Shown here: piece by piece, positions 1-64,000 of the stretch | How the letters are laid out: each line of letters starts with the position of its first letter | Position numbering within the stretch: the first letter of the stretch is position 1 | From: Chitinophagaceae bacterium LGM1 | GTDB taxonomy: Bacteria > Bacteroidota > Bacteroidia > Chitinophagales > Chitinophagaceae | Direction of reading: 5' to 3' | Length of the DNA stretch: 64,000 bases | Assembly: GCA_018604165.1 (NCBI GenBank) | Contig: CP075895.1 | Coordinates: 1,263,501-1,327,500 of the forward strand | Translations under genes and position numbers: made by a program | Notes under the pieces: model-generated | The model's database searches: none | Told to the model about the DNA's origin: nothing | Seen by the model: only the letters and a program-made list of their open reading frames with translations

Positions 1-1
1 C

Positions 2-403
2 AATCTGGTAGTATGTCTTGGTAGCTGCATCACATACAATTTTGTTCAAAAGAATAAAACATTCCGTGGCGGAGCTATCTCTCCGGGTTTACATATGCGT
101 TTGCAGGCTATGCATCACTTTACAGATAAATTGCCCGATGTAAAGCCGGAAGGCGATTTATTACTATTGGGCTATGATACTGAAACAGGTATGCGTAGCG
201 GTGCAGTATACGGTATGTCGGCAGAAATTGACGGTATCATCAGCGAATATGCCGCTCAATACGCCGATTTTAACGCCATATTAACCGGCGGCGATGCACC
301 TTTCTTTGAAGGCAAGCTGAAAAGTAAGATATTTGCAGACCCTAATCTGTTGATGAAAGGGCTAAATATAATACTGAAGCATAATGCGCCACATATTCGC
401 TAA
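2..403 (+). CDS. coaX: Type III pantothenate kinase, C-terminal part (5' end outside window)
   Basis: The reading frame is open from base 2 to the TAA at 401-403, so the gene starts upstream of the window and about 133 residues are visible. The fragment carries LGSCITYNF followed by GGAISPGL, the motifs typical of type III pantothenate kinases (Baf/CoaX family), and later ILTGGDA, matching the ATPase-like core of this ASKHA-fold family. CoaX phosphorylates pantothenate in the first step of coenzyme A synthesis in the cytoplasm. The downstream barrel-protein gene overlaps its end by 20 bases, so the two are probably co-transcribed. An internal ATG at 95 would give only 102 residues and would drop the GGAISPGL motif, so it is not the true start. 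Confidence 0.9.
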   Translation, partial: NLVVCLGSCITYNFVQKNKTFRGGAISPGLHMRLQAMHHFTDKLPDVKPEGDLLLLGYDTETGMRSGAVYGMSAEIDGIISEYAAQYADFNAILTGGDAPFFEGKLKSKIFADPNLLMKGLNIILKHNAPHIR

Positions 404-1643
404 GCGTCTGCCCGTTGCAATACTTTTTTTTACTGCTATCACCACACAGGCACAAAACTCAAATAAAGAGAACTCGCCCTATTCTAGGTTTGGCATAGGA
501 GAGTTGCGCAACAGCAATAACGTAATGCTGAAAGGTATGGGTAGTATTTCATCTGCCTATGCCAGTCCTGTAAACGTTAATACTGCCAATCCGGCATCCT
601 ACGCCTCTCTCATACTAACTTCATTTGAAGCCGCAGGAGAGGGCAACAGGCGTACAGTAAAAGCGGCAAATGACAAGTATCAGACAGGGATGGCAACATT
701 GTCATATATGCATGTAGGTATACCTATGGGTAAATATGCAGGTATGGCACTGGGTTTGAGGCCTGTATCTCGTGTGTATTACAAACTGAATGATACCACC
801 AATGTAGATAGCTTCGGCAAAGCCATCAAAGGCTATACAGGTGATGGGTCGCTCAATCAGGGTTTTATAGGTTTTGCAGGCAAATATGGTGGCTTAAGCC
901 TCGGCTTTAACTTTGGCTATATTTTCGGTACAATAGAACATATCAGCACGCTGGACCCTTATGATGAAAGTAGCAAAGTGCTGGGTGCAGGCTTCCTAAA
1001 ACGCACAGAAATTGGTGGAATCAATTGGGATGCAGGTGCTATGTACGATGATAAGCTAACTGATAAATTATCTATCAGAGGTGGTGTAACTATGAGTGCA
1101 TCACAATCGCTGAAAGCAAACAGAAGTGAGCATTGGATAGCATACCGTAATGTACAGGATACAATTCTTAGCCAGGGAACATCAGGCAAAATTATCCTCC
1201 CGACAAACTATAGTGCAGGTATACAGCTCTATAGTGGCAGCAAATGGGTAGCAGGTATAAACTATGCAGGTGCCAGTTGGAGCCAATACCGTTATTTAGG
1301 TTCAACAGACTCATTAGCGGCTGCTACCTACAAGCTAAGTGCAGGCGCAGAGTACACACCAGACATTAATGCCATGAGAAAATATTTTCAACGTGTTACC
1401 TACAGGCTAGGTGGGTATTACGGTACAGACCCTGTAATGCTGAGGGGTACACAGCTGAACTATTACGCGGTGACAGCAGGTTTGAGTTTACCTTTCAAAA
1501 AAAATGTAGCACGTATACACACATCTTTTGAGTTTGGTAGCAGGGGTACATTAACCAATGGCTTGCTACGCGAAAACTTTGTACGATTCGGGCTTGGGTT
1601 GTCGTTTAATGATAAATGGTTTATCAAACGCAAGTATGAATAG
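384..1643 (+). CDS. Predicted outer-membrane beta-barrel protein, function unknown
   Basis: 419 residues. The N-terminus is a Sec signal peptide (hydrophobic core VAILFFTAITT, likely cleavage after Ala-Gln-Ala or near QAQ). The mature protein begins NSPYSRFGIGEL, a start I associate with Bacteroidota membrane proteins of the long-chain fatty-acid-transporter/PorV-like barrel type, and continues with alternating aromatic and glycine-rich strands up to a C-terminal strand with terminal aromatics. No catalytic motif is visible. It overlaps coaX by 20 bases and lptC by 8 bases, so it sits in an apparent coaX-barrel-lptC operon; the lptC neighbour hints at an outer-membrane context, but no specific role can be assigned from sequence alone. 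Confidence 0.75.
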   Translation: MRHIFAKRLPVAILFFTAITTQAQNSNKENSPYSRFGIGELRNSNNVMLKGMGSISSAYASPVNVNTANPASYASLILTSFEAAGEGNRRTVKAANDKYQTGMATLSYMHVGIPMGKYAGMALGLRPVSRVYYKLNDTTNVDSFGKAIKGYTGDGSLNQGFIGFAGKYGGLSLGFNFGYIFGTIEHISTLDPYDESSKVLGAGFLKRTEIGGINWDAGAMYDDKLTDKLSIRGGVTMSASQSLKANRSEHWIAYRNVQDTILSQGTSGKIILPTNYSAGIQLYSGSKWVAGINYAGASWSQYRYLGSTDSLAAATYKLSAGAEYTPDINAMRKYFQRVTYRLGGYYGTDPVMLRGTQLNYYAVTAGLSLPFKKNVARIHTSFEFGSRGTLTNGLLRENFVRFGLGLSFNDKWFIKRKYE

Positions 1644-2226
1644 TAACAGATATATCAATACACTATTACAATATGCCCGTGCATTCGTGCCGGGTATTTT
1701 GTTATCAGTATATATCTCGTCTTGTACCAACGACCCCAAAGAAATTGATTCATTAGTAAAAAAAGGTGCAGCACAGGAAGATAAAGCAGAGGATGTAACC
1801 ATCTATTACAGTAACGATGGTAATGTAAAGATGCGCCTCTTTGCCAAAGAGTTTGTGAAGAACGATGCTGCCAAACCACCATATACCGATATGCGCAAGG
1901 GGTTACGTGTGGAGTTTTACGACGACAGTGCAAGGGTAGAGAGTACACTGACGGCCCGCTACGCACGCTATTATGAGCAGCAGGGCAACATTCTGATACG
2001 CGATAGCATTGTAGTGGTAAACAAAAAAGGAGAGCAACTGAATACGGAAGAGCTGGTTTGGAATCAAAGTGCTAAGAAGCTATATACTGAGAAATTTGTA
2101 AAAATAACCACCCCTACGCAGGTCATGTATGGCGATGGCCTTGAAGCAAACGAGGACTTTACCTGGTATAAAATACTTAACCCTAAAGGTATAGTAGAGG
2201 TAAAAAAAAGCGAACTGCCTGAATAG
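1636..2226 (+). CDS. lptC: LPS export ABC transporter periplasmic protein LptC
   Basis: 196 residues from the ATG at 1636, which overlaps the preceding stop by 8 bases; a longer frame from 1558 would add 26 residues lying inside the upstream gene and would bury the signal sequence, so 1636 is chosen. The N-terminus has a hydrophobic stretch ending in SVYISSC, a lipobox, so this is probably a lipoprotein. The rest matches the LptC/YrbK family: short beta-strand repeats such as RVEFYDDSARVESTLTARYA and ELVWNQSAKKLYT, which form the beta-jellyroll that passes lipopolysaccharide from the LptBFG inner-membrane complex toward LptA-like bridges. The family call rests on this pattern and on length; it is good but not based on a catalytic residue. 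Confidence 0.8.
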   Translation: MNSNRYINTLLQYARAFVPGILLSVYISSCTNDPKEIDSLVKKGAAQEDKAEDVTIYYSNDGNVKMRLFAKEFVKNDAAKPPYTDMRKGLRVEFYDDSARVESTLTARYARYYEQQGNILIRDSIVVVNKKGEQLNTEELVWNQSAKKLYTEKFVKITTPTQVMYGDGLEANEDFTWYKILNPKGIVEVKKSELPE

Positions 2227-2287
2227 GCTTTTTTACACGATAAATATCCCCCCATTAATAACCCCTGCATACTAACGAAGGTTTTAC

Positions 2288-2295
2288 TATTTTTG
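2288..2295 (+). promoter_or_regulatory. Possible -7 element of the S46 peptidase gene
   Basis: TATTTTTG fits the Bacteroidota TAnnTTTG -7 consensus and lies 37 bases before the start codon. No clear TTTG -33 element is found at the usual 19-21 base spacing, so this is tentative. Confidence 0.35.
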
Positions 2296-2332
2296 CGGCT
2301 CTTATATTATAAATCTTGATAACAAAAGACAA

Positions 2333-4486
2333 ATGAAGAAATTACTGTTATCGCTCGTTGCTGCCGTTACGCTGTTTTCGGTACGTGCCGACGAGGGGAT
2401 GTGGATACCCATGCTGATAGGCAAGAACTACGAGGAAATGGTGCGTAAGGGCTTGAAGCTGTCAAAAGAAGACTTGTATAGCATCAACAATGCCAGCATG
2501 AAGGATGCCATCGTGCAATTTGGTGGCGGCTGCACGGGCGAAATGATTTCGTCTGCCGGGTTGCTCATTACAAACCACCACTGCGGTTATGGAAATATTG
2601 CACAGCTTAGTACGGTAGAAAAAAACTATCTGGACAATGGCTTTTGGGCATACAGCAAAGAGCAGGAACTGCCTGCTAAAGACTTATCTGTAATATTCCT
2701 TGAAAGGGTAGAGGATGTAACGGCACAGATAGAAAAAGCTACCCGCAAACTGAAAGGCGACAAACTTGCCAAGAAGCTAGACGAAATAAAGAAAGAGATA
2801 GAAAAGAAAGCTGAGCAGAAAGACAAGTATGTAGCCAATGTAAAAGAATACTTCAACGGCAACCAATACCTGTTGTTGGTGTATAAGAAATATACAGACG
2901 TACGCCTTGTGGGTACACCGCCTAAGTCTTTGGGTAAATACGGTGGCGATACCGACAACTGGATGTGGCCACGCCATACGGCAGATTTCTCAATGTTCCG
3001 CGTATATGCCAACAAAGACAACGAACCTGCAGAATATGCAAAAGACAATGTCCCTTATAAGCCCAAAAAATACCTGCCTATCAATATAGGTGGTGTGCAA
3101 GAGGGTGATTATACGATGATATTCGGTTATCCTGGTCGTACTAACCGCTACGAAGTATCGGAAGGTGTAAAGCTGGCAATAGAAACGGTTAACCCATCTA
3201 TCGTTAAGATACGCACCAAGCGTCTTGCCATTATGAAAGACCACATGGACAAAGACAAATCTGTGTATCTGAAACTCACTTCTTCTTACGCAAGCATTTC
3301 AAATTACTGGAAGTACTTTATAGGCCAAACAGAACAACTGAAACGCCTGAAAGTAGTAGAAGAAAAAGCGCAGAAAGAAGCTGCTTTCAGCAAATGGGCA
3401 TACAAAGAAGCACCAGAATATAAAGGATTGATGCGCGACTTTGGTAAAATATACAATGGCTACGCGCCGTATGCCAAACACTCAACTTATTATACGGAAT
3501 GCTTCCGCGCGCCTGCATTGTCTAAGTTAGGTGGTGGTATAGAACTGCTGTATAAAGAACTGGAAAAGAAAGAACCAAACCAAGATACCATCAAAAAACA
3601 CGTAGACGATTTAAAGAAAGGCCGCAAAGCTATTATGCGCACTTTCGATAAATCAACCGAACTGGAATTGATGGCCGAAATGCTTAAGATGTTCTACAAC
3701 GATATACCTAAGGCACAACACCCTGATGTGTATCAGAACGTAGTATTCAAAAAATTTGGTGGTCAGGGTATTGATAAAACCTTTACAGACTATGCTGCTT
3801 ATGTAATGAACAATAATATGTTTATTGACAGCAATGTTTTCAATGCTTTCTGCAAAGAGCCGACTATAGAAAAAATAAACAACGATGCTGCTTGCCAAAT
3901 GGGTATGAGTTTCCTGAAAAACTATAAAGACCACTACGAACCAACTATTGATAAATTCAGTAAAACGAAGAAAGAGCTTAGTAAGAAATATGTTCGTGGC
4001 CTCATGGAAATGAATGAAGACAGACTCTTCTACCCGGATGCTAACTCTACTATGCGCATCACTTACGGACAGGTATTGGGCTATGAGCCGCAGGATGCTG
4101 TACACTTCGATTACTTCACTACGCTGGATGGCTTTGTAGCTAAGTACAAACCAAACGACGAAGAATTTGACGCTCCCAAAGAATTGATAGACTTGTATAA
4201 CAAGAAAGACTACGGCCAGTATGTAGATAAAGATGGTACACTACACACTTGCTTTATTACCAACAACGATATTACAGGTGGTAATTCCGGTAGCCCTATC
4301 ATCAACGCGAAAGGCGAATGGATAGGTATAGCTTTTGATGGCAACTGGGAAGCTATGAGCGGCGATATAGCTTTTGATAAAAACTACAAACGCACCATCT
4401 GTACCGATGCTCGTTTTATACTATTCATCATCGAGAAGATGGGTAAAGCTAATAACCTGATTGAAGAAATGGACGTACGTAAATAG
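2333..4486 (+). CDS. S46 family dipeptidyl peptidase, DPP7-type
   Basis: 717 residues with a signal peptide (cleavage near VRA-DEG). It belongs to the S46 family of periplasmic dipeptidyl aminopeptidases, which release N-terminal dipeptides from oligopeptides for peptide nutrition. The chymotrypsin-like catalytic parts are visible: His83 in TNHHCGY, probable Asp218 in RHTADFS, and nucleophile Ser652 in GGNSGSP. Between them lies the long helical insertion (about residues 130-560) that shapes the active site. Eighteen residues after Ser652 there is Gly670 in FDGNWEAM; DPP11 enzymes have an arginine here (Arg673 in Porphyromonas DPP11) that selects Asp/Glu, while DPP7 has glycine and prefers hydrophobic P1 residues. 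The glycine therefore argues for DPP7-like specificity. It stands alone, followed by a strong bidirectional terminator. Confidence 0.93.
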   Translation: MKKLLLSLVAAVTLFSVRADEGMWIPMLIGKNYEEMVRKGLKLSKEDLYSINNASMKDAIVQFGGGCTGEMISSAGLLITNHHCGYGNIAQLSTVEKNYLDNGFWAYSKEQELPAKDLSVIFLERVEDVTAQIEKATRKLKGDKLAKKLDEIKKEIEKKAEQKDKYVANVKEYFNGNQYLLLVYKKYTDVRLVGTPPKSLGKYGGDTDNWMWPRHTADFSMFRVYANKDNEPAEYAKDNVPYKPKKYLPINIGGVQEGDYTMIFGYPGRTNRYEVSEGVKLAIETVNPSIVKIRTKRLAIMKDHMDKDKSVYLKLTSSYASISNYWKYFIGQTEQLKRLKVVEEKAQKEAAFSKWAYKEAPEYKGLMRDFGKIYNGYAPYAKHSTYYTECFRAPALSKLGGGIELLYKELEKKEPNQDTIKKHVDDLKKGRKAIMRTFDKSTELELMAEMLKMFYNDIPKAQHPDVYQNVVFKKFGGQGIDKTFTDYAAYVMNNNMFIDSNVFNAFCKEPTIEKINNDAACQMGMSFLKNYKDHYEPTIDKFSKTKKELSKKYVRGLMEMNEDRLFYPDANSTMRITYGQVLGYEPQDAVHFDYFTTLDGFVAKYKPNDEEFDAPKELIDLYNKKDYGQYVDKDGTLHTCFITNNDITGGNSGSPIINAKGEWIGIAFDGNWEAMSGDIAFDKNYKRTICTDARFILFIIEKMGKANNLIEEMDVRK

Positions 4487-4514
4487 TACTGCATTATCTG
4501 ATAATACTAAAAAG

Positions 4515-4538
4515 AGCCTCTTTATAGAGGCTTTTTTG
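4515..4538. terminator. Bidirectional intrinsic terminator
   Basis: AGCCTC / TTTATA loop / GAGGCT stem (4515-4532) followed by TTTTTTG on the plus strand and preceded by an A-rich run that gives a T-run on the minus strand. It separates the convergent S46 peptidase and T9SS cargo genes. Confidence 0.85.
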
Positions 4539-5837
4539 TTATTTCGATATAATGAATCTTTCAGTTGCTTCGGCATCATGTGTATGCAGCTTTAGTAAAT
4601 AGGCACCGGGAGGTAGTTCAGCCACTGGTATTTGTTTTTGTATGGTTTGGGTTGCTTGCTCATTCCATGTCTTTAGTACACGCCCGTTTAGGTCTGTTAC
4701 TTGAATTGTATATGGTTCGCTTTGCTTAAGTTGTGCTAGTACATACAGAAAATCGGTAGTAGGGTTGGGGTATATCGTAGTTTGAATACTAAGCTTGTTT
4801 TTTGTAGTAATATTTGTTGGAAAGTATGGTTCATAAGAGAAACTGTATTTATGGCAGCCGCTAATAGCACTAGTATCAAAAAAAAGAGCCCATTTAGTTC
4901 CATCCCATCGGTCTGTTACTAAACTATCAATATACATAGATGCGTTGTAGTAAAAACGGTGACGCATATCATTTCGCCAGCCAATGCCTGACCAGTGGCG
5001 CTTTTGATATATCGAGTCTATGATGTTTCGTTTCCCGTAGTATGTTATGAACTCTTCAAAGGTATATCTTACGCCACCAGAAGCTGTTGCGTTGTACCGG
5101 TATATTGTTTCAATGGTAGGCATTCTTCTTGAGTTGTATGTATAAACAGTTACTTTATTATTGTGCCAAACGCCGGAACTATAGCTTTGTTCTACTACAG
5201 AATCAGGCTCATTATTAGAACTGTAATAATATATTTTCTTGCTTAGGGGGGTAGACGATATTGTGTAGATCAGTAGCTCTGTAAGTAATTGCTTTCCATT
5301 ATACACATAAATAATATTTGGTAACCCATTTGAAAAAAATACAGTATCAGGTTGCTTGAAGAAATTGTATTTGTGTGAATAAGTGTGTGGGGTTTTATCA
5401 GTTGATTGAATTAGTAATTTTCCGCTATAAGAATAGAACGAGGAATCATAATATTGGGATATAGTTGGATAGTTCACTTTTTTTCTTTGCGATATTACAT
5501 TGTTGTTTATATCGAATCCCTGAAAGGTGTTAAACCTTGGGATTGACATATTAGTCCATTTGTATTGCTGAGAACTATCATATTTCATGAAGTTGTAGTA
5601 TTTATGAAAGAATGTGTAATCGTATTTGTCTGTTTGGCGTAAATAACTAGCTAATTCTTTATCTGTAAAAATGCCCCCTCTGCCATTACTGTAATGGTAA
5701 ATTGAAGAATCTCGCATAACATAATCCTGATTAAAATACTCTTGAATAAGTAGCTTTTTTAGTCGGTAATGCTGTGCCTCTGTCAAGTGAGAAATACTAA
5801 TAGCTAGTAGTGTTAGAAAGAGTGTAACGTAACGCAT
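4539..5837 (-). CDS. Secreted protein of unknown function with C-terminal T9SS type A sorting domain
   Basis: 432 residues. A signal peptide (LFLTLLAISISHLTEAQ) is followed by about 330 residues of short beta-rich, Tyr-rich repeats (patterns such as IYYYSSNNEPDSVVEQSY and RHRFYYNASMYIDSLV) reminiscent of YD-type hairpin repeats, but I recognise no named domain. The last ~80 residues start with TTIYPNPTTDFLYV and end LKLHTHDAEATERFIISK, the standard Por-secretion/T9SS type A sorting domain; this predicts export across the outer membrane and attachment to or release from the cell surface. Start chosen at the first ATG, which fits the signal peptide. The gene is monocistronic, with the shared terminator downstream. 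Confidence 0.8.
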   Translation of the reverse strand: MRYVTLFLTLLAISISHLTEAQHYRLKKLLIQEYFNQDYVMRDSSIYHYSNGRGGIFTDKELASYLRQTDKYDYTFFHKYYNFMKYDSSQQYKWTNMSIPRFNTFQGFDINNNVISQRKKVNYPTISQYYDSSFYSYSGKLLIQSTDKTPHTYSHKYNFFKQPDTVFFSNGLPNIIYVYNGKQLLTELLIYTISSTPLSKKIYYYSSNNEPDSVVEQSYSSGVWHNNKVTVYTYNSRRMPTIETIYRYNATASGGVRYTFEEFITYYGKRNIIDSIYQKRHWSGIGWRNDMRHRFYYNASMYIDSLVTDRWDGTKWALFFDTSAISGCHKYSFSYEPYFPTNITTKNKLSIQTTIYPNPTTDFLYVLAQLKQSEPYTIQVTDLNGRVLKTWNEQATQTIQKQIPVAELPPGAYLLKLHTHDAEATERFIISK

Positions 5838-6002
5838 AAAAAAAGGTATTAAAGGTTAATAAATCAAATACTACAATGAAGGTAAGCTACACTATAAGCA
5901 ATATGCAATAGCTGGAAGCTGATATTACACTCTGCTGACGGTGTTATTGCAGTTCTGTGATAATAACCCTGTAATGCTCTGCTGTAAAGCCTTTCAGCTA
6001 TC

Positions 6003-6080
6003 GGTTAACAAATGCTTTGTAAACAGGTGGTTAACCGTTTGCAATGTTTTTGGTTAACTGATTTTAAAGCTGTGGTTAAG
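6003..6080. repeat. Four GGTTAA(C/G) boxes upstream of a small-peptide unit
   Basis: GGTTAAC occurs at 6003-6009, 6029-6035 and 6052-6058, and GGTTAAG at 6074-6080, with start-to-start spacings of 26, 23 and 22 bases, roughly two helical turns. GTTAAC is itself palindromic. The last box ends 12 bases before a candidate -33 element. The arrangement looks like an operator array, which is inference. The remainder of 5838-6158 shows nothing else I can support. Confidence 0.5.
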
Positions 6081-6092
6081 CGGGGCGTATTA

Positions 6093-6125
6093 TTTGGCAA
6101 AGGGGTTGTACGCGATGCATCTTTG
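6093..6125 (+). promoter_or_regulatory. Candidate promoter for the 32-residue peptide gene
   Basis: TTTG (6093-6096), 21-base spacer, CATCTTTG (6118-6125). This matches the Bacteroidota TTTG-N19-21-TAnnTTTG promoter with one mismatch in the -7 box. It lies 33 bases before the ATG at 6159. Confidence 0.5.
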
Positions 6126-6158
6126 TATCATCAAAGCAAGAAATAAAAAACACACAAA

Positions 6159-6257
6159 ATGAAAAACACTGCACACATCCGCCAAGCTGAAGTTTCAAAG
6201 AAAATTATGTTGTTTGTATCTATCATCACATGCGTGGTGCTGGCAGTGAATTTCTAA
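6159..6257 (+). CDS. Small single-span membrane peptide, 32 residues
   Basis: ATG at 6159 to TAA at 6255-6257. The peptide has a polar, charged N-terminus (MKNTAHIRQAEVSKK) followed by a hydrophobic segment (IMLFVSIITCVVLAVNF) that would make one membrane helix with a positively charged cytoplasmic flank. I recognise no family. Support for it being real is contextual: a candidate promoter upstream, an A-rich leader just before the ATG, and a perfect 10-base-pair terminator starting 7 bases after the stop. It could equally be a small regulatory RNA with an incidental frame. Confidence 0.5.
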   Translation: MKNTAHIRQAEVSKKIMLFVSIITCVVLAVNF

Positions 6258-6264
6258 AAAAGAT

Positions 6265-6309
6265 AGAAAGTACTGCCTATGCGATTACAGGTTTAGTACT
6301 TTCTGTTTT
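6265..6309 (+). terminator. Intrinsic terminator of the small-peptide unit
   Basis: Perfect 10-bp stem AGAAAGTACT (6265-6274) with AGTACTTTCT (6295-6304), 20-base loop, followed by GTTTTT. Confidence 0.75.
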
Positions 6310-6341
6310 TCAATTATGTTCTCTCTTATCCTCTATATGTA

Positions 6342-6369
6342 AATAGCCTCTTTTCAGAGGCTATTTTGT
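6342..6369 (+). terminator. Second intrinsic terminator in tandem
   Basis: AATAGCCTC (6342-6350) pairs with GAGGCTATT (6357-6365) around TTTTCA, followed by TTG TT. It lies 38 bases after the first terminator and insulates the DUF2490 gene. Confidence 0.75.
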
Positions 6370-6437
6370 TATGTTGATATTCTTATTTGTTTTATGGCAT
6401 ATATTGCCATACGGAATACGGAGAACGAATTGAAAAA

Positions 6438-7160
6438 ATGAAGCCAATATTTATATCAACACTTATATCCATTTTGCTACTCAATAAATGCTATGCTCAG
6501 CAGTTCGACTTAGGTAGCTGGAATATTGTAAACCTGAAATACAATGTAGCCGAAAAATGGAGTGTATTCGGAGAAGCTCAATTACGTTCATTAAAGTTCT
6601 ACAACCATTTTCACTATTACGAATATAAGGGTGGTTTTAACTACAAGGCCTATAAAACGGTTACGGTATCGCTGGGGGCAGGTAGCTACCAAACCTATAA
6701 AGAAGGGGGCGATTTTGTATTGCCCAAAAACAACGACGAGTTCAGGTTGTGGCCGCAGATAATACTGTTTCAATCTGTTGGCAAGCTGAAAATAGAGCAA
6801 CGCTACAGAGCAGAGTTCAGGTTTACGAGTAATGGTTATCGCAATCGTTTCAGGTACAGGTTGGGCCTGTCTTATCCGTTTGGTAAAGAGAGGGACGGGT
6901 ACAAGCCTTATCAGGTAAGTGCCAGTAACGAATTGTTTTTTACAGACAAAGAACCCTACTTTGAAAGAAACAGGATGCTGGTTGCTTTCAATTACAAACC
7001 CTCTAGGTCAACCACTTTACAAATTGGTTATTTGCATCAATTTGACTACAAGATAAACGATGAAACAGGTCGCGACTTTTTACAGGTAGGTTATTTCACC
7101 GAGTTGTTTAAAAAACAATCGCCCAACAGAAACTATGATATAGACCTGAAAGATAATTAG
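6438..7160 (+). CDS. DUF2490 family outer-membrane protein
   Basis: 240 residues from the ATG at 6438. An in-frame ATG at 6387 would add 17 residues before a perfectly good signal peptide (MKPIFISTLISILLLNKCYAQ), so 6438 is preferred; a GGAGAA sequence stands about 13 bases before it. The mature protein starts FDLGSWNIVNLKY and contains repeated amphipathic strands with motifs such as QRYRAEFRF and NRFRYRLGLSYPF, typical of the DUF2490 beta-barrel family of Bacteroidota. The function of the family is not established. The gene stands alone after two terminators. Confidence 0.8.
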   Translation: MKPIFISTLISILLLNKCYAQQFDLGSWNIVNLKYNVAEKWSVFGEAQLRSLKFYNHFHYYEYKGGFNYKAYKTVTVSLGAGSYQTYKEGGDFVLPKNNDEFRLWPQIILFQSVGKLKIEQRYRAEFRFTSNGYRNRFRYRLGLSYPFGKERDGYKPYQVSASNELFFTDKEPYFERNRMLVAFNYKPSRSTTLQIGYLHQFDYKINDETGRDFLQVGYFTELFKKQSPNRNYDIDLKDN

Positions 7161-7227
7161 GTAAAGACGTGATTTAACGTAATATTGTAAAGAGCATCTA
7201 CTAAGGGCAAAAAACTAATCATCAATT

Positions 7228-7701
7228 ATGCAAAAGGATAACATAAGAAAAGTACAAGTTCAAGACATACCAGGACTGAAAGAAGTTTTAGACTCAAGCG
7301 AACTTTTTCCATCTGAATATCTTGATGATATGATATCGGACTACTTCAATAACAACGACAGCACAGACATTTGGTTTACATGCATTGATAATAATACTCC
7401 CATTGCCCTTGGTTATTGTGCACCGGAAAAGTTAACGAACGGTACATATAATCTCTATGCAATTGCAGTACGTAAAGATTTGCAAGGACAAGGTGTTGGA
7501 GAAAGAATGATGAATTTCATTGAAAAACTGTTAACAGACAGTGGCAACAGAATTTTGATTGTTGAAACTTCAAGTATTGACCATTATACCCTTACGCGTA
7601 AGTTTTACAATAAACTTGGCTACAGACAAGAAGCTGTAATCAAAGACTTTTGGAATGAAGGTGAAGACAAAGTGATTTTTTGGAAAAAACTAAACAAATA
7701 A
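7228..7701 (+). CDS. GNAT family N-acetyltransferase
   Basis: 157 residues with a typical Gcn5-related fold. Motif A, which binds the acetyl-CoA pyrophosphate, is visible as the strand LYAIAVRKDL and the loop QGQGVG at residues 86-91 (Q-x-x-G-x-G type). Near the C-terminus TRKFYNKLGYRQEAVIKDFW is motif B, with a Tyr well placed as general acid. The substrate cannot be predicted; such stand-alone enzymes acetylate small amines, antibiotics or protein N-termini. Downstream of the stop the sequence is AT-rich with a short ATATATATATATA tract. Confidence 0.9.
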   Translation: MQKDNIRKVQVQDIPGLKEVLDSSELFPSEYLDDMISDYFNNNDSTDIWFTCIDNNTPIALGYCAPEKLTNGTYNLYAIAVRKDLQGQGVGERMMNFIEKLLTDSGNRILIVETSSIDHYTLTRKFYNKLGYRQEAVIKDFWNEGEDKVIFWKKLNK

Positions 7702-7766
7702 AAAGACACCAAAAGCAGAAGTTATAATATATATATATAAAAGATAATTAAGTAAATGATATTTTG

Positions 7767-8159
7767 TTATGTCGCTGAACGAGGAAAGATGTATTTGTAA
7801 AAAAACAAAACAATGAACAACATACTAACCATGGCGTTATATGTTCCGTTCCAATAATTTAATTGAGAATCTAACCAAGTATAAAGCACATATTCAGCTA
7901 GTATAAGAAACAGTATTAATACTTTTAAAGGTCTACTGTTTGATTTCAATAAGTAATATAACGGGGCCGATAACAGGAAGAAACACAAAAAGGGAAGAAA
8001 TAACAGCATAAAGAAGTAATAAAATGCATCCCCAATACTTCTTATCTGGTCAACCCTAAGAAAGAAATAGTTTTTGTTTTTAACCATAAGCAGCACATAA
8101 AAGGCAATATATTTCACTACCCAAAAAGTTAAAAGCCTTGATGTAGTTAATCTAAACAT
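7767..8159 (-). CDS. Small membrane protein, unknown
   Basis: 130 residues with about four hydrophobic segments (around residues 10-28, 45-72, 78-95 and 108-125) and a short hydrophilic loop between. I do not recognise a family. A perfect -7-like TATATTTG lies on the minus strand at 8199-8206, about 40 bases before the start. It is AT-rich compared with its neighbours and has the look of an accessory gene, but nothing more specific can be said. Confidence 0.6.
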   Translation of the reverse strand: MFRLTTSRLLTFWVVKYIAFYVLLMVKNKNYFFLRVDQIRSIGDAFYYFFMLLFLPFLCFFLLSAPLYYLLKSNSRPLKVLILFLILAEYVLYTWLDSQLNYWNGTYNAMVSMLFIVLFFYKYIFPRSAT

Positions 8160-8300
8160 AACCGCTAATCAAGACGTTCTGCAAGGCATCTTGAACAACA
8201 AATATACAACTTTTTTATAAATGGAATATGAAATATAAATATAGTATATTTTTCAATAATGCTATGAATCTCTTTCATAGAATAGCATCATCAATAACTA

Positions 8301-9323
8301 TTAAGAAAGCCGCTTTGCAAGCACCTCAAACATATCGGCGGGTGGGGTGTTGCCCCAGAGTACATTGTATATGCTGCTGGCTATGGGGTGGTCTATACCC
8401 AACTGTACAGATATGGTTTCCATACCGCGAGAGGCAAAATAGCCTTCTGCTACCATGTTCATTTCAAGTTGTGCGTTCTTAACGCTATAACCCTTGCCCA
8501 GCATATTGCCAAACATGCGGTTGCGGCTGTGTAAAGAGTAGCAGGTTACCAGTAAATCGCCCAAATAGGCACTGGTATGAAAGTCGGGTCTTTCGTTGGA
8601 TGGATGTACTTTATCAAAATGCGCTTCCAGAAAGCGGTACATTTCTCTATAGCAATTGGTAATGTAAACACTCAGGAAGTTATCACCGTAATCCAGCCCA
8701 TGTGCCATGCCTGCACCAATGGCATATATGTTCTTTAACACAGCAGCAAATTGCGCCCCCCATATATCATGATTGTATGTTGTATAGATATACGGACTAT
8801 GAAATGCTTCGGCTATAGCACTGGTAAACGCATCATTCAATCCAGAAAAAGTAAGGTAGGAGAGCCTTTCCTGCGCTACTTCTTCTGCATGGCATGGTCC
8901 TGTAATGGCTGCGTAATTTTGTAAATCAAACCATTCGTATCGGGCAATGTAATCGTTCAGCAGTAGATTGCTTTCGGGCAGTATGCCTTTTATGGCAGAT
9001 ACTATCTTTTTGCCTTTCAGCAGGTTGCTGTCTATACTTTCCAGTACTTGTTGTGCGTAGGCAGATGGTACAGCTACTATCAGCGTATCGCACTGGCTTA
9101 CTACATCGTGCAGGTTGTCGGTAGGTAGTATGGTATCAGGCGAAAAGTGAACAGCCGTAAGGTATTGCGGGTTGTTGTGCCTTGTTTTCAGATGGTTCAT
9201 AGCATGGGTGTTGCGTATCCACCAATGTATCTGTATGCCTTTGTCAGTCAGTATTTTGGCAAGGGCAGTACCCCAACTGCCGTTGCCTATTATGCCTATA
9301 TTGCCAAGTATATGGTTACTCAA
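8301..9323 (-). CDS. gpsA: Glycerol-3-phosphate dehydrogenase [NAD(P)+]
   Basis: 340 residues. The N-terminal Rossmann motif IGIIGNGSWGTA (GxGxxG at residues 13-18) binds NAD(P). Family motifs follow: VAVPSAYA, VSAIKGI with Lys112, TGPCHAEEVA at 141-150, and LKNIYAIGAGMAHGL with catalytic Lys197. The enzyme reduces dihydroxyacetone phosphate to sn-glycerol-3-phosphate, the backbone for membrane phospholipids, in the cytoplasm. The TGPCHAEE motif replaces the more usual SGPSFAxE, as is common in Bacteroidota. It is the last gene of a possible metG-adaptor-gpsA minus-strand operon, 56 bases after the adaptor. Confidence 0.95.
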   Translation of the reverse strand: MSNHILGNIGIIGNGSWGTALAKILTDKGIQIHWWIRNTHAMNHLKTRHNNPQYLTAVHFSPDTILPTDNLHDVVSQCDTLIVAVPSAYAQQVLESIDSNLLKGKKIVSAIKGILPESNLLLNDYIARYEWFDLQNYAAITGPCHAEEVAQERLSYLTFSGLNDAFTSAIAEAFHSPYIYTTYNHDIWGAQFAAVLKNIYAIGAGMAHGLDYGDNFLSVYITNCYREMYRFLEAHFDKVHPSNERPDFHTSAYLGDLLVTCYSLHSRNRMFGNMLGKGYSVKNAQLEMNMVAEGYFASRGMETISVQLGIDHPIASSIYNVLWGNTPPADMFEVLAKRLS

Positions 9324-9379
9324 TACCGTATTGCGTTTGTAGAATAAATGTAGTGAAAGGCTTACGGATATGCAATGTG

Positions 9380-10714
9380 TTACTCGTCCTCTTTCTTCGC
9401 ATCAAACAGTTTGTCTTTATCCGTAACCGTTACGCTCGATTTGTCTTTTAGCGTACGGGCAATAGCACCGTAAGGGGCAATCACCACTTCTTCACCATCT
9501 TTCAATCCGTCTGTTATCTGTATATACTCGTTATCTTGTATGCCTGTCTTTACATCGAGTATCTTCACTTTCTTTTCCTTGCTATCATACACAAACACTA
9601 CTTGGCGAATATCGCTTTCTGCCCCTGTACCTTTGTTCTTTTTCTTAACGCTGTCCGACCAGTCGCGGGTTGTTACTGCATTTACGGGTACAGACAATAT
9701 GTTTCTTTCACGTCTTGTTTGTATCTCTACACTCGCGCTCATGCCGGGCTTAAATACAAACCTGCCTTTTTGCAAATTAGCACTCAGGTCTGCATAGCTG
9801 GATGGCAGTATCAGTATGTGAACTGTGTAATTCGTTACCTGGTCGGTACTAACTTGCGATGCACCACCTGTTTTGCTCGATACACTCACTTTAGATACCA
9901 CACCTGTAAACTTACGGTTGCGGTAAGCATCCGCTTCTATAATGGTAGTATCGCCAATCTTCACTTTGGCAATGTCTGTTTCGCTTACATCTACACGCAC
10001 TTCAATGCGGCTCATGTCTGCTATGGTCAGCATTTCAGTACCTGCCATCTGAGCAGTACCTACCACACGCTCACCAAGCTTTACATTCAGTGCAGAAACT
10101 ACGCCAGAACGTGGTGCTACAATAGTAGTACGCTTCAGGTTTTCGCGAGATTGTGAAAGCCCTGCCGATGCAGCCGTTACGCTATAGTTGCCACCCGATA
10201 CATTGGCACGAGAAGCCTCAAAGCTTGCTTTAGCACTCAGGTAATTGGCTTTTACCTGCTCGTATTCCATAGCAGATATTACTTTGTCTTCATACAGTTT
10301 TTTATTTCTGTCGTAGTTGTTCTGTGCCTGCTCGAAAGTGGCTTTTGCCTGCTCCATCATTTCTTTCGAGTTCATTACTCGGGCACGTGTTTCTTGCACA
10401 TTCGCTTCAGACTGTGTAACCAATGAGCTATAAATAGCAGGGTTGATGCGTACCATCAGTTCACCTTTGTTTACGCTATCGCCCTCGGCTACGTTCAGTT
10501 CTATTATCTCGCCACTTACTTCGGGGCTTATTTTCACTTCCGTTTCAGGGTAGATTTTACCACTGGCTGTAACCGTTTCCGTAATGGTATGTGCACCGGC
10601 TTTCTCTATCGCTACTTTTGTACCATCATCCCCAGTTGACTTGCCAATGATAACAAGCAGCAAGATTAAGGCTGTACCCCCACCAATTATCCACCAAAGT
10701 GTCTTCTTTTTCAT
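9380..10714 (-). CDS. Efflux periplasmic adaptor subunit (HlyD/MFP family, MacA-like)
   Basis: 444 residues. An N-terminal membrane anchor (LWWIIGGGTALILLLVII) precedes a lipoyl half-motif (GEIIELNVAEGDSVNKGELM), an alpha-helical coiled-coil hairpin at about residues 95-190, the second lipoyl half (IVAPRSGVVSALNVKLGERV) and a beta-barrel with the typical ADMSRIEVRVDVSETDIAKV stretch, then a membrane-proximal domain. Such proteins bridge an inner-membrane transporter (RND or MacB-type ABC) and a TolC-like channel. No permease, ATPase or TolC gene is next to it; instead it lies 15 bases after metG and 56 before gpsA. Its partners must be encoded elsewhere, or the local order is rearranged. Confidence 0.92.
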   Translation of the reverse strand: MKKKTLWWIIGGGTALILLLVIIGKSTGDDGTKVAIEKAGAHTITETVTASGKIYPETEVKISPEVSGEIIELNVAEGDSVNKGELMVRINPAIYSSLVTQSEANVQETRARVMNSKEMMEQAKATFEQAQNNYDRNKKLYEDKVISAMEYEQVKANYLSAKASFEASRANVSGGNYSVTAASAGLSQSRENLKRTTIVAPRSGVVSALNVKLGERVVGTAQMAGTEMLTIADMSRIEVRVDVSETDIAKVKIGDTTIIEADAYRNRKFTGVVSKVSVSSKTGGASQVSTDQVTNYTVHILILPSSYADLSANLQKGRFVFKPGMSASVEIQTRRERNILSVPVNAVTTRDWSDSVKKKNKGTGAESDIRQVVFVYDSKEKKVKILDVKTGIQDNEYIQITDGLKDGEEVVIAPYGAIARTLKDKSSVTVTDKDKLFDAKKEDE

Positions 10715-10729
10715 TTGTGATGCTATTTA

Positions 10730-12823
10730 TTATTTCACCTCACTGCCGTTCATAGCGGCATCCAAAGGTGATACGAATATAAGTTTTCCTTCTTCGTTTT
10801 GCGCCATCAATATCATGCCTTTGCTTTCAATGCCCCTCATCTTGCGTGGTGCAAGGTTCGCCACTACTGTTACCCTTTTGCCAATAATCTCTTCCGGAGT
10901 AAAATGCATAGCTATACCAGACAATACAGTGCGTTTTTCATAGCCGAGGTCTATTTCCAGTTTCAGCAGTTTGTCTGCTTTTTCTACTTTTTCGGCATGG
11001 AGTATAGTACCTGCACGCAAGTCTATTTTGGCAAAGTCGTCTATGGTTATTTCAGTTTTTTGTTCGGGTAGGGTAGTGGCCTCATTTGTTGCATTTTGTT
11101 GCATTTTTTGCTCATTTGTGTTTTTTACAAGATTGGCATGCAGCTTTTCAACCTGTGCCTTTATCTCATCATCCTCAATTTTCCTGAATAGCAATTCCGG
11201 GGCTTTGAGGGGGTAGCCTACATTCAGCAGGTTCATCTTGCCGACGTTTTCCCATTCCAACATACGGTCAACGACTTTCATCATGCCGCACATTTTCTTG
11301 GCTGTAAATGGTAAGAAAGGATTAGCCAGTATAGCAAGGTTAGCAGTTAGTTGTAAACAAACATGCAAACAGTTGTCTATTAGTTTTTGATTATCAGGGG
11401 TTTCTGCCAGTGACTTAGCCACAATCCAGGGCTCTTTGTCTTGCATATACTTGTTGCCTTTGCGGGCAAGGTCTATCACCTCGTATAGTGCATCGCGGAA
11501 TTTATAGTTTTCGATGGCTGTTTCGATGGCTGTTTTGGCTTTTTGTATTTCTGCTATCAGCGTGTTATCTGCCTCATCCATTACATCTGTATGCAGCTTG
11601 GGTACTTTGCCATTGCATAGCTTGTGCATCAATACAAATGCACGGTTGACGAAGTTGCCGAATACAGATACTAATTCATTATTCGTCCTGTCCTGAAAGT
11701 CTTTCCAGGTAAAATCGTTGTCTTTTGCTTCCGGGGCGTTGGCGCATAGTACATAGCGCAACACATCCTGTTGCTCGGGGAAGTCTTTGATGTATTCATG
11801 CACCCATACCGCCCAGTTGCGCGATGTAGATACTTTATCGCCCTCAATATTCAGGAACTCGTTGGCTGGCACATTGTCGGGAAGCACATACCCGCCATGC
11901 GCTTTCAGCATAGCAGGGAATATGATGCAGTGGAATACGATATTGTCTTTGCCAATGAAGTGTACCAGCTTTGTATCTTCTTTTTGCCAGTAATCGCTCC
12001 ACATAGGTGTCAGCTCTTTGGTGGCGCTTATATAGCCAATGGGCGCGTCAAACCACACATACATTACCTTACCCTCTGCACCCTCTACAGGTACGGGTAC
12101 GCCCCAATTGCTGTCGCGCGTCATGGCGCGGGGGTGCAGGCCGCTATCAATCCAGCTCTTGCATTGGCCATATACATTGGCTTTCCATTCATCTTTTTTG
12201 CCTGCTACTATCCATTCATTCAGCCATTGCTCATATTTGTTCAGCGGAAAGTACCAGTGTTTTGTAACGCGCTTCACGGGTACTGCATTGCTCAATGCAC
12301 TACGTGGATTAATCAGTTGTTCGGGAGAAAGGGAAGTGCCGCATTTTTCGCACTGGTCGCCATAGGCATTTTCATTACCACAAACGGGGCAAGTGCCTGT
12401 AATATATCGGTCTGCCAAAAACACTTTGGCTTCTTCGTCGTAATATTGCTCGGTTTCTTTTTCTTCAAACACACCATCGTCGTATAGTTTTTTGAAGAAA
12501 GATTGTGCTGTTTCGTGGTGGGTTTTGTTGCTGGTACGCGAATAAATATCGAAAGAAATGCCCATTTGCTCAAAGCTCTCTTTGATGATGGCATGGTATT
12601 TATCTACTACTTGTTGCGGGGTGATGCCTTCCTTCATAGCACGAATAGTGATGGGAACGCCATGCTCATCGCTGCCGCAAACAAATTTTACATCCCTTTT
12701 TTGCGCCCTTTGGTAGCGCACGTATATATCCGATGGCAGAAAGCACCCTGCCAGATGCCCTATATGTACGGGGCCGTTGGCGTAGGGCAATGCTGCCGTT
12801 ACTAATATCCTTTTATAATCCAT
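10730..12823 (-). CDS. metG: Methionyl-tRNA synthetase
   Basis: 697 residues from the ATG at 12823; an upstream in-frame ATG at 12853 adds ten residues ([10 protein letters not shown]) not expected before the canonical [17 protein letters not shown] start. The class I signature is seen as HIGH at residues 20-23 and the second signature as KVSTS in [11 protein letters not shown] zinc knuckle, [18 protein letters not shown], marks the MetG1-type connective domain. After the anticodon-binding helices there is a linker rich in Gln/Asn/Thr and a C-terminal OB-fold tRNA-binding domain (from about [12 protein letters not shown] to the end) that dimerises the enzyme. It charges tRNA-Met in the cytoplasm. 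Confidence 0.97.
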
Positions 12824-13024
12824 GCTGAAAACGTCCTGTATATCAGGCTGCAAGATAAGCCGAATAAGGGATTGATTAGGCAGGCTTTAGCAGCGATTTA
12901 CGATTTATTTAAGGGTTGGGGTAAATGTATTAATATAAATTAAACTATGATTATTTTAACCTCTTAAAGGTATAGGGATAATACATAAGTTTTATTACAG
13001 CAAATATACAATAAAATATGTAAA

Positions 13025-13057
13025 TATATATGCAGGGACATTGCCCCTGCATATATA
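13025..13057 (-). terminator. Terminator of the T9SS cargo gene
   Basis: 13-bp perfect stem: TATATATGCAGGG (13025-13037) with CCCTGCATATATA (13045-13057), seven-base loop, followed on the minus strand by an AT-rich tail TTTACATATTTT. It lies 16 bases after the stop codon of the minus-strand gene. Confidence 0.65.
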
Positions 13058-13072
13058 TTTTATTTGGTTGTG

Positions 13073-15016
13073 CTACTTACTGATGATGATGCGGTAGGGT
13101 TCTTCGTTTATTTTCAGTGTATACGTGCCGACAGGCAAGTGGTTAAGATTTAGGTAATGGCTTGCTTTAGCATTGAATATTACATCTTGTTTTTTATACA
13201 CTTCCTGCCCAAGGCTATTGACCACCTGTAGGTTATACTTACCATTGGTTGCAGATTGGTTGGTAATTGTAAATATGCCATTGTTGGGGTTGGGCGATAT
13301 GGTAAAATGCCCGTTTTGCTGCATCGATGCAATGCCCGATGTTACATTCATTGTCAGTTGTTGCGATTGCACTTTAGGGTTGGGGCAACTGTCATTGCAG
13401 GTAAGTTCGCAACTGATGATATTGCCGTTTGCCAATGCAGATGTAGTGTATGTGCTGGTGGTAACTCCACTAATAACAGTGCCATTCTTTCTCCATAGAT
13501 ATTGAGCGTTGGTACAATTTGTAGTGTTGGCGGTAAACGTAACGCTTGTACCCGAACTGATTGTTGTACCAGGATTGGCAGATAGTGTGAGCGTTGGTAT
13601 AGTTACAGGTTTTACATCTATTGTTATTGTGTCATTTAGAGAAGGGCAAGCTGGTACGCTAATACGGTAAACAGATTTGGTTGTTGGTGTAGCAACCGGG
13701 TTAGTACAGGTAGTACAACTGAGGCTACCAGGTGTACCTGATATGATAGACCAGTTGTTGCCACCGGACAGTACAATGGACTTGCCTTGACAAATGAAAG
13801 TGTCCGGAAATGTTTTTGGCAAGAAGTGCACGCTGATAGGGACGCTGAAACTATTGTATGTGATGATGCCTGGCGGGCGGCATGTAGAATCTTTAATAGT
13901 GAAAATAACGTTGCGCATCATAGTGCTGGATAAAGTCCAACTATAAGTTACCCTCACAGAATCAGTATTCTGAACATTATATGTAACGACAGCACCCGGT
14001 GTACTGAAACTACTATTGTCTGAAATAGATAGAATAGCACTCGTGTCAGTAGATTTTACATCGAATCCAAAGCTGAAAGGAACGCCGATACACGCTGTGA
14101 TACCACTTGTGCCTGCCCCGCAATTAGTTAATGCAAGAAAAGGTGATGTAGTTGTTGTAGAAGATGTAGAGCAAGAAAGCATAACGAAACGAAGATCACG
14201 AAAAACTGAGCTTATCAGATTGCCGCTTCTGTATTCTCTGACGCGTAATGCACTAATATTTTCCCCGAGTACGGCAGGTGTGCAGCTAAGTTGTCCTGTA
14301 GTTGCATTCACTACAGTTGTGTTGTTTGTTTGAAATGGATTGGTTGGTACAGACAAGCTTGGTGAAGCAGTATTAAATGCTACTGATGAAGGGGTGCCAC
14401 CGCATATGGTGCTGGTACGGATATTTACAATATCTGTCACTAATGAATCTCCATTTGGGTCTATGGCACTTGAATTGTAGGTGAATGGATTGTTGATGCA
14501 AGCATACATAATAGGTTTGTTAATAAACCAAGGTGATGAATTACCCTGGTAGGAACCAGTATTGTTAAATGTTGTTTCTGTGTAGAATGTAGAACTCATC
14601 AGGTTTGCACATAATGCCCTGTTTGCGTTAGACACAGAAAACTTCCATGCATTGCATCTGTAAGGCAATGTTAGCATGACTGAATATATTACCTCCTTAT
14701 ATCCTGGTATGGACGATGATGGTTGTGTACACTTAGTAGGGTATGCGGTGCATGAAGGGGGTAAGTTGACAGCAGATGTTTTTGCCATGGATACAGTAGA
14801 TACTGATGTTGTACATGCATTACTAAGGCATAGCTGCATGGTACTTGGCTCTGTAGCACCGGAACATTCAAAATAAGATTTGAGTATTATCCTGTACGTA
14901 GAATCGGAAATCCATTCATACAATACCTCGCCTGCCGCTATATTTTGTGCTTTGGTAAGTTGAGATGAGAAAATAGATGCAGATAACACTATTAATAGCT
15001 TCAGGTATTGTTTCAT
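13073..15016 (-). CDS. Secreted cell-surface protein with T9SS type A sorting domain (paralog A)
   Basis: 647 residues from the ATG at 15016, which gives a clean signal peptide (MKQYLKLLIVLSASIFSSQL); the ATG at 15034 adds six residues. The N-terminal domain begins AAGEVLYEWISDSTYRIILK and is rich in paired cysteines. A segment DTFICQGKSIVLSGGNNW marks an Ig/PKD-like domain common in Bacteroidota adhesin-like proteins, followed by PTLTLSANPG..., and the C-terminus from FTISPNPNNGIF to YRIIISK is a T9SS type A sorting domain. It is clearly paralogous in domain order and motifs (for example NPFQTNNT in both) to the next gene upstream. Likely surface adhesion or matrix role, by inference only. 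Confidence 0.82.
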   Translation of the reverse strand: MKQYLKLLIVLSASIFSSQLTKAQNIAAGEVLYEWISDSTYRIILKSYFECSGATEPSTMQLCLSNACTTSVSTVSMAKTSAVNLPPSCTAYPTKCTQPSSSIPGYKEVIYSVMLTLPYRCNAWKFSVSNANRALCANLMSSTFYTETTFNNTGSYQGNSSPWFINKPIMYACINNPFTYNSSAIDPNGDSLVTDIVNIRTSTICGGTPSSVAFNTASPSLSVPTNPFQTNNTTVVNATTGQLSCTPAVLGENISALRVREYRSGNLISSVFRDLRFVMLSCSTSSTTTTSPFLALTNCGAGTSGITACIGVPFSFGFDVKSTDTSAILSISDNSSFSTPGAVVTYNVQNTDSVRVTYSWTLSSTMMRNVIFTIKDSTCRPPGIITYNSFSVPISVHFLPKTFPDTFICQGKSIVLSGGNNWSIISGTPGSLSCTTCTNPVATPTTKSVYRISVPACPSLNDTITIDVKPVTIPTLTLSANPGTTISSGTSVTFTANTTNCTNAQYLWRKNGTVISGVTTSTYTTSALANGNIISCELTCNDSCPNPKVQSQQLTMNVTSGIASMQQNGHFTISPNPNNGIFTITNQSATNGKYNLQVVNSLGQEVYKKQDVIFNAKASHYLNLNHLPVGTYTLKINEEPYRIIISK

Positions 15017-15086
15017 AGATTGCGTTTCAAACAAAGACAGTAAGTATTTTAACTTTCGTTTGCTTTTTGAAAAATTATTTCAACTC

Positions 15087-17084
15087 TTACTTGGCGATTG
15101 TTATCATATATGGCACATCGTTGATTAACAATGTATAAATACCATCAGGATATTTAGATAAGTTAACAGAAACTATTTGTTTATTATCTTTTAGCTTATT
15201 TTTATATACAACAGTGCCCAGCATATTGATGACTTGTACCGTAAAGTTGTTTGTCGTAGTTTCTGGGGTGTAGATATTAAAAATACCATTTGACGGGTTG
15301 GGGTAGATGGAAAAATTTTTGCTTTCAGGAATCTGAGCAATACCGGTACCATACACATACATCTTAAGGATATTGCTGAATCCTGCGGCGGTAGTAAGGC
15401 AACTGTCACGGCATATCAAATCGCAAGTTACCCTATCGCCCATCAGTAGTGTATTAGGTGTAAATATAGTATCAACACCTAATGTGCTTCCACCGTTAAT
15501 GCGCCAACGAAGAAGAGCGTTAATGCAGCCTGTTACATTGGCTTTAAAAGTGACAGGCGTACCAGTAGTAATATATGTGCCCGGATTAGCAGTAATTGAA
15601 ATAAGTGGTGTTTTGCGAGTAGTGACGGTCACAGACATGGTATCTGCAAACGTTGGGCAAAACTTGCGTGTACAGATATATGTAGTATTGTATAATGGTG
15701 AAGCAGTAGTATTAATGCATGTGTCGCAAGAAATGCTGTTTATATGCCCTCCGGGTAATACTGTCCATACGTTTGCATCTGCATATGTATAAGGACCAGC
15801 AGATTTAAGAATAATTTGTTTCCCGTGACAAATGGTTGTGTCCGGGCCTATGTATGGTTTATCCCATGTAGTTATTTGTATTGTATGATATTGCGTTGTT
15901 ACTATACCGGTAGTTTTACATGAAGAATCCCTGATTTGCAATATGAGGTTTTGTACACCTGTTTTCATGAAATTAAACGGCATGTAAAAATTAATACGAA
16001 CAGAATCTGTACGTTGATTTTGATAGGACATAACAGCACCGGGCAGCAAAGAATCATTTGCTGAAACAACTAATATTGCTGAAGGGTCAGCACTTACAGC
16101 ACTTATACTAAAACTGTATGAGTTGTTAAGACAGGCCTGTATTCGCATTGCATTGCCAATTATAGAACTATTAATACTCGTGCAGTTTGTTACGTTTACG
16201 GGACCTTTCATGTTGATGGTTGCATTATTGCAGTTATTATTATTAACACAAATGTTTCTCTTTACAGAACCTATCCATATACCATTTCTGTATTCATTTA
16301 TCAACTGACTAAAAATATTACTACCAGTATCAACAGGCTTATAAGATGTATACCCTGTAAGTGGAATACAAGTAAAGGTGTTATTTGTTTGAAATGGGTT
16401 GAATACTACGGTAAGCATCGGTATTTTCGTTACAAACGGTACAGGTAGTGCCGTAGTGCAACTACCTGATTTTACTGTATCCTGTTTTATGGTTATGGAA
16501 TCATTATTCACATCATACGCTGTATTAGTATAGTGTGTTAGGACGTTCGCACAAGTTATCTGTATGGCAGGTATAGGAAAAGTAGGAGAAGAGTTTGCTT
16601 GGAAACTACCTGTATTATTAAGCTTAGTTTCAAAATACATAGTATTTGCGGATAGGTTAACAGCTACTACTTGAGGTGTATATGCATATGAAAATATCCA
16701 GTAGTTGCATTTGAAGGGCAAGCGCATTTGGGTATGGTAAACAACTTTTTTATAACCGGGGATAGTAGCAGTAGGGCTCGTGCATGTGTTGGCTTTAGAC
16801 GGGCATGTTGAAAATATTGTATCAGTTGATATTTTGTTGAGTATGATGGTTGTAGCATAGGTGTTGCATGTATTTCTTGCACAAATACCTACTGTGGATG
16901 TTTCTGAAACAGCTGAACATTGAAAATATCCGGTAAAGTAAAAGCTATATAGAGAGTCTTCAATATGTTTATAGGTTATTTCTCCACCAACAATAGCGGG
17001 TTGTGCTGCTGATACATAAGGTTGCAACAATATCAACAGTATTAATAGCAGTATCTTTTTTGTAAGGGTAGTAAGAGGCTTCAT
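15087..17084 (-). CDS. Secreted cell-surface protein with T9SS type A sorting domain (paralog B)
   Basis: 665 residues. A signal peptide (KKILLLILLILLQPYVSAAQ) leads to GGEITYKHIEDSLYSFYFTG, the counterpart of the paralog's first strand. Shared landmarks with paralog A are the early Cys pattern, NPFQTNNT, NEYRNG/REYRSG, and PDTTICHGKQIILKSAG at the start of an Ig/PKD-like domain. The C-terminal T9SS type A sorting domain begins FSIYPNPSNGIFNIY and ends YMITIAK. The 70-base gap to paralog A and the shared orientation indicate a tandem duplication followed by considerable divergence. Exported by T9SS; function unknown. Confidence 0.82.
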   Translation of the reverse strand: MKPLTTLTKKILLLILLILLQPYVSAAQPAIVGGEITYKHIEDSLYSFYFTGYFQCSAVSETSTVGICARNTCNTYATTIILNKISTDTIFSTCPSKANTCTSPTATIPGYKKVVYHTQMRLPFKCNYWIFSYAYTPQVVAVNLSANTMYFETKLNNTGSFQANSSPTFPIPAIQITCANVLTHYTNTAYDVNNDSITIKQDTVKSGSCTTALPVPFVTKIPMLTVVFNPFQTNNTFTCIPLTGYTSYKPVDTGSNIFSQLINEYRNGIWIGSVKRNICVNNNNCNNATINMKGPVNVTNCTSINSSIIGNAMRIQACLNNSYSFSISAVSADPSAILVVSANDSLLPGAVMSYQNQRTDSVRINFYMPFNFMKTGVQNLILQIRDSSCKTTGIVTTQYHTIQITTWDKPYIGPDTTICHGKQIILKSAGPYTYADANVWTVLPGGHINSISCDTCINTTASPLYNTTYICTRKFCPTFADTMSVTVTTRKTPLISITANPGTYITTGTPVTFKANVTGCINALLRWRINGGSTLGVDTIFTPNTLLMGDRVTCDLICRDSCLTTAAGFSNILKMYVYGTGIAQIPESKNFSIYPNPSNGIFNIYTPETTTNNFTVQVINMLGTVVYKNKLKDNKQIVSVNLSKYPDGIYTLLINDVPYMITIAK

Positions 17085-17144
17085 TACTATGAGGGATTAC
17101 ATAGTAAATATAAGATTATTCTATATAAATAGCAAGGATGTGCG

Positions 17145-17921
17145 TTATTGAGGCCACTCCTTTTCCAGCCTCTTCATCATCTCATAATCGGTAAAATCAA
17201 TCTTAACAGGTACTACGGAAGCATAACCTTCTTCCAAAGCCTGCACATCGGTATCGGGGTGTTCGTCCATATTGATGAATTTGCCTGTCATCCAGTAATA
17301 GTCTTTGCCGCGAGGGTCTGTGCGGTGGTCGAATTCCTCTTTCCATTTGGCATATGCCTGCCTGCATATTTTTATGCCACGGTATAGCTCGTTGGGCAGT
17401 TTAGGTATGTTTACGTTCAGCAAAGTATGTTCTGGCATGGGGTGGGCGAGCATACGTTGTGCAATAGTTCTTGCCACTTCTTTAGCCAAAGAAAAATCTG
17501 CCTCGTGCCTAAAATCAAGTAATGATAAACCAGCAGATGGTATGCCCTCTATGGCAGCTTCCATAGCTGCACTCATGGTGCCGCTATATATAATATTGAT
17601 GGAGTGGTTGGCTCCATGATTAATACCACTGAGGCAGAGGTCGGCTTTGCGGTGCAGTATTTTATCGCGCGCCAGCTTTACGCAGTCAGCAGGTGTGCCG
17701 CTACATTCCCACGCTTCTATATCGCCAAATATGTAAGACCGCTTCAGTCGCAATGGCTCACCAATGGTAATGGCGTGCCCCATGCCCGACTGTGGCTTGT
17801 CCGGTGCTACAACTACTACCTGCCCCAAGTCTTTTACCGCATCTATAAGGTTACCAATGCCCGGGGCGGTAATACCATCATCGTTTGTTATCAGTATCAG
17901 TGGTCGGCTATCATTCGTCAT
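17145..17921 (-). CDS. surE: 5'/3'-nucleotidase SurE
   Basis: 258 residues. The N-terminal ILITNDDGITAPGI carries the metal-binding Asp14-Asp15 pair; Ser45 in PQSGMGHA and Asn101 in SGINHGAN complete the divalent-metal site typical of SurE. The enzyme removes phosphate from nucleoside 5'- and 3'-monophosphates and can degrade short polyphosphate, in the cytoplasm. Length is that of the family. Its start is nine bases after the stop of the ABC permease gene, so it is probably the last gene of an SDR / ATPase / permease / surE transcript. Confidence 0.95.
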   Translation of the reverse strand: MTNDSRPLILITNDDGITAPGIGNLIDAVKDLGQVVVVAPDKPQSGMGHAITIGEPLRLKRSYIFGDIEAWECSGTPADCVKLARDKILHRKADLCLSGINHGANHSINIIYSGTMSAAMEAAIEGIPSAGLSLLDFRHEADFSLAKEVARTIAQRMLAHPMPEHTLLNVNIPKLPNELYRGIKICRQAYAKWKEEFDHRTDPRGKDYYWMTGKFINMDEHPDTDVQALEEGYASVVPVKIDFTDYEMMKRLEKEWPQ

Positions 17922-17930
17922 GCTGCAAAT

Positions 17931-18719
17931 TTACCAATCGCTACGCATCAAAATCCGCCTGCCGATAAGATAATATAAACATATCCATACAAATGATACA
18001 ATGAGGTATGACAGCGTTGGGGGCGCATCTTTGATGTTCAGCATGGCTTTTGCCATATCCATCAACGGAAAGGGTAGTAGTTCGTCGCTGGCTTGCAAGG
18101 GCAGGTAGTTGCCTGCTTTAAAGTCGAGCTTCCAGTTGATGAGGTTTTTCAACAGGGTTTCTATAATCATATTGTATAGAAAGAAAATGCCAATGCTGAT
18201 ACCACTACGCTTAAAGAGCACTGCTACTAATAAGCTAAAACCGAAGTAATTGAGTGCGGTTACAAATGTGTAAAACAACTTTTCGATATTGCCCGGAAAG
18301 TCGCTAATGCTACCGTAACTGGCACCAAAAATAATACCTAAGATAAATACATAGACAGTAGTGAGTATTGACAGTGTAAATACTACCAGCCATTTTGCAT
18401 GATAAAACTGTATGCGGCTCCAGCCATCAATGATGTTTTGCCTGTTGGTACGAAACTGGTATTCGTTGGTAGTAATGATGATTATGAGTATGGAAAGAAA
18501 TATGACAAAAAAGCTTGTCCAAAAACCGAGGTTTTCCCATACTTGCGAGAAGGTGTAGGCTTGATTAAGGATGTTGACATCGCCGGCACCTAACTTTAGT
18601 ACACCGCCGCTGATGCCATAATTCCATGCGGCGAGTAAAAATATAAAGAACCCAACCAGTATCCAAAATGTACGGTAGCGTTTCAGTTTCAGCCATTCTA
18701 TTGCGAGTAGTGATTGCAT
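17931..18719 (-). CDS. ABC transporter permease (ABC-2 type)
   Basis: 262 residues with six hydrophobic segments, beginning MQSLLAIEWLKLKRYRTFWIL, the amphipathic helix that precedes membrane span 1 in ABC-2-type permeases. A conserved-looking cytoplasmic loop, TNEYQFRTNRQNIIDGWSR, follows span 2 and is the typical coupling region of this family. It is five bases downstream of the ATPase gene and surely its partner. Transport substrate unknown; proteins of this type export drugs, lipids or peptides, or act in gliding/secretion systems, but nothing here decides among these. Confidence 0.88.
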   Translation of the reverse strand: MQSLLAIEWLKLKRYRTFWILVGFFIFLLAAWNYGISGGVLKLGAGDVNILNQAYTFSQVWENLGFWTSFFVIFLSILIIIITTNEYQFRTNRQNIIDGWSRIQFYHAKWLVVFTLSILTTVYVFILGIIFGASYGSISDFPGNIEKLFYTFVTALNYFGFSLLVAVLFKRSGISIGIFFLYNMIIETLLKNLINWKLDFKAGNYLPLQASDELLPFPLMDMAKAMLNIKDAPPTLSYLIVSFVWICLYYLIGRRILMRSDW

Positions 18720-18724
18720 ACGTT

Positions 18725-19615
18725 TTAGTTGTTTGTAAGTTCCATGAATTTTGTTTCGAGGCTTTTCTTTTTCAGCAACAGGTGCGACAGGGTAATGCCT
18801 TTGTCAGTACAATAGCTGTTGATACTTTCGGGTGTTATGCCGGCATCGCAAGAAAGCGTAATGGTGTTTAGTTGTTGCTTGGCACTTATTATGCCCGGCA
18901 TGGTTTGTATCAACGATAACAGTTGTGCGACGTTCGATGCGCTAATCTCTATCTGGTCTTCGCTGCGCAATACTTCGTCAACAGGGCCACTTAGTAGCAA
19001 GTCGCCTTTTTTCAAGATGGCAACGTGTGTGCATACTTTTTCTACCTCGTCGAGCAGGTGGCTTGCCATGATGATGGTATGCCCTTCGGTGTTCAGTTGG
19101 CGTATCAGGTCGCGTATCTCGGCAATACCTGCGGGGTCAAGCCCATTTGTTGGCTCATCAAACACCAATACTTTCGGACTTCCCAATAGGGTAGATGCAA
19201 TTGCGAGGCGTTGCTTCATGCCCAGCGAATAGGTTTGAAACTTACTGTCTTTGCGTTGCAGCAGGTTTACTTTTTCCAGTACCCGTAGCCTGTCTTCATC
19301 GCCATGCTGCTTGATGGCAGCAGCTATTTTCAGGTTGTCCATTGCAGACAAGTAGTGGTAGAAGTTGGGTGTTTCGAGCAATGAGCCTATTTTCTTACGC
19401 GCATCATGCGGGTTGTCATTGCCGAGCCATGTATAGTTGCCTGCATCCGCTTTTAGCACATCAAGCAGTATGCCCAACAGCGTAGTTTTGCCACTACCAT
19501 TCGGCCCCAGTATGCCGAACACGCAACCCTGTGGCACATCGAACGACACATTTTTCAGTGCCTGTATAGGCCCGTAAGCTTTTGAAATGTTGTTGATTGA
19601 GAGGATGGTTTCCAA
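18725..19615 (-). CDS. ABC transporter ATP-binding protein
   Basis: 296 residues. All nucleotide-binding motifs are present: Walker A GPNGSGKTT at 37-45, signature SLGMKQR at 130-136, Walker B VLVFDEP at 149-155, D-loop NGLD at 157-160 and switch His186 in ASHLLDE. The signature has SLGMKQ rather than LSGGQ, as in the CcmA/DrrA-like exporter subfamily that pairs with ABC-2 permeases. A C-terminal ~75-residue extension (from about residue 220) with a strand-rich fold is usual for this group. Lies between the SDR gene (18 bases) and the permease (5 bases). Confidence 0.95.
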   Translation of the reverse strand: METILSINNISKAYGPIQALKNVSFDVPQGCVFGILGPNGSGKTTLLGILLDVLKADAGNYTWLGNDNPHDARKKIGSLLETPNFYHYLSAMDNLKIAAAIKQHGDEDRLRVLEKVNLLQRKDSKFQTYSLGMKQRLAIASTLLGSPKVLVFDEPTNGLDPAGIAEIRDLIRQLNTEGHTIIMASHLLDEVEKVCTHVAILKKGDLLLSGPVDEVLRSEDQIEISASNVAQLLSLIQTMPGIISAKQQLNTITLSCDAGITPESINSYCTDKGITLSHLLLKKKSLETKFMELTNN

Positions 19616-19633
19616 AGTATGTTATGTTTAGAA

Positions 19634-20455
19634 TTAATCGAGAAATAAGTCTTTTTGCAGTGGTCCGTTGGGTGTAATGGCATAGGCATCGAAGTTGTTG
19701 ATGCCTGCACTTCTTAGCACATCTTCATCTATGAGAGTTTTCCCAGTATAGTTGGTGGATGGTTGTTGTACGATATAGTAAACTGCATCTGCAACTATAT
19801 CGGGCTTACGGCTGCGGGCTATCAGCATATCGCCACCCAACAGGTTTTTGACGGCAGCAGTGGCTATTGTGGTAGCAGGCCATAGTGCATTTGATGCTAT
19901 TTTGTATTGTACTAATTCTGCTGCCCAACCAAGTGCCATCATGCTCATATTGTACTTGCTGAGGGTGTAGGCTACGTGGTGTTTTAACCATTGTATGTTC
20001 ATATTCAACGGCGGTGATAATGTAATGATGTGCGGATTAGTTGATTTCTTCAGGTATGGTATACAGTGTTTGGTAACGATGTATGTACCGCGCACATTGA
20101 TGTCATGCATCAAGTCGAAACGTTTTGTTTCTGTTTGCTCTGTATTGGTAAGCGATATGGCCGATGCGTTGTTGATAAGTATATCTATACCGCCAAACGC
20201 CTCAACAGTCTTTACCACAGCATTTATTACTTGTTCTTCATCTCGCACATCGCAAGGAATAGCCAATGCTTTGCCGCCTACGGCTTCTATTTCCGTGGCT
20301 GAACTATATATCGTGCCACCTAACTTGGGGTTTTCTTCAATTGACTTGCCTAAGACGGCAATATTAGCCTCTTCCTTAGCTAACCGCAACGCAATGGCTT
20401 TGCCTATGCCCCTGCTTGCACCTGTTATGAAAACTGTCTTGCCCTGTAGCTGCAT
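19634..20455 (-). CDS. SDR family oxidoreductase, HSDL2-like
   Basis: 273 residues. The cofactor loop TGASRGIG is at 11-18, NNAS at 95-98, Ser147 precedes the active-site Tyr163/Lys167 in YTLSK. The long insertion after the first helix (SIEENPKLGGTIYSSATEIE) and the phrase TLSPPLNMNIQWLKHHVAYT match the subgroup that includes hydroxysteroid-dehydrogenase-like protein 2, rather than FabG. The substrate is not established for the bacterial members; a lipid or fatty-acyl role is often assumed. It is first in a run with the ABC transporter and surE, with an 18-base gap. Confidence 0.9.
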   Translation of the reverse strand: MQLQGKTVFITGASRGIGKAIALRLAKEEANIAVLGKSIEENPKLGGTIYSSATEIEAVGGKALAIPCDVRDEEQVINAVVKTVEAFGGIDILINNASAISLTNTEQTETKRFDLMHDINVRGTYIVTKHCIPYLKKSTNPHIITLSPPLNMNIQWLKHHVAYTLSKYNMSMMALGWAAELVQYKIASNALWPATTIATAAVKNLLGGDMLIARSRKPDIVADAVYYIVQQPSTNYTGKTLIDEDVLRSAGINNFDAYAITPNGPLQKDLFLD

Positions 20456-20514
20456 ACCAATATATCGTTGATGTTTGAGAAAAGTTACAACGAATATGTT
20501 GTATAACGCAAAAA

Positions 20515-20536
20515 GGTTGCTACAAGTGTAGCAACC
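20515..20536 (-). terminator. Terminator of the marR-yceI operon
   Basis: GGTTGCTACA (20515-20524) and TGTAGCAACC (20527-20536) form a 10-bp perfect palindromic stem; on the minus strand it is followed by TTTTTGCG. It lies 25 bases after the yceI stop codon. Confidence 0.75.
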
Positions 20537-20561
20537 CAGTCTTTTTTATTATGTGGCTAGC

Positions 20562-21092
20562 TTATGCTTTTACAAACTCTACCGCAGCGTGTATCTTCAC
20601 GTCGTCGCTTACAACTAAGCCACCAGCCTCTGTTAAGGCACTCCAGTTAAGGCCATAATCCTTGCGGTTTATTTTGCCCTCTACCACAAAGCCTGCACGT
20701 ATATTTCCCCAAGGGTCTTTAATAGTGCCGCCGTATTCAACATCCAATACCACAGGCAGGGTAGTAGCACGGATGGTAAGGTTGCCATGCAGCTTGTAGT
20801 TTTCGTCATCCAGTTTTTCTAACTGAGTGCTTTCAAAACTCAATTGTGGGTGGCTTGCAGCATCAAAAAAATCTGGCGACTTGAGGTGTCCGTCCCTTTG
20901 TTCGTTTTTGGTAGTAATGGAGTTTACATCTGCCGTAAAGCTGATTTTTGCAGTTGTAAATTCATCACCTTCCGTTGTTACAGTTGCATTGAATTGTTGA
21001 AATTCGCCAGTAACGTTTGAAATCATCATGTGGCGCACTTTAAATTGCAGCTCTGAGTGAGATGCGTCTAACGCCCAATTGGTTGTTGCCAT
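20562..21092 (-). CDS. YceI family protein
   Basis: 176 residues without a signal peptide. It starts TNWALDASHSELQFKVRHMMISNVTGEF, the hallmark of the YceI lipocalin-like family (W-x-x-D-x-x-H-S-x-x-x-F-x-x-x-H), and continues FTADVNSITTKNEQRDGHLKSPDFFD, also typical. Family members hold isoprenoid or other amphiphilic molecules in an elongated beta-barrel; this member lacks a leader and so would act in the cytoplasm. It follows marR by 13 bases and shares its operator-controlled promoter, so expression probably responds to the MarR ligand. Confidence 0.93.
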   Translation of the reverse strand: MATTNWALDASHSELQFKVRHMMISNVTGEFQQFNATVTTEGDEFTTAKISFTADVNSITTKNEQRDGHLKSPDFFDAASHPQLSFESTQLEKLDDENYKLHGNLTIRATTLPVVLDVEYGGTIKDPWGNIRAGFVVEGKINRKDYGLNWSALTEAGGLVVSDDVKIHAAVEFVKA

Positions 21093-21105
21093 AATAGTTG
21101 TTGTT

Positions 21106-21561
21106 TTAGTCGTTTTTTCTAAGTTTTTCGAGTAATGTATTTAGTTGTAATGCTTCTTCGTTGCTGATGCCGATGATGGAAGATTGTGTAGATTCAAGCA
21201 TCTGGTTAGCTTTCATCAGCATAGCCATACCATTGTCTGTAAGTGCTATCAGCGTTTCACGCTTGTCTTCTTTCGATGTGGTACGGTTTACTAATTCCTT
21301 TGCTACCAATCTGTCTATAATGCGTGGCACGTTCGAACTTTTTTCAATCATCCTGCCTGCTATATCTTTTACACACATAGCTTCAGGGTGTTTGCCTTTC
21401 AGTATTCGCAGTATATTGAACTGCTCGGATGTTATGCCCAGTTCTTTCATTGAACCACTTATATGGTCGCGCATCCAATAGGATGTATATAATATATTCA
21501 ATGTTGCCTTGTGGACTTCGTTATTGAATTTGCTGGTTTTCAGTACTTCTTCCAGTTTCAT
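21106..21561 (-). CDS. MarR family transcriptional regulator
   Basis: 151 residues from the ATG at 21561 (MKLEEVLKTSKFNNEVHKAT). Longer starts at 21588/21591 fall inside the operator palindrome and upstream of the -7 box, so they are rejected. The winged-helix domain is clear: helix pair GITSEQFNILRILKGKHPEAMCVKDIAGRM, recognition helix around EKSSNVPRIIDRLVAKELV, and wing KEDKRETLIALTDNGM. It probably represses its own operon with yceI. Inducer unknown; such pairs often sense phenolics or oxidants. Confidence 0.93.
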   Translation of the reverse strand: MKLEEVLKTSKFNNEVHKATLNILYTSYWMRDHISGSMKELGITSEQFNILRILKGKHPEAMCVKDIAGRMIEKSSNVPRIIDRLVAKELVNRTTSKEDKRETLIALTDNGMAMLMKANQMLESTQSSIIGISNEEALQLNTLLEKLRKND

Positions 21562-21565
21562 AACA

Positions 21566-21628
21566 CAAAGGTATTGATGTATGTACATCAATTAAAATAG
21601 ATAGTGCCTATCCATGTATATACATCAA
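21566..21628 (-). promoter_or_regulatory. marR promoter with two MarR-type operators
   Basis: On the minus strand the -7 element TACCTTTG (21573 to 21566) lies four bases before the ATG at 21561. Directly upstream is a perfect inverted repeat, TTGATGTA-TG-TACATCAA (21574-21591), and 37 bases further a second site at 21611-21628 that matches TTGATGTATATACATCAA in 16 of 18 positions. The first operator fills the spacer between the -7 and the expected -33 positions, so binding would block RNA polymerase. The transcript would be leaderless or nearly so. Confidence 0.75.
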
Positions 21629-21646
21629 TGTGAAACAAGCATAAAA

Positions 21647-21668
21647 AAGCCGCTCAAAAGAGCGGCTT
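21647..21668 (-). terminator. Terminator of the PorP/SprF gene
   Basis: AAGCCGCTC (21647-21655) and GAGCGGCTT (21660-21668) with an AAAA loop; on the minus strand it is followed by TTTTTTATGC. It lies 20 bases after the stop codon. Confidence 0.85.
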
Positions 21669-21688
21669 AGTAATATTGTAAATTGATA

Positions 21689-22726
21689 TTAGAATTTAGG
21701 ACAAGCGAAGTTGTAAGTAGGTCTGTTTTCGCGTTTGTTGATACAACCATTGAATATCAGCGATATTTCATAACCACCATTACTACGCGTTGCTGGTGCA
21801 AAACCAGACATATTGAGGTCATAGCTAACGCCCAATTTTACTTTAGACCACTCCAAACCTACATAAGGACAAATAGCATCGTTGTAACGATACCAACCAC
21901 CTAAATACAGGATAGTGCTTTTTGCATATTCCGCATCGTGCCCTGGGTTCAAAATAAAACCTACAGCTGCACCACCCAATATTTCAGAAGCACCAGCTTG
22001 AGATTGTAATAATGCGCTGGCATACAATACAAGGTTTTCGTTCATATCGAAAGAACCACCTAAATAACCAGTGTAGCGAGAGTTGATTTTATTATTACCA
22101 TTCAGGAAAGTTTCAACTGGTTGCGTAAGATGATAGTAAGAGAAACCTGCATACATAGTAGCGTTTTCGCTCATTCTGCCAGAGTACATCAAACCTAAAT
22201 TGAAGTCGGGATAAGTAACATCCGCGTTACCTACATTTTCGCTAGTTGCATATTCTGCAACACCTGAACCTGGATTGTATTGATCTTCAAATTTTATCTT
22301 GCTGAAATCGAGACTTTTCTGAACCAATACACCTTGCAAGCCAAGCGATAGTGTGTGCTGTTTTTCATGACCTATAGCTTTGTGATAAGCAAGTGATAAG
22401 CCTACACTTGTATTCTGATAACCACCAAGGCCAGACCTGTCGAAGAGGCCTAAAACACCAATACCAACAGCATCGCCATTGCCAAGTGCTCCTTTCATGG
22501 CGGCCATATCGTAAGACACAGTACCTGTAATGTAGGGATTAGGAGATACGCTGCCCCATTGAGAACGGTAGTTGGCAGCAAGGCGCAAATCGCAATTTAC
22601 TAAGCCTGTCAGGGCAGGGTTAAGGGTAAGCGGTGATGCAAAATATTGAGTAAAGTGCGGATCTTGTGCCATTGCAGAGCTTGCTAACATCAATGATGCA
22701 CCCACTCCTAATAATATTTTCTTCAT
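21689..22726 (-). CDS. PorP/SprF family type IX secretion system membrane protein
   Basis: 345 residues from the ATG at 22726, giving the signal peptide MKKILLGVGASLMLASSAMA; an ATG at 22765 would add 13 residues. The mature start QDPHFTQYFASPLTLNPALTG is diagnostic of the PorP/SprF family, beta-barrel proteins that cooperate with the T9SS in gliding-adhesin export and attachment. Repeated barrel strands follow to a terminal Phe. Family members are often encoded next to large adhesins; here neighbours are marR-yceI and upp, so its cargo is not indicated. The T9SS cargo genes in this window are candidates in the general sense only. Confidence 0.93.
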   Translation of the reverse strand: MKKILLGVGASLMLASSAMAQDPHFTQYFASPLTLNPALTGLVNCDLRLAANYRSQWGSVSPNPYITGTVSYDMAAMKGALGNGDAVGIGVLGLFDRSGLGGYQNTSVGLSLAYHKAIGHEKQHTLSLGLQGVLVQKSLDFSKIKFEDQYNPGSGVAEYATSENVGNADVTYPDFNLGLMYSGRMSENATMYAGFSYYHLTQPVETFLNGNNKINSRYTGYLGGSFDMNENLVLYASALLQSQAGASEILGGAAVGFILNPGHDAEYAKSTILYLGGWYRYNDAICPYVGLEWSKVKLGVSYDLNMSGFAPATRSNGGYEISLIFNGCINKRENRPTYNFACPKF

Positions 22727-22827
22727 CTGGGTATCGTTTATAAAATGTTTAATTATTACTTCCAAAAGCCAAAATAAGCCAATTTCTTATATTATCCAAG
22801 ACAGGATGATATATTATTTTAGTTGGG

Positions 22828-23478
22828 TTATGATTGTTTTTTAGGGCCAAAGGCCAAATCGCCTGCGTCGCCTAGCCCCGGAACGATATAACCACGTGCC
22901 GTAAGTTCTTCGTCAATGGCGCCAGCCCATATAAAAGCATCGGGCAATTTACGTTTTAAAAGCTCAATGCCTTCTGTACATGCTATAGCACAAACTATGT
23001 GTATTTGTGCTGGTTTGCCTGTTTCCAGCAGTGTTTCTATTGCCAGATGCAGCGATGCACCTGTTGCCAGCATCGGGTCTGCTATTATCAAAGCTCTGCC
23101 GTTAATGTCTGGGCTGGTATAATACTGTTGTTCTATATTAAAACTACCATCTCTGTGGTGCTTGCGGTAGCCGGCAATAAAGGCATTGTCTGCTTTGTCA
23201 AAATAGTTGAGTAAGCCTTGGTGCAAAGGAATGCCTGCCCTTAAAATGGTAGCTAAAACAGGCTGTTGCTCTAATACACTGCATACAGATTCTCCCATTG
23301 GGGTTTCTATGGTAACCATGCTGTAGGGAAGATGTTTACTGATTTCGTAAGCAGCTACCTCACCAATCCTTTCCATATTGCGGCGAAATCGCATTTTATC
23401 GGTCTGCATATCTACATCCCTTATCTCACGCATCCACTCGCTGAAAACAGAGTTATATTGGCTGAGGTTCGTTATCAT
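22828..23478 (-). CDS. upp: Uracil phosphoribosyltransferase
   Basis: 216 residues. The PRPP-binding signature is LIIADPMLATGAS at about 130-142; Arg80 in LRAGIPLHQG precedes the pyrophosphate loop, and the C-terminal GLGDAGDLAFG is the uracil-binding motif of Upp enzymes. It converts uracil and PRPP to UMP in pyrimidine salvage. No uracil permease is adjacent. The shorter N-terminus and the SLxxYNSVFSEWMREIRD start are usual for Bacteroidota. Confidence 0.95.
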   Translation of the reverse strand: MITNLSQYNSVFSEWMREIRDVDMQTDKMRFRRNMERIGEVAAYEISKHLPYSMVTIETPMGESVCSVLEQQPVLATILRAGIPLHQGLLNYFDKADNAFIAGYRKHHRDGSFNIEQQYYTSPDINGRALIIADPMLATGASLHLAIETLLETGKPAQIHIVCAIACTEGIELLKRKLPDAFIWAGAIDEELTARGYIVPGLGDAGDLAFGPKKQS

Positions 23479-23623
23479 AGGTAGTAAAAGTAGCCTAAAC
23501 GGGTTTAAAAAGAAAGGTTATCAGCCTAAATCTAAAAGATGCGCAATTTGTTAATGTAATCTGAAAGAAATGTGCTGGTTGGGGAGTTTGCAGTTAAAGT
23601 GGCGTTAAACCATTGATGCCGAT

Positions 23624-23661
23624 TTTGATGGATGCAGCAAGCAGCTATTTTTGTACCTTTG
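23624..23661 (+). promoter_or_regulatory. Promoter(s) of the uppS-bamA-skp operon
   Basis: TTTG (23624-23627), 18-base spacer, TATTTTTG (23646-23653) fits the Bacteroidota promoter; an overlapping second -7 match, TACCTTTG (23654-23661), lies right after. The start codon is at 23692, giving a leader of about 25-32 bases. Confidence 0.65.
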
Positions 23662-23691
23662 CACACCTTTTTGAAATAAGGGTACACTAAA

Positions 23692-24453
23692 ATGGATTTA
23701 CTTCATACGCTTGACCGTACAAAATTGCCTAGGCATATAGCCATCATTATGGATGGCAATGGCCGATGGGCGAAAGAGCAGGGGCAAGACAGAGTGTATG
23801 GCCATCATGAAGGTGTTTTAAGTGTGCGAGAGATAGTAAACGGCTGTGCAGAAGTAGGCATATCTTACCTGACACTGTATGCATTTTCTACCGAAAACTG
23901 GAACAGGCCTAAAGAAGAAGTAGATGCTTTAATGGAGCTTTTGGTTAATACCATTCGCAAAGAGGTAGATGAGCTGAAAAAAAATAATGTACGGCTACAT
24001 GTGATAGGTGACTTTGAAAGCCTGCCCGATATATGCAAACAAGAATTGAACGAGGCAAAAGAATTAACGGCAGATAATACCGGGCTGAACCTGATATTGG
24101 CATTGAGCTACAGCTCTCGCTGGGAGATGGTGAACGCTGCCAAACATATGGTAGCAGATGCTGCTGCCGGAAAGTTGCTGCCGGAAAATGTGACGGACGA
24201 AACTTTTCATCAGTATTTGAATACAGCCCCGTTTCCTGACCCGGAGCTTATGATACGCACTAGCGGAGAATACAGGATAAGCAATTTCTTATTATATCAA
24301 TTGGCGTATGCCGAGTTGTACTTTACCCCTGTGCATTGGCCCGCATTCAGAAAGCAAAACCTTTACGAGGCATTATCAGACTATCAAAAACGCGAACGAA
24401 GGTTCGGAAAAACAAGTGAACAAATCCAAAAGACGCTCCCCGGGCATGCATAA
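23692..24453 (+). CDS. uppS: Isoprenyl transferase (undecaprenyl diphosphate synthase)
   Basis: 253 residues. The cis-prenyltransferase signature IAIIMDGNGRWAK includes catalytic Asp21 and the GNGR phosphate loop at 22-25; GHHEG, LTLYAFSTENWNRP and the C-terminal IRTSGEYRISNFLLYQLAY with the RxxGExRxSNFL pattern complete the family. It makes the C55 lipid carrier needed for peptidoglycan and O-antigen synthesis, at the inner face of the membrane. Its last eight bases overlap the bamA start, consistent with translational coupling. Confidence 0.97.
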   Translation: MDLLHTLDRTKLPRHIAIIMDGNGRWAKEQGQDRVYGHHEGVLSVREIVNGCAEVGISYLTLYAFSTENWNRPKEEVDALMELLVNTIRKEVDELKKNNVRLHVIGDFESLPDICKQELNEAKELTADNTGLNLILALSYSSRWEMVNAAKHMVADAAAGKLLPENVTDETFHQYLNTAPFPDPELMIRTSGEYRISNFLLYQLAYAELYFTPVHWPAFRKQNLYEALSDYQKRERRFGKTSEQIQKTLPGHA

Positions 24454-27118
24454 TCCTCTCTGCCATTTATCTCTGTTATTCAGTTGCCTGTTGCTGACTG
24501 CCACTACAGGCAGGGCACAACTATCGATGCAAAGTGATACGAGTACAAGGCTGGGGATGAGGCGAAATACAACAGATAACAATGCTGCTGTCATCAAACA
24601 ATATGAAATAGGCGGCATTACTGTTAGCGGCACTAAATATCTGGATGAAGACTTGCTGATTGCCGTTACCGGACTTACAATAGGTAACAAAATACGCTTG
24701 CAAAATGACGAGAGTATTGCGAAGGCAATAGTGAACCTGTGGAAACAGGAATTGTTTTCTGATATATCAATTAATGTATCAAAGACTGTTGGTACGCGTG
24801 TGTTTCTGGATATTAAAGTAGAAGAACGTCCGCGCCTGTCACGATACAACTTTAAAGGTATTAAAAAGGGCGAGGCTACAGAGTTGAAAGATAAAGCCGG
24901 CTTGGTGAAGGGAAGGGTAGTGACCGAGGCCATAAAAAAAGAAGCAATAGTTCGTATTCAAAAATACTTCTCTGAAAAGGGGTATGGCAATGTCTCTGTT
25001 AATATCAGAGAGCGTATAGATACACTTTCTGTAAACTCTGTGGTACTCACCTTCGATATAGATAAAGGGTATAAAACCCGCATCAATCAGGTAAATATAT
25101 CGGGTAACGAAAGTGCAGGAGAGCTAAAGCTGAAACGCATAATGCGCTCTACCAAAGAGATGTCAAGAATATCCTTATACCCTGCAGATAAGGTAAGTGT
25201 CTATGAAAAAAATGAAAGGTCCTTTGGTAATTATTTATCTGGTGCGGGTTTCTTATCATTATCAAAAACGTTAGAAGCATTAGACCCTTATTTCAGATAC
25301 AACTTTTTTAGCTCTTCCAAGTTCAATATCAATAAGTATGAGGAAGACAAAATGTCGCTTATAGAATACTATAACACGCTTGGCTATAGAGATGCATCTA
25401 TTGAAAAAGACACTACATACAAAGTAGAAAACGGCAATATAAACATAGACCTGCAGGTAAAGGAAGGGCGCAAGTATTATTTTGGTAACATAGAATGGAA
25501 AGGCAATACCAAGTATTCAAGCGAAACGCTCAGTAAGCTGCTTGGTATAAAAAAGGGAGATGTATATAGCCAACAGTTGCTGGATACAAGATTGGGTAAG
25601 CAACTAAGCCCTGAAGGTGGTGAGGATGTGAGTAGCCTTTACATGGATGATGGATACCTGTTTTTTAATGTGGATGCCGTAGAAGTATCTATCGTAGCAG
25701 ATACCATCAACTACGAAATGCGTATTACAGAAGGTCCGCAAGCTACTATACGAAATGTGACAATAGCTGGGAACGACCGTACGAATGAACACGTAATACG
25801 CCGTGAGTTGCGCACATTGCCGGGCAATAAATTCAGCCGTGCTGATCTCATACGTACCCAGCGCGAGATTGCTAACCTAGGTTTCTTTGATCAGGAAAAA
25901 ATTGGTATACAACCGAAACCCAATCAGGAAGATGGTACGGTAGATATAGGATATACGGTTGTTGAAAAATCAAGTGACCAGTTGCAGCTATCAGCAGGCT
26001 TTGGTGGGGGTGTCAATTTTTATGGTAATGTAGGTGTGGTATTCAGCAACTTTTCATTGCGCAACATCTTCAAACTGAAAACATGGGACCCATTGCCTAT
26101 GGGCGATGGACAACGATTATCGCTCAACTACCAATCGAACGGGCGTTTCTTCAACTCATTAAATTTCTCTTTTACAGAGCCTTGGCTGGGTGGTAAAAAG
26201 CCTAACTCACTTACTACCAATTTGCTTTACAGCCGTTTTGCACAACCTACCAGTACGAACAGTGCCAGCGAATCATATATGCGTGTATTGGGTGGTGGTG
26301 TGTCGCTTAGTAAACGCATCAAATGGCCGGACGACAACTTTGTATTTACCTATGGTATCAACTATCAGAATTTTAAACTCAAGAATTATACACTATTAGA
26401 GGGTGTGTCTGACGGGTATAGCAACAATTTATTCTTCAGGTTGGTATTGGCAAGGTACTCTGTAGATAAACCATTGTATCCTACAAGCGGGTCTAACTTC
26501 AGTTTTACATTCCAGTTTACCCCACCATACAGCAGTATCAGCGGTAGGGATTATACAAATGCCACATCTTCTGAAAAATATAAGTGGGTAGAATACCACA
26601 AGTACCGTTTTACAGTAGAGTGGTATCAGAAGATAGTGGGGAATATGGTATTTAAGCTCGCTACCAAGTATGGTTTTATGGGCTATTATAATAATAGTAT
26701 CGGCTATTCACCATTTGAACGCTTTCAGTTAGGTGGTGATGGTTTATCGGGCCGCAACTTCTTTGTAGGTAAAGACATTATAGCACATAGAGGATTCAGA
26801 GAACCTTACCAGAATAATGCTGTAATATTCAATAAGTATACTGCAGAGGTAAGGTATCCGTTCTCACTAAGCCCAACATCTACTATATATGGTTTGGCGT
26901 TTGTAGAGGCGGCTAATGCTTGGAATGATTTTAAAGACTACAACCCAGCTAAGCTGAACCGCTCTGCAGGTTTGGGTGTGCGTATCTTCCTGCCAATGTT
27001 TGGTTTGTTGGGGCTTGACTATGGTATTGGTTTCGATAGGTTCTCTCGTGCCAACGGTACTACCAGGATGGGTGATATTGCAAACTTTACATTTATGTTA
27101 GGTTTTGAACCTGATTGA
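24446..27118 (+). CDS. bamA: Outer-membrane protein assembly factor BamA
   Basis: 890 residues from the ATG at 24446, overlapping uppS by 8 bases; a longer frame from 24308 lies within uppS and would put 46 residues before the signal peptide (CHLSLLFSCLLLTATTGRAQ). POTRA repeats occupy about residues 45-480, each with the G-Y/V...I strand-helix pattern (for example ISGNESAGELKLKRIMR and IAGNDRTNEHVIRREL). A 16-strand Omp85 barrel follows; the conserved L6 loop motif is visible as HRGFREP, equivalent to VRGF/Y. The protein ends FTFMLGFEPD. It inserts barrel proteins into the outer membrane. Its neighbours uppS and the two Skp genes are the usual envelope cluster in Bacteroidota. Confidence 0.95.
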   Translation: MHNPLCHLSLLFSCLLLTATTGRAQLSMQSDTSTRLGMRRNTTDNNAAVIKQYEIGGITVSGTKYLDEDLLIAVTGLTIGNKIRLQNDESIAKAIVNLWKQELFSDISINVSKTVGTRVFLDIKVEERPRLSRYNFKGIKKGEATELKDKAGLVKGRVVTEAIKKEAIVRIQKYFSEKGYGNVSVNIRERIDTLSVNSVVLTFDIDKGYKTRINQVNISGNESAGELKLKRIMRSTKEMSRISLYPADKVSVYEKNERSFGNYLSGAGFLSLSKTLEALDPYFRYNFFSSSKFNINKYEEDKMSLIEYYNTLGYRDASIEKDTTYKVENGNINIDLQVKEGRKYYFGNIEWKGNTKYSSETLSKLLGIKKGDVYSQQLLDTRLGKQLSPEGGEDVSSLYMDDGYLFFNVDAVEVSIVADTINYEMRITEGPQATIRNVTIAGNDRTNEHVIRRELRTLPGNKFSRADLIRTQREIANLGFFDQEKIGIQPKPNQEDGTVDIGYTVVEKSSDQLQLSAGFGGGVNFYGNVGVVFSNFSLRNIFKLKTWDPLPMGDGQRLSLNYQSNGRFFNSLNFSFTEPWLGGKKPNSLTTNLLYSRFAQPTSTNSASESYMRVLGGGVSLSKRIKWPDDNFVFTYGINYQNFKLKNYTLLEGVSDGYSNNLFFRLVLARYSVDKPLYPTSGSNFSFTFQFTPPYSSISGRDYTNATSSEKYKWVEYHKYRFTVEWYQKIVGNMVFKLATKYGFMGYYNNSIGYSPFERFQLGGDGLSGRNFFVGKDIIAHRGFREPYQNNAVIFNKYTAEVRYPFSLSPTSTIYGLAFVEAANAWNDFKDYNPAKLNRSAGLGVRIFLPMFGLLGLDYGIGFDRFSRANGTTRMGDIANFTFMLGFEPD

Positions 27119-27157
27119 TGTGCATATTGTTAGGTATTTTTACAACATCAAAAAACT

Positions 27158-27673
27158 ATGGGTATGAAAAAACTGTTTTTGGCTATTGCCTTATTAGGTG
27201 CTTTTGCTGCTAATGCGCAACGCTATTGCATCATCGACTCTAAATACTTGCTTGATAAATTGATAGAGTATAAAGATGCACAAACCCGCCTTGACCAAAT
27301 GTCTAAAACATGGCAGACAGAGATAGATAATAAAATGAACGAGGTAGATAAACTATACAAAGCCTATCAGGCAGAGCGTGCTATTTTATCCGATGAACTG
27401 CGTAAAAAACGTGAGGACGAAATAGTCTTAAAAGAGAAATCTGCAAAAGATCTGCAAAAACAACGATTTGGCTATGAGGGTGACTTATTTAAAGAACGCC
27501 AGAAACTGGTAAAGCCTATTCAGGACAAAGTATATAATGCTGTACAGAAATACGCACAAACAAAAGGCTACGAGATGGTATTGGACAAATCTGGTGGCGT
27601 TACGCTGTTTTATGCAGACCCCAAGCTGGATAAAAGCGATGATGTGTTAAAATTACTTGGAATAAACAAATAA
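27158..27673 (+). CDS. OmpH/Skp family periplasmic chaperone (copy 1)
   Basis: 171 residues; a second possible start is the ATG at 27164, two codons later, which gives the cleaner signal peptide MKKLFLAIALLGAFAANAQ. The mature protein starts RYCIIDSKYLLDKL and has a long charged coiled coil (about residues 40-125), then KPIQDKVYNAVQKYAQTKGYEMVLDKSG, the C-terminal strand of the Skp body. Skp trimers grip unfolded outer-membrane proteins between helical tentacles on the way to BamA. It directly follows bamA and precedes a second copy. Confidence 0.92.
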   Translation: MGMKKLFLAIALLGAFAANAQRYCIIDSKYLLDKLIEYKDAQTRLDQMSKTWQTEIDNKMNEVDKLYKAYQAERAILSDELRKKREDEIVLKEKSAKDLQKQRFGYEGDLFKERQKLVKPIQDKVYNAVQKYAQTKGYEMVLDKSGGVTLFYADPKLDKSDDVLKLLGINK

Positions 27674-27721
27674 TGGCATTTACTTTGCACAACTTAAAAT
27701 AACTAAAGTTATATATATCTG

Positions 27722-28228
27722 ATGAAAAAAATCTTGTTATTCGTTGCCTGTGGCTTCTTTGCTCTAAATGTAGCTACAGCACAAACTACCAAATTTGGCC
27801 ATATAGACTCTCGCGAACTATTGAAAGCCATGCCTGAAATGACTAAAGCCGAAAATGACATACAGGCTTATGCAAAAACGTTTCAGGATCAATTGCAAAC
27901 TATGAGTGCTGAGTATGAAAAGAAAGTGAAAGAATATCAGGCAGGTGAAAAGACAATGACTGATGCGGTGAAAGAGGTGAAAGTAAAAGAAATACAGGAT
28001 CTGGAAGGCCGCATACAAAGCACTAACCAAAGCGCACAGGAAAAAGTAGAGAAGAAGAGACAAGAATTGTTGCAACCTATTCTTGATAAAGCGGAGAAAG
28101 CTATAAAAGACGTAGCTAAAGAGAAGGCGTTTGATTATGTTTTTGACTCGAGCAATGGTAGTTTGCTACATGCACGTGATGCAGATAACTTGTTGCCATT
28201 AGTGAAAGCAAAGTTGGGAATTAAATAA
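27722..28228 (+). CDS. OmpH/Skp family periplasmic chaperone (copy 2)
   Basis: 168 residues. Signal peptide KKILLFVACGFFALNVATAQ, then TTKFGHIDSRELLKAMPEM, the usual Skp N-terminal strand (F-G-x-I-D/N-S), a long charged coiled coil rich in Lys/Glu/Gln, and LQPILDKAEKAIKDVAKEKAFDYVFDSS. It is similar in layout to copy 1 but only moderately similar in sequence, so the duplication is old; tandem skp genes after bamA are common in Bacteroidota. The terminator that follows ends the operon. Confidence 0.93.
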   Translation: MKKILLFVACGFFALNVATAQTTKFGHIDSRELLKAMPEMTKAENDIQAYAKTFQDQLQTMSAEYEKKVKEYQAGEKTMTDAVKEVKVKEIQDLEGRIQSTNQSAQEKVEKKRQELLQPILDKAEKAIKDVAKEKAFDYVFDSSNGSLLHARDADNLLPLVKAKLGIK

Positions 28229-28251
28229 CTCGCTGCTATTATAAAAATATC

Positions 28252-28284
28252 TTCAGCCCTGCATATTGCGGGGCTGAATTGTTT
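28252..28284 (+). terminator. Terminator of the uppS-bamA-skp-skp operon
   Basis: TTCAGCCC (28252-28259) pairs with GGGCTGAA (28271-28278) around an 11-base loop, followed by TTGTTTC. The T-run is short, so efficiency is uncertain. Confidence 0.6.
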
Positions 28285-28303
28285 CAGGCAAAGTAAAAAA
28301 ATA

Positions 28304-28334
28304 ATAAAGGGTGAACATCGTGTTCACCCTTTAT
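28304..28334 (-). terminator. Terminator of the tail-specific protease gene
   Basis: 14-bp perfect stem ATAAAGGGTGAACA (28304-28317) / TCG loop / TGTTCACCCTTTAT (28321-28334). On the minus strand it is followed by TATTTTTTTAC; it lies 24 bases after the stop codon. Confidence 0.85.
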
Positions 28335-28358
28335 CATGTAGGTCAATATTTTGAGTTA

Positions 28359-30524
28359 TTACTTCATTCCTGTACCCATATTTACTTTCATGCTAGGCTT
28401 CATCATATCGTTGATAATGTTTACAGTTTCAGATAGATAGATGTCTTTCTTGAGTCCCTTCATCCAGTCTTCATTCTTTTTGATGCTTGAGCTGTCAAGA
28501 TTTATTCTGGTAAGGTCGGCTTGTGGGTTTACGATATTCAATGGGGTTGTCTTTTTCTCTAATTCATCTATTTTTTTGCCAATGCTGTTTGCCTCTTCCA
28601 ATTCTTTACGGTAGCCAGTTTCACTAAGAGAAGCAGTGTTATTTTCTTCCATCTTTTTAATCCGCTCTGCATTTTCTTTTACAAGAGAGAAGGTTGGATT
28701 TCCTTCAGTACGTTTTTTACTATTAGCAGCCAGTTCTTTTACATTCACAGGATTGCTAACGGGTGCATAGCGGACTGCTGGTATTTCATCCCACTTCATG
28801 GCAGCTTTGTCACGGCGTTCGCCGAGGTCTAAATGATAATAGTTGTCGGGCAATACAATGTCCGGTGTTACACCTTTTAGTTGTGTAGAGCCACCATTGA
28901 TGCGGTAAAATTTTTGTATGGTCAACTTTAGTGAACCTATGGTGTCTTGCGATACGATGCGCTTGCCTGCTGCAATGCTAGCTAACCAACTATTATACTC
29001 ATCAAGCGAAATAACTTTTTGCACCGTACCCTTACCAAATGTGGTAGAACCTACAATCACGGCACGCTTATAGTCTTGCATAGCGGCTGCCAATATCTCA
29101 GATGCTGATGCACTACCCACATTTACCATTATAGCCAACGGGCCATCATATAAAGTGCCACTTTGCGGATCGTCTAATTGGGTAGCACCATTGCCATTTG
29201 TTTTTACTTGTACCATAGGGCCTTTGTCAATAAATAAACCTCCCATATTCACAACATCGCTCAATGAACCGCCACCATTACCACGAAGGTCGAGAATGAT
29301 GCCTGATACGCCTTCGTTTTTTAGTTTGGCAATTTCTAGTGCTACGTCATCTGCACACCTGCGCCCACCTGCCTGTTGAAAGTCTGCATAAAACTCCGGT
29401 AAGTATATATAACCTACTTTACCTGCAGGGCTGTTGATGATGGCAGACTTGGCAAATGTTTCTTCTTTCTCTACAATATCGCGGATGATGGGTATAACCT
29501 TTATCACTCCGCTTACTTGTTTTACTGTAAGCCTTACTTCAGTACCTCTCTTACCACGTATTATTTTTACAACATCGTCTATGTCATAGCCTTGCACATC
29601 TACAGGTTCTGCAGTGCCTTGTGCTACTTTCAGTATTTCATCTCCGGCTTTCAGCTCACCTTGTTTCCAGCAGGGGCTACCGGGTATTATCTGTACTATT
29701 TTTACTTTACCATCTTCATCGCGCAACTGTGCACCTATACCAAAGAAAGTGCCCGACATTTGTTCGTCGAACAGTGCTTTATCAACAGGTGGGAAGTAAT
29801 CGGTATGCGGGTCATGCGTACCGGCAAGGCTGTTGACGAAGAAAGTGAACCTGTCATCGCTTTTCAACTTGCGCATACGCTTGAAGTAAAAATCCATGTT
29901 CTTTTTTACAGATGCACGGGCTGCAGAGTCAAGTTGTTTATCGTTAAGCACCAGTTTTAGCGTTGTGTCTTTGTTCTCAACTTTCTTTTTCTGGTCGTCT
30001 TTCAGTTCTACATACTTAGCTAATACACGGTATTTCATATACTTCACCCAACGGCTTTGCAACTCTTTGGCATCTTTGGCATAAGGTGTTTTTTCACCAT
30101 TCAGGTTGATGGCTTCTTCTGTATTGAAGTTGAATGGCTCTTTTATAGCAGCCTGATAATATTTTTCAGCCTCGTTGATGCGGGTTTTATACAGTTCTTC
30201 AAACTCATTGAAAAAAGCTACGACATTTTCACCTTCGTTATCGTCCAGTATCAATTCATATTTCTTCAAAGTGTTAACATCGGCCTGTGTAATAATCCTC
30301 TTTTCATAATCCATTGCCGATAGTATTTTATGGAAGGCAGTGTATGAAAAAGAATCATCCATCTTACGGGGTTCGTAGTGGTTTTGCGATATGGCTTTCA
30401 ATACTGTCTTTATAGCCGTTTTGCGCTTTTCGTCTTCTGTATTGGCATTGGTAGTATATGTAAATGAAAAGAACGCTGCTAAGGCAGACAACACTAATAA
30501 TGGTATTAAAATCTTATTCTTCAT
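28359..30524 (-). CDS. Carboxy-terminal processing (tail-specific) protease, S41 family
   Basis: 721 residues from the ATG at 30524, which starts a normal signal/anchor segment (MKNKILIPLLVLSALAAFF); a start at 30545 adds seven residues. After an N-terminal helical domain (about 30-230) there is a PDZ domain (GTFFGIGAQLRDEDGKVKIV), then the S41 core: LRGNGGGSLSD, catalytic Ser in VGSASASE (near residue 470), and catalytic Lys in FGKGTVQ about 27 residues later. The C-terminal ~150 residues match the extra helical domain of Prc proteases. It trims periplasmic substrates with unstructured C-termini. A -7-like TACATTTG lies on the minus strand at 30565-30572. Confidence 0.94.
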   Translation of the reverse strand: MKNKILIPLLVLSALAAFFSFTYTTNANTEDEKRKTAIKTVLKAISQNHYEPRKMDDSFSYTAFHKILSAMDYEKRIITQADVNTLKKYELILDDNEGENVVAFFNEFEELYKTRINEAEKYYQAAIKEPFNFNTEEAINLNGEKTPYAKDAKELQSRWVKYMKYRVLAKYVELKDDQKKKVENKDTTLKLVLNDKQLDSAARASVKKNMDFYFKRMRKLKSDDRFTFFVNSLAGTHDPHTDYFPPVDKALFDEQMSGTFFGIGAQLRDEDGKVKIVQIIPGSPCWKQGELKAGDEILKVAQGTAEPVDVQGYDIDDVVKIIRGKRGTEVRLTVKQVSGVIKVIPIIRDIVEKEETFAKSAIINSPAGKVGYIYLPEFYADFQQAGGRRCADDVALEIAKLKNEGVSGIILDLRGNGGGSLSDVVNMGGLFIDKGPMVQVKTNGNGATQLDDPQSGTLYDGPLAIMVNVGSASASEILAAAMQDYKRAVIVGSTTFGKGTVQKVISLDEYNSWLASIAAGKRIVSQDTIGSLKLTIQKFYRINGGSTQLKGVTPDIVLPDNYYHLDLGERRDKAAMKWDEIPAVRYAPVSNPVNVKELAANSKKRTEGNPTFSLVKENAERIKKMEENNTASLSETGYRKELEEANSIGKKIDELEKKTTPLNIVNPQADLTRINLDSSSIKKNEDWMKGLKKDIYLSETVNIINDMMKPSMKVNMGTGMK

Positions 30525-30672
30525 GAATCGTAACATAATCCTCAATTAAATTAAGCTATTATAACAAATGTAACTGATTTAGCGTTAATAAAAAGCTAAT
30601 GAAAACACACGCTGAACGCCCTAAAAGGGGGATTTTTGATAGTATAACGTAAATTGCATAACTATTGTTGGT

Positions 30673-31413
30673 ATGAAGCAGGTGTACTTTAAAGATATAG
30701 GGCTGGTAGAATACGGCGATGCATGGCAGATGCAGGAAGCCCTGATGAAAAAAGGGTTGGACATAAAAGCATCGTGGTATAATGATGCCACTACTGATAG
30801 TACACGCAGTGAGCGTATTGATAATTATTTGCTGCTATGCAATCATCCGCATGTATATACGCTTGGTAAAAGCGGACATATTGAAAACCTATTGGTGAAC
30901 GACAGCAGGCTGCAACAGATAGGGGCTACATTTTACAAAACAAATCGTGGCGGCGATATTACCTATCATGGGCCCGGACAATTAGTAGGCTACCCGATAC
31001 TGGACCTAGAACAGTTTTACACCGACTTGGGTAAATACATGCGCAATCTGGAAGAGGTAATTATACAAACATTGGATGCATTTGGCATTGCAGGTGGTAG
31101 GCTGCAAGGCTCAACAGGTGTGTGGCTGGATGCGGATGATGCATACAAAGCACGCAAGATATGCGCTATGGGTGTGAGGAGCAGCCGATGGATAACAATG
31201 CATGGCTTTGCACTGAATGTGAATGCTGATTTACAATATTTTGACAACATAGTGCCTTGTGGCATCAGCGATAAAAAAGTAACATCTATGCATAAAGAAT
31301 TGGGTAGTAGTGTAGATGAGGATAAAGTAAAAGAAGTATTGAAAAAATATTTTGAGCAAGTGTTTGAATGTGAGTTGGTTAATAATTTGGTAACACAAGA
31401 TGTAACGAGCTGA
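30673..31413 (+). CDS. lipB: Octanoyltransferase LipB
   Basis: 246 residues. The LipB signature RGGDITYHGPGQLVGYPILD is at 92-111; catalytic Lys162 is in ARKICAMGV and the acyl-accepting Cys196 in IVPCGISDKKVTSM. The enzyme moves octanoate from acyl carrier protein to lipoyl domains of 2-oxoacid dehydrogenases, in the cytoplasm. Length is typical, with a short C-terminal extension. It is divergent from the tail-specific protease gene. The dihydrolipoyl dehydrogenase gene lies 4.5 kb away, but I see no operon linking them. Confidence 0.96.
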   Translation: MKQVYFKDIGLVEYGDAWQMQEALMKKGLDIKASWYNDATTDSTRSERIDNYLLLCNHPHVYTLGKSGHIENLLVNDSRLQQIGATFYKTNRGGDITYHGPGQLVGYPILDLEQFYTDLGKYMRNLEEVIIQTLDAFGIAGGRLQGSTGVWLDADDAYKARKICAMGVRSSRWITMHGFALNVNADLQYFDNIVPCGISDKKVTSMHKELGSSVDEDKVKEVLKKYFEQVFECELVNNLVTQDVTS

Positions 31414-31455
31414 TATTATATTAGTAATCCGTTTTTAGTAATAGGGTAGTACCCG

Positions 31456-32088
31456 ATGCACGATAAGATAACATACCACTGGGGCGATAGCCATTTGCAG
31501 ATAGTGCTGGGCAACCGCATTGCGCCGCGCATCAAAGCGTTGTATTGGGGAGAGTTTTTGCTGACATTGGGTATGGCTACCATCTTTTTGTTGCAGTCGC
31601 TGCCATTGTTGTCCGGCATCGTCCATTTTATATCGGGTATGGGTGCAGCATTTTTGTACGCGTTGGCGGCATACAGGTTTGTATCGCGTATGATGTATAA
31701 AGAAGAAGTATGGCTGGATGAAGAATGCCTGATGGTGGTTAACGCTACACCCTTCAAACGGAAAGTGAAGAAATACCAGTGGGCTTTTATGGGGCCATTG
31801 CATTATGCCGGTAAGCTCCCCAAAACCGACCATCCGCTAAAGGGGCAGTGCTACGATTATTTTGGCTTTGAAACACAAGAACAACTGATACAGGATATAC
31901 ACGATGAGGGCAACCTGTACTTTAATTACGAAGGATATGCAGTACGCTTTGCCAGGGCTGTGTACAGCTGGGATGCTGAAGAAATGGTACGCATCATGAA
32001 GCTGCATGCCGGACGTAACCTGAAGTTAGCACCAGAATGGAAACAACTGATGCAACAAACATCGTACGATGTGGAAGACGAGGCTTAG
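31456..32088 (+). CDS. Membrane-anchored protein, unknown
   Basis: 210 residues. Two hydrophobic segments at about residues 30-50 and 53-75 form a hairpin, followed by a basic stretch (RFVSRMMYKEEVWLDEECLMVV) and a soluble C-terminal half of mixed strands and helices. The pattern (membrane hairpin, then a strand-rich domain) resembles YcxB-like or PH-like membrane proteins, but this is not secure. It follows lipB by 42 bases in the same direction. Its last four bases overlap the end of the convergent gene. Confidence 0.65.
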   Translation: MHDKITYHWGDSHLQIVLGNRIAPRIKALYWGEFLLTLGMATIFLLQSLPLLSGIVHFISGMGAAFLYALAAYRFVSRMMYKEEVWLDEECLMVVNATPFKRKVKKYQWAFMGPLHYAGKLPKTDHPLKGQCYDYFGFETQEQLIQDIHDEGNLYFNYEGYAVRFARAVYSWDAEEMVRIMKLHAGRNLKLAPEWKQLMQQTSYDVEDEA

Positions 32089-32888
32089 TAAATAGTAATA
32101 AAGCCTGTTTCCAATACTTTCCTGTCTTGCCTTAGCTCGAATTTAAAGATGCCTTTCTTTTGAAAATTGCGCTTGTCTATAATTATCATTTCTTCCGTAA
32201 CACGGTTTATCTCTAGTATTCTTTTTTCGTCTTGATTGAAGAAAAAGACAGAATAATGATGCGAGCGGTAGTCTGGTAAATCTAATGTTACGTGCCCGGT
32301 AAAAGGGTTGGTGAATACGTACTGGGATTTGATGTATGCCAACCCATCTTCACTTTCTTCTTCGGGTATGTCAAGTGTTATTTTGGGTGGCGGAATGGGT
32401 TGAGGTGGTGTTTCAGTATTGTTAGCTTCTGTTGTATTATTTGTTGTATTGGTTGTGTTTATATCAGACTTTGTTTCTTCTATCTTAATATTTGCTACCA
32501 GTTTCTGTAACGAGTCGTTGGGTGCTAATACACGTGCGTTTAATATATCGGCACTATCCACCATTATTTTAAAGCGGTTGCTATACCATGTAAGGTCTGA
32601 ATTGAAAACGATATAAAGGCGATACCAGTTTTTCCCCGGTTTGGGATGGCCATCTATATATGCTTGCGCTCCTTTTTTTACATTTCTTACCAGCCCGAGG
32701 GTGACGAAATTATAAACACTGTCGGACGAGCGCTGAACGGCAATAGATTTAATACCATCATACTGGCAGTTCCAGCTTATGACATTGATGCCTTTATCTG
32801 TAGAGCCTGTTATATCGGGTAGCATGGGTTGTGCCCAAGCAGTAGTAGTTATAAACAGCAGGAAAAGAAACGATACAAACCGAAACAT
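32085..32888 (-). CDS. Secreted protein with FN3-like domain and Asn/Thr-rich linker, unknown
   Basis: 267 residues. Signal peptide FRFVSFLFLLFITTTAWAQ. Residues ~25-115 (INVISWNCQYDGIKSIAVQRS through SNRFKIMVD) have the strand order and the W/veRS pattern of a fibronectin type III-like module. A low-complexity linker of Asn and Thr (about 140-165) and a PPQPIPPP stretch follow, then a C-terminal domain of ~90 residues with RSHHYSVFFFNQDEKRILEINRVTEEM, which recalls the beta-hairpin modules at the end of T9SS cargo but lacks the PNP motif of a sorting domain. Role unknown. Confidence 0.65.
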   Translation of the reverse strand: MFRFVSFLFLLFITTTAWAQPMLPDITGSTDKGINVISWNCQYDGIKSIAVQRSSDSVYNFVTLGLVRNVKKGAQAYIDGHPKPGKNWYRLYIVFNSDLTWYSNRFKIMVDSADILNARVLAPNDSLQKLVANIKIEETKSDINTTNTTNNTTEANNTETPPQPIPPPKITLDIPEEESEDGLAYIKSQYVFTNPFTGHVTLDLPDYRSHHYSVFFFNQDEKRILEINRVTEEMIIIDKRNFQKKGIFKFELRQDRKVLETGFITIY

Positions 32889-32987
32889 CCGCCAAACCTA
32901 CGCTAAAATCGGTTTCGGTAAAAATCATACAACAAGATTTTATTTTCTCTAACATTTGCCATAATTCAGCCATATCAGCGTATTGCA

Positions 32988-33019
32988 TTTGTACAAACAA
33001 CAAATTCTTTATAGGTTTG
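32988..33019 (+). promoter_or_regulatory. Promoter of the amino-acid permease gene
   Basis: TTTG (32988-32991), 20-base spacer, TAGGTTTG (33012-33019): an exact match to the Bacteroidota TTTG-N19-21-TAnnTTTG promoter. Expected start of transcription is about 33025, 14 bases before the ATG at 33039. Confidence 0.8.
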
Positions 33020-33038
33020 AAAGCATATCTACTATTCT

Positions 33039-34523
33039 ATGGGTTTATTTGTAAGGAAACCAATTCAAAGTCTGATAGCGGAAGCTACAAATGAAGAAAA
33101 GGGATTAAAACGTACGCTTGGTGCCACAAACTTGGTTGCATTGGGTATTGGTGCTATTATTGGTGCTGGCTTGTTTGTTAGAACTGCTGCTGCTGCTGCA
33201 AACAATGCTGGTCCGTCAGTTACTATCGGCTTTATAGTAGCGGCTATTGGTTGTGCATTTGCCGGGCTATGCTATGCTGAATTCGCGTCTATGATACCTA
33301 TTGCTGGTAGCGCATATACATACAGCTATGCTACAATGGGTGAGTTTGTTGCTTGGATAATTGGTTGGGATTTGGTGCTGGAATACGCTGTTGGTGCTGC
33401 AACTGTAGGTATTGCATGGAGTGAATACTTAAATAAGTTACTGGAAACAATAAACCCTGGTTGGCGGATACCGTATGAATGGTCACACTCGCCTTTTGAA
33501 GTATTGAAAGATGCAGCCGGAGTGGAGATAGCACATGGTATCATGAACATACCTGCATTATTTATCATTCTCCTCATATCATTATTGCTTATTAGAGGTA
33601 CCAAAGAGTCTGCAATTTTTAATGGTGTTATCGTAATAACAAAAGTATCAATTGTAGTGCTTTTTATTGTTTTAGGCTGGTCTTACATCAACCCGGTAAA
33701 CCATGCAACGTATATACCAACTCCATCAGTATTTACAGATAGCCAAGGCGTTGACCACAACTTTGGTGGCATTATGGGAATATTAGGAGCTGCAGGTGTT
33801 GTGTTCTTTGCATTTATTGGCTTTGACGCAGTATCTACAGCAGCTCAAGAAGCTAAGAATCCAAAAAAAGACATGCCAATTGGCATATTAGGTTCGCTGG
33901 TGGTATGTACTATTCTTTATATACTATTTGCACACGTATTAACAGGTGTCGCAAGTATTGAAGATTTCAGAACAACAGGTAAGGAAGCTTCTGTTGCATA
34001 CGCTATTAAAACCTATATGCATGAATATAAGTGGTTGGCAGATTTAGTAACTGTAGCCATATTAGCAGGCTTTTCGTCTGTAATATTAGTGATGCTAATG
34101 GGGCAATCTCGTGTGTTTTACTCAATGAGTGTTGATGGCTTGGTGCCAAAAATATTCTCTGATTTACACCCTAAGTTCAAAACACCATACAAATCAAATT
34201 TAATATTCTTTGTTTTAGTTGGTGGTTTTGCTGCATTTGTACCTGGCGATATAGTTGGTGATATGACAAGTATTGGTACATTATTCGCGTTTATATTGGT
34301 ATGCATAGGTGTGTGGATGCTAAGAGTAAAACATCCCGAAATTCAAAGACAATTTAAGACACCATTAGTACCACTTGTTCCGATACTAGGGGTATTAGTA
34401 TGCGGTGCAATGATTTTTGGTTTAGGCTGGACTAACTGGGCTAGATTACTAGGTTGGCTTGCAATAGGCTTTGTTATATATTTCTTCTATAGCAGAAAGC
34501 ATAGTAAGCTTAATAATCCTTAA
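33039..34523 (+). CDS. APC family amino-acid permease (cationic amino-acid transporter type)
   Basis: 494 residues with about 12 to 14 membrane spans. The N-terminal NLVALGIGAIIGAGLFVRT is the substrate-binding unwound helix 1 of APC transporters (GxIIGxGxF), and YAEFASMIPIAGSAYTYSY is helix 3 with its characteristic P-x-A-G-S-A-Y-T-Y. The FFAFIGFDAVSTAAQEAKNPKKDMP stretch is helix 6. These fit the cationic amino-acid transporter (YfnA/SLC7A1-like) branch. Substrate direction and specificity are not proven by sequence. It is monocistronic, driven by a near-consensus promoter with a 14-base leader. Confidence 0.93.
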   Translation: MGLFVRKPIQSLIAEATNEEKGLKRTLGATNLVALGIGAIIGAGLFVRTAAAAANNAGPSVTIGFIVAAIGCAFAGLCYAEFASMIPIAGSAYTYSYATMGEFVAWIIGWDLVLEYAVGAATVGIAWSEYLNKLLETINPGWRIPYEWSHSPFEVLKDAAGVEIAHGIMNIPALFIILLISLLLIRGTKESAIFNGVIVITKVSIVVLFIVLGWSYINPVNHATYIPTPSVFTDSQGVDHNFGGIMGILGAAGVVFFAFIGFDAVSTAAQEAKNPKKDMPIGILGSLVVCTILYILFAHVLTGVASIEDFRTTGKEASVAYAIKTYMHEYKWLADLVTVAILAGFSSVILVMLMGQSRVFYSMSVDGLVPKIFSDLHPKFKTPYKSNLIFFVLVGGFAAFVPGDIVGDMTSIGTLFAFILVCIGVWMLRVKHPEIQRQFKTPLVPLVPILGVLVCGAMIFGLGWTNWARLLGWLAIGFVIYFFYSRKHSKLNNP

Positions 34524-34525
34524 CC

Positions 34526-35023
34526 TCACTTCCCCGAACGGATAATATTATTATTTCTCAGGTGCTCCAATGTTAAGGGGGCACCTGTTTTATTGTTGCT
34601 GTATGCAATAACGGTTGCATTGAGTAAGTCATGGTCGCCACCAGTAGTTATAAATGCCTGCTTTTGCAACAGGATGTAAGCTGCCGCTTCACTCAGCACA
34701 GGATAATCCTGCCATTGGCTGATGAGGTTTTTAGATAGCAGGTGTTTTAGTTTATCGGTGTTATTGCCCGAGCGTTTGCCCAAATAGTTGACGATTTTGT
34801 ATTGGCTTTCGAGCAGCAGTTGCAGTACAAACCTGTCTGTATGCTGCACATAGTTGTGTGTACAGGTATTGTGATACACGGCTATTGCATACATTTTGGG
34901 TTGCATACTGACTGGGCTAACATAGGTGCAGATGTTCATATTTGCCCTGCCATCGTGCATGGTTACAAGACTATAGACAGCCTCTGCAGTTCGGTTCCAG
35001 GGCTTTGTTTTTATTGTTGCCAT
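34526..35023 (-). CDS. Flavin reductase-like protein
   Basis: 165 residues from the ATG at 35023; the first ATG at 35050 adds nine hydrophobic residues. The segment NMNICTYVSPVSMQPKMYAIAVYHNTCTHNYVQHTDRFVLQLL has the order of the flavin-reductase-like FMN-binding domain (strand T-x-x-T/S-x-x-S, then strand). The usual catalytic and dimer motifs of NADH:FMN oxidoreductases are weak, and no NAD site is obvious, so it may be a degenerate or non-catalytic FMN-binding member. The two genes are convergent, with stops two bases apart. Confidence 0.7.
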   Translation of the reverse strand: MATIKTKPWNRTAEAVYSLVTMHDGRANMNICTYVSPVSMQPKMYAIAVYHNTCTHNYVQHTDRFVLQLLLESQYKIVNYLGKRSGNNTDKLKHLLSKNLISQWQDYPVLSEAAAYILLQKQAFITTGGDHDLLNATVIAYSNNKTGAPLTLEHLRNNNIIRSGK

Positions 35024-35151
35024 AGTAGTAATTACAAACAAACCGGCCATAAGTTGCAGCCCCGCCTTTTTCCTTTTAACTCTACTATTTATTACCTACA
35101 TTTGTCCGTTCAATTTTCAGAATACATTTTAATATTTTAAAATATTTCTTT

Positions 35152-36558
35152 ATGGCGTATGATGTTATAGTTGTAGGTAGTGGCCCCGGTGGTTATGTAG
35201 CTGCTATCCGTGCTACACAATTGGGTTATAAAACGGCTATCGTAGAAAAAGAAAGCCTTGGCGGTATATGCCTCAACTGGGGTTGTATCCCTACCAAAGC
35301 ACTCATCAAGTCGGCACAGGTATTGGAGTATCTTTCTCATGCACAAGACTATGGTATCATAGCGGGCGAATCAAAAGCAGATTTCAATGCAGTCATTAAA
35401 CGCAGCCGTGGTGTTGCCGATAAAATGAGCAAGGGCATCCAGTTTTTGATGAAGAAGAACAAGATAGATGTGCTGATGGGTATGGGTAAACTGAATGCTA
35501 AGAAAGAAGTAGAAGTAACAGGTGCAGATGGCAAGACAACTGCCTACGCTGCTAAGCACGTAATACTGGCAACAGGTGGCCGCGCACGCCAACTGCCCAA
35601 CCTGCCTATAGATGGTAAGAAAATAATAGGCTACCGCGAGGCGATGAACCTGCCGACACAACCTAAGTCTATGATAGTAGTAGGTAGCGGTGCGATAGGT
35701 GTTGAGTTTGCGTACGTGTACAACAGCATGGGTACAAAAGTGACCATTGTAGAGTTTATGCCACGCATAGTGCCGGTAGAAGATGAAGATATATCGAAAG
35801 AACTGGAGAAGATATACAAGAAGAAAGGCATGACCATCATGACCAATGCTTCTGTAGAAAAAGTAGAAGCTAAAGGTGCAGGCGTGGTTGCCCATGTAAA
35901 AACGGCTGATGGCATGACTACGCTGGAAGCGGATGTAGTACTGAGCGCGGTGGGTGTATCTGCCAACATCGAAAACATAGGGCTGGAAACATTGGGTATC
36001 AAAACAGAAAAAGATAGGATAGTAGTAGATAAATACTACAATACCAATGTAGGTGGCGTCTATGCCATCGGCGACATAGTGCCCGGGCAGGCACTGGCGC
36101 ACGTAGCTATGAAAGAAGCGGTGATTTGCATTGAAGCCATTGCCAATAAAGAAGGTAAGTACCACCATGCACCAGAAGCGTTGGATTATAACAACGTACC
36201 GGGCTGTACATACTGCTCACCAGAAATAGCTTCTGTTGGTATGACAGAAAAGCAAGCTAAGGAAGCTGGTTACGAACTGAAAGTAGGTAAGTTCCCTTTC
36301 AGCGCATCGGGTAAGGCAAGTGCTGCAGGTGCCAACGAGGGTTTTGTAAAAGTAATTTTTGACGCTAAATATGGTGAATGGTTAGGCACACACATGATAG
36401 GTGCAAACGTTACCGAAATCATAGCACAAACAGTGGCAAGCCGCAAGCTGGAAACTACATGGCAGGAGCAGTTAGATACCATCTTCCCGCACCCGACTAT
36501 GAGCGAAGCGGTGAAAGATGCTATAGAAGTAGCACTGGGTGAGGCGATACATTTATAG
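35152..36558 (+). CDS. lpdA: Dihydrolipoyl dehydrogenase
   Basis: 468 residues. FAD-binding VVGSGPGGYVAA at 8-19, redox-active Cys40/Cys45 in GGICLNWGCIPTK, NAD-binding VVGSGAIGVEFA, and the catalytic His447-Glu452 pair in HPTMSEAV show a complete E3 enzyme that reoxidises dihydrolipoyl groups of pyruvate, 2-oxoglutarate and glycine cleavage complexes in the cytoplasm. A -7 TACATTTG lies at 35097-35104, about 48 bases upstream of the ATG, with a poor -33. Straight after the stop comes a TAGAAAGTAG-type repeat and then a strong terminator. Confidence 0.97.
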   Translation: MAYDVIVVGSGPGGYVAAIRATQLGYKTAIVEKESLGGICLNWGCIPTKALIKSAQVLEYLSHAQDYGIIAGESKADFNAVIKRSRGVADKMSKGIQFLMKKNKIDVLMGMGKLNAKKEVEVTGADGKTTAYAAKHVILATGGRARQLPNLPIDGKKIIGYREAMNLPTQPKSMIVVGSGAIGVEFAYVYNSMGTKVTIVEFMPRIVPVEDEDISKELEKIYKKKGMTIMTNASVEKVEAKGAGVVAHVKTADGMTTLEADVVLSAVGVSANIENIGLETLGIKTEKDRIVVDKYYNTNVGGVYAIGDIVPGQALAHVAMKEAVICIEAIANKEGKYHHAPEALDYNNVPGCTYCSPEIASVGMTEKQAKEAGYELKVGKFPFSASGKASAAGANEGFVKVIFDAKYGEWLGTHMIGANVTEIIAQTVASRKLETTWQEQLDTIFPHPTMSEAVKDAIEVALGEAIHL

Positions 36559-36585
36559 TAGAAAGTAGTAAGTAATAAGTAGTAA
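36555..36585. repeat. Solo copy of the S23-element end repeat (TATAGTAGAAAGTAG)
   Basis: TATAGTAGAAAGTAG is identical to 15 bases of the left inverted repeat that flanks the S23-type gene between rpoB and rpoC, and is followed by imperfect TAGTAAGTAATAAGTAGTAAG tandem repeats. It starts within the lpdA stop codon. No S23-like gene follows. Confidence 0.55.
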
Positions 36586-36598
36586 GATATAGGAATAC

Positions 36599-36629
36599 AA
36601 ACGGCTGTCATTTGGCAGCCGTTTTATTT
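36599..36629 (+). terminator. Terminator of lpdA
   Basis: AAACGGCTG (36599-36607) pairs with CAGCCGTTT (36616-36624), short loop, followed by TATTTTC. Confidence 0.85.
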
Positions 36630-36669
36630 TCAATGGGTGTTTGCATACATTCGTGTTTTACAATTGAAT

Positions 36670-37587
36670 ATGCGCTCTATCTTTTTATTCATTCCTTTTT
36701 TATTATTGGTGAGTTGTGTTGATGAACAAACAGCTAACCAAACGGCTACTGTTGAATTACCGACAATATCAGCACTACAAACATCTATAGACAGCATTGC
36801 CAAATCTGTTAAAGCTAAAATTGCTGTTGCAAGTATTAATATACAAACAGGCGATACATTTTATTACAATGCTACGGACAGTGTGCCTACGCAAAGCACT
36901 ATTAAGTTTCCGCTGGCATTGATGATAATGCGGCAGGTTGATAGCGGCGGGCTGTCGCTTGAGGAATCGTTTACGCTTACAAAAGAGGAGTTGGCAACAC
37001 CCAGTGGTAAGTCTTTATTAGAGGCATTGAATGGCAAAACAAGTATGAGAGTACACACATTGCTTGAATATATGACGCATGTAAGCGACAACATCAGCTG
37101 CAGTGGTTTTACAAGGCAGGTAGGTGGTGCAAAGCAAATAGAGGCATACATAAAAAGTACAGGATTGCAGGGCATTGTTGTGTCGCAAATAGAAGGTAAG
37201 CCTTATATAGACTTTAGTAACCCGTATGGTACATGGTGTACGGCAAAAGATATGGCTATGTTGTTGGTTAAGTTTTACAAGGGTGAGTTGTTGAGCAAAA
37301 CATCTACAGATACACTATGCAGCATTATGGAAAGAACAACTGGCGGTACAAAACGTATAAAAGGATTGTTGCCTGCCAACACAGTTGTAGCACATAAAAC
37401 AGGTAGCAGTGCTACGCAAAATGGCAAAACAGATGCCATAAACGATATAGGTGTTATTACATTACCTAACGGACAACACCTTGCTATAGCAGTATATGTA
37501 CACAATATAACGGGTGATATGGAATATGGTGAAAGCATCATTGCCACAGTAGCAAAAGCAGTGTATGATGATGCAATAGCCAAGTGA
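36670..37587 (+). CDS. Class A beta-lactamase, lipoprotein, subclass A2-like
   Basis: 305 residues from the ATG at 36670; an ATG at 36637 would add eleven residues. The N-terminus (MRSIFLFIPFLLLVSC) ends in a lipobox, so it is probably tethered to a membrane. All class A motifs are present in proper spacing: S76-T-I-K79 (Ambler 70-73), S139-D-N141 (130-132), E175 in the omega region (36 residues after SDN, as expected for Glu166) and K243-T-G245 (68 after Glu, as for 234). The omega segment (SQIEGKPYIDFSNPYGTW) resembles the Bacteroidota A2 group (PER, VEB, CfxA, CepA). It would hydrolyse beta-lactams in the periplasm. Spectrum cannot be read from sequence. It follows the lpdA terminator and has no adjacent AmpR/BlaI regulator. 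Confidence 0.88.
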   Translation: MRSIFLFIPFLLLVSCVDEQTANQTATVELPTISALQTSIDSIAKSVKAKIAVASINIQTGDTFYYNATDSVPTQSTIKFPLALMIMRQVDSGGLSLEESFTLTKEELATPSGKSLLEALNGKTSMRVHTLLEYMTHVSDNISCSGFTRQVGGAKQIEAYIKSTGLQGIVVSQIEGKPYIDFSNPYGTWCTAKDMAMLLVKFYKGELLSKTSTDTLCSIMERTTGGTKRIKGLLPANTVVAHKTGSSATQNGKTDAINDIGVITLPNGQHLAIAVYVHNITGDMEYGESIIATVAKAVYDDAIAK

Positions 37588-37611
37588 TGGCATAATTGTT
37601 TATATTACAAT

Positions 37612-38064
37612 ATGCGACCAACATTTATACCCAAAGACGATAAGTTTGCCCTTAGGGTAAAAGAAAGTTTTGAAAGGCAAAAATTCATGGCGCATATTGG
37701 TGCTGTGCTGGCTATAATTGAGCCAGGTTTTTGTGAGATACAAGTCCCGTATCATGTCAGCCTCACTCAGCAACATGGTTTTTTTCATGCAGGTGTTGTA
37801 GGTACATTGGCAGATAATGCAGGTGGTTATGCAGCATACTCATTGATGGCAGAGGATTCGTCTATTCTTACTGTAGAATATAAGTTGAATTTAGTTTCGC
37901 CTGCTAAAGGTGAAGTCTTAATTGGCCGTTCGTGGGTTGAGAAATATGGTAAAACACTTACTATTTGCCGTTCAGAAGTATATGTTAAGACCGAACAACA
38001 AGAAACTTTGTGTGCGCTATCTCAAATGACGTTGATAGAGTTGAAAAACACTGCTGATACTTAA
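37612..38064 (+). CDS. PaaI family thioesterase (hotdog fold)
   Basis: 150 residues. The hotdog signature LTQQHGFFHAGVVGTLADNAGGYAA carries the HGG-type motif (here HxGxxxxLADN) used by PaaI/YbgC-like acyl-CoA thioesterases, followed by the four strands of the sheet (TVEYKLNLVSPAKGEVLIG). The substrate is probably an acyl- or phenylacetyl-CoA thioester, but the exact one is unknown. It is 24 bases after the beta-lactamase gene in the same direction. Confidence 0.9.
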   Translation: MRPTFIPKDDKFALRVKESFERQKFMAHIGAVLAIIEPGFCEIQVPYHVSLTQQHGFFHAGVVGTLADNAGGYAAYSLMAEDSSILTVEYKLNLVSPAKGEVLIGRSWVEKYGKTLTICRSEVYVKTEQQETLCALSQMTLIELKNTADT

Positions 38065-38070
38065 TATGAA

Positions 38071-38099
38071 AAATGCCGCTGTATAGTCCAGCGGCATTT
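38071..38099. terminator. Bidirectional terminator
   Basis: AAATGCCGCTG (38071-38081) pairs with CAGCGGCATTT (38089-38099) around TATAGTC. T-rich tails follow on both strands (CATTTATA on plus, TTTTTC on minus). Confidence 0.85.
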
Positions 38100-38119
38100 C
38101 ATTTATATGTTAGTAGTAA

Positions 38120-39697
38120 TCAATTCACTACTGTCATTCTTCTGGTAGCTTTATTACTGCCGTTTATTAATGTCATAAAGTATTGCCCCGGTGCAAGGCT
38201 GCCTCGGTCTATGGTTATTTGGTGGCTGCCTCGGTCGTATTGCTTATTGGTTATTTCGCGTACCATACGCCCTGTAGCGTCAAACATCTGTATGTGCACA
38301 TTACCACCATCTGAATTGAATGTAAATGTTGTATTGTTGCTGAATGGATTAGGGAAGTTTTGCTGAAGTATCTCTATGCTGCCATTTTCTTCGGTATTTT
38401 TTACGTTGTTATAGTTTTTGAAGATTGGCAATACTGGGAAGCTGTCCATCAACAGGTTATTTACATCATTGATGTCTAACTGGAACCAGTCTGCTAAAAT
38501 TGCTGCGTATACCGCACGGAAATCGTGCTGCATAGCCACATTATCATTCACAGTAGCGTTGGTTGGTATGATGGGGTTGGTGCCTAACAAGCCCGGATTT
38601 ACATGCGGACTGAATACCATCACCGGTGCGCCTGAACCGTGGTCTGTACCACCGCTTGCGTTTGATTTGATGCGGCGGCCAAACTCGCTGAATGTCATAG
38701 CAGCAACACGGCTTTGGATATCTAAGAGTTTAGCATCGTCAAAGAATGCATATACTGCTTCAGAAATTCTTTGCATAAGCGTAGCATGTGCGCCGATACT
38801 ATGGTCGGCAGCATCTACCTGATCCGAGTGTGTATCAAAGCCGCCCATGCTGACAACATAAATGGGCGTCTGTAATCCGCCTGCTATCAAACGCGCTACA
38901 ATTTTCAATTGGTCTGCCAGTGAGTTGCCGGTAGGGTAGAGTGTAGAAAGGTTGGTTGCCTTGGCAGCAGCATCTTTTATTACTTTATTGTAGGTTTCTG
39001 TTTGTTGAGATATGTAACGTATAAATGTTAGCTCATGACCTGCAGGGGTTGCGGGCGCTGGGTCTACATAGCTGTTTACAATATTATAAAAGCTGTTGAT
39101 GTTGGATATAGCCATGCCCACATTCACATTGCCGCCCTGCAATACGGTAGATACGCCCGAGCCTATTTGTATAGCCAAGGGGTCGGGCATAGCAGTACTC
39201 GGATAGCCGTTAGGGTAGCCGGGGTATTTATTATCGAGATAACGGCCAAGCCAACCAGTATCTATGTATTGATTAGAGTCTGAAGCTGTCAGCCAAATAT
39301 CTGTAGCACGAAAGTGTGAAAAGTTGGGGTTAGGATAGCACACGCCTTGTGTTATGTTTACCATACCATTGTCATACATGTCCCTTATCCTGGTCATAGA
39401 AGGGTGCAAGCCTGTAAGGGTTGTGTTATTAAGTGCCAGTACTTTATTTTGGGGTATCAACACATTGCTGCGAGAGTTTGACAGATTGTTGTATTGGTCT
39501 ATGGGTATCACCATATTCAGGCCGTCATTACCACCATTTAGCTGTATTACTACCAATACACGCCCTGTTGCAGCTGTTTGCTTTGCAAGCATTTGCAATA
39601 GCGGATGGCTTGCATACGTGCTTATAGGCATTCCATTTATCATAAATGCCAGGCTTGCTGCAGCTGGGGTAGCTTTTATAAAATCTCTGCGTTTCAT
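38120..39697 (-). CDS. DUF1501 protein with Tat-like leader and T9SS type A sorting domain
   Basis: 525 residues. The N-terminus MKRRDFIKATPAAASLAFMI is a twin-arginine-type leader (RRDFIK) and the body matches DUF1501 (VLVVIQLNGGNDGLNMVIPID, FSHFRATDIWLTASD, VYVVSMGGFDTHSDQ, FSEFGRRIKSNASGGTDHGSG), a sulfatase/alkaline-phosphatase-like fold with possible metal-binding Asp/His. The last ~85 residues (QQNFPNPFSNNTTFTFNSDG to RRMTVVN) form a T9SS type A sorting domain. It is the second gene of a DUF1800-DUF1501 operon with a 28-base gap. The pair is common in Bacteroidota and Planctomycetota; function undetermined. Confidence 0.9.
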   Translation of the reverse strand: MKRRDFIKATPAAASLAFMINGMPISTYASHPLLQMLAKQTAATGRVLVVIQLNGGNDGLNMVIPIDQYNNLSNSRSNVLIPQNKVLALNNTTLTGLHPSMTRIRDMYDNGMVNITQGVCYPNPNFSHFRATDIWLTASDSNQYIDTGWLGRYLDNKYPGYPNGYPSTAMPDPLAIQIGSGVSTVLQGGNVNVGMAISNINSFYNIVNSYVDPAPATPAGHELTFIRYISQQTETYNKVIKDAAAKATNLSTLYPTGNSLADQLKIVARLIAGGLQTPIYVVSMGGFDTHSDQVDAADHSIGAHATLMQRISEAVYAFFDDAKLLDIQSRVAAMTFSEFGRRIKSNASGGTDHGSGAPVMVFSPHVNPGLLGTNPIIPTNATVNDNVAMQHDFRAVYAAILADWFQLDINDVNNLLMDSFPVLPIFKNYNNVKNTEENGSIEILQQNFPNPFSNNTTFTFNSDGGNVHIQMFDATGRMVREITNKQYDRGSHQITIDRGSLAPGQYFMTLINGSNKATRRMTVVN

Positions 39698-39725
39698 TGT
39701 TCTGTTATTTATGCAATGAAGTGTA

Positions 39726-41438
39726 TTAACACAAATGATGTTCAGGTAAACGGAGTATTTCGTTCAGTGTGCTTACCAATCTTGTTTTTACCGTATTTGT
39801 ATTGGCAGTTGTAGGATTGGATGCATAGTTTGTCCAGGCAACAGTCCAGTAGTAGTCAGACGTTTGTCCGGACAATAAACCATTTTCTTTAATTGCCTTT
39901 TTCGTATTAGCAGTTAAAGGTAACCCCAAACAATATTTCACAAAGAAGTCAACCAGCGAATTAGGATCTCCTACGTTCGCACATAGCTTGGCAAATTCTA
40001 TAACATCTATTTTGATAGCTGTACCCGTACCCGCAGAGAAGCCTGAATTCAGCATCATATCTGCAAAGGACATGCGTTTGGGTAGCGTATTGGAGTTAAT
40101 CCATGTTTCGTAAAAATCTGGTTCCTGATAATATGCCGGCCATCCTGCAACATTTGGCGGGTCGCCCAAATCTAATGTAAGTGTATTGCCATAGCTGCGT
40201 ATATAATTCCAAATAGCGTATGTTTTATCTACACTCAGGGTTGTTGGTATGTCAATCTTCATGGTGCGGAACATACCCACCAGATAGTCTAATGGATTGC
40301 GTATGTAACAAGAGCGGCTGTTCATGTCAAAGAAATGCTCACTCTTGAATAATTCTTCCAATACCGGTTTGATAGCAAAATTATTATTAATCAAAGTCTG
40401 CGCCATAGGCACTATTATGTTGGCTTCTGTGGTGCTGTCTATGATGTAATAAACAAAATACCTGTACAGTTTACGGCATATATGCAAAGCTGTATCTTGT
40501 TTGCTAAAAATCATATTTATTAAGTCGTCTACTTCATTTGCTCCATTCGCGCCTGTTTTACCAACTACAACATAGTAATTATAGTATGAAGAGAATACCT
40601 TGTTTGTTGTGTCGTGTCTGGTTGCATCAAAATAACTGGCGATGGTTGTGTTGTTAATTCGCCAGCCAGTCAATACCTTAGCTGCAGCTTTTATATCGTC
40701 TTCATCATATATCGGTGTAAAACCTTTGCCGATTGTAAATAATTCCTGTAACTCACGTGCATAGTTCTCGTCAGGTGCAGTCTTTGTATTCAGATAGCCG
40801 TTTAGATACACGAGCATTGAGGGGTCAAGTGTTACATTTTTTACCAGTGTCTTGAAGTTACCCAAAGCATTTGCCCTGAACATAGCGTTGAGCTTGTATG
40901 ATTTACGGGCATCACCTGTTGTCAATACCTCTGTTGCAAAATGGTTGTGCCAGAACATAACCATCTTTTCCTGTATGCTCATGTTCTGGTTTATCATCTG
41001 TCCTATCCACCAAGACTTAAAAGAATAATAGCGTTGTCCTGTTGTAGCACTATCGTAAGGAGCATTTACCCATGTTTGTCCTAAAGGTATTGTTGGGTCT
41101 GCTACTACTGCTTGATAGTTGTTGAGAGGAGGTGTAGGTGCTGTTGTCGGCACATTAAGAATGGCATCAACTGCCTGGCTCATATTCATAGCCAGCATAG
41201 TTTGTACGTCTGCAGGTTTTACTCCAAAAGTTGTCCTTCGCAGCAAATGCACTATTTCATCTTCTGTCCACGCTCCTGTATACGGGTTGAGTGTAGAAGT
41301 TGTTTTTTGTAGCCCTTTAGGTATCTCTTTATTCGCATATTGTTTATATACGAGGTCTGGCGCATTAGCAACAACAGTTTGCTCTTCTCTGTTAGCAATT
41401 ACGTCTTCAAAAAATTCGCGACGGTTTACTTTACCCAT
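39726..41438 (-). CDS. DUF1800 family protein
   Basis: 570 residues. The domain start EDEIVHLLRRTTFGVKPADVQTM is the LLxRxxFG hallmark of DUF1800, and WHNHFAT, YLNGYLNTKTAPDENYARELQELFTIG (NENYAREL motif) and DVAGWPAY-like NVAGWPAYYQEP follow. The N-terminus (MGKVNRREFFEDVIANREE) has an RR pair but no hydrophobic stretch, so no leader is evident; export, if any, might rely on its Tat-linked partner DUF1501. The gene precedes DUF1501 in an operon. Function unknown. Neighbour on the other side is a divergent TonB-dependent receptor. Confidence 0.9.
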   Translation of the reverse strand: MGKVNRREFFEDVIANREEQTVVANAPDLVYKQYANKEIPKGLQKTTSTLNPYTGAWTEDEIVHLLRRTTFGVKPADVQTMLAMNMSQAVDAILNVPTTAPTPPLNNYQAVVADPTIPLGQTWVNAPYDSATTGQRYYSFKSWWIGQMINQNMSIQEKMVMFWHNHFATEVLTTGDARKSYKLNAMFRANALGNFKTLVKNVTLDPSMLVYLNGYLNTKTAPDENYARELQELFTIGKGFTPIYDEDDIKAAAKVLTGWRINNTTIASYFDATRHDTTNKVFSSYYNYYVVVGKTGANGANEVDDLINMIFSKQDTALHICRKLYRYFVYYIIDSTTEANIIVPMAQTLINNNFAIKPVLEELFKSEHFFDMNSRSCYIRNPLDYLVGMFRTMKIDIPTTLSVDKTYAIWNYIRSYGNTLTLDLGDPPNVAGWPAYYQEPDFYETWINSNTLPKRMSFADMMLNSGFSAGTGTAIKIDVIEFAKLCANVGDPNSLVDFFVKYCLGLPLTANTKKAIKENGLLSGQTSDYYWTVAWTNYASNPTTANTNTVKTRLVSTLNEILRLPEHHLC

Positions 41439-41610
41439 AACCGTATAGTTTTTATTAAATTGACTGAATTTGTTTTATTCGGTTTAATGAAAAGTTAAAA
41501 TGTTTTTGTGGTAATACATAGTAATTAACCAAATTTTAATGTTGGTGATTTTCATTATGTTAAGTCTTGTATTGTGAAATGCCAATTAGCTTTATTATTT
41601 TCAGCTATAT

Positions 41611-44010
41611 ATGTACGCACGCATCATCCTCATACTTTGTTCAATAGTTCCATTAAGTGTTTTTGCCCAGCTTACACAAAACATAAGGGGATTTGTGTAT
41701 GATAAGGAATCGAAAACACCCTTAATTGGTGTTGCTCTAATACTGAATGAAATGGGTAGTAATGGCGGAACTGTAACAGATGAGCAGGGGGCTTACGTTC
41801 TCCAAAATGTGCCGATTGGGAAAGTTTCAATTACGGTTAGCTACGTAGGGTATCAAAACATTACGCTTTCCAATATTTTAGTTACATCTGCAAAAGAGGT
41901 ATTGCTGAATATTGAGATGGAAGAGTCTGCCAACAAGATGCAAGAGGTGGAAGTGAAGGCAAAGAAAGAACACATCAATGAAATGGCTCTGGTAAGTGCT
42001 AAAACATTTGATGTGCAAGAAACCGAAAGGTACGCAGGAAGCCGGGCCGACCCTGCAAGGATGGCGTCTAACTTCGCCGGTGTGCAAGGTGCTGATGATT
42101 CGAGAAACGATATCATTATCCGTGGCAACTCGCCGCAAGGTGTTTTGTGGCGGCTGGAAGAGGCAGATATTCCGAACCCCAACCACTTTTCTATACCTGG
42201 CACTACAGGTGGCCCCGTAAGTATGCTGAACAACAAAACATTGGCAAACAGCGACTTCTTTACAGGTGCTTTTCCGGCTGAATATGGTAACTCTACTGCA
42301 GGTATTTTTGATTTAAAAATGCGCAATGGTAATAACAAACGCCACGAATTGACAGGCCAGCTTGGTTTTTTGGGTACAGAGCTTGCGGCAGAGGGACCAT
42401 TGTCGAAGAAAAGTGGTGCTTCTTATCTTTTTACTTACAGGTATTCTACACTCAAATTATTTGAAGGGCTGAATATCAAAATAGGTACTAACTCAGTTCC
42501 CAACTATCAGGATGCGGCACTGAAAGTAAACCTGCCTGTAGGCAAAAAATCGAACATAGCCGTATTTGGTATTGGCGGGCTTAGTAAGATAGACTTGATA
42601 GTTAGCAAGCTGACAGAGCAACCCGAAGAGTTGTATGGGGAAAGTGATAGGGACCAATACTTCTATTCGCGTACTGGTGTTGGCGGTGTTTCTTTTCATC
42701 ATCTGATAGACAAGAATACCTATACCAAAGTAGTGATAGTACAAAGTGTGAATGAAGTAGGCTCAAGGCACGATAAAGTATTTCGCGATGCCAATTACAT
42801 GGTAGATTCTTTGAAGCATGTATTGGGTTACACATTCAATATTAAAACCACTACATCTCACTGGTATATCAATAAAAAATTATCTGCACGTTCAGTCATC
42901 AAAGCAGGCATCATCAATAACTACTTCAGGGTGAATATGACGGATAGCAGCAGGCAATTTCCCGTATCAAGGCAAGACTGGCAGCATAGGCTTGACTATG
43001 AAGGCAGGACATCTTTATTGCAGTTGTATACACAGTATAAATATCGCCCTACAGACGCACTTACATTTACCGCAGGTTTGCATGGTCAGTACCTGACGCA
43101 TAACAAAGAAGCAGTAGTAGAACCTCGCTTAGGTATGCGCTGGCGTACCTCGCCTAAGGGTGTAATAACGGCAGGCTATGGCTTGCACAGCCAGATGCAA
43201 CCTATGTATCAATACTTTGCTCATCTGCCGCAAAATAGTGCTGCTAATATGCACAACTACAACCTTGGCTTTACCAGAAGCCATCATGCTGTTGCAGGGT
43301 ATGAGCATGTATTCTCTAATGTATTAAGATTAAGGAGTGAGGTGTACTATCAATACCTTTTCAATGTGCCGATAGAAATGAAAGCAGGCTCTTCTTTTTC
43401 AGGATTGAATCAGGGAGCTTCTTTTTCCCGTCTATTTCCCGATACGTTGGTAAATAAAGGCACAGGGTATAATTACGGTATAGAGCTAACCATAGAAAGG
43501 TCATTTCATCGCAATTTCTATGTGTTGGCAACAGCTTCATTGTTCGATTCCAAAGCAAAGGGTAATGATGGCGTATACAGAAATACAGATTATAATACCC
43601 GATTTGCCACCAACTTGCTTGCAGGTTATGAGCCAAAACTGGGTAAGAACAGTGTACTACTTACAGGCGTAAAAATTACCTATGCAGGCGGCAGATTGTA
43701 TTCTCCGCCCGATGTGGCAGCATCTAACACAACAGGCGATTTAGTAGTAGTAGAGCAACAAAGAAATACGCAAAAGTTTCCAGACTACTTCAGGGCAGAT
43801 GTACGTTTGGGTGTACGCATCAATGCACGCAGGTTTACACACGAGATAGCTGCTGATTTGGTAAATATTTTCGGCATTAAAAATGTGCTATCACTCAGCT
43901 ACAATGCCGACCTTGCTGCACAGGGTGCTTACCCGTTTGTGAAAAATTATCAGCTCGGTTTCCTGCCTTTGTTTTATTATCGCATAGATTTTGGAAGCGG
44001 TAAAAAATAA
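41611..44010 (+). CDS. TonB-dependent receptor with N-terminal carboxypeptidase-like domain (paralog 1)
   Basis: 799 residues. After a signal peptide (ARIILILCSIVPLSVFAQ) comes a ~90-residue carboxypeptidase-regulatory-like domain (QNIRGFVYDKESKTPLIGVALIL ... SVSYVGYQN) as in many Bacteroidota receptors. The plug follows (residues ~115-240; DIIIRGNSPQGVLWRLE, NPNHFSIPGTTGGPVSMLNN, FFTGAFPAEYGNSTAGIFDL), then a ~550-residue 22-strand barrel ending in an aromatic-rich strand (LFYYRIDFGSGKK). No SusD gene is adjacent, so it is not a SusCD complex. Ligand unknown. A relative with the same motif order is encoded at 54576-56951. Confidence 0.88.
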   Translation: MYARIILILCSIVPLSVFAQLTQNIRGFVYDKESKTPLIGVALILNEMGSNGGTVTDEQGAYVLQNVPIGKVSITVSYVGYQNITLSNILVTSAKEVLLNIEMEESANKMQEVEVKAKKEHINEMALVSAKTFDVQETERYAGSRADPARMASNFAGVQGADDSRNDIIIRGNSPQGVLWRLEEADIPNPNHFSIPGTTGGPVSMLNNKTLANSDFFTGAFPAEYGNSTAGIFDLKMRNGNNKRHELTGQLGFLGTELAAEGPLSKKSGASYLFTYRYSTLKLFEGLNIKIGTNSVPNYQDAALKVNLPVGKKSNIAVFGIGGLSKIDLIVSKLTEQPEELYGESDRDQYFYSRTGVGGVSFHHLIDKNTYTKVVIVQSVNEVGSRHDKVFRDANYMVDSLKHVLGYTFNIKTTTSHWYINKKLSARSVIKAGIINNYFRVNMTDSSRQFPVSRQDWQHRLDYEGRTSLLQLYTQYKYRPTDALTFTAGLHGQYLTHNKEAVVEPRLGMRWRTSPKGVITAGYGLHSQMQPMYQYFAHLPQNSAANMHNYNLGFTRSHHAVAGYEHVFSNVLRLRSEVYYQYLFNVPIEMKAGSSFSGLNQGASFSRLFPDTLVNKGTGYNYGIELTIERSFHRNFYVLATASLFDSKAKGNDGVYRNTDYNTRFATNLLAGYEPKLGKNSVLLTGVKITYAGGRLYSPPDVAASNTTGDLVVVEQQRNTQKFPDYFRADVRLGVRINARRFTHEIAADLVNIFGIKNVLSLSYNADLAAQGAYPFVKNYQLGFLPLFYYRIDFGSGKK

Positions 44011-45022
44011 GGAGTTAAAGAGCAGGCTGGATGCATTGACAGCCACACGCGGCATTGCAGCCATGCTGATAGTCATCTTCCACTTCGGGTTAGAGGTATT
44101 TCCGTTTAGCGAAGCACAGCGTTTATTCTCGAAGGGTAATATGGCTGTCAGTTATTTCTTTACAATGTCGGGTTTTATCATGTGTTATACCTACTACAAT
44201 CACCCTATTAGTTTCAAAACATTCATTACCAAAAGGCTGGCAAGGATTGGACCTGTATATTGGTTGGCTATATTGTCATCGCTGTTCACCATTGCAGATA
44301 AAACAAATCTGGTTGCTGCATTAGGGTTGAACGTGTTATTCTTGCAATCGTACATTCCAGGTTATGCATTAACTATCAATAGCCCTGGATGGTCATTGTC
44401 TGTTGAGGTGTTTTTTTATCTTTTATTTCCATTCTTGCTCAAGCTATATAAGCTACACCCAAAGCGGTTTGTGATAGCCTCTATCTTGTTTTACATTGCT
44501 TCACAAATCATTCATTTGTATTTAGTAAAAGATACAACAGGCACTAACGCGTTGCACGAATTGGTATATTATCATCCCTTAGGACACCTGAATAGTTTTG
44601 TAATAGGTATGGCTGGCTATTACGTATTCAATAACATGTATACATGGCGTAGTGCTTACACTGTACTATTAATAGTTTGTGCAACAGCTGCATTGGTTTG
44701 GCTGCCATATAGTAAACATAATGGTTTATTGGCTCCATTATTTATTTTGTTAATCATAGGTTTGGCAAAACAGCCTGTTGGTTGGCTTACATGGAAGCCC
44801 TTAGTATGGCTTGGAGAGATTAGCTATGGCTTGTATATACTACAGATGCCAGTTTTTATATTGCTTGCTGATGCAAACAATGCCTATCTGCATATTGGGT
44901 ATAGCGTGTTCTTTTTTGTTTATGTAGTATTATTAATTGCTAGCGCCGGTATTATATTTTACACTATTGAGATGCCTGCTAAAGCTGTGTTAACCAGGTA
45001 CTTCAAGGCACAAAAAAAATAG
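43991..45022 (+). CDS. Acyltransferase family 3 (OafA/NodX-like) membrane protein
   Basis: 343 residues with about ten membrane spans. The N-terminus SRLDALTATRGIAAMLIVIFHFG carries the R-G-(I)-A-A-x-x-V-x-x-x-H motif of acyltransferase family 3, and NMAVSYFFTMSGFIMCY, SWSLSVEVFFYLLFPF (here GWSLSVEVFFYLLFPFLL) are also typical. It would add acetyl or other acyl groups to a surface polysaccharide or lipid. There is no in-frame ATG before residue 25, so the TTG at 43991, inside the end of the receptor gene (20-base overlap), is the most likely start; this is uncertain. It follows the receptor in the same direction and precedes a terminator. Confidence 0.88.
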   Translation: MEAVKNKELKSRLDALTATRGIAAMLIVIFHFGLEVFPFSEAQRLFSKGNMAVSYFFTMSGFIMCYTYYNHPISFKTFITKRLARIGPVYWLAILSSLFTIADKTNLVAALGLNVLFLQSYIPGYALTINSPGWSLSVEVFFYLLFPFLLKLYKLHPKRFVIASILFYIASQIIHLYLVKDTTGTNALHELVYYHPLGHLNSFVIGMAGYYVFNNMYTWRSAYTVLLIVCATAALVWLPYSKHNGLLAPLFILLIIGLAKQPVGWLTWKPLVWLGEISYGLYILQMPVFILLADANNAYLHIGYSVFFFVYVVLLIASAGIIFYTIEMPAKAVLTRYFKAQKK

Positions 45023-45043
45023 CACCGTTAAGTGCTATTTTTT
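45014..45043. terminator. Bidirectional terminator
   Basis: AAAAAATAGCAC (45014-45025), CGTTAA loop, GTGCTATTTTTT (45032-45043). It ends the acyltransferase transcript and the convergent lipoprotein transcript. Confidence 0.85.
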
Positions 45044-45065
45044 TAAGAACTATACTAAATAGTTA

Positions 45066-45299
45066 TTAGTCGATATTGCAAGCTACAGTGTAAGTAACAG
45101 TACCTACAGTGTAAGTCCTGTCACCTGTGTTACAACTTGCTTCTGCATCTTTCTTCTTCATTTTAGCAGTTTTACCAGATACTGTAGTGCTAGGGCCACC
45201 TGTATAAGAAGTAGTACAAGTACAAGTGTACTCTTTCTTACAAGATGTCATACCAGCTACAATGAGTAGCGCTACTGCAATTGGGGCGATTTTTTTCAT
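45066..45299 (-). CDS. Small Cys-rich lipoprotein, unknown
   Basis: 77 residues. MKKIAPIAVALLIVAGMTSC is a lipoprotein signal with lipobox AGMTSC. The mature 58 residues begin KKEYTCTCTTSYTGG and contain four more cysteines (CTC pair, SCNTG, VACNID), which could form two disulfides, plus a basic KTAKMKKKDAEA helix. I recognise no family, although small lipoproteins starting KKEYTCTC occur in related bacteria (recollection, not checked). A perfect -7 sequence (TATATTTG) is just upstream. Confidence 0.75.
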   Translation of the reverse strand: MKKIAPIAVALLIVAGMTSCKKEYTCTCTTSYTGGPSTTVSGKTAKMKKKDAEASCNTGDRTYTVGTVTYTVACNID

Positions 45300-45328
45300 A
45301 ATTGTATTTTTTTAAGATTTAATGAAAA

Positions 45329-45336
45329 CAAATATA
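45329..45336 (-). promoter_or_regulatory. -7 element of the small lipoprotein gene
   Basis: TATATTTG on the minus strand, 29 bases before the ATG. No clear -33 match at the normal spacing. Confidence 0.45.
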
Positions 45337-45553
45337 ATGGGCTGTTTTTAAAAATCATATAGTTCAATAAGATTTTTTTATTGCCTTTATAAATACAAAC
45401 GTACTTACACTCCATAGTGAATAAAATACCCTTTCATTGGTAATTTACATCCGTACTGGCACGGATGTGTATCCCATTTTAATAATATGACAATTTTATA
45501 TGTGAATAACATTTTCATCTTTTTTCAGCATTTCGCTCATTTTTGGAATATTT
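45337..45553. other. AT-rich intergenic stretch before the rpoB promoter
   Basis: No gene is visible between the lipoprotein promoter and the rpoB promoter. The only structure is a perfect 8-bp hairpin, ACATCCGT (45447-45454) / ACGGATGT (45461-45468), followed by GTATCCCATTTTAAT, with a T-rich tail too weak to call a terminator. Confidence 0.5.
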
Positions 45554-45585
45554 TTTGCTTAATACCTAAAGCTTATCTATATTTG
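45554..45585 (+). promoter_or_regulatory. rpoB promoter
   Basis: TTTG (45554-45557), 20-base spacer, TATATTTG (45578-45585): an exact Bacteroidota housekeeping promoter. The expected transcription start is near 45592, giving an rpoB leader of about 135 bases, which begins with a small CCCAAT/ATTGGG hairpin at 45590-45604. Confidence 0.82.
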
Positions 45586-45654
45586 CACTCCCAATTTTAT
45601 TGGGAAATCGTACGTGCGTTTATTTATTGATCAATTTATTGTTACAGTTTAAGA

Positions 45655-45695
45655 CCTGTACTGATAGCTAAGGCTATACGGTATGGGGATTTTTT
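45655..45695 (+). terminator. Terminator-like hairpin in the rpoB leader (candidate attenuator)
   Basis: CCTGTACTGATAGC (45655-45668) pairs with GCTAT-(A bulge)-CGGTATGGG (45673-45687) over 14 base pairs including three G-U pairs, TAAG loop, followed by GATTTTTTG. It lies 30 bases before the rpoB ATG at 45726 and after the rpoB promoter, so it could terminate a fraction of transcripts. Confidence 0.5.
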
Positions 45696-45725
45696 GTTTC
45701 GTAAAAAGGAGTTTTTTAACATACT

Positions 45726-48700
45726 ATGGCTATACCGCAAAAACGAACTGCATCCGGCCGCGTTAACTTCGCGAAGATTCATGATGTTGCCGAAACACCT
45801 GATCTGCTGGGCATTCAGCTTCAATCGTTCCAGGATTTCTTCCAACTCGAAACCACGCCCGATAAGCGTGATAACGAGGGCTTGTTCCGTGTGTTTCAGG
45901 AAAACTTTCCTATTACAGACACACGCAACATCTTTGTGTTGGAATTTCTCGACTACTTTATTGACCCCCCACGCTACACCATCGAGGAGTGTATGGAGCG
46001 CGGCCTTACGTATTCAGTACCGCTGAAAGCAAAACTGAAACTAAGTTGTAATGATGAAGAACACGTTGACTTTGAAACCATCATACAAGATGTGTTTTTG
46101 GGCAACATCCCGTACATGACACCACGTGGTACATTCGTTATCAACGGTGCTGAGCGTGTGGTTGTATCACAGCTTCACCGTTCACCAGGTGTATTCTTCG
46201 GGCAGAGTGTTCACCCCAACGGTACTAAAATATACAGTGCCCGCGTGATACCTTTCAAAGGTGCATGGATGGAATTTGCTACGGACATCAACAATGTGAT
46301 GTACGCTTACATCGACCGTAAGAAAAAATTCCCTGTAACAACATTGCTCCGCGCCATAGGCTTTGAAACAGATAAGGACATCCTTGAACTGTTTGGCATG
46401 GCAGACGAAGTGAAAACAGATAAGAAAACATTAGCTAATCACATAGGTCGCCGTTTGGCTGCCCGTGTATTGCGTACATGGACGGAAGACTTCGTAGATG
46501 AAGATACAGGCGAGGTAGTAACCATCGAACGTAACGAGGTGGTGCTTGACCGTGATAATGTATTGGATGAAGAAAACGCGTCTATGATACAGGAAATGGG
46601 TATCCCTACCGTGTTCCTGCAAAAAGAAGAAGTAAGCGGCGATTTCTCTATCATCTACAACACTTTAAATAAAGATACTTCAAACAGTGAACTGGAAGCC
46701 GTTCAGCACATCTACCGCCAATTGCGTGGTTCGGATGCGCCGGATGATGAAACAGCGCGCGGTATCATAGAGAAATTGTTCTTTAGTGATAAGCGTTATG
46801 ATTTGGGCGAAGTAGGCCGTTACAAAATCAATCGCAAATTAGGGTTGGATATCAACCTCAATACAAAAGTATTGAGCAAAGAAGATATCATCTCTATTAT
46901 TAAATATCTGGTTCGCCTTACAAATGGTAAAGCAGAGATTGATGATATTGACCACTTGAGCAACCGCCGTGTACGTACGGTAGGCGAGCAGTTGTTCGCA
47001 CAGTTTGGTGTAGGTTTGGCACGTATGGCACGTACCATCCGCGAGCGTATGAATGTGCGTGACAATGAGGTGTTTACACCAATAGACCTGATTAACGCAC
47101 GTACACTGTCTTCAGTTATCAACTCGTTCTTCGGTACATCGCAACTGTCTCAGTTCCTCGACCAAACCAATCCGTTGTCGGAAATAACGCACAAGCGTCG
47201 TATATCTGCCCTCGGCCCTGGCGGTCTTAGCCGTGAGCGTGCAGGCTTTGAGGTGCGCGACGTACACTATAGCCACTATGGTCGTTTGTGTACTATCGAA
47301 ACACCGGAAGGTCCGAACATCGGTCTTATATCTACACTTTGCGTACACGCCAAGATTAATGATATGGGCTTTATCGAAACGCCTTACCGTAAGGTGAAAG
47401 AAGGTAAAGTTGACCTGAAACATCATCACTACCTGAGTGCGGAAGAAGAAGACGAAGCGAAGATTGCACAGGCAAACGTGCCACTGGATGAGAAAGGACA
47501 CTTTGTAGAAGATAAAATCAAATCGCGCCAAACGGGTGATTTCCCGATACTGGAGCGTGAAGATGTAGAATTCATGGACGTAGCACCTAACCAGATTGTT
47601 GGTTTGAGTGCGTCACTGATTCCGTTCCTTGAGCATGACGATGCCAACCGTGCCCTGATGGGTTCGAACATGCAACGTCAGGCAGTACCGCTTATCCGTC
47701 CGCAAGTGCCTATAGTAGGTACAGGTTTGGAAGCGAAAGCAGCACGCGATGCACGTATTCAGATACATGCAGAAGGTAATGGTGTGGTAGAGTATGTAGA
47801 TGCCAACCAGATACATGTACGCTACGACAGGAGCGAAACGGCTCGCCTTGTATCGTTTGAAGACGACCTGAAAGTATATACACTTACTAAGTATAAGAAA
47901 ACCAACCAAAGCACCAGCATCACACTAAGGCCAAGCGTAAAAGTAGGACAGAAAGTGAAAGAGGGCGACTTCCTGACAGAAGGCTACGCTACGAAAGATG
48001 GTGAATTGGCACTGGGCAGAAACCTGAAAGTGGCATTCATGCCTTGGAAGGGTTACAACTTTGAGGATGCCATTGTTATCAACGAGAAAGTAGTACGCGA
48101 TGACCTGTTTACATCAATCCACATTGATGAATATGAACTGGAAGTACGTGATACAAAATTAGGCGAAGAAGAGCTGACACCGGATATACCAAACGTATCG
48201 GAAGAGGCTACAAAAGACCTTGACGAGAACGGTATCATACGCATAGGTGCACACGTAGGCGAGGGCGACATACTGATAGGTAAAATAACACCTAAAGGTG
48301 AAACAGACCCGACACCAGAAGAAAAACTGTTGCGCGCCATATTTGGTGATAAAGCAGGTGATGCAAAAGATGCATCGCTGAAAGCACCAAGCGGAACGGA
48401 AGGTATCGTTATTGACAAGCAATTATTCCAACGTGCTAAGAAGGACAAGAATTCTAAAGTTCGTGAAAAAGCACAACTGGAAAAAATAGACAAGGTACAC
48501 GAGAAAAACCTCGAAGACCTGAAGACTTTGTTGATGGATAAGTTGATGACTTTGTTGAAAGACAAAACATCTACAGGTATCACCAACAACTTCGGCGAAC
48601 TGGTACTGAGCAAAGGCGGTAAATTCAATTCAAAAACATTGGGTTCTCTCGACTTCCAGAACGTTAACCCGTTGAACTGGACAGGCGATAAGTCAACCGA

Positions 48701-49538
48701 TGATTTGATAAACCAACTGTTGCACAACTACAATATCAAATTCAACGAAGAGCTGGGACGCTACAAGCGCGAGAAGTTCAACCTGAGCATTGGTGATGAA
48801 TTGCCTGCAGGTGTGTTGAAGCTGGCTAAAGTATATCTGGCAAGTAAGCGTAAGCTGAAAGTGGGTGATAAGATGGCGGGTCGCCACGGTAACAAAGGTA
48901 TCGTAGCGAAGATAGTGCGTGATGAAGACATGCCGTTCCTGGAAGATGGTACGCCTGTTGACATCGTACTGAACCCGCTGGGTGTACCGAGCCGTATGAA
49001 CCTCGGACAGATTTATGAAACCATCCTCGGTTGGGCAGGTGAGAAGTTGGGTGTGAAGTTTGCAACGCCAATCTTTGACGGTGCTGCGGTAAGCGAAATA
49101 GATGAACTGATTAACAAAGCAGAGTTACCAAGCTTCGGGCATACTTATTTGTATGACGGTGAAACGGGCGAACGCTTCCACCAGAAAGCTACCGTTGGTA
49201 TCATCTATATGATTAAGCTGCACCACATGGTAGATGATAAGATGCACGCACGTTCTATCGGGCCATACAGCCTCATAACGCAACAGCCATTGGGTGGTAA
49301 AGCCCAGTTTGGTGGTCAGCGTTTCGGTGAGATGGAAGTATGGGCGTTGGAAGCATACGGCGCATCAAACATTCTGCAAGAGTTGCTGACACTGAAGTCG
49401 GATGATATTATGGGACGTGCTAAGACGTACGAAGCCATCGTAAAAGGTGACAACGTACCTAAGCCTGGCATACCGGAATCATTCAACGTATTGGTGAATG
49501 AACTTCGCGGGTTGGGTCTTGAGTTGAAATTTGAATAG
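45726..49538 (+). CDS. rpoB: RNA polymerase subunit beta
   Basis: 1270 residues, of normal Bacteroidota length. The rifampicin pocket region (near residue 470-500: [20 protein letters not shown], then [11 protein letters not shown]) has the wild-type Asp, His and Ser at the positions of E. coli 516, 526 and 531, so no classical resistance substitution is seen. Further landmarks are [21 protein letters not shown], the insertions [24 protein letters not shown] and [12 protein letters not shown], and the C-terminal [21 protein letters not shown]. An AAGGAG sequence occurs 14 bases before the ATG. Unlike the common order, rplL is not directly upstream; rpoB has its own promoter. Confidence 0.98.
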
Positions 49539-49551
49539 CAGTTCAGTAGAT

Positions 49552-49575
49552 AGTCTATAGTAGAAAGTAGAAAGT
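49552..49575 (+). repeat. Left inverted repeat of the S23-type element
   Basis: AGTCTATAGTAGAAAGTAGAAAGT (24 bases). Its reverse complement matches the right repeat (49930-49953) in 22 of 24 positions. Confidence 0.8.
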
Positions 49576-49582
49576 TCTTTGA

Positions 49583-49930
49583 ATGAATAATTTTAGGGAG
49601 TTGGTGGTTTGGCAAAAATCGGTAGCACTTGTTACAGAAATTTACAAAGGCACCAAACTATTCCCTGATAACGAAAAGTTTAATCTTGTAACACAAATGC
49701 AACGTGCAGCTACATCAATAGCCAGCAATATTGCAGAGGGTTCAGGAAGAAACTCTTCAGCTATGTTCAAACAGTTTCTTACAATCTCGTTAGGCTCTGC
49801 TTATGAATTGGAAACACAAATAATTATTAGTAACAAACTTTTTTATATAAACGATGAATATTGTAGTGAATTAATAAAGTCAGTTCAGGAAATACAAAAG
49901 ATGATTTACGGACTGTATAATTCAATATGA
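49583..49930 (+). CDS. Four-helix-bundle protein, S23 ribosomal intervening-sequence family
   Basis: 115 residues. The start MNNFRELVVWQKSVALVTEIYKGTKLFP and the middle LVTQMQRAATSIASNIAEGSGRNSSAMFKQFLTISLGSAYELETQI are hallmark sequences of the S23/IVS-encoded four-helix-bundle family (bIVSP), first met in intervening sequences of 23S rRNA genes and common as stand-alone genes in Bacteroidota. Its biochemical role is unclear. Here it lies between rpoB and rpoC in the same direction, and 24-base imperfect inverted repeats begin eight bases before its ATG and at the last base of its stop codon. Function unknown. Confidence 0.92.
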   Translation: MNNFRELVVWQKSVALVTEIYKGTKLFPDNEKFNLVTQMQRAATSIASNIAEGSGRNSSAMFKQFLTISLGSAYELETQIIISNKLFYINDEYCSELIKSVQEIQKMIYGLYNSI

Positions 49931-49953
49931 CTTTCTACTTTATACTAAAGACT
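49930..49953 (+). repeat. Right inverted repeat of the S23-type element
   Basis: ACTTTCTACTTTATACTAAAGACT (24 bases), starting in the stop codon of the S23-type gene and ending 19 bases before the rpoC ATG. Confidence 0.8.
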
Positions 49954-49972
49954 TAATACTATTTATAATATT

Positions 49973-52900
49973 ATGGCAATAAAGAAAGATAACCGCCCAA
50001 AAGCGGGATTCGGAAAGATCACCATCAGTCTTGCTTCTCCTGATACGATACTTGACCGTTCGTATGGCGAAGTGTTGAAGCCTGAAACCATTAACTACCG
50101 TACTTACAAACCAGAACGTGATGGTTTGTTTTGCGAAAAAATATTCGGCCCTGTAAAGGATTACGAATGTTATTGCGGTAAGTATAAGCGTATCCGTTAC
50201 AAGGGTATTGTGTGCGATCGTTGCGGTGTGGAAGTAACAGAAAAGAAAGTACGCCGTGAGCGTTTAGGCCACATCAAATTAGTGGTGCCTATCGTACATA
50301 TATGGTACTTCAAGAGCTTGCCAAACAAAATAGGTTATTTGTTGGGTAGCAGCTCTAAAAAGCTGGAAAGCATCGTGTACTACGAGCGTTATGTAGTAGT
50401 ACAGGCTGGTGAGGCAGAAGACCTGATACGTCAGAAGCTGAACCTGAAAGATTCAGAAAACACGTATCTGCAACTGCTGACGGAAGATGAGTATCTGGAA
50501 ATATTGGATAGTATATCTAAAGATAACCATCACCTGTCTGATGAAGACCCGAATAAATTCATCGCTAAGATGGGTGCAGAGGCTGTACACTCACTGTTGA
50601 GCCGTATAGACCTCGACCAGTTGTCTTACGACTTGCGTAATGCTGCTGCCAACGAAACATCTCAACAACGTAAGCAGGAAGCCCTGAAACGCCTGAGCGT
50701 AGTAGAAGCTTTCCGCGATGCGAATACAAGGGTAGAGAACAGGCTGGAATGGACTGTAATGCAGTACATACCTGTAATACCACCAGAGTTGCGCCCGTTA
50801 GTGCCATTGGATGGCGGACGTTTCGCATCTTCTGACTTGAACGATTTGTATCGTCGTGTTATTATACGTAACAACCGTTTGAAACGCCTGATAGAAATTA
50901 AAGCACCGGAAGTTATCCTGCGTAACGAAAAACGTATGTTGCAGGAAGCGGTTGACTCGCTGTTTGATAACAGCCGTAAGTCGAACGCGGTGAAGGCTGA
51001 GGGTGGACGTGCGCTGAAATCACTATCAGACGTACTGAAAGGTAAGCAAGGTCGTTTCCGTCAGAACCTGTTGGGTAAACGTGTTGACTATTCTGGTCGT
51101 TCGGTTATCGTGGTAGGTCCTGAAATGAAATTGCATGAGTGTGGTTTGCCAAAAGATATGGCGGCAGAATTGTTCAAGCCGTTCATCATCCGCAAACTGA
51201 TAGAAAGAGGTATCGTAAAAACAGTAAAGAGCGCGAAGAAATTAGTAGAGCGCAAAGAAGCTGTTGTTTGGGATATATTGGAGAATGTACTGAAAGGACA
51301 CCCCGTATTACTAAACCGTGCCCCAACGCTCCACCGTCTGTCAATACAGGCATTCCAGCCTAAGCTGATAGAAGGTAAAGCGATACAACTGCACCCGTTG
51401 GTGTGTTCTGCCTTCAACGCCGACTTTGACGGTGACCAGATGGCGGTACACGTACCACTAAGCAGTGCTGCTATATTGGAAGCACAGGTACTGATGCTGG
51501 CTTCTCACAACATTCTGAATCCGCAAAACGGTACACCCATCACCCTGCCTTCACAGGACATGGTACTTGGCCTGTACTACATCAGCAAGGGTAAACGCAA
51601 CCTGCCAAACGACCCTGTAAAGGGTGAAGGCATGGCGTTCTACAGCCCCGAAGAAGTAATGATTGCCTACAACGAAGGCCGTGTTGATTTGCATGCGTAC
51701 ATCAAAGTGAAAGTGGATACACTGAACAAAGAAGGACAATTGCAAAAACAACTGTTGGAAACAACGGTAGGCCGTGTCATATTCAACCAGTTTGTACCGA
51801 AAGAAAGTGGTTTCGTAAACGCATTGCTGACTAAAAAGTCTTTGCGCGAAATCATCGGCGATATCCTGAAAAATGCAGGTATCCCTAAAACGGTACAATT
51901 CCTCGACGATATTAAAACACTTGGTTTCCGTACTGCCTTCCGTGGTGGTTTGTCGTTCAACATCAACGACCTGACAGTACCTGATGTGAAAGAAGCATTG
52001 GTAGAAGCAGCACAGGGCGAAGTGGACGAAGTGTGGGAAAACTACAACATGGGCTTGATTACCAACAACGAGCGTTACAACCAGATAATTGACATCTGGT
52101 CGCGCGTGGATACCCGTGTTACAGAAACGCTGATACGCGAGATGGCAAGTGATAAACAAGGTTTCAACTCTGTTTACATGATGCTGGACTCTGGTGCGCG
52201 TGGTTCTAAACAACAGGTAAAACAGTTGGCTGGTTTGAGGGGCTTGATGGCTAAACCACGCCGTAGTGGTTCTTCAGGTTCTGAAATCATTGAAAACCCA
52301 ATCTTGTCAAACTTCAAAACAGGTTTGTCGGTATTGGAATACTTCATATCTACGCACGGTGCGCGTAAAGGTCTGGCAGATACCGCCCTTAAAACAGCGG
52401 ATGCGGGTTACCTGACACGCCGTCTGGTAGACGTGGCGCAAGATGTGGTTATCAATGAAGAAGATTGCGGTACACTGCGTGGTATTGCAACATCTGCCCT
52501 GAAAGACAACGAAGAAATAGTAGAGCCGTTGTATGACCGTATCCTCGGCCGTACTTCTCTGCACGATGTGTACGACCCCATAAGCGACGAGCTGTTGGTG
52601 TCTGCAGGTGGAGAAATAACACAAGATGTAGCACAACGTATAGAAGACAGCGCGATAGATACGGTAGAAATACGCTCGGTACTTACTTGCGAAGCCCGCC
52701 GTGGTGTATGCTCTAAGTGCTATGGTAAAAACCTTGCTACTGGCTATATGACACAGAAAGGTGATGCGGTAGGTATCATCGCTGCACAGTCTATCGGTGA
52801 GCCGGGTACACAGCTTACGCTCCGTACCTTCCACGTGGGTGGTGTGGCTGGTTCTTCTGCTATCGAATCTATGTTGGCTGCTAAGTTTGACGGTACAGTA

Positions 52901-54295
52901 CAGTTCGACGGTTTGCGTACTACAACATTTACAGATGCTGAAGGCGAAACCATCAATGTGGTAATAGGCCGTACGGGCGAAATGCGTATTGTGGACGTTG
53001 CCAACGACCGCTTGCTGATAACTAACAATATACCTTACGGTTCTCACCTGAAAGTGAAGAACGGACAGAAAGTAACCAAAGGTGATGTTATCTGTACTTG
53101 GGACCCGTTCAACGCCGTTATCGTTTCTGAACTGAATGGTAAAATACGCCTTGAGAACGTAATAGAAGGTATCACGTACCGCGAAGAAGCCGACGAACAA
53201 ACAGGCCATCGCGAAAAAGTGGTTATTGAAACCAAAGACAAAACAAAAATACCTGCCATCGGTGTAGTTGGTAAGGAAGAAAAATCATACAACCTGCCTG
53301 TAGGCTCGCACATCATCGTTGCAGATGGTGATGCTGTAAACAGCGGACAGGTGATAGTGAAGATACCACGTATCATGGGCCGTAGCCGAGATATCACGGG
53401 TGGTCTGCCGCGTGTAACGGAACTGTTTGAAGCACGTAACCCGAGCAACCCTGCTATAGTAGCAGAGATAGACGGTGTGGTAACATTCGGTAACGTAAAA
53501 CGTGGTAACCGCGAAATAATCGTAGAATCTCGCGAAGGTTTGGTGAAGAAATACTTAGTGCCACTTACGCGCCACATCATGGTGCAGGATGGCGACTTTG
53601 TGAAAGCAGGTACTTCACTGTCTGACGGTGCAGTAACACCGGGCGACATCCTTGCCATCAAAGGTCCGTTTGCCGTACAGGAATACTTGGTGAACGAGAT
53701 ACAAGAGGTATATCGCTTGCAGGGTGTGAAGATAAATGACAAACACATTGAGGTGATAGTACGCCAGATGATGCGTAAAGTAACTATTGTTGACCCGGGT
53801 GATACTAAATTCCTGGAAGATGATACAGTTGATAAATTCGACTTCATGGTTGAAAACGACTGGATATTTGACAAGAAAGTAGTAACCGAAGCGGGCGACT
53901 CTGACAAGCTGCACCCTGGTCAAATCGTTACCCTGCGCGAGATACGTGAAGAAAACAGTATGCTGCGCCGTAATGATAAGAAAGTAGTAGAGTATCGCGA
54001 TGCCGCGCCTGCTACCTCTGCGCCATTGCTGTTGGGTATTACCAAAGCATCGTTGGGTACACAAAGCTGGATATCTGCCGCGTCTTTCCAGGAAACTACG
54101 AAGGTACTTTCTCAAGCCGCTATCAACGGTAAGAGCGATAACCTGATGGGCTTGAAGGAGAACGTTATCACAGGTAATCTGATACCAGCGGGTACGGGTA
54201 TGCGCGACTTTGAAGACATTGTAGTAGGCTCTAAAGAAGAGTTCGACCTGCTGATGGCTAACCGCGATGTACTACAGTTTGACGAAGAAGAATAG
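49973..54295 (+). CDS. rpoC: RNA polymerase subunit beta'
   Basis: 1440 residues. N-terminal zinc ribbon [20 protein letters not shown]; catalytic Mg-binding [15 protein letters not shown] near residue 482; bridge-helix/trigger-loop region with [16 protein letters not shown] and [18 protein letters not shown]; second zinc cluster with [11 protein letters not shown] and SKCYG (residues ~830-920). It completes the core enzyme with RpoB. rpoB and rpoC are normally nearly contiguous; here the 434-base gap is occupied by the S23-type element. Confidence 0.98.
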
Positions 54296-54341
54296 ACCGC
54301 AGATTTTCATGATTTAGTCATGATGATAATGATTGAATATT

Positions 54342-54374
54342 CAACGCCTCGCATGTAGCGGGGCGTTGTTGTTT
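54342..54374 (+). terminator. rpoC terminator
   Basis: CAACGCCTCGC (54342-54352), ATGTA loop, GCGGGGCGTTG (54358-54368): 11 pairs including one G-U, followed by TTGTTTG. Confidence 0.8.
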
Positions 54375-54406
54375 GTAGTCCATTTTGTGTTTCAATTTAA
54401 CGCGTG

Positions 54407-54478
54407 TTGTCAGCAGTTCCCTCCTGACAATGATAACACACAACCCTGCGCGAACCGTCAGGAAGCAATTCCTGACGG
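54407..54478. repeat. Two perfect hairpins in the rpoC-receptor gap
   Basis: TTGTCAG (54407-54413) with CTGACAA (54424-54430), and CCGTCAGGAA (54455-54464) with TTCCTGACGG (54469-54478) around GCAA. Both share TCAGG/CCTGA words. Lack of T-runs argues against simple terminators. No gene is visible in 54296-54575. Confidence 0.5.
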
Positions 54479-54523
54479 CATGGTAAAGAAGATAGTTAAC
54501 AACAATAATTAAACACCGCACCC

Positions 54524-54552
54524 CGTGAGATGGCTTCATACTTCGCCATGAC
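54524..54552 (-). repeat. Degenerate copy of the CGTCATTGCGAGG interspersed repeat
   Basis: CGTGAGATGGCTTCATACTTCGCCATGAC resembles the reverse complement of the 30-base repeat seen three times at 57.2-57.5 kb in about 24 of 29 positions. Confidence 0.55.
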
Positions 54553-54575
54553 TGGTGCTGTAACAACACTTCCAC

Positions 54576-56951
54576 TTAATGAAACTCAACTCTGTATGCA
54601 AGGTTGGGGATGAATCCTGTTTGGTACACGGTTTTTACTATGCCGCTGCGCCTGTCGAAGAAGGAGTAGAAATAGTTTTTTCGGTTGAAGATGTTTTGCG
54701 CGTCAAACTGTATGCTGTGGGTAGCCCGCTTACGGTTGAACTTGATATACGCACTACCATCTACACGCTGGTAGGGGCTGCTTTGCCTTGTATAATATTG
54801 CCCTGTGTAGTACACCGTTTTGCGCTCTGCCATAGAGGTGGCAACGTCTATTACACTCTCTCGCAAACCGCCGCTATACAAAAACTTGCCATTGATGCCT
54901 AGTATGGTTTTGCCCGTATTATTCAGCCTGAATTCTTTACCACCCAAAACGTTTAGCTGGTAGCCCCTGTTAAAGAGTGTGTTATATTCCTCTCCCTTGT
55001 AGGTAGTGTATAGCGAGCGAAACAGAGAGCCTGTAGCCAGCACGTAGTACCCGTTATTAAACGGGCGTTCTATGCACATATCTATACCATAGTTGCGCCC
55101 TGTGCCATCGCTTACCAAAGGCTTAGTGTCCAGCAGCGAATAAATATTTTCTGCATTGATGACAGAGAAACCACTGGCACTGTCTGCCTCTACGGGTATG
55201 CTATACAGGTGTTGGTAATATGCCTCTACCTTCAGCCTTGTTTTAAAAGGCAGCGGACGGTCGAAGCCCAAGACTATATGTGCGGCACGTAGCAGGTCGA
55301 GGTTTTTGTTGGGGTAGGTGATGGTAGTGCCTTGTGTGGCATTGCTGTACAGGTAGGTAGATATATGTTCTGGTTTGCTGTGCAGCCCCGCCGCCAGTGT
55401 AAAGGTATTTTTCTTTGCATTGTAGCTTACAGATGCACGAGGCTCTATGCTATATTTTTCGTTGAGCGCGTAGTAAGAGCCATGCAAGCCGCCCGTAGCA
55501 GTTATGTGTTGGCTCACCCTCGTCTTCCATTGTGCATACGCCTGATAGTATTGGGTACTGCCATTGCTGCGTATCAGTGTCTTCCACAGTTTAGCTCCTT
55601 GGTCAAAAAGATTTTCGTCAATATCAAAAGACAACAACTGCACCACTACACCAGTGCGGAATGTATTGCGGCTGTTTATTTTATTATTGTACATCATCGT
55701 TGCACGTATGGCTGTGTTGCTCGATAATGATTTTTGCGTAGGTATCTCGGCGTAGTTATTAGATGGGTTCAGCGTATCTACATTGGTCTTACCATCGTCG
55801 TACGATGCTGATACGATGGTTTTGATATAGGCATGGCTGTTTACAAAGTATTGATGCGTAACACCACCTACACCCAGCATACCATCTGCCCGTAGTTTGA
55901 AGTTGGGGTTATCGTCCGTCCATTGGGTACTGTCTTTATCGGGGTCTTTGGTAGCGGTGTTGTAGCCCCACAAGCCAAATACCGAAAACGTACCTGCCTT
56001 CTTGGTAGGGAAGTTGAGTTTGAAAGAAGCATCCTGATAAGCGGGTAAGACACCCCCCAAATCGAAATAAGGCTCGAGCAATGCAAGTGTAGAATAACGA
56101 TAGTTGACAAGGTAAGAAGCTTTGCCACCTGTTTTGAACGGTCCTTCCGTAGCTACCTCTGCACCCAATGTACCAAGCTGAAAAGTATGCTCTCTGCGGG
56201 TAGTATTACCATTGCGAAACTGTAAATCGAAAGCACCCGAAAGGGCATTACCTATCTCGGCAGGGAAAGCACCTGTGTAGAAGTCGGACGTACCGAGCAT
56301 ACTGGCATTCAGCATACTCACCGCCCCGCCCGATGTGCTGAGGCTGCCAAAGTGGTTGGGGTTGGGTATCTCTATACCTTCCAGCCGCCATAGTATGCCT
56401 TTGGGCGAATTGCCACGTACTACAATACCGTTTTCCAAATCATCGTTGTTCGATACGCCCATAAAATTTTGCGCCATACGTGCAGGGTCTGATACCGATG
56501 CTGCAAAGCGTTTGGTTTCCTCTACCGAAAAAGAACGTGCGCTGACGGTGGCAAACTCGTTCATGGCTTTGTTGCGGTCTTTATTGGCACTTACGTTTAC
56601 CTCTTGCAGGCTGGTGTAGTTTTCGGTAAGCGATACATTCAGTTCCAACTCCTTGCCCGATGTTACCAATACCTCTGCCACTGTGCGTGGTTCATACCCA
56701 ACGATGCTGAATTGAAACGATTGCCTGCCTACTGGTATGTTTTGCAGTAGGTAGTAGCCATTGCTATCGGTCATGGCGTTTTTTTGTTTGTCTGCCATCA
56801 GCAATACCACCACACCCTCTATCGGCTTTTTAGACTCTGCATCCAGCACCTGCCCGCGTATGTTTTGGGTAAGCACCCCCGTTTGTGCTACTGATAGCAC
56901 TGGAAACAGGGTAATGAAAAACAGTATCAGTGTATAAAAACTTCTGTGCAT
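54576..56951 (-). CDS. TonB-dependent receptor with N-terminal carboxypeptidase-like domain (paralog 2)
   Basis: 791 residues. Signal peptide YTLILFFITLFPVLSVAQ, then QNIRGQVLDAESKKPIEGVVVLL (carboxypeptidase-regulatory-like domain), plug (VVRGNSPKGILWRLEGIEIPN, NHFGSLSTSGGAVSMLNASM, FYTGAFPAEIGNALSGAFDL) and a barrel ending in LAYRVEFH. The same motifs appear in the receptor at 41611-44010, so these are paralogs by ancient duplication. No SusD or other receptor partner is adjacent. Ligand unknown. Its start is the first ATG of the frame and fits the signal peptide. Confidence 0.9.
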   Translation of the reverse strand: MHRSFYTLILFFITLFPVLSVAQTGVLTQNIRGQVLDAESKKPIEGVVVLLMADKQKNAMTDSNGYYLLQNIPVGRQSFQFSIVGYEPRTVAEVLVTSGKELELNVSLTENYTSLQEVNVSANKDRNKAMNEFATVSARSFSVEETKRFAASVSDPARMAQNFMGVSNNDDLENGIVVRGNSPKGILWRLEGIEIPNPNHFGSLSTSGGAVSMLNASMLGTSDFYTGAFPAEIGNALSGAFDLQFRNGNTTRREHTFQLGTLGAEVATEGPFKTGGKASYLVNYRYSTLALLEPYFDLGGVLPAYQDASFKLNFPTKKAGTFSVFGLWGYNTATKDPDKDSTQWTDDNPNFKLRADGMLGVGGVTHQYFVNSHAYIKTIVSASYDDGKTNVDTLNPSNNYAEIPTQKSLSSNTAIRATMMYNNKINSRNTFRTGVVVQLLSFDIDENLFDQGAKLWKTLIRSNGSTQYYQAYAQWKTRVSQHITATGGLHGSYYALNEKYSIEPRASVSYNAKKNTFTLAAGLHSKPEHISTYLYSNATQGTTITYPNKNLDLLRAAHIVLGFDRPLPFKTRLKVEAYYQHLYSIPVEADSASGFSVINAENIYSLLDTKPLVSDGTGRNYGIDMCIERPFNNGYYVLATGSLFRSLYTTYKGEEYNTLFNRGYQLNVLGGKEFRLNNTGKTILGINGKFLYSGGLRESVIDVATSMAERKTVYYTGQYYTRQSSPYQRVDGSAYIKFNRKRATHSIQFDAQNIFNRKNYFYSFFDRRSGIVKTVYQTGFIPNLAYRVEFH

Positions 56952-57040
56952 GAAAACAATGTATGAGCCTTATTCTTCAAAAATAAGACATTGCAGGATG
57001 CGAGGGGTTTAATTGTGTGGGGTAAAAAGTCCGACTCTCA

Positions 57041-57117
57041 CGTCATTGCGAGGAAGTATCTGCGAATGCAGATATGTACGTGGCAACTTTTCTCATGTAG
57101 CGAAGCTGAATAATCTC
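57041..57117 (+). repeat. Split copy of the CGTCATTGCGAGG repeat
   Basis: The left part CGTCATTGCGAGGAAG (57041-57056) and the right part CGAAGCTGAATAATCTCACG (57098-57117) of the 30-base repeat are separated by about 40 bases containing the hairpin ATCTGC-GAAT-GCAGAT. Confidence 0.5.
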
Positions 57118-57133
57118 ACGATATCATGAGCTT

Positions 57134-57587
57134 TGTCCCAACCTTGTCCCACTGTCCCAAAATATACCAACTGGTACGGTGGGACACTGGGACAGGGATA
57201 TAAACACTCGCTACCCGTCATTGCGAGGTACGAAGCAATCTCACGACAACACAAGGTTTGTCCCACTGTCCCAAAATATACTAACTGGTACGGTGGGACA
57301 CTGGAACAGGGATATAAACACTCGCTACCCGTCATTGCGAGGTACGAAGCAATCTCACGACAACACAAGGTTTGTCCCACTGTCCCAAAATATAGTAACT
57401 GGTACGGTGGGACACTGGGACAGGGATATAAACACTCGCTACCCGTCATTGCGAGGTACGAAGCAATCTCACGACAACACAAGGTTTGTCCCACTGTCCC
57501 AAAATATTGTAACTGGTACGGTGGGACACTGGGACAGGGATATAAACACTCGCTACCCATCATTGAAAGGGACGAAGCAAATTAGCG
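57134..57587 (+). repeat. Tandem array of a 114-base composite repeat (four units)
   Basis: TTGTCCCACTGTCCC starts at 57144, 57258, 57372 and 57486, exactly 114 bases apart. Each unit has (1) a 14-base inverted repeat, TGTCCCACTGTCCC and GGGACACTGGGACA (13 of 14), around AAAATATAnnAACTGGTACGGT, (2) the spacer GGATATAAACACTCGCTACC, and (3) the 30-base interspersed repeat CGTCATTGCGAGGTACGAAG... (57216, 57330, 57444; a degenerate fourth at 57558). Since 114 is divisible by three, long frames stay open on both strands; these are not genes. 57588-57753 is AT-rich with nothing recognised. Confidence 0.93.
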
Positions 57588-57753
57588 AAAATGAGTCTGG
57601 TTATCGTACTTTCGAAGTTTATACGAATTATAATATAATTATCAAAACGCTCCTATATTTTGTTTAGCACATAGAAATACTTGTAAATACTTTTTAACAT
57701 AAATTCCATAGGTTACATCTATTCAGTTTTAACCTACATCACAGAGAGATGGA

Positions 57754-58356
57754 ATGAATAAAATTTTAGTTATGCGAAATACTGTAAATGGATTTTGGAT
57801 ATATTACCTGAATATAGAATCAGACTTAAATAATACTCTCAGGTACGTCGAATTAGATGAGAGTAACTATAACACTTATTCTATAGAGTATGTAAAGTGT
57901 CTGCTTACTATTTGTTCCGAAGTAGATGTGTTATGCAAAGAGTTGTGCAAAGTAGCTACACCAAATGCAAAAGCAGAAAACATTAAGGATTATATAGATA
58001 ATTTAAAAGAAGTTTATCCTAAACTATGCGAATATTCAGTTATAGTTACTCCCAAAATAAATCTCACTCCTTGGTATAGAATATCAGAACAATATGCTCC
58101 TGAATGGTGGATAATGCATAACAAGGTTAAACATGAGCGGAGTGAAAATTTTACAAATGCAAATTTGAAAAATTGTATTAATGCTTTGGCTGGATTATAC
58201 ATTTTAAATATTTATTATTGTTGTGCAGTCTATGGTAGTTGTCCAAATACGTACAGCATTTTGTTTGATAAGCAAGTTCAACCTCAAACCTTAATAAATG
58301 AAAATTCAGACCCAAGACTCCCAGCAGATTTCAAAATTCAAATGACCAATCTTTAA
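57754..58356 (+). CDS. Protein of unknown function, all-helical, bracketed by repeats
   Basis: 200 residues, no signal peptide, Cys- and Tyr-rich, low in Gly, mostly helical. The segment WYRISEQYAPEWWIMHNKVK followed by HERSENFTNANLKNCINALAG and LYILNIYY has a conserved look: aromatic pair, N-K-V-K-H-x-R, then a long helix. A similar NKVKH-R...NAL-L pattern occurs in small helical proteins that I suspect belong to the HEPN-like group, but this is a weak inference. The base composition is distinctly AT-rich compared with neighbours. It is flanked upstream by the 114-base array and downstream by an inverted copy of the same unit, which suggests recent acquisition or a cargo-like situation. Confidence 0.6.
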   Translation: MNKILVMRNTVNGFWIYYLNIESDLNNTLRYVELDESNYNTYSIEYVKCLLTICSEVDVLCKELCKVATPNAKAENIKDYIDNLKEVYPKLCEYSVIVTPKINLTPWYRISEQYAPEWWIMHNKVKHERSENFTNANLKNCINALAGLYILNIYYCCAVYGSCPNTYSILFDKQVQPQTLINENSDPRLPADFKIQMTNL

Positions 58357-58368
58357 GTAACCTCATTA

Positions 58369-58498
58369 CGTGAGATTGCTTCGTGCCTCGCAATGACGCG
58401 AGAGATACAATGAAGTGAGCGTTGTAGATATGTCACATTTGTCCCAGAAAACCAGTTAGTATATTTTGGGACAGTGGGACACGTCTGGGACAGGCTCA
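58369..58498 (-). repeat. Inverted single copy of the 114-base composite repeat
   Basis: Read on the minus strand it contains TGAGCCTGTCCCAGACG, then TGTCCCACTGTCCCAAAA, TATACTAACTGG, then CGTCATTGCGAGG and CACGAAGCAATCTCACG, in the same order as the units at 57.1-57.6 kb. It begins 13 bases after the orphan gene's stop. Confidence 0.85.
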
Positions 58499-58609
58499 TA
58501 GTAAAGTAGAATTGCTTGTTTCTCAACTTTATAATATCGGTACCTATAACTTTCCATACTTCCATCCCGTTTTTATCGTTATATTTATAACAACACATTT
58601 GTTACATAC

Positions 58610-59539
58610 ATGCAGTTGAAGCTGAAACCCATATTATATTTTACTGTAGGGCTGGCAGTTGGTGTCGGTGCTTTCTTTATGCTCTCTTTCCGCGAAACGG
58701 GTAAAGACGAGGGAACTGTGAAGGTGAAAGAGGATGGCAAGCTGCAATACAAATGGTATCAGCCGGAGTTGCCTAAGACACTGGCATTTGCACAAGAGCG
58801 TGTACCGCTGGAGCGTTGGGAAGTACGTGAGCGACTGGAGCGTGAAATGATTATCAACTACTACATGCACGGCACTACGCTGTATATATGCAAGCTCACC
58901 ACGCGCTACTTCCCCATGATAGAGCAGAAACTGAAAGCCAACGGTGTGCCGGATGATTTTAAGTACCTGTGTGTGGCAGAGAGTGCGTTACAAAATCAGG
59001 TATCGGCAGTAGGGGCTTCGGGTTTTTGGCAGTTTATGAAAGAAACAGGTCCGCGATATGGATTGGAGATAAACAACGAGGTGGACGAACGCTACCACCC
59101 CGCCAAAGCTACAGACGCGGCATGTGCTTACCTGAAAGAAGCCTACGGCAAATTTTATAGCTGGACGGCTGCGGCAGCATCGTACAACTGCGGTATGGGT
59201 GGCTATAACAAGCAGATAGAGTATCAGCACAAAAGCAACTATTACGACCTCGCTTTTCCCGAAGAAACCAATCGTTACATCTTCCGCATACTGGCATTGA
59301 AGATACTGTTGAGCGATGCACAGTCGCATGGATATATACTGAACGGCAACGAAGCATGGCGACCAATAAAAACACGCACCGTATCTGTTGATACTACCGT
59401 GAAAGACCTTGCACAGTTTGCCTTAGACAATGGCAGCAGCTACAAAATGCTGAAACTGCTGAACCCCTGGCTACGCGCCCATACACTCACCGTCAAGCCC
59501 GGTAAAGTGTATCAGATAGAGTTCCCGATGGATAATTAA
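58610..59539 (+). CDS. Lytic transglycosylase (MltD/SLT-like) membrane-anchored protein
   Basis: 309 residues with an N-terminal membrane anchor (PILYFTVGLAVGVGAFFMLSF). The SLT domain has catalytic Glu124 in CVAESALQNQ, followed by VSAVGASGFWQFM, TGPRYGLEINNEVDERYHP, ATDAACAYLKEAY and AAASYNCGMGGYNKQI, the motifs of family 1 transglycosylases. A C-terminal ~50-residue segment (VSVDTTVKDLAQFALDNGSSYKMLKLLNPWL) resembles a LysM-like peptidoglycan-binding module. It cleaves glycan strands to give anhydromuropeptides in the periplasm. It follows the repeat island and precedes another repeat cluster. Confidence 0.93.
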   Translation: MQLKLKPILYFTVGLAVGVGAFFMLSFRETGKDEGTVKVKEDGKLQYKWYQPELPKTLAFAQERVPLERWEVRERLEREMIINYYMHGTTLYICKLTTRYFPMIEQKLKANGVPDDFKYLCVAESALQNQVSAVGASGFWQFMKETGPRYGLEINNEVDERYHPAKATDAACAYLKEAYGKFYSWTAAAASYNCGMGGYNKQIEYQHKSNYYDLAFPEETNRYIFRILALKILLSDAQSHGYILNGNEAWRPIKTRTVSVDTTVKDLAQFALDNGSSYKMLKLLNPWLRAHTLTVKPGKVYQIEFPMDN

Positions 59540-59540
59540 A

Positions 59541-59660
59541 ATTCTAAAACCTAATTTCTAAATGCTGATAAGGGTTCTATATAATATTGGCAAAATAATT
59601 TTTACCGCAAAGTCGCTAAGATGCAAAGCCTTAGGATTTAGTGCTTAGAATTTAGATTTT
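59541..59660. repeat. Cluster of short interspersed repeats
   Basis: Three elements fill the gap after the transglycosylase gene: ATTCTAAAACCTAATTTCTA (59541-59560), ACCGCAAAGTCGCTAAGATG and CAAAG (59604-59628), and TTAGGATTTAGTGCTTAGAA then TTTAGATTTT (59631-59660), whose reverse complement resembles the first. The CGCAAAG-type word is a widespread environmental bacterial repeat (recollection). No gene is visible. Confidence 0.55.
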
Positions 59661-59698
59661 CCCCAACGTTTCATTAGCTTTAGTTAAAACCATAGGCT

Positions 59699-62080
59699 AT
59701 GCGAAAACTCATTGGCGTATTGCCCATCGTATCGACTGCTGTATTGGTAGCACTGCTATCAAAACCCATAGGTGGACTACCCGCATTGGGTAAACTGTTA
59801 GACCCTGTTACGGGTTGTTGGGCAAGTGCAGAGTCTGTATCAAAAAACTACAATCATAAACTGAAGCTCGACGGGCTGAAAGGAGATGTTACTGTTAAGT
59901 TCGACGAAAGGCTTGTACCACACATCGCTGCCAATAACGATTACGATTTGTATTACACACAGGGTTATATTCACGCATACTTTCGCCTTTGGCAGATGGA
60001 TTTGCAAACCCGTGCAGCAGCAGGCAGGGTGAGCGAGGTGTTGGGCGATAAGGCTTTGAAATTTGACCGTACACAACGCCGCAAGGGTATGGTGTATGGT
60101 GCAGAGCAATCATTAAAAGCAATGGAAGCAGACCCGCGTAGCAAACAGATGATGGATGCTTATACGGCAGGTGTTAATGCGTATATCAATACACTCAATT
60201 ATAAACGATACCCACTCGAATATAAATTGGCAGGCTTTGAACCCGAAGCATGGACGAATCTGAAAAGTGCATTGCTGCTAAAGTATATGGCTGATGACCT
60301 GACAGGCAGTACAGACGATATAGCACTCACTGTACTAAGAGATGCATTAAGCCCCGAAGCATTTGTAGCACTATACCCCGAGCGTTTGCAAGGTGTTAAT
60401 ACCGTCATACCACGAGATACAATTATACAAACACCCACGCTTAGTACACCCACAGCACCTGCCGATAGCATAGCATTTGCACACCTGAAAGCTACCGATT
60501 TTGAAACAAGCGAAGAAGGCAAGGGTAGTAACAATTGGGCATTGAGTGGTAGCCGTACCAAGAGCGGTAAACCCATATTATGCAACGACCCGCATTTAGG
60601 GCTCAACCTGCCATCTTTGTGGTACGAGGTACAGATGACAGCCCCTGGTGTTAATGTGTATGGTGTATCATTACCCGGTGCGCCTGGTGTTATTATAGGC
60701 TTCAACGAAAATATATCATGGGGCTTTACCAACAACTACCGCGATGTAAAAGATTTTTACCTCATCAAGCCTGCAACTGCTAACACCTATTGGTTTGCAG
60801 GTAAAGAGCATGGATATACCAACAGGGTAGAGAAAATAAGTATTAAGGGTAAACCCGATTATTATGATACGGTCAGGTACACCATACACGGCCCTGTTAT
60901 ATACGACCAAACATTTCATGGCCCGGGTGGATTGAACAAACCACTTGCCGTAACATGGATGGCGCATCGCCCCAGTAACGAGGTGTTGGCACTGTATCTG
61001 CTGAACCGTAGTAATCAGTACGATGAATATGTAAAAGCCATTCATTACTTCTTATGTCCTGCACAGAATATGTTGTATGCCGATAAGCATGGAGAGATAG
61101 CATTGTGGGGGCAGGGGCAGTTCATCAACAAATGGAAAGGGCAAGGTAGGTATGTAATGAACGGTGCAGATAGCAGTACGCTATGGGGCGATAATATACC
61201 TGTGGCAGAAAACCCTCATACCCGCAACCCGAGGCAGGGTTATATAGCATCTGCCAATCAAACAGTAACTGATACTACTTATCCGTATTGGTACAATGGT
61301 ACGTTTCACGAGTTCAGGGCATGGCGCATAAACGATGTGTTACGCAATACCAAAGCAGCTACGGTTGAAGATATGTTTGCCCTGCAAAACGATGTGTATA
61401 GTGTGCTGGCTGCCAATGTGCTGCCCGTGATGTTGCAATACGTTTCACCATCTGCCATATCAGACAAAGAGCGAAATTATATGGAGTTATTAAATAACTG
61501 GGACTATAAGTTGACGGCTGAAAGCAAAGCAGCTACAGTATTTCAGCTATGGTGGACTAACATGTATAACACGTTTTGGGCTAAGTTGTACACACAATCT
61601 CCCGACCCGTTGCGCCCAACACCAGAGCGTACCATGCAACTACTGAAAGAGGGTAGCCCTTATCTTGGCAATATAAAAGATGCCGTAATAGCCAGCTTGC
61701 GCAATAGTATGGATAGCCTTGATAAGCTAAAGAAAGCCGACAGGCTGCAATGGTATCGTGCCAAAAATACATCGGTTAGGCACTTAACCAAACTTGCCCC
61801 ATTTAGTTTTACTAACCTGAAAATGGGCGGATGGGGCAATACGGTGAATGCTACCAAAACAGACCATGGTCCATCTTGGCGTATGGTGGTGCAAATGGGC
61901 GATGAGGTGGAAGCTTATGGCGTGTATCCTGGTGGGCAATCGGGCAATGTGGGTAGTAAATACTATGCTACGTTTTTAGATAAATGGGTAAAAGGTGAGT
62001 ACTACAGGCTGAACTTCTACACAGCCAAAACAAAACCTGCTGCAAAATATACATGGACTATCAACCCCAAAAACAAATAA
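59699..62080 (+). CDS. Penicillin acylase family protein (Ntn hydrolase)
   Basis: 793 residues with an N-terminal hydrophobic segment (residues 3-22). The precursor layout fits the S45 family: alpha chain (about 50-250; DLYYTQGYIHAYFRLWQMDL is the conserved alpha segment), a linker/spacer ending near residue 276, and the beta chain starting at Ser277 in EGKGSNNWALSG, the N-terminal nucleophile made by self-cleavage. HDGPV-like HGPVI, NPRQGYIASANQ and the C-terminal GGQSGNVGSKYYATFLDKWVKGEY also match. Substrates may be acyl-homoserine lactones, beta-lactams or peptides; sequence does not decide. It is followed at four bases by a small membrane protein. Confidence 0.92.
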   Translation: MRKLIGVLPIVSTAVLVALLSKPIGGLPALGKLLDPVTGCWASAESVSKNYNHKLKLDGLKGDVTVKFDERLVPHIAANNDYDLYYTQGYIHAYFRLWQMDLQTRAAAGRVSEVLGDKALKFDRTQRRKGMVYGAEQSLKAMEADPRSKQMMDAYTAGVNAYINTLNYKRYPLEYKLAGFEPEAWTNLKSALLLKYMADDLTGSTDDIALTVLRDALSPEAFVALYPERLQGVNTVIPRDTIIQTPTLSTPTAPADSIAFAHLKATDFETSEEGKGSNNWALSGSRTKSGKPILCNDPHLGLNLPSLWYEVQMTAPGVNVYGVSLPGAPGVIIGFNENISWGFTNNYRDVKDFYLIKPATANTYWFAGKEHGYTNRVEKISIKGKPDYYDTVRYTIHGPVIYDQTFHGPGGLNKPLAVTWMAHRPSNEVLALYLLNRSNQYDEYVKAIHYFLCPAQNMLYADKHGEIALWGQGQFINKWKGQGRYVMNGADSSTLWGDNIPVAENPHTRNPRQGYIASANQTVTDTTYPYWYNGTFHEFRAWRINDVLRNTKAATVEDMFALQNDVYSVLAANVLPVMLQYVSPSAISDKERNYMELLNNWDYKLTAESKAATVFQLWWTNMYNTFWAKLYTQSPDPLRPTPERTMQLLKEGSPYLGNIKDAVIASLRNSMDSLDKLKKADRLQWYRAKNTSVRHLTKLAPFSFTNLKMGGWGNTVNATKTDHGPSWRMVVQMGDEVEAYGVYPGGQSGNVGSKYYATFLDKWVKGEYYRLNFYTAKTKPAAKYTWTINPKNK

Positions 62081-62084
62081 GCGT

Positions 62085-62441
62085 ATGAAAAAGACAATCA
62101 TTGTTGCTTGTGTGATGGCATTTTTGGGTGGTATATTTTCACTATTCATGTCGGGCTTGTGGATAGCAGCCGTGTTGCCATTTATTGTTACCGTTAGTAT
62201 GCAGGTAAAAGGCAGGCAAGGATTTGGTTTGGGCTTTTTGGGTATAGCACTATTATGGCTTGTGTTGATACTATTGAAAGACGTACCCAACCATCATATA
62301 CTATCAACCCGTATGGCTGGGCTGTTAAGTTTGCCCAATGCTGCATTGTTTATACTCGTCAATGTATTTTTAGGTGGATTGATTGGCGGACTATCAGGGT
62401 GGAGTGGAGCAGTAATGAACAAGGCGTTTAGGAAATCATGA
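62085..62441 (+). CDS. Small membrane protein, unknown
   Basis: 118 residues with four hydrophobic spans and a Lys-Gly-Arg-Gln loop after the second. The frame begins four bases after the acylase stop, suggesting translational coupling. I recognise no family; the protein is hydrophobic and glycine-rich with no catalytic motif. Confidence 0.7.
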   Translation: MKKTIIVACVMAFLGGIFSLFMSGLWIAAVLPFIVTVSMQVKGRQGFGLGFLGIALLWLVLILLKDVPNHHILSTRMAGLLSLPNAALFILVNVFLGGLIGGLSGWSGAVMNKAFRKS

Positions 62442-62475
62442 TTTTTCTTTTTTACTTTTTACTTTTGAATTTGCA

Positions 62476-63447
62476 GTGCCAATACGCATCCAACGATACA
62501 TAGCTATACTTTCCGTAGCACTCTTTTTGGGTAAGCTATGGGCTTGGTATCTTACCCACTCTGTAACGGTACTGACAGATGCGCTGGAAAGTACTGTGAA
62601 CGTAATAGCAGGCTTCATAGGTTTGTACAGCATTATACTGGCTGCAAAGCCAAGAGATATAGACCATCCCTATGGGCATGGCAAGGCAGAGTTTATATCA
62701 AGCGCGGTAGAGGGTGCGCTGATATTTATTGCAGGGCTGATGATTGTGTACGAAGCCATAGACCAACTGATACATCCCAAAGCACTCTACAAACTGGATG
62801 TGGGTATGTACATCATCGGTGCTACGGGTGTGCTCAATTTTATCATAGGTAGCTATGCGGTATCACAGGGTAAAAAACAACGCTCACTGATATTAGAGAG
62901 TGCAGGCAAACACCTGCGGGTAGATGCGTATTCTACCTTTGCCATTGTAGCAGGGTTGGCGCTCATTATGCTAACAAATATACAGTGGTTGGATAGTGCT
63001 GTAGCTATTGTTATTGCAATCATCATCATCTTTACAGGCTATAAATTGGTACGCCGTAGCCTTGCAGGCATTATGGACGAGGCAGATATGCAACTGCTGA
63101 ACGATGTAATAGCTTACCTGCAACAACACCGCAAAGCACAATGGATAGACCTGCACAATATGCGTGTAATGCAATATGGCGATGTAATGCACTTAGATGC
63201 CCACATGACACTGCCTTGGTACTACAATGTAAAAGATGCCGATGCGGAAATACACCTGCTGGAAGATATGATAAAACAACACTTTGCCAACAAGGTAGAA
63301 GTGTTCATACATCTAGATGCCTGCCAACCCTACCAATGCAAGCTATGCGCCATAGCCGACTGCCCCCAACGGCAAGCTCCCTTTACCGCCCAACACCAAT
63401 GGACACTGGACAATGTGTGGTACGACTCCAAGCACGGAAAAGAATAG
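62476..63447 (+). CDS. Cation diffusion facilitator family transporter
   Basis: 323 residues with six membrane spans and a cytoplasmic C-terminal domain; the start is taken as GTG at 62476, since no earlier start fits. Span 2 carries VLTDALESTVNVIAG, in which the usual D/H-x-x-x-D metal site reads E38-x-x-x-N42, while span 5 keeps H146-x-x-x-D150 (GKHLRVDAYST). The loop HPYGHGKAE is standard. The C-terminal cytoplasmic domain ends in an unusual cysteine-rich tail (DACQPYQCKLCAIADCPQRQ). It exports a divalent cation (zinc, iron or manganese) from the cytoplasm; specificity is open. It follows the small membrane protein by 34 bases. Confidence 0.9.
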   Translation: MPIRIQRYIAILSVALFLGKLWAWYLTHSVTVLTDALESTVNVIAGFIGLYSIILAAKPRDIDHPYGHGKAEFISSAVEGALIFIAGLMIVYEAIDQLIHPKALYKLDVGMYIIGATGVLNFIIGSYAVSQGKKQRSLILESAGKHLRVDAYSTFAIVAGLALIMLTNIQWLDSAVAIVIAIIIIFTGYKLVRRSLAGIMDEADMQLLNDVIAYLQQHRKAQWIDLHNMRVMQYGDVMHLDAHMTLPWYYNVKDADAEIHLLEDMIKQHFANKVEVFIHLDACQPYQCKLCAIADCPQRQAPFTAQHQWTLDNVWYDSKHGKE

Positions 63448-63451
63448 TGTT

Positions 63452-63488
63452 AAAAATCCTAATATCTAATAGCGAAATCCTAAATTTT
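63452..63488. repeat. AAATCCTAA-type interspersed repeat
   Basis: AAAAATCCTAATATCTAATA, GCGAAATCCTAAATTTT: related to the words in the cluster at 59541-59660 (TCCTAA/TTAGGA, TCTAA). Confidence 0.4.
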
Positions 63489-63539
63489 GTTTCAGTCCGT
63501 TTCATGCGTTTCACAGTTTGTGAAATGAAATGGTGAAAC
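63489..63539. repeat. Iterated palindrome array with GTTTCA core
   Basis: GTTTCA at 63489, 63499 and 63508 (spacing 10 and 9), a short TTTG hinge, then TGAAA at 63521, 63526 and 63534. The two halves are inverted. Confidence 0.65.
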
Positions 63540-63545
63540 AGGAGT

Positions 63546-63605
63546 GTATCAGGTGTATCACCTGTATCATCATTTTTTTGGTGATACACTTGGTACAAGT
63601 GATAC
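63546..63605. repeat. Iterated palindrome array with GTATCA core
   Basis: GTATCA at 63546, 63555 and 63564 (exactly nine bases apart), an AT-rich hinge, then TGATAC at 63582, TGGTAC at 63591 and TGATAC at 63600 (again nine apart). Confidence 0.7.
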
Positions 63606-63633
63606 AATGACTTTATTGAATTTCACATGTAGT

Positions 63634-63641
63634 TATATTTG
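63634..63641 (+). promoter_or_regulatory. -7 element close to the last gene's start
   Basis: TATATTTG, four bases before the ATG at 63646. The -33 match is poor (TTTATTG region at 63612-63618). If used, the transcript would be leaderless or almost so. Confidence 0.45.
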
Positions 63642-63645
63642 TAGT

Positions 63646-64000
63646 ATGAAATACTTATTAGCCTTATTTTTTTCTTGTAGTCTTTATGGTTCTTTTGCTC
63701 AGTTACCTATAGATTCAATCTTACATCTAGATATGAATTCGTTGAGTGGCTCAATGCTTTATATTAATAGAGATAGTACTTATTATATTGGTTGGTCTGG
63801 CTGTTCTTCTACGCATATTGCTTTTGGTAAATGGTATGTAAGTAAGGATACTTTTATTATGAAGCCTGCAACAGATACTAATTGGCAAATAATACGTTCA
63901 TTTTCTTATAAACCTAAAGTGCGTAATGATACTGCATATGTATCATTTATTGATAATTATGGAAATCCTGTTAACACGAATCAATTAGGATTTTTTGATG
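63646..64000 (+). CDS. Secreted protein, N-terminal part (3' end outside window)
   Basis: Open from ATG 63646 to the end of the window, about 118 codons. The N-terminus MKYLLALFFSCSLYGSFAQ is a signal peptide with cleavage near SFA-QLP. The mature start (LPIDSILHLDMNSLSGSMLY) is followed by charged and aromatic strands and a WSGCSSTHIAFGKWYVS stretch. No named domain is recognised in the visible part. Confidence 0.65.
   Translation, partial: MKYLLALFFSCSLYGSFAQLPIDSILHLDMNSLSGSMLYINRDSTYYIGWSGCSSTHIAFGKWYVSKDTFIMKPATDTNWQIIRSFSYKPKVRNDTAYVSFIDNYGNPVNTNQLGFFD

Follow-up and report, generated by a model that had tools for sequence, protein, structure and literature searches.

The S23-type gene that lies between rpoB and rpoC in Chitinophagaceae bacterium LGM1 is framed by two mutually inverted arrays of tandem heptads. 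Many of its relatives have this layout, each with a repeat word of its own, and such words are also dispersed through the same genomes, so the gene and its repeats appear to form a single genetic element. We consider it somewhat more likely than not that the unit in the window (the whole stretch of 64,000 nucleotides that was analysed) represents a widespread repeat-plus-protein element, with inverted 7- or 8-nt arrays as its ends and S23 as its sole gene.

Anatomy of the S23 unit between rpoB and rpoC

The sequence-only reading had described a gene of S23 (four-helix-bundle) type that is framed by 24-base imperfect inverted repeats, one lying 7 bases before the ATG and the other starting in the stop codon, and that sits between rpoB and rpoC in the same direction. 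All of this was confirmed. Profile searches placed the product in PF05635 (E 4.1e-38, 130 bits) and TIGR02436 (E 3e-36, 123.9 bits against a cut-off of 24), and it matched the solved relative 2gsc_A (E 9.8e-20), while the open reading frames and RNA polymerase domains put all three genes on one strand (Table 1). The two arms match at 22 of 24 positions in their core (49552-49575 vs 49930-49953) and at 26 of 31 when extended (49545-49575 vs 49930-49960), with 7 nt from the end of the 5′ arm to the ATG and the last base of the stop codon opening the 3′ arm. The heptad make-up of the arms had been missed by that reading; both are built of degenerate tandem AGTNNNA heptads (AGTAGAA AGTAGAA AGT and ACT TTCTACT TTATACT, respectively). 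When two arms of this geometry were placed at random in the window 20,000 times, five placements equalled the arm score, and these five may be the real place itself. The predicted RNA fold of the unit (-103 kcal/mol, z -4.0) paired the arms with each other, and an Rfam scan of 49400-50100 returned nothing beyond one chance match (E 0.81). A further single period-7 array, of another unit (TTTTTACTTTTTACTTTTGAATTTG), lies at 62436-62475 of the window.

Table 1. Coordinates of the S23 unit, its neighbours and an S23-less array in the window
Feature	Position	Strand	Description
S23-less array, AGTNNNA unit	36551..36594	+	overlaps the end of ORF 35152-36558
rpoB	45726..49538	+	upstream neighbour; ORF and RNA_pol_Rpb2 domains
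5′ arm AGTAGAT AGTCTAT AGTAGAA AGTAGAA AGT	49545..49575	+	tandem heptads; inverted repeat I1, period-7 array
S23 / four-helix-bundle gene, 115 aa	49583..49930	+	PF05635, TIGR02436
3′ arm ACTTTCTACTTTATACTAAAGACTTAATACT	49930..49960	+	complement of the 5′ arm in register; inverted repeat
rpoC	49973..54295	+	downstream neighbour; ORF and RNA_pol_Rpb1 domains

Inverted arms are common at S23 loci

The S23 family was present in 46 of the 59 genomes searched. The window's own genome holds five S23 genes, each of them between flanks that can be aligned to one another as inverted repeats (scores 30-46), with units that mostly differ from gene to gene. One S23 of this genome (L005, at 243856) has an in-frame TGA, retains its inverted flanks and precedes a nuoG-like gene, and another S23 (L003) lies ahead of a nuoL-like gene, both neighbours being named by eye. 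Strong arms, defined by a flank-to-flank inverted alignment score of at least 30, were found at 58 of 90 S23 loci of the same order, as against 1.2% of cross-paired flanks from different genes and 2 of 76 neighbour ORFs. In a later set 16 of 40 S23 loci were armed (cross-paired control 0.4%), and among 25 named S23 loci from GTDB genomes 14 were armed with a control of 11%, the latter because many named loci have one unit class in common; 32, 24 and 11 loci of the three sets, respectively, fell under the threshold. Strong periodicity was detected in 58 of 180 S23 flanks (period 7 in 35, period 14 in 10, period 8 in 12 and period 12 in one) and in 20 of 152 neighbour-ORF flanks (period 7 in 11), some of which overlap S23 arms.

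The units of S23 arms are 7 or 8 nt long, equal in both arms of one locus and unlike between loci. When the units of one arm were shuffled at the 90 loci that have sufficient units, on average 18.6% of shuffles matched the other arm at least as well, and the mirrored register of 44 of the 90 loci was better than 90% of the shuffles. Arm polarity was also biased: at 98 S23 loci, G exceeded C in the 5′ arm of 77 and C exceeded G in 14. L004, L078 and L074 share an orthologous site, and the L004 protein has 63-64% identity to the other two, yet both L004 arms carry another unit; the mean arm match within a locus was 54 for L004 and L074, and the match of the same arm across the two was 18. Among 47 same-site pairs of at least 45% identity, arm similarity within the locus exceeded that between orthologues in 28. 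Concerted change of the two arms is thus seen sometimes and is not universal, the reverse order being naturally shown by close relatives.

Arm words are dispersed through S23-bearing genomes

The expectation that the repeats would recur at other places in the genome was borne out. The own genome (3.32 Mb, one contig) contains 58 sites like AGTAGAAAGTAGAAAGT vs 3 for the reversed pattern, when at most 2 mismatches are allowed and each overlapping hit is counted. The two arms of the window S23 account for two of these sites, and among 16 AGTAGAAAGTAGAAAGT-like stretches inspected several more form inverted pairs that enclose a short loop without S23. For other genomes, units were predicted from S23 arms for named genomes, and these predictions were fixed ahead of the genome searches. 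The word GTTCACNN, predicted for G018 and G021, ranked these first and second of 59 genomes (72 and 43 hits), with 6 hits in the next-highest genome and zero in 53 of the 59. TCGTGAA, predicted for G017, G027 and G023, placed them at ranks 1, 2 and 5 of 59 (895, 316 and 56 hits, respectively); it was low in G018 and G022 (5 and 1 hits), which had been put down as "maybe", and high in three unpredicted genomes (G035, 253; G030, 95; G021, 48). For GTTGAYNN, exemplified by the S23 array GTTGATNN and searched in 35 genomes, each of the six top-ranked genomes has an S23 with a GTTGAYNN arm, four of them having been named beforehand as loci, and the arm of one, G044, is weak (score 19). The reversed-pattern control for this word was not negligible (28 in G044, 21 in G018), and G005 and G012 gave 43 and 24 hits without any S23 hit. 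AGTAGAA hits were found in G017 (84), G000 (58) and G006 (41), yet the single S23 of the AGTAGAA-rich G006 carries a different unit.

A scan of 20-kb samples for arrays of periods 5 to 13, with no motif given, detected 91 period-7/8 arrays in 700 kb of 12 S23-bearing genomes (~13 per 100 kb) vs 1 in 418 kb of 9 S23-free genomes (0.24 per 100 kb), and the seven other periods were rare in S23-bearing and S23-free samples alike. The excess was uneven, with 54 of the 91 arrays from G023 and 17 from G035, and no period-7/8 array turned up in the samples from five of the 12 (G006, G043, G009, G013 and G014). The dispersed arrays resembled the S23 arms of their own genomes (similarity 0.51 vs 0.32 with permuted labels, p 0.0002); a cosine above 0.5 to own S23 arms was reached by 31 of 54 arrays in G023, 3 of 3 in G000, 4 of 17 in G035 and 0 of 7 in G018.

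Inverted pairs lacking S23 shared a fixed polarity. Among 28 such pairs in the samples of five genomes, the left arm was G-rich in 26, two were ties and none was reversed; their median loop was 73 nt, and single partnerless arrays also occurred. The array sites comprised 50 co-directional, 13 convergent and 15 divergent gaps, besides 5 inside ORFs and 11 at stretch ends, proportions much like those of background gaps (112 co-directional, 36 convergent and 36 divergent). The occurrence of S23-less arrays in all gap orientations at about the background frequency favours a spread as DNA that does not depend on transcription.

The repeat unit tracks S23 relatedness

Among 98 armed loci, which occupy 61 sites, the more alike two S23 proteins are, the more alike their arms tend to be in 4-mer content (4669 different-site pairs, r 0.212); this value lies beyond the Mantel permutations (sd 0.027, maximum of 2000 equal to 0.102, p 0.0005). 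The correlation was r 0.20 over 4386 pairs between genera and r 0.18 when arm G+C was controlled; genera are approximate here, the own genus being pooled and each other genome or named locus taken as a separate genus, so that the congeneric G038 and G058, and probably some named MAGs, were counted as distinct. A unit common to both members (cosine above 0.4) was found in 30% of 77 pairs of at least 0.5 identity vs 2.6% of 2819 pairs below 0.3. Reverse-complement units among related S23s, a comparison prompted by L105 and L028, gave no significant overall correlation (r 0.033, p 0.15).

The 14 named relatives nearest to the window S23 (L251-L264, 50-69% identity), which range from Chitinophagaceae to Bacteroidales MAGs, carry AGTNNNN-type arms in 13 cases as judged by eye; in the exception, L259, the length of the S23 match is not divisible by three and the called ORF starts late. 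These 14 occupy about three sites: six lie between rpoB and rpoC, seven before an RND-type gene and one elsewhere. At such distances synonymous sites are near saturation (dS about 2 for L001-L251), and plain neutral inheritance of a retained unit is therefore unlikely, with repeated homogenisation as a possibility. The correlation between protein and unit is modest and could reflect co-descent of gene and arms, though units are alike at saturated dS.

S23 is conserved and co-oriented, and its sites are patchily occupied

In 10 of 12 S23 ortholog pairs tried, dN/dS was 0.04-0.19 (dS 0.13-2.6), indicating that the S23 protein is kept under purifying selection; of the two remaining pairs, L031-L033 was too close (0.50) and L030-L031 was saturated. 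Counting one armed S23 per site, 42 have the sense of both neighbours vs 2 the opposite sense; 14 further sites are in mixed gaps, and for 3 a neighbour was unread. Such a bias is expected if S23 relies on read-through. GxxExxY genes show a like bias (15 vs 2), and co-orientation is therefore not specific to the S23-array architecture.

A patchy presence of the unit in the rpoB-rpoC gap, which the sequence-only reading had proposed to check, was recovered among relatives. The gap was read in 13 congeners (60-131 nt) and is free of S23 in every one, but six sister-clade MAGs have the gene there, so the rpoB-rpoC placement is not unique to the window. In a RpoB+RpoC tree of 31 of 36 loci, the window genome grouped with its S23-free congeners and not with the six S23-bearing MAGs, in whose clade one genome (L198) is S23-free as well; the distribution of S23 on this tree requires at least 3 changes. 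The MAG proteins are 62-69% identical to the window S23, and three of them are 73-81% identical to one another; besides gain, an old presence between rpoB and rpoC followed by several losses would also fit these identities.

When S23-free rpoB-rpoC gaps were folded (six congeners of the L185-L199 group and G020), all seven formed hairpins, for which z ranged from -1.7 to -6.2 and stayed above -2.2 in three weak cases; the hairpins of the six congeners lie directly after rpoB and are unrelated in sequence, and the G020 gap (L202) contains an inverted ATGGTCC-like pair without S23. No rpoB was found within 1.5 kb upstream of rpoC at L203, L205, L206, L210 and L213 (G021, G023, G022, G037 and G050, respectively), where the rpoBC operon seems to be split and other ORFs lie upstream of rpoC. 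The window genome carries an AGT array ahead of carB; at this place inverted pairs built of other A-rich units were seen in 5 of 12 congeners, and in the remaining 7 no array was visible by eye. Site occupancy differs among congeners at both carB and rpoBC. The inverted heptad pairs, which vary among congeners (L324-L336), lie between the start of carB and a GC-rich hairpin.

Comparison with known repeat systems

The nearest anatomical counterparts of the window unit are the intervening sequences (IVSs) of 23S rRNA in Leptospira, Coxiella and others, which have in common a size of ~400-440 nt, a complementary stem of ~28-31 nt, an S23 ORF in the loop and a host transcript. A Coxiella element of 428-444 nt has been described whose 28-bp stem closes a loop containing an S23 ORF, the ORF being reported to undergo reductive evolution; the same source gives the function of S23p proteins as unknown and a solved S23 relative as a homopentamer (PMC4990558). 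The window unit likewise has complementary termini (26 of 31, paired in the fold) around an S23 ORF, but it differs in lying in a protein-coding operon, between rpoB and rpoC and outside any rRNA gene, in having tandem 7-nt arms, and in the strong purifying selection on S23 here, which contrasts with the reductively evolving Coxiella ORF (PMC4990558).

Co-evolution of the RAYT protein with the REPIN repeat has been stated (PMC3116915, PMC8266576). As in this REPIN/RAYT system (REPtron), a resident gene is accompanied here by a repeat with hairpin potential that is dispersed in the extragenic space of one genome as inverted doublets. In contrast, the framed gene is S23 and no cognate Y1/HUH transposase stands beside the repeat, the repeats are degenerate tandem 7-8-nt arrays instead of a REP palindrome, and several units occur per genome. 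Bacterial satellites have been surveyed in PMC6749651, and TAACTGA heptamer arrays, which are likewise tandem, intergenic and near start codons, were described from Beggiatoaceae, Cyanobacteria and some Bacteroidetes, with no mechanism of horizontal transfer evident in that account (PMC4679880). Those arrays have one fixed unit and are nearly always direct, whereas many units, in inverted order and linked to S23, are found here; the unit of the window arms is AGTNNNA, not TAACTGA, and the terms S23 and four helix are absent from the main text of PMC4679880. The bAvd-like profile PF22296 matched the window S23 below the profile cut-off (E 3.7e-4). S23 is presumably akin to the Avd and bAvd accessory proteins of diversity-generating retroelements, whose genes accompany a reverse transcriptase with TR/VR, but the neighbours of the window S23 are rpoB and rpoC and the unit holds no reverse transcriptase. 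Among the literature matches listed, mainly open-access papers, there was no report of S23 genes joined to inverted heptad arrays.

Weighing the explanations

The sequence-only reading had suggested that the repeats could pair in the mRNA and loop out the whole gene, and of this the anatomy stands, whereas the expected mark of RNA-stem selection in the mismatches does not appear. In 23S rRNA, RNase III excises the IVS and the ends are left unligated; in that account, likewise, the arms would pair in the rpoBC transcript, RNase III would cut, and the S23 message would be looped out or separated, with selection or tolerance acting at the RNA level. The unit matches described rRNA IVSs in anatomy and size, its fold pairs the arms (-103 kcal/mol, z -4.0), 42 armed sites vs 2 are co-directional with both flanking genes, and the seven folded S23-free rpoB-rpoC gaps all have hairpins (z -1.7 to -6.2). 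Selection on RNA pairing, assayed as G-U vs A-C mismatches, was nevertheless unsupported, because sense-strand G-U pairs were not in excess (126 kept vs 156 broken, p 0.08 in the other direction; 75 vs 104 in the first set, p 0.04, again the other way). The similar sense bias of GxxExxY genes (15 vs 2), the S23-less arrays in divergent and convergent gaps at about background frequency and the single arrays without a partner also argue against it, and we regard this explanation as unlikely, though RNA looping and recognition of the repeat by S23 could both hold.

An origin as a satellite by-product, in which slippage would generate the 7-8-nt arrays, template switching between near arms would make the mirror copies and S23 would be present by chance, appears improbable to us. 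Heptanucleotides did top the long simple repeats of most repeat-rich genomes in an earlier survey cited in PMC4679880, for which polymerase slippage was proposed, and the concerted difference of both arms in some orthologues (L004 vs L074/L078) is what quasi-palindrome correction would yield; but neighbour genes of the same loci lack such arms (2 of 76), the unit follows S23 relatedness across sites and genera, the polarity of S23-less pairs is fixed (26 to 0 with 2 ties) and samples of S23-free genomes are nearly free of arrays. We give equally little credence to the arrays being non-autonomous transposon copies moved by another cell enzyme, such as a Y1 (IS200/RAYT-like) transposase, S23 being a passenger. 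Inverted hairpin pairs dispersed in intergenic DNA are indeed REPIN-like and Y1 domains occur in 42 of the 59 genomes, but no Y1 was found in G002, G005 and G011, which have 67, 43 and 43 GTTGAYNN hits, and Y1 is present in the S23-free G016, G019, G028 and G029. A Y1/RAYT transposase was thus rejected as the mobiliser, since its presence does not follow the arrays.

For the repeat-plus-protein element, the best reading is a REPIN-like repeat family whose resident protein would be S23, with no transposase, and would act in trans. Hairpins that the unit forms in single-stranded DNA or in RNA would be what the cognate S23 recognises, and this recognition would help the arrays to persist or to be copied in trans, in the manner proposed for RAYT and REPIN but with no nuclease belonging to S23. 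By the same analogy, S23-less arrays would be dependants of the resident S23 protein. The S23 copy itself would be expressed through read-through of the host operon, here rpoBC, and IVS-style excision of the loop from mRNA may be a side effect. More tentatively, and with the odds somewhat against it, S23 may be the missing partner of one class of intergenic heptad and octad repeats in bacteria, the pairing of each S23 clade with its own word in inverted arrays maintaining a novel selfish or domesticated element that spreads nuclease-free and for which the rRNA IVS would be one specialised habitat. If so, rRNA intervening sequences and dispersed heptad hairpins would belong to one element family, represented here between rpoB and rpoC, and intergenic heptamer arrays would be offered a partner in S23. 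The pairing of S23 clades with particular words makes the binding target of the protein open to a direct biochemical test.

Other gene families with inverted flanks

Two further gene families were evaluated as candidates and rejected. Among DUF559 genes (L155-L184), 3 of 16 short genes had strong inverted flanks, which are CCCCTCC-like palindromes and not heptads. Among GxxExxY genes (L125-L154, TIGR04256), 11 of 27 had inverted flanks without a period-7 signal, several of them with an octad-like word (CGCAAAGA / CGCTAAGG); GxxExxY may be another gene family that has a repeat word to itself.
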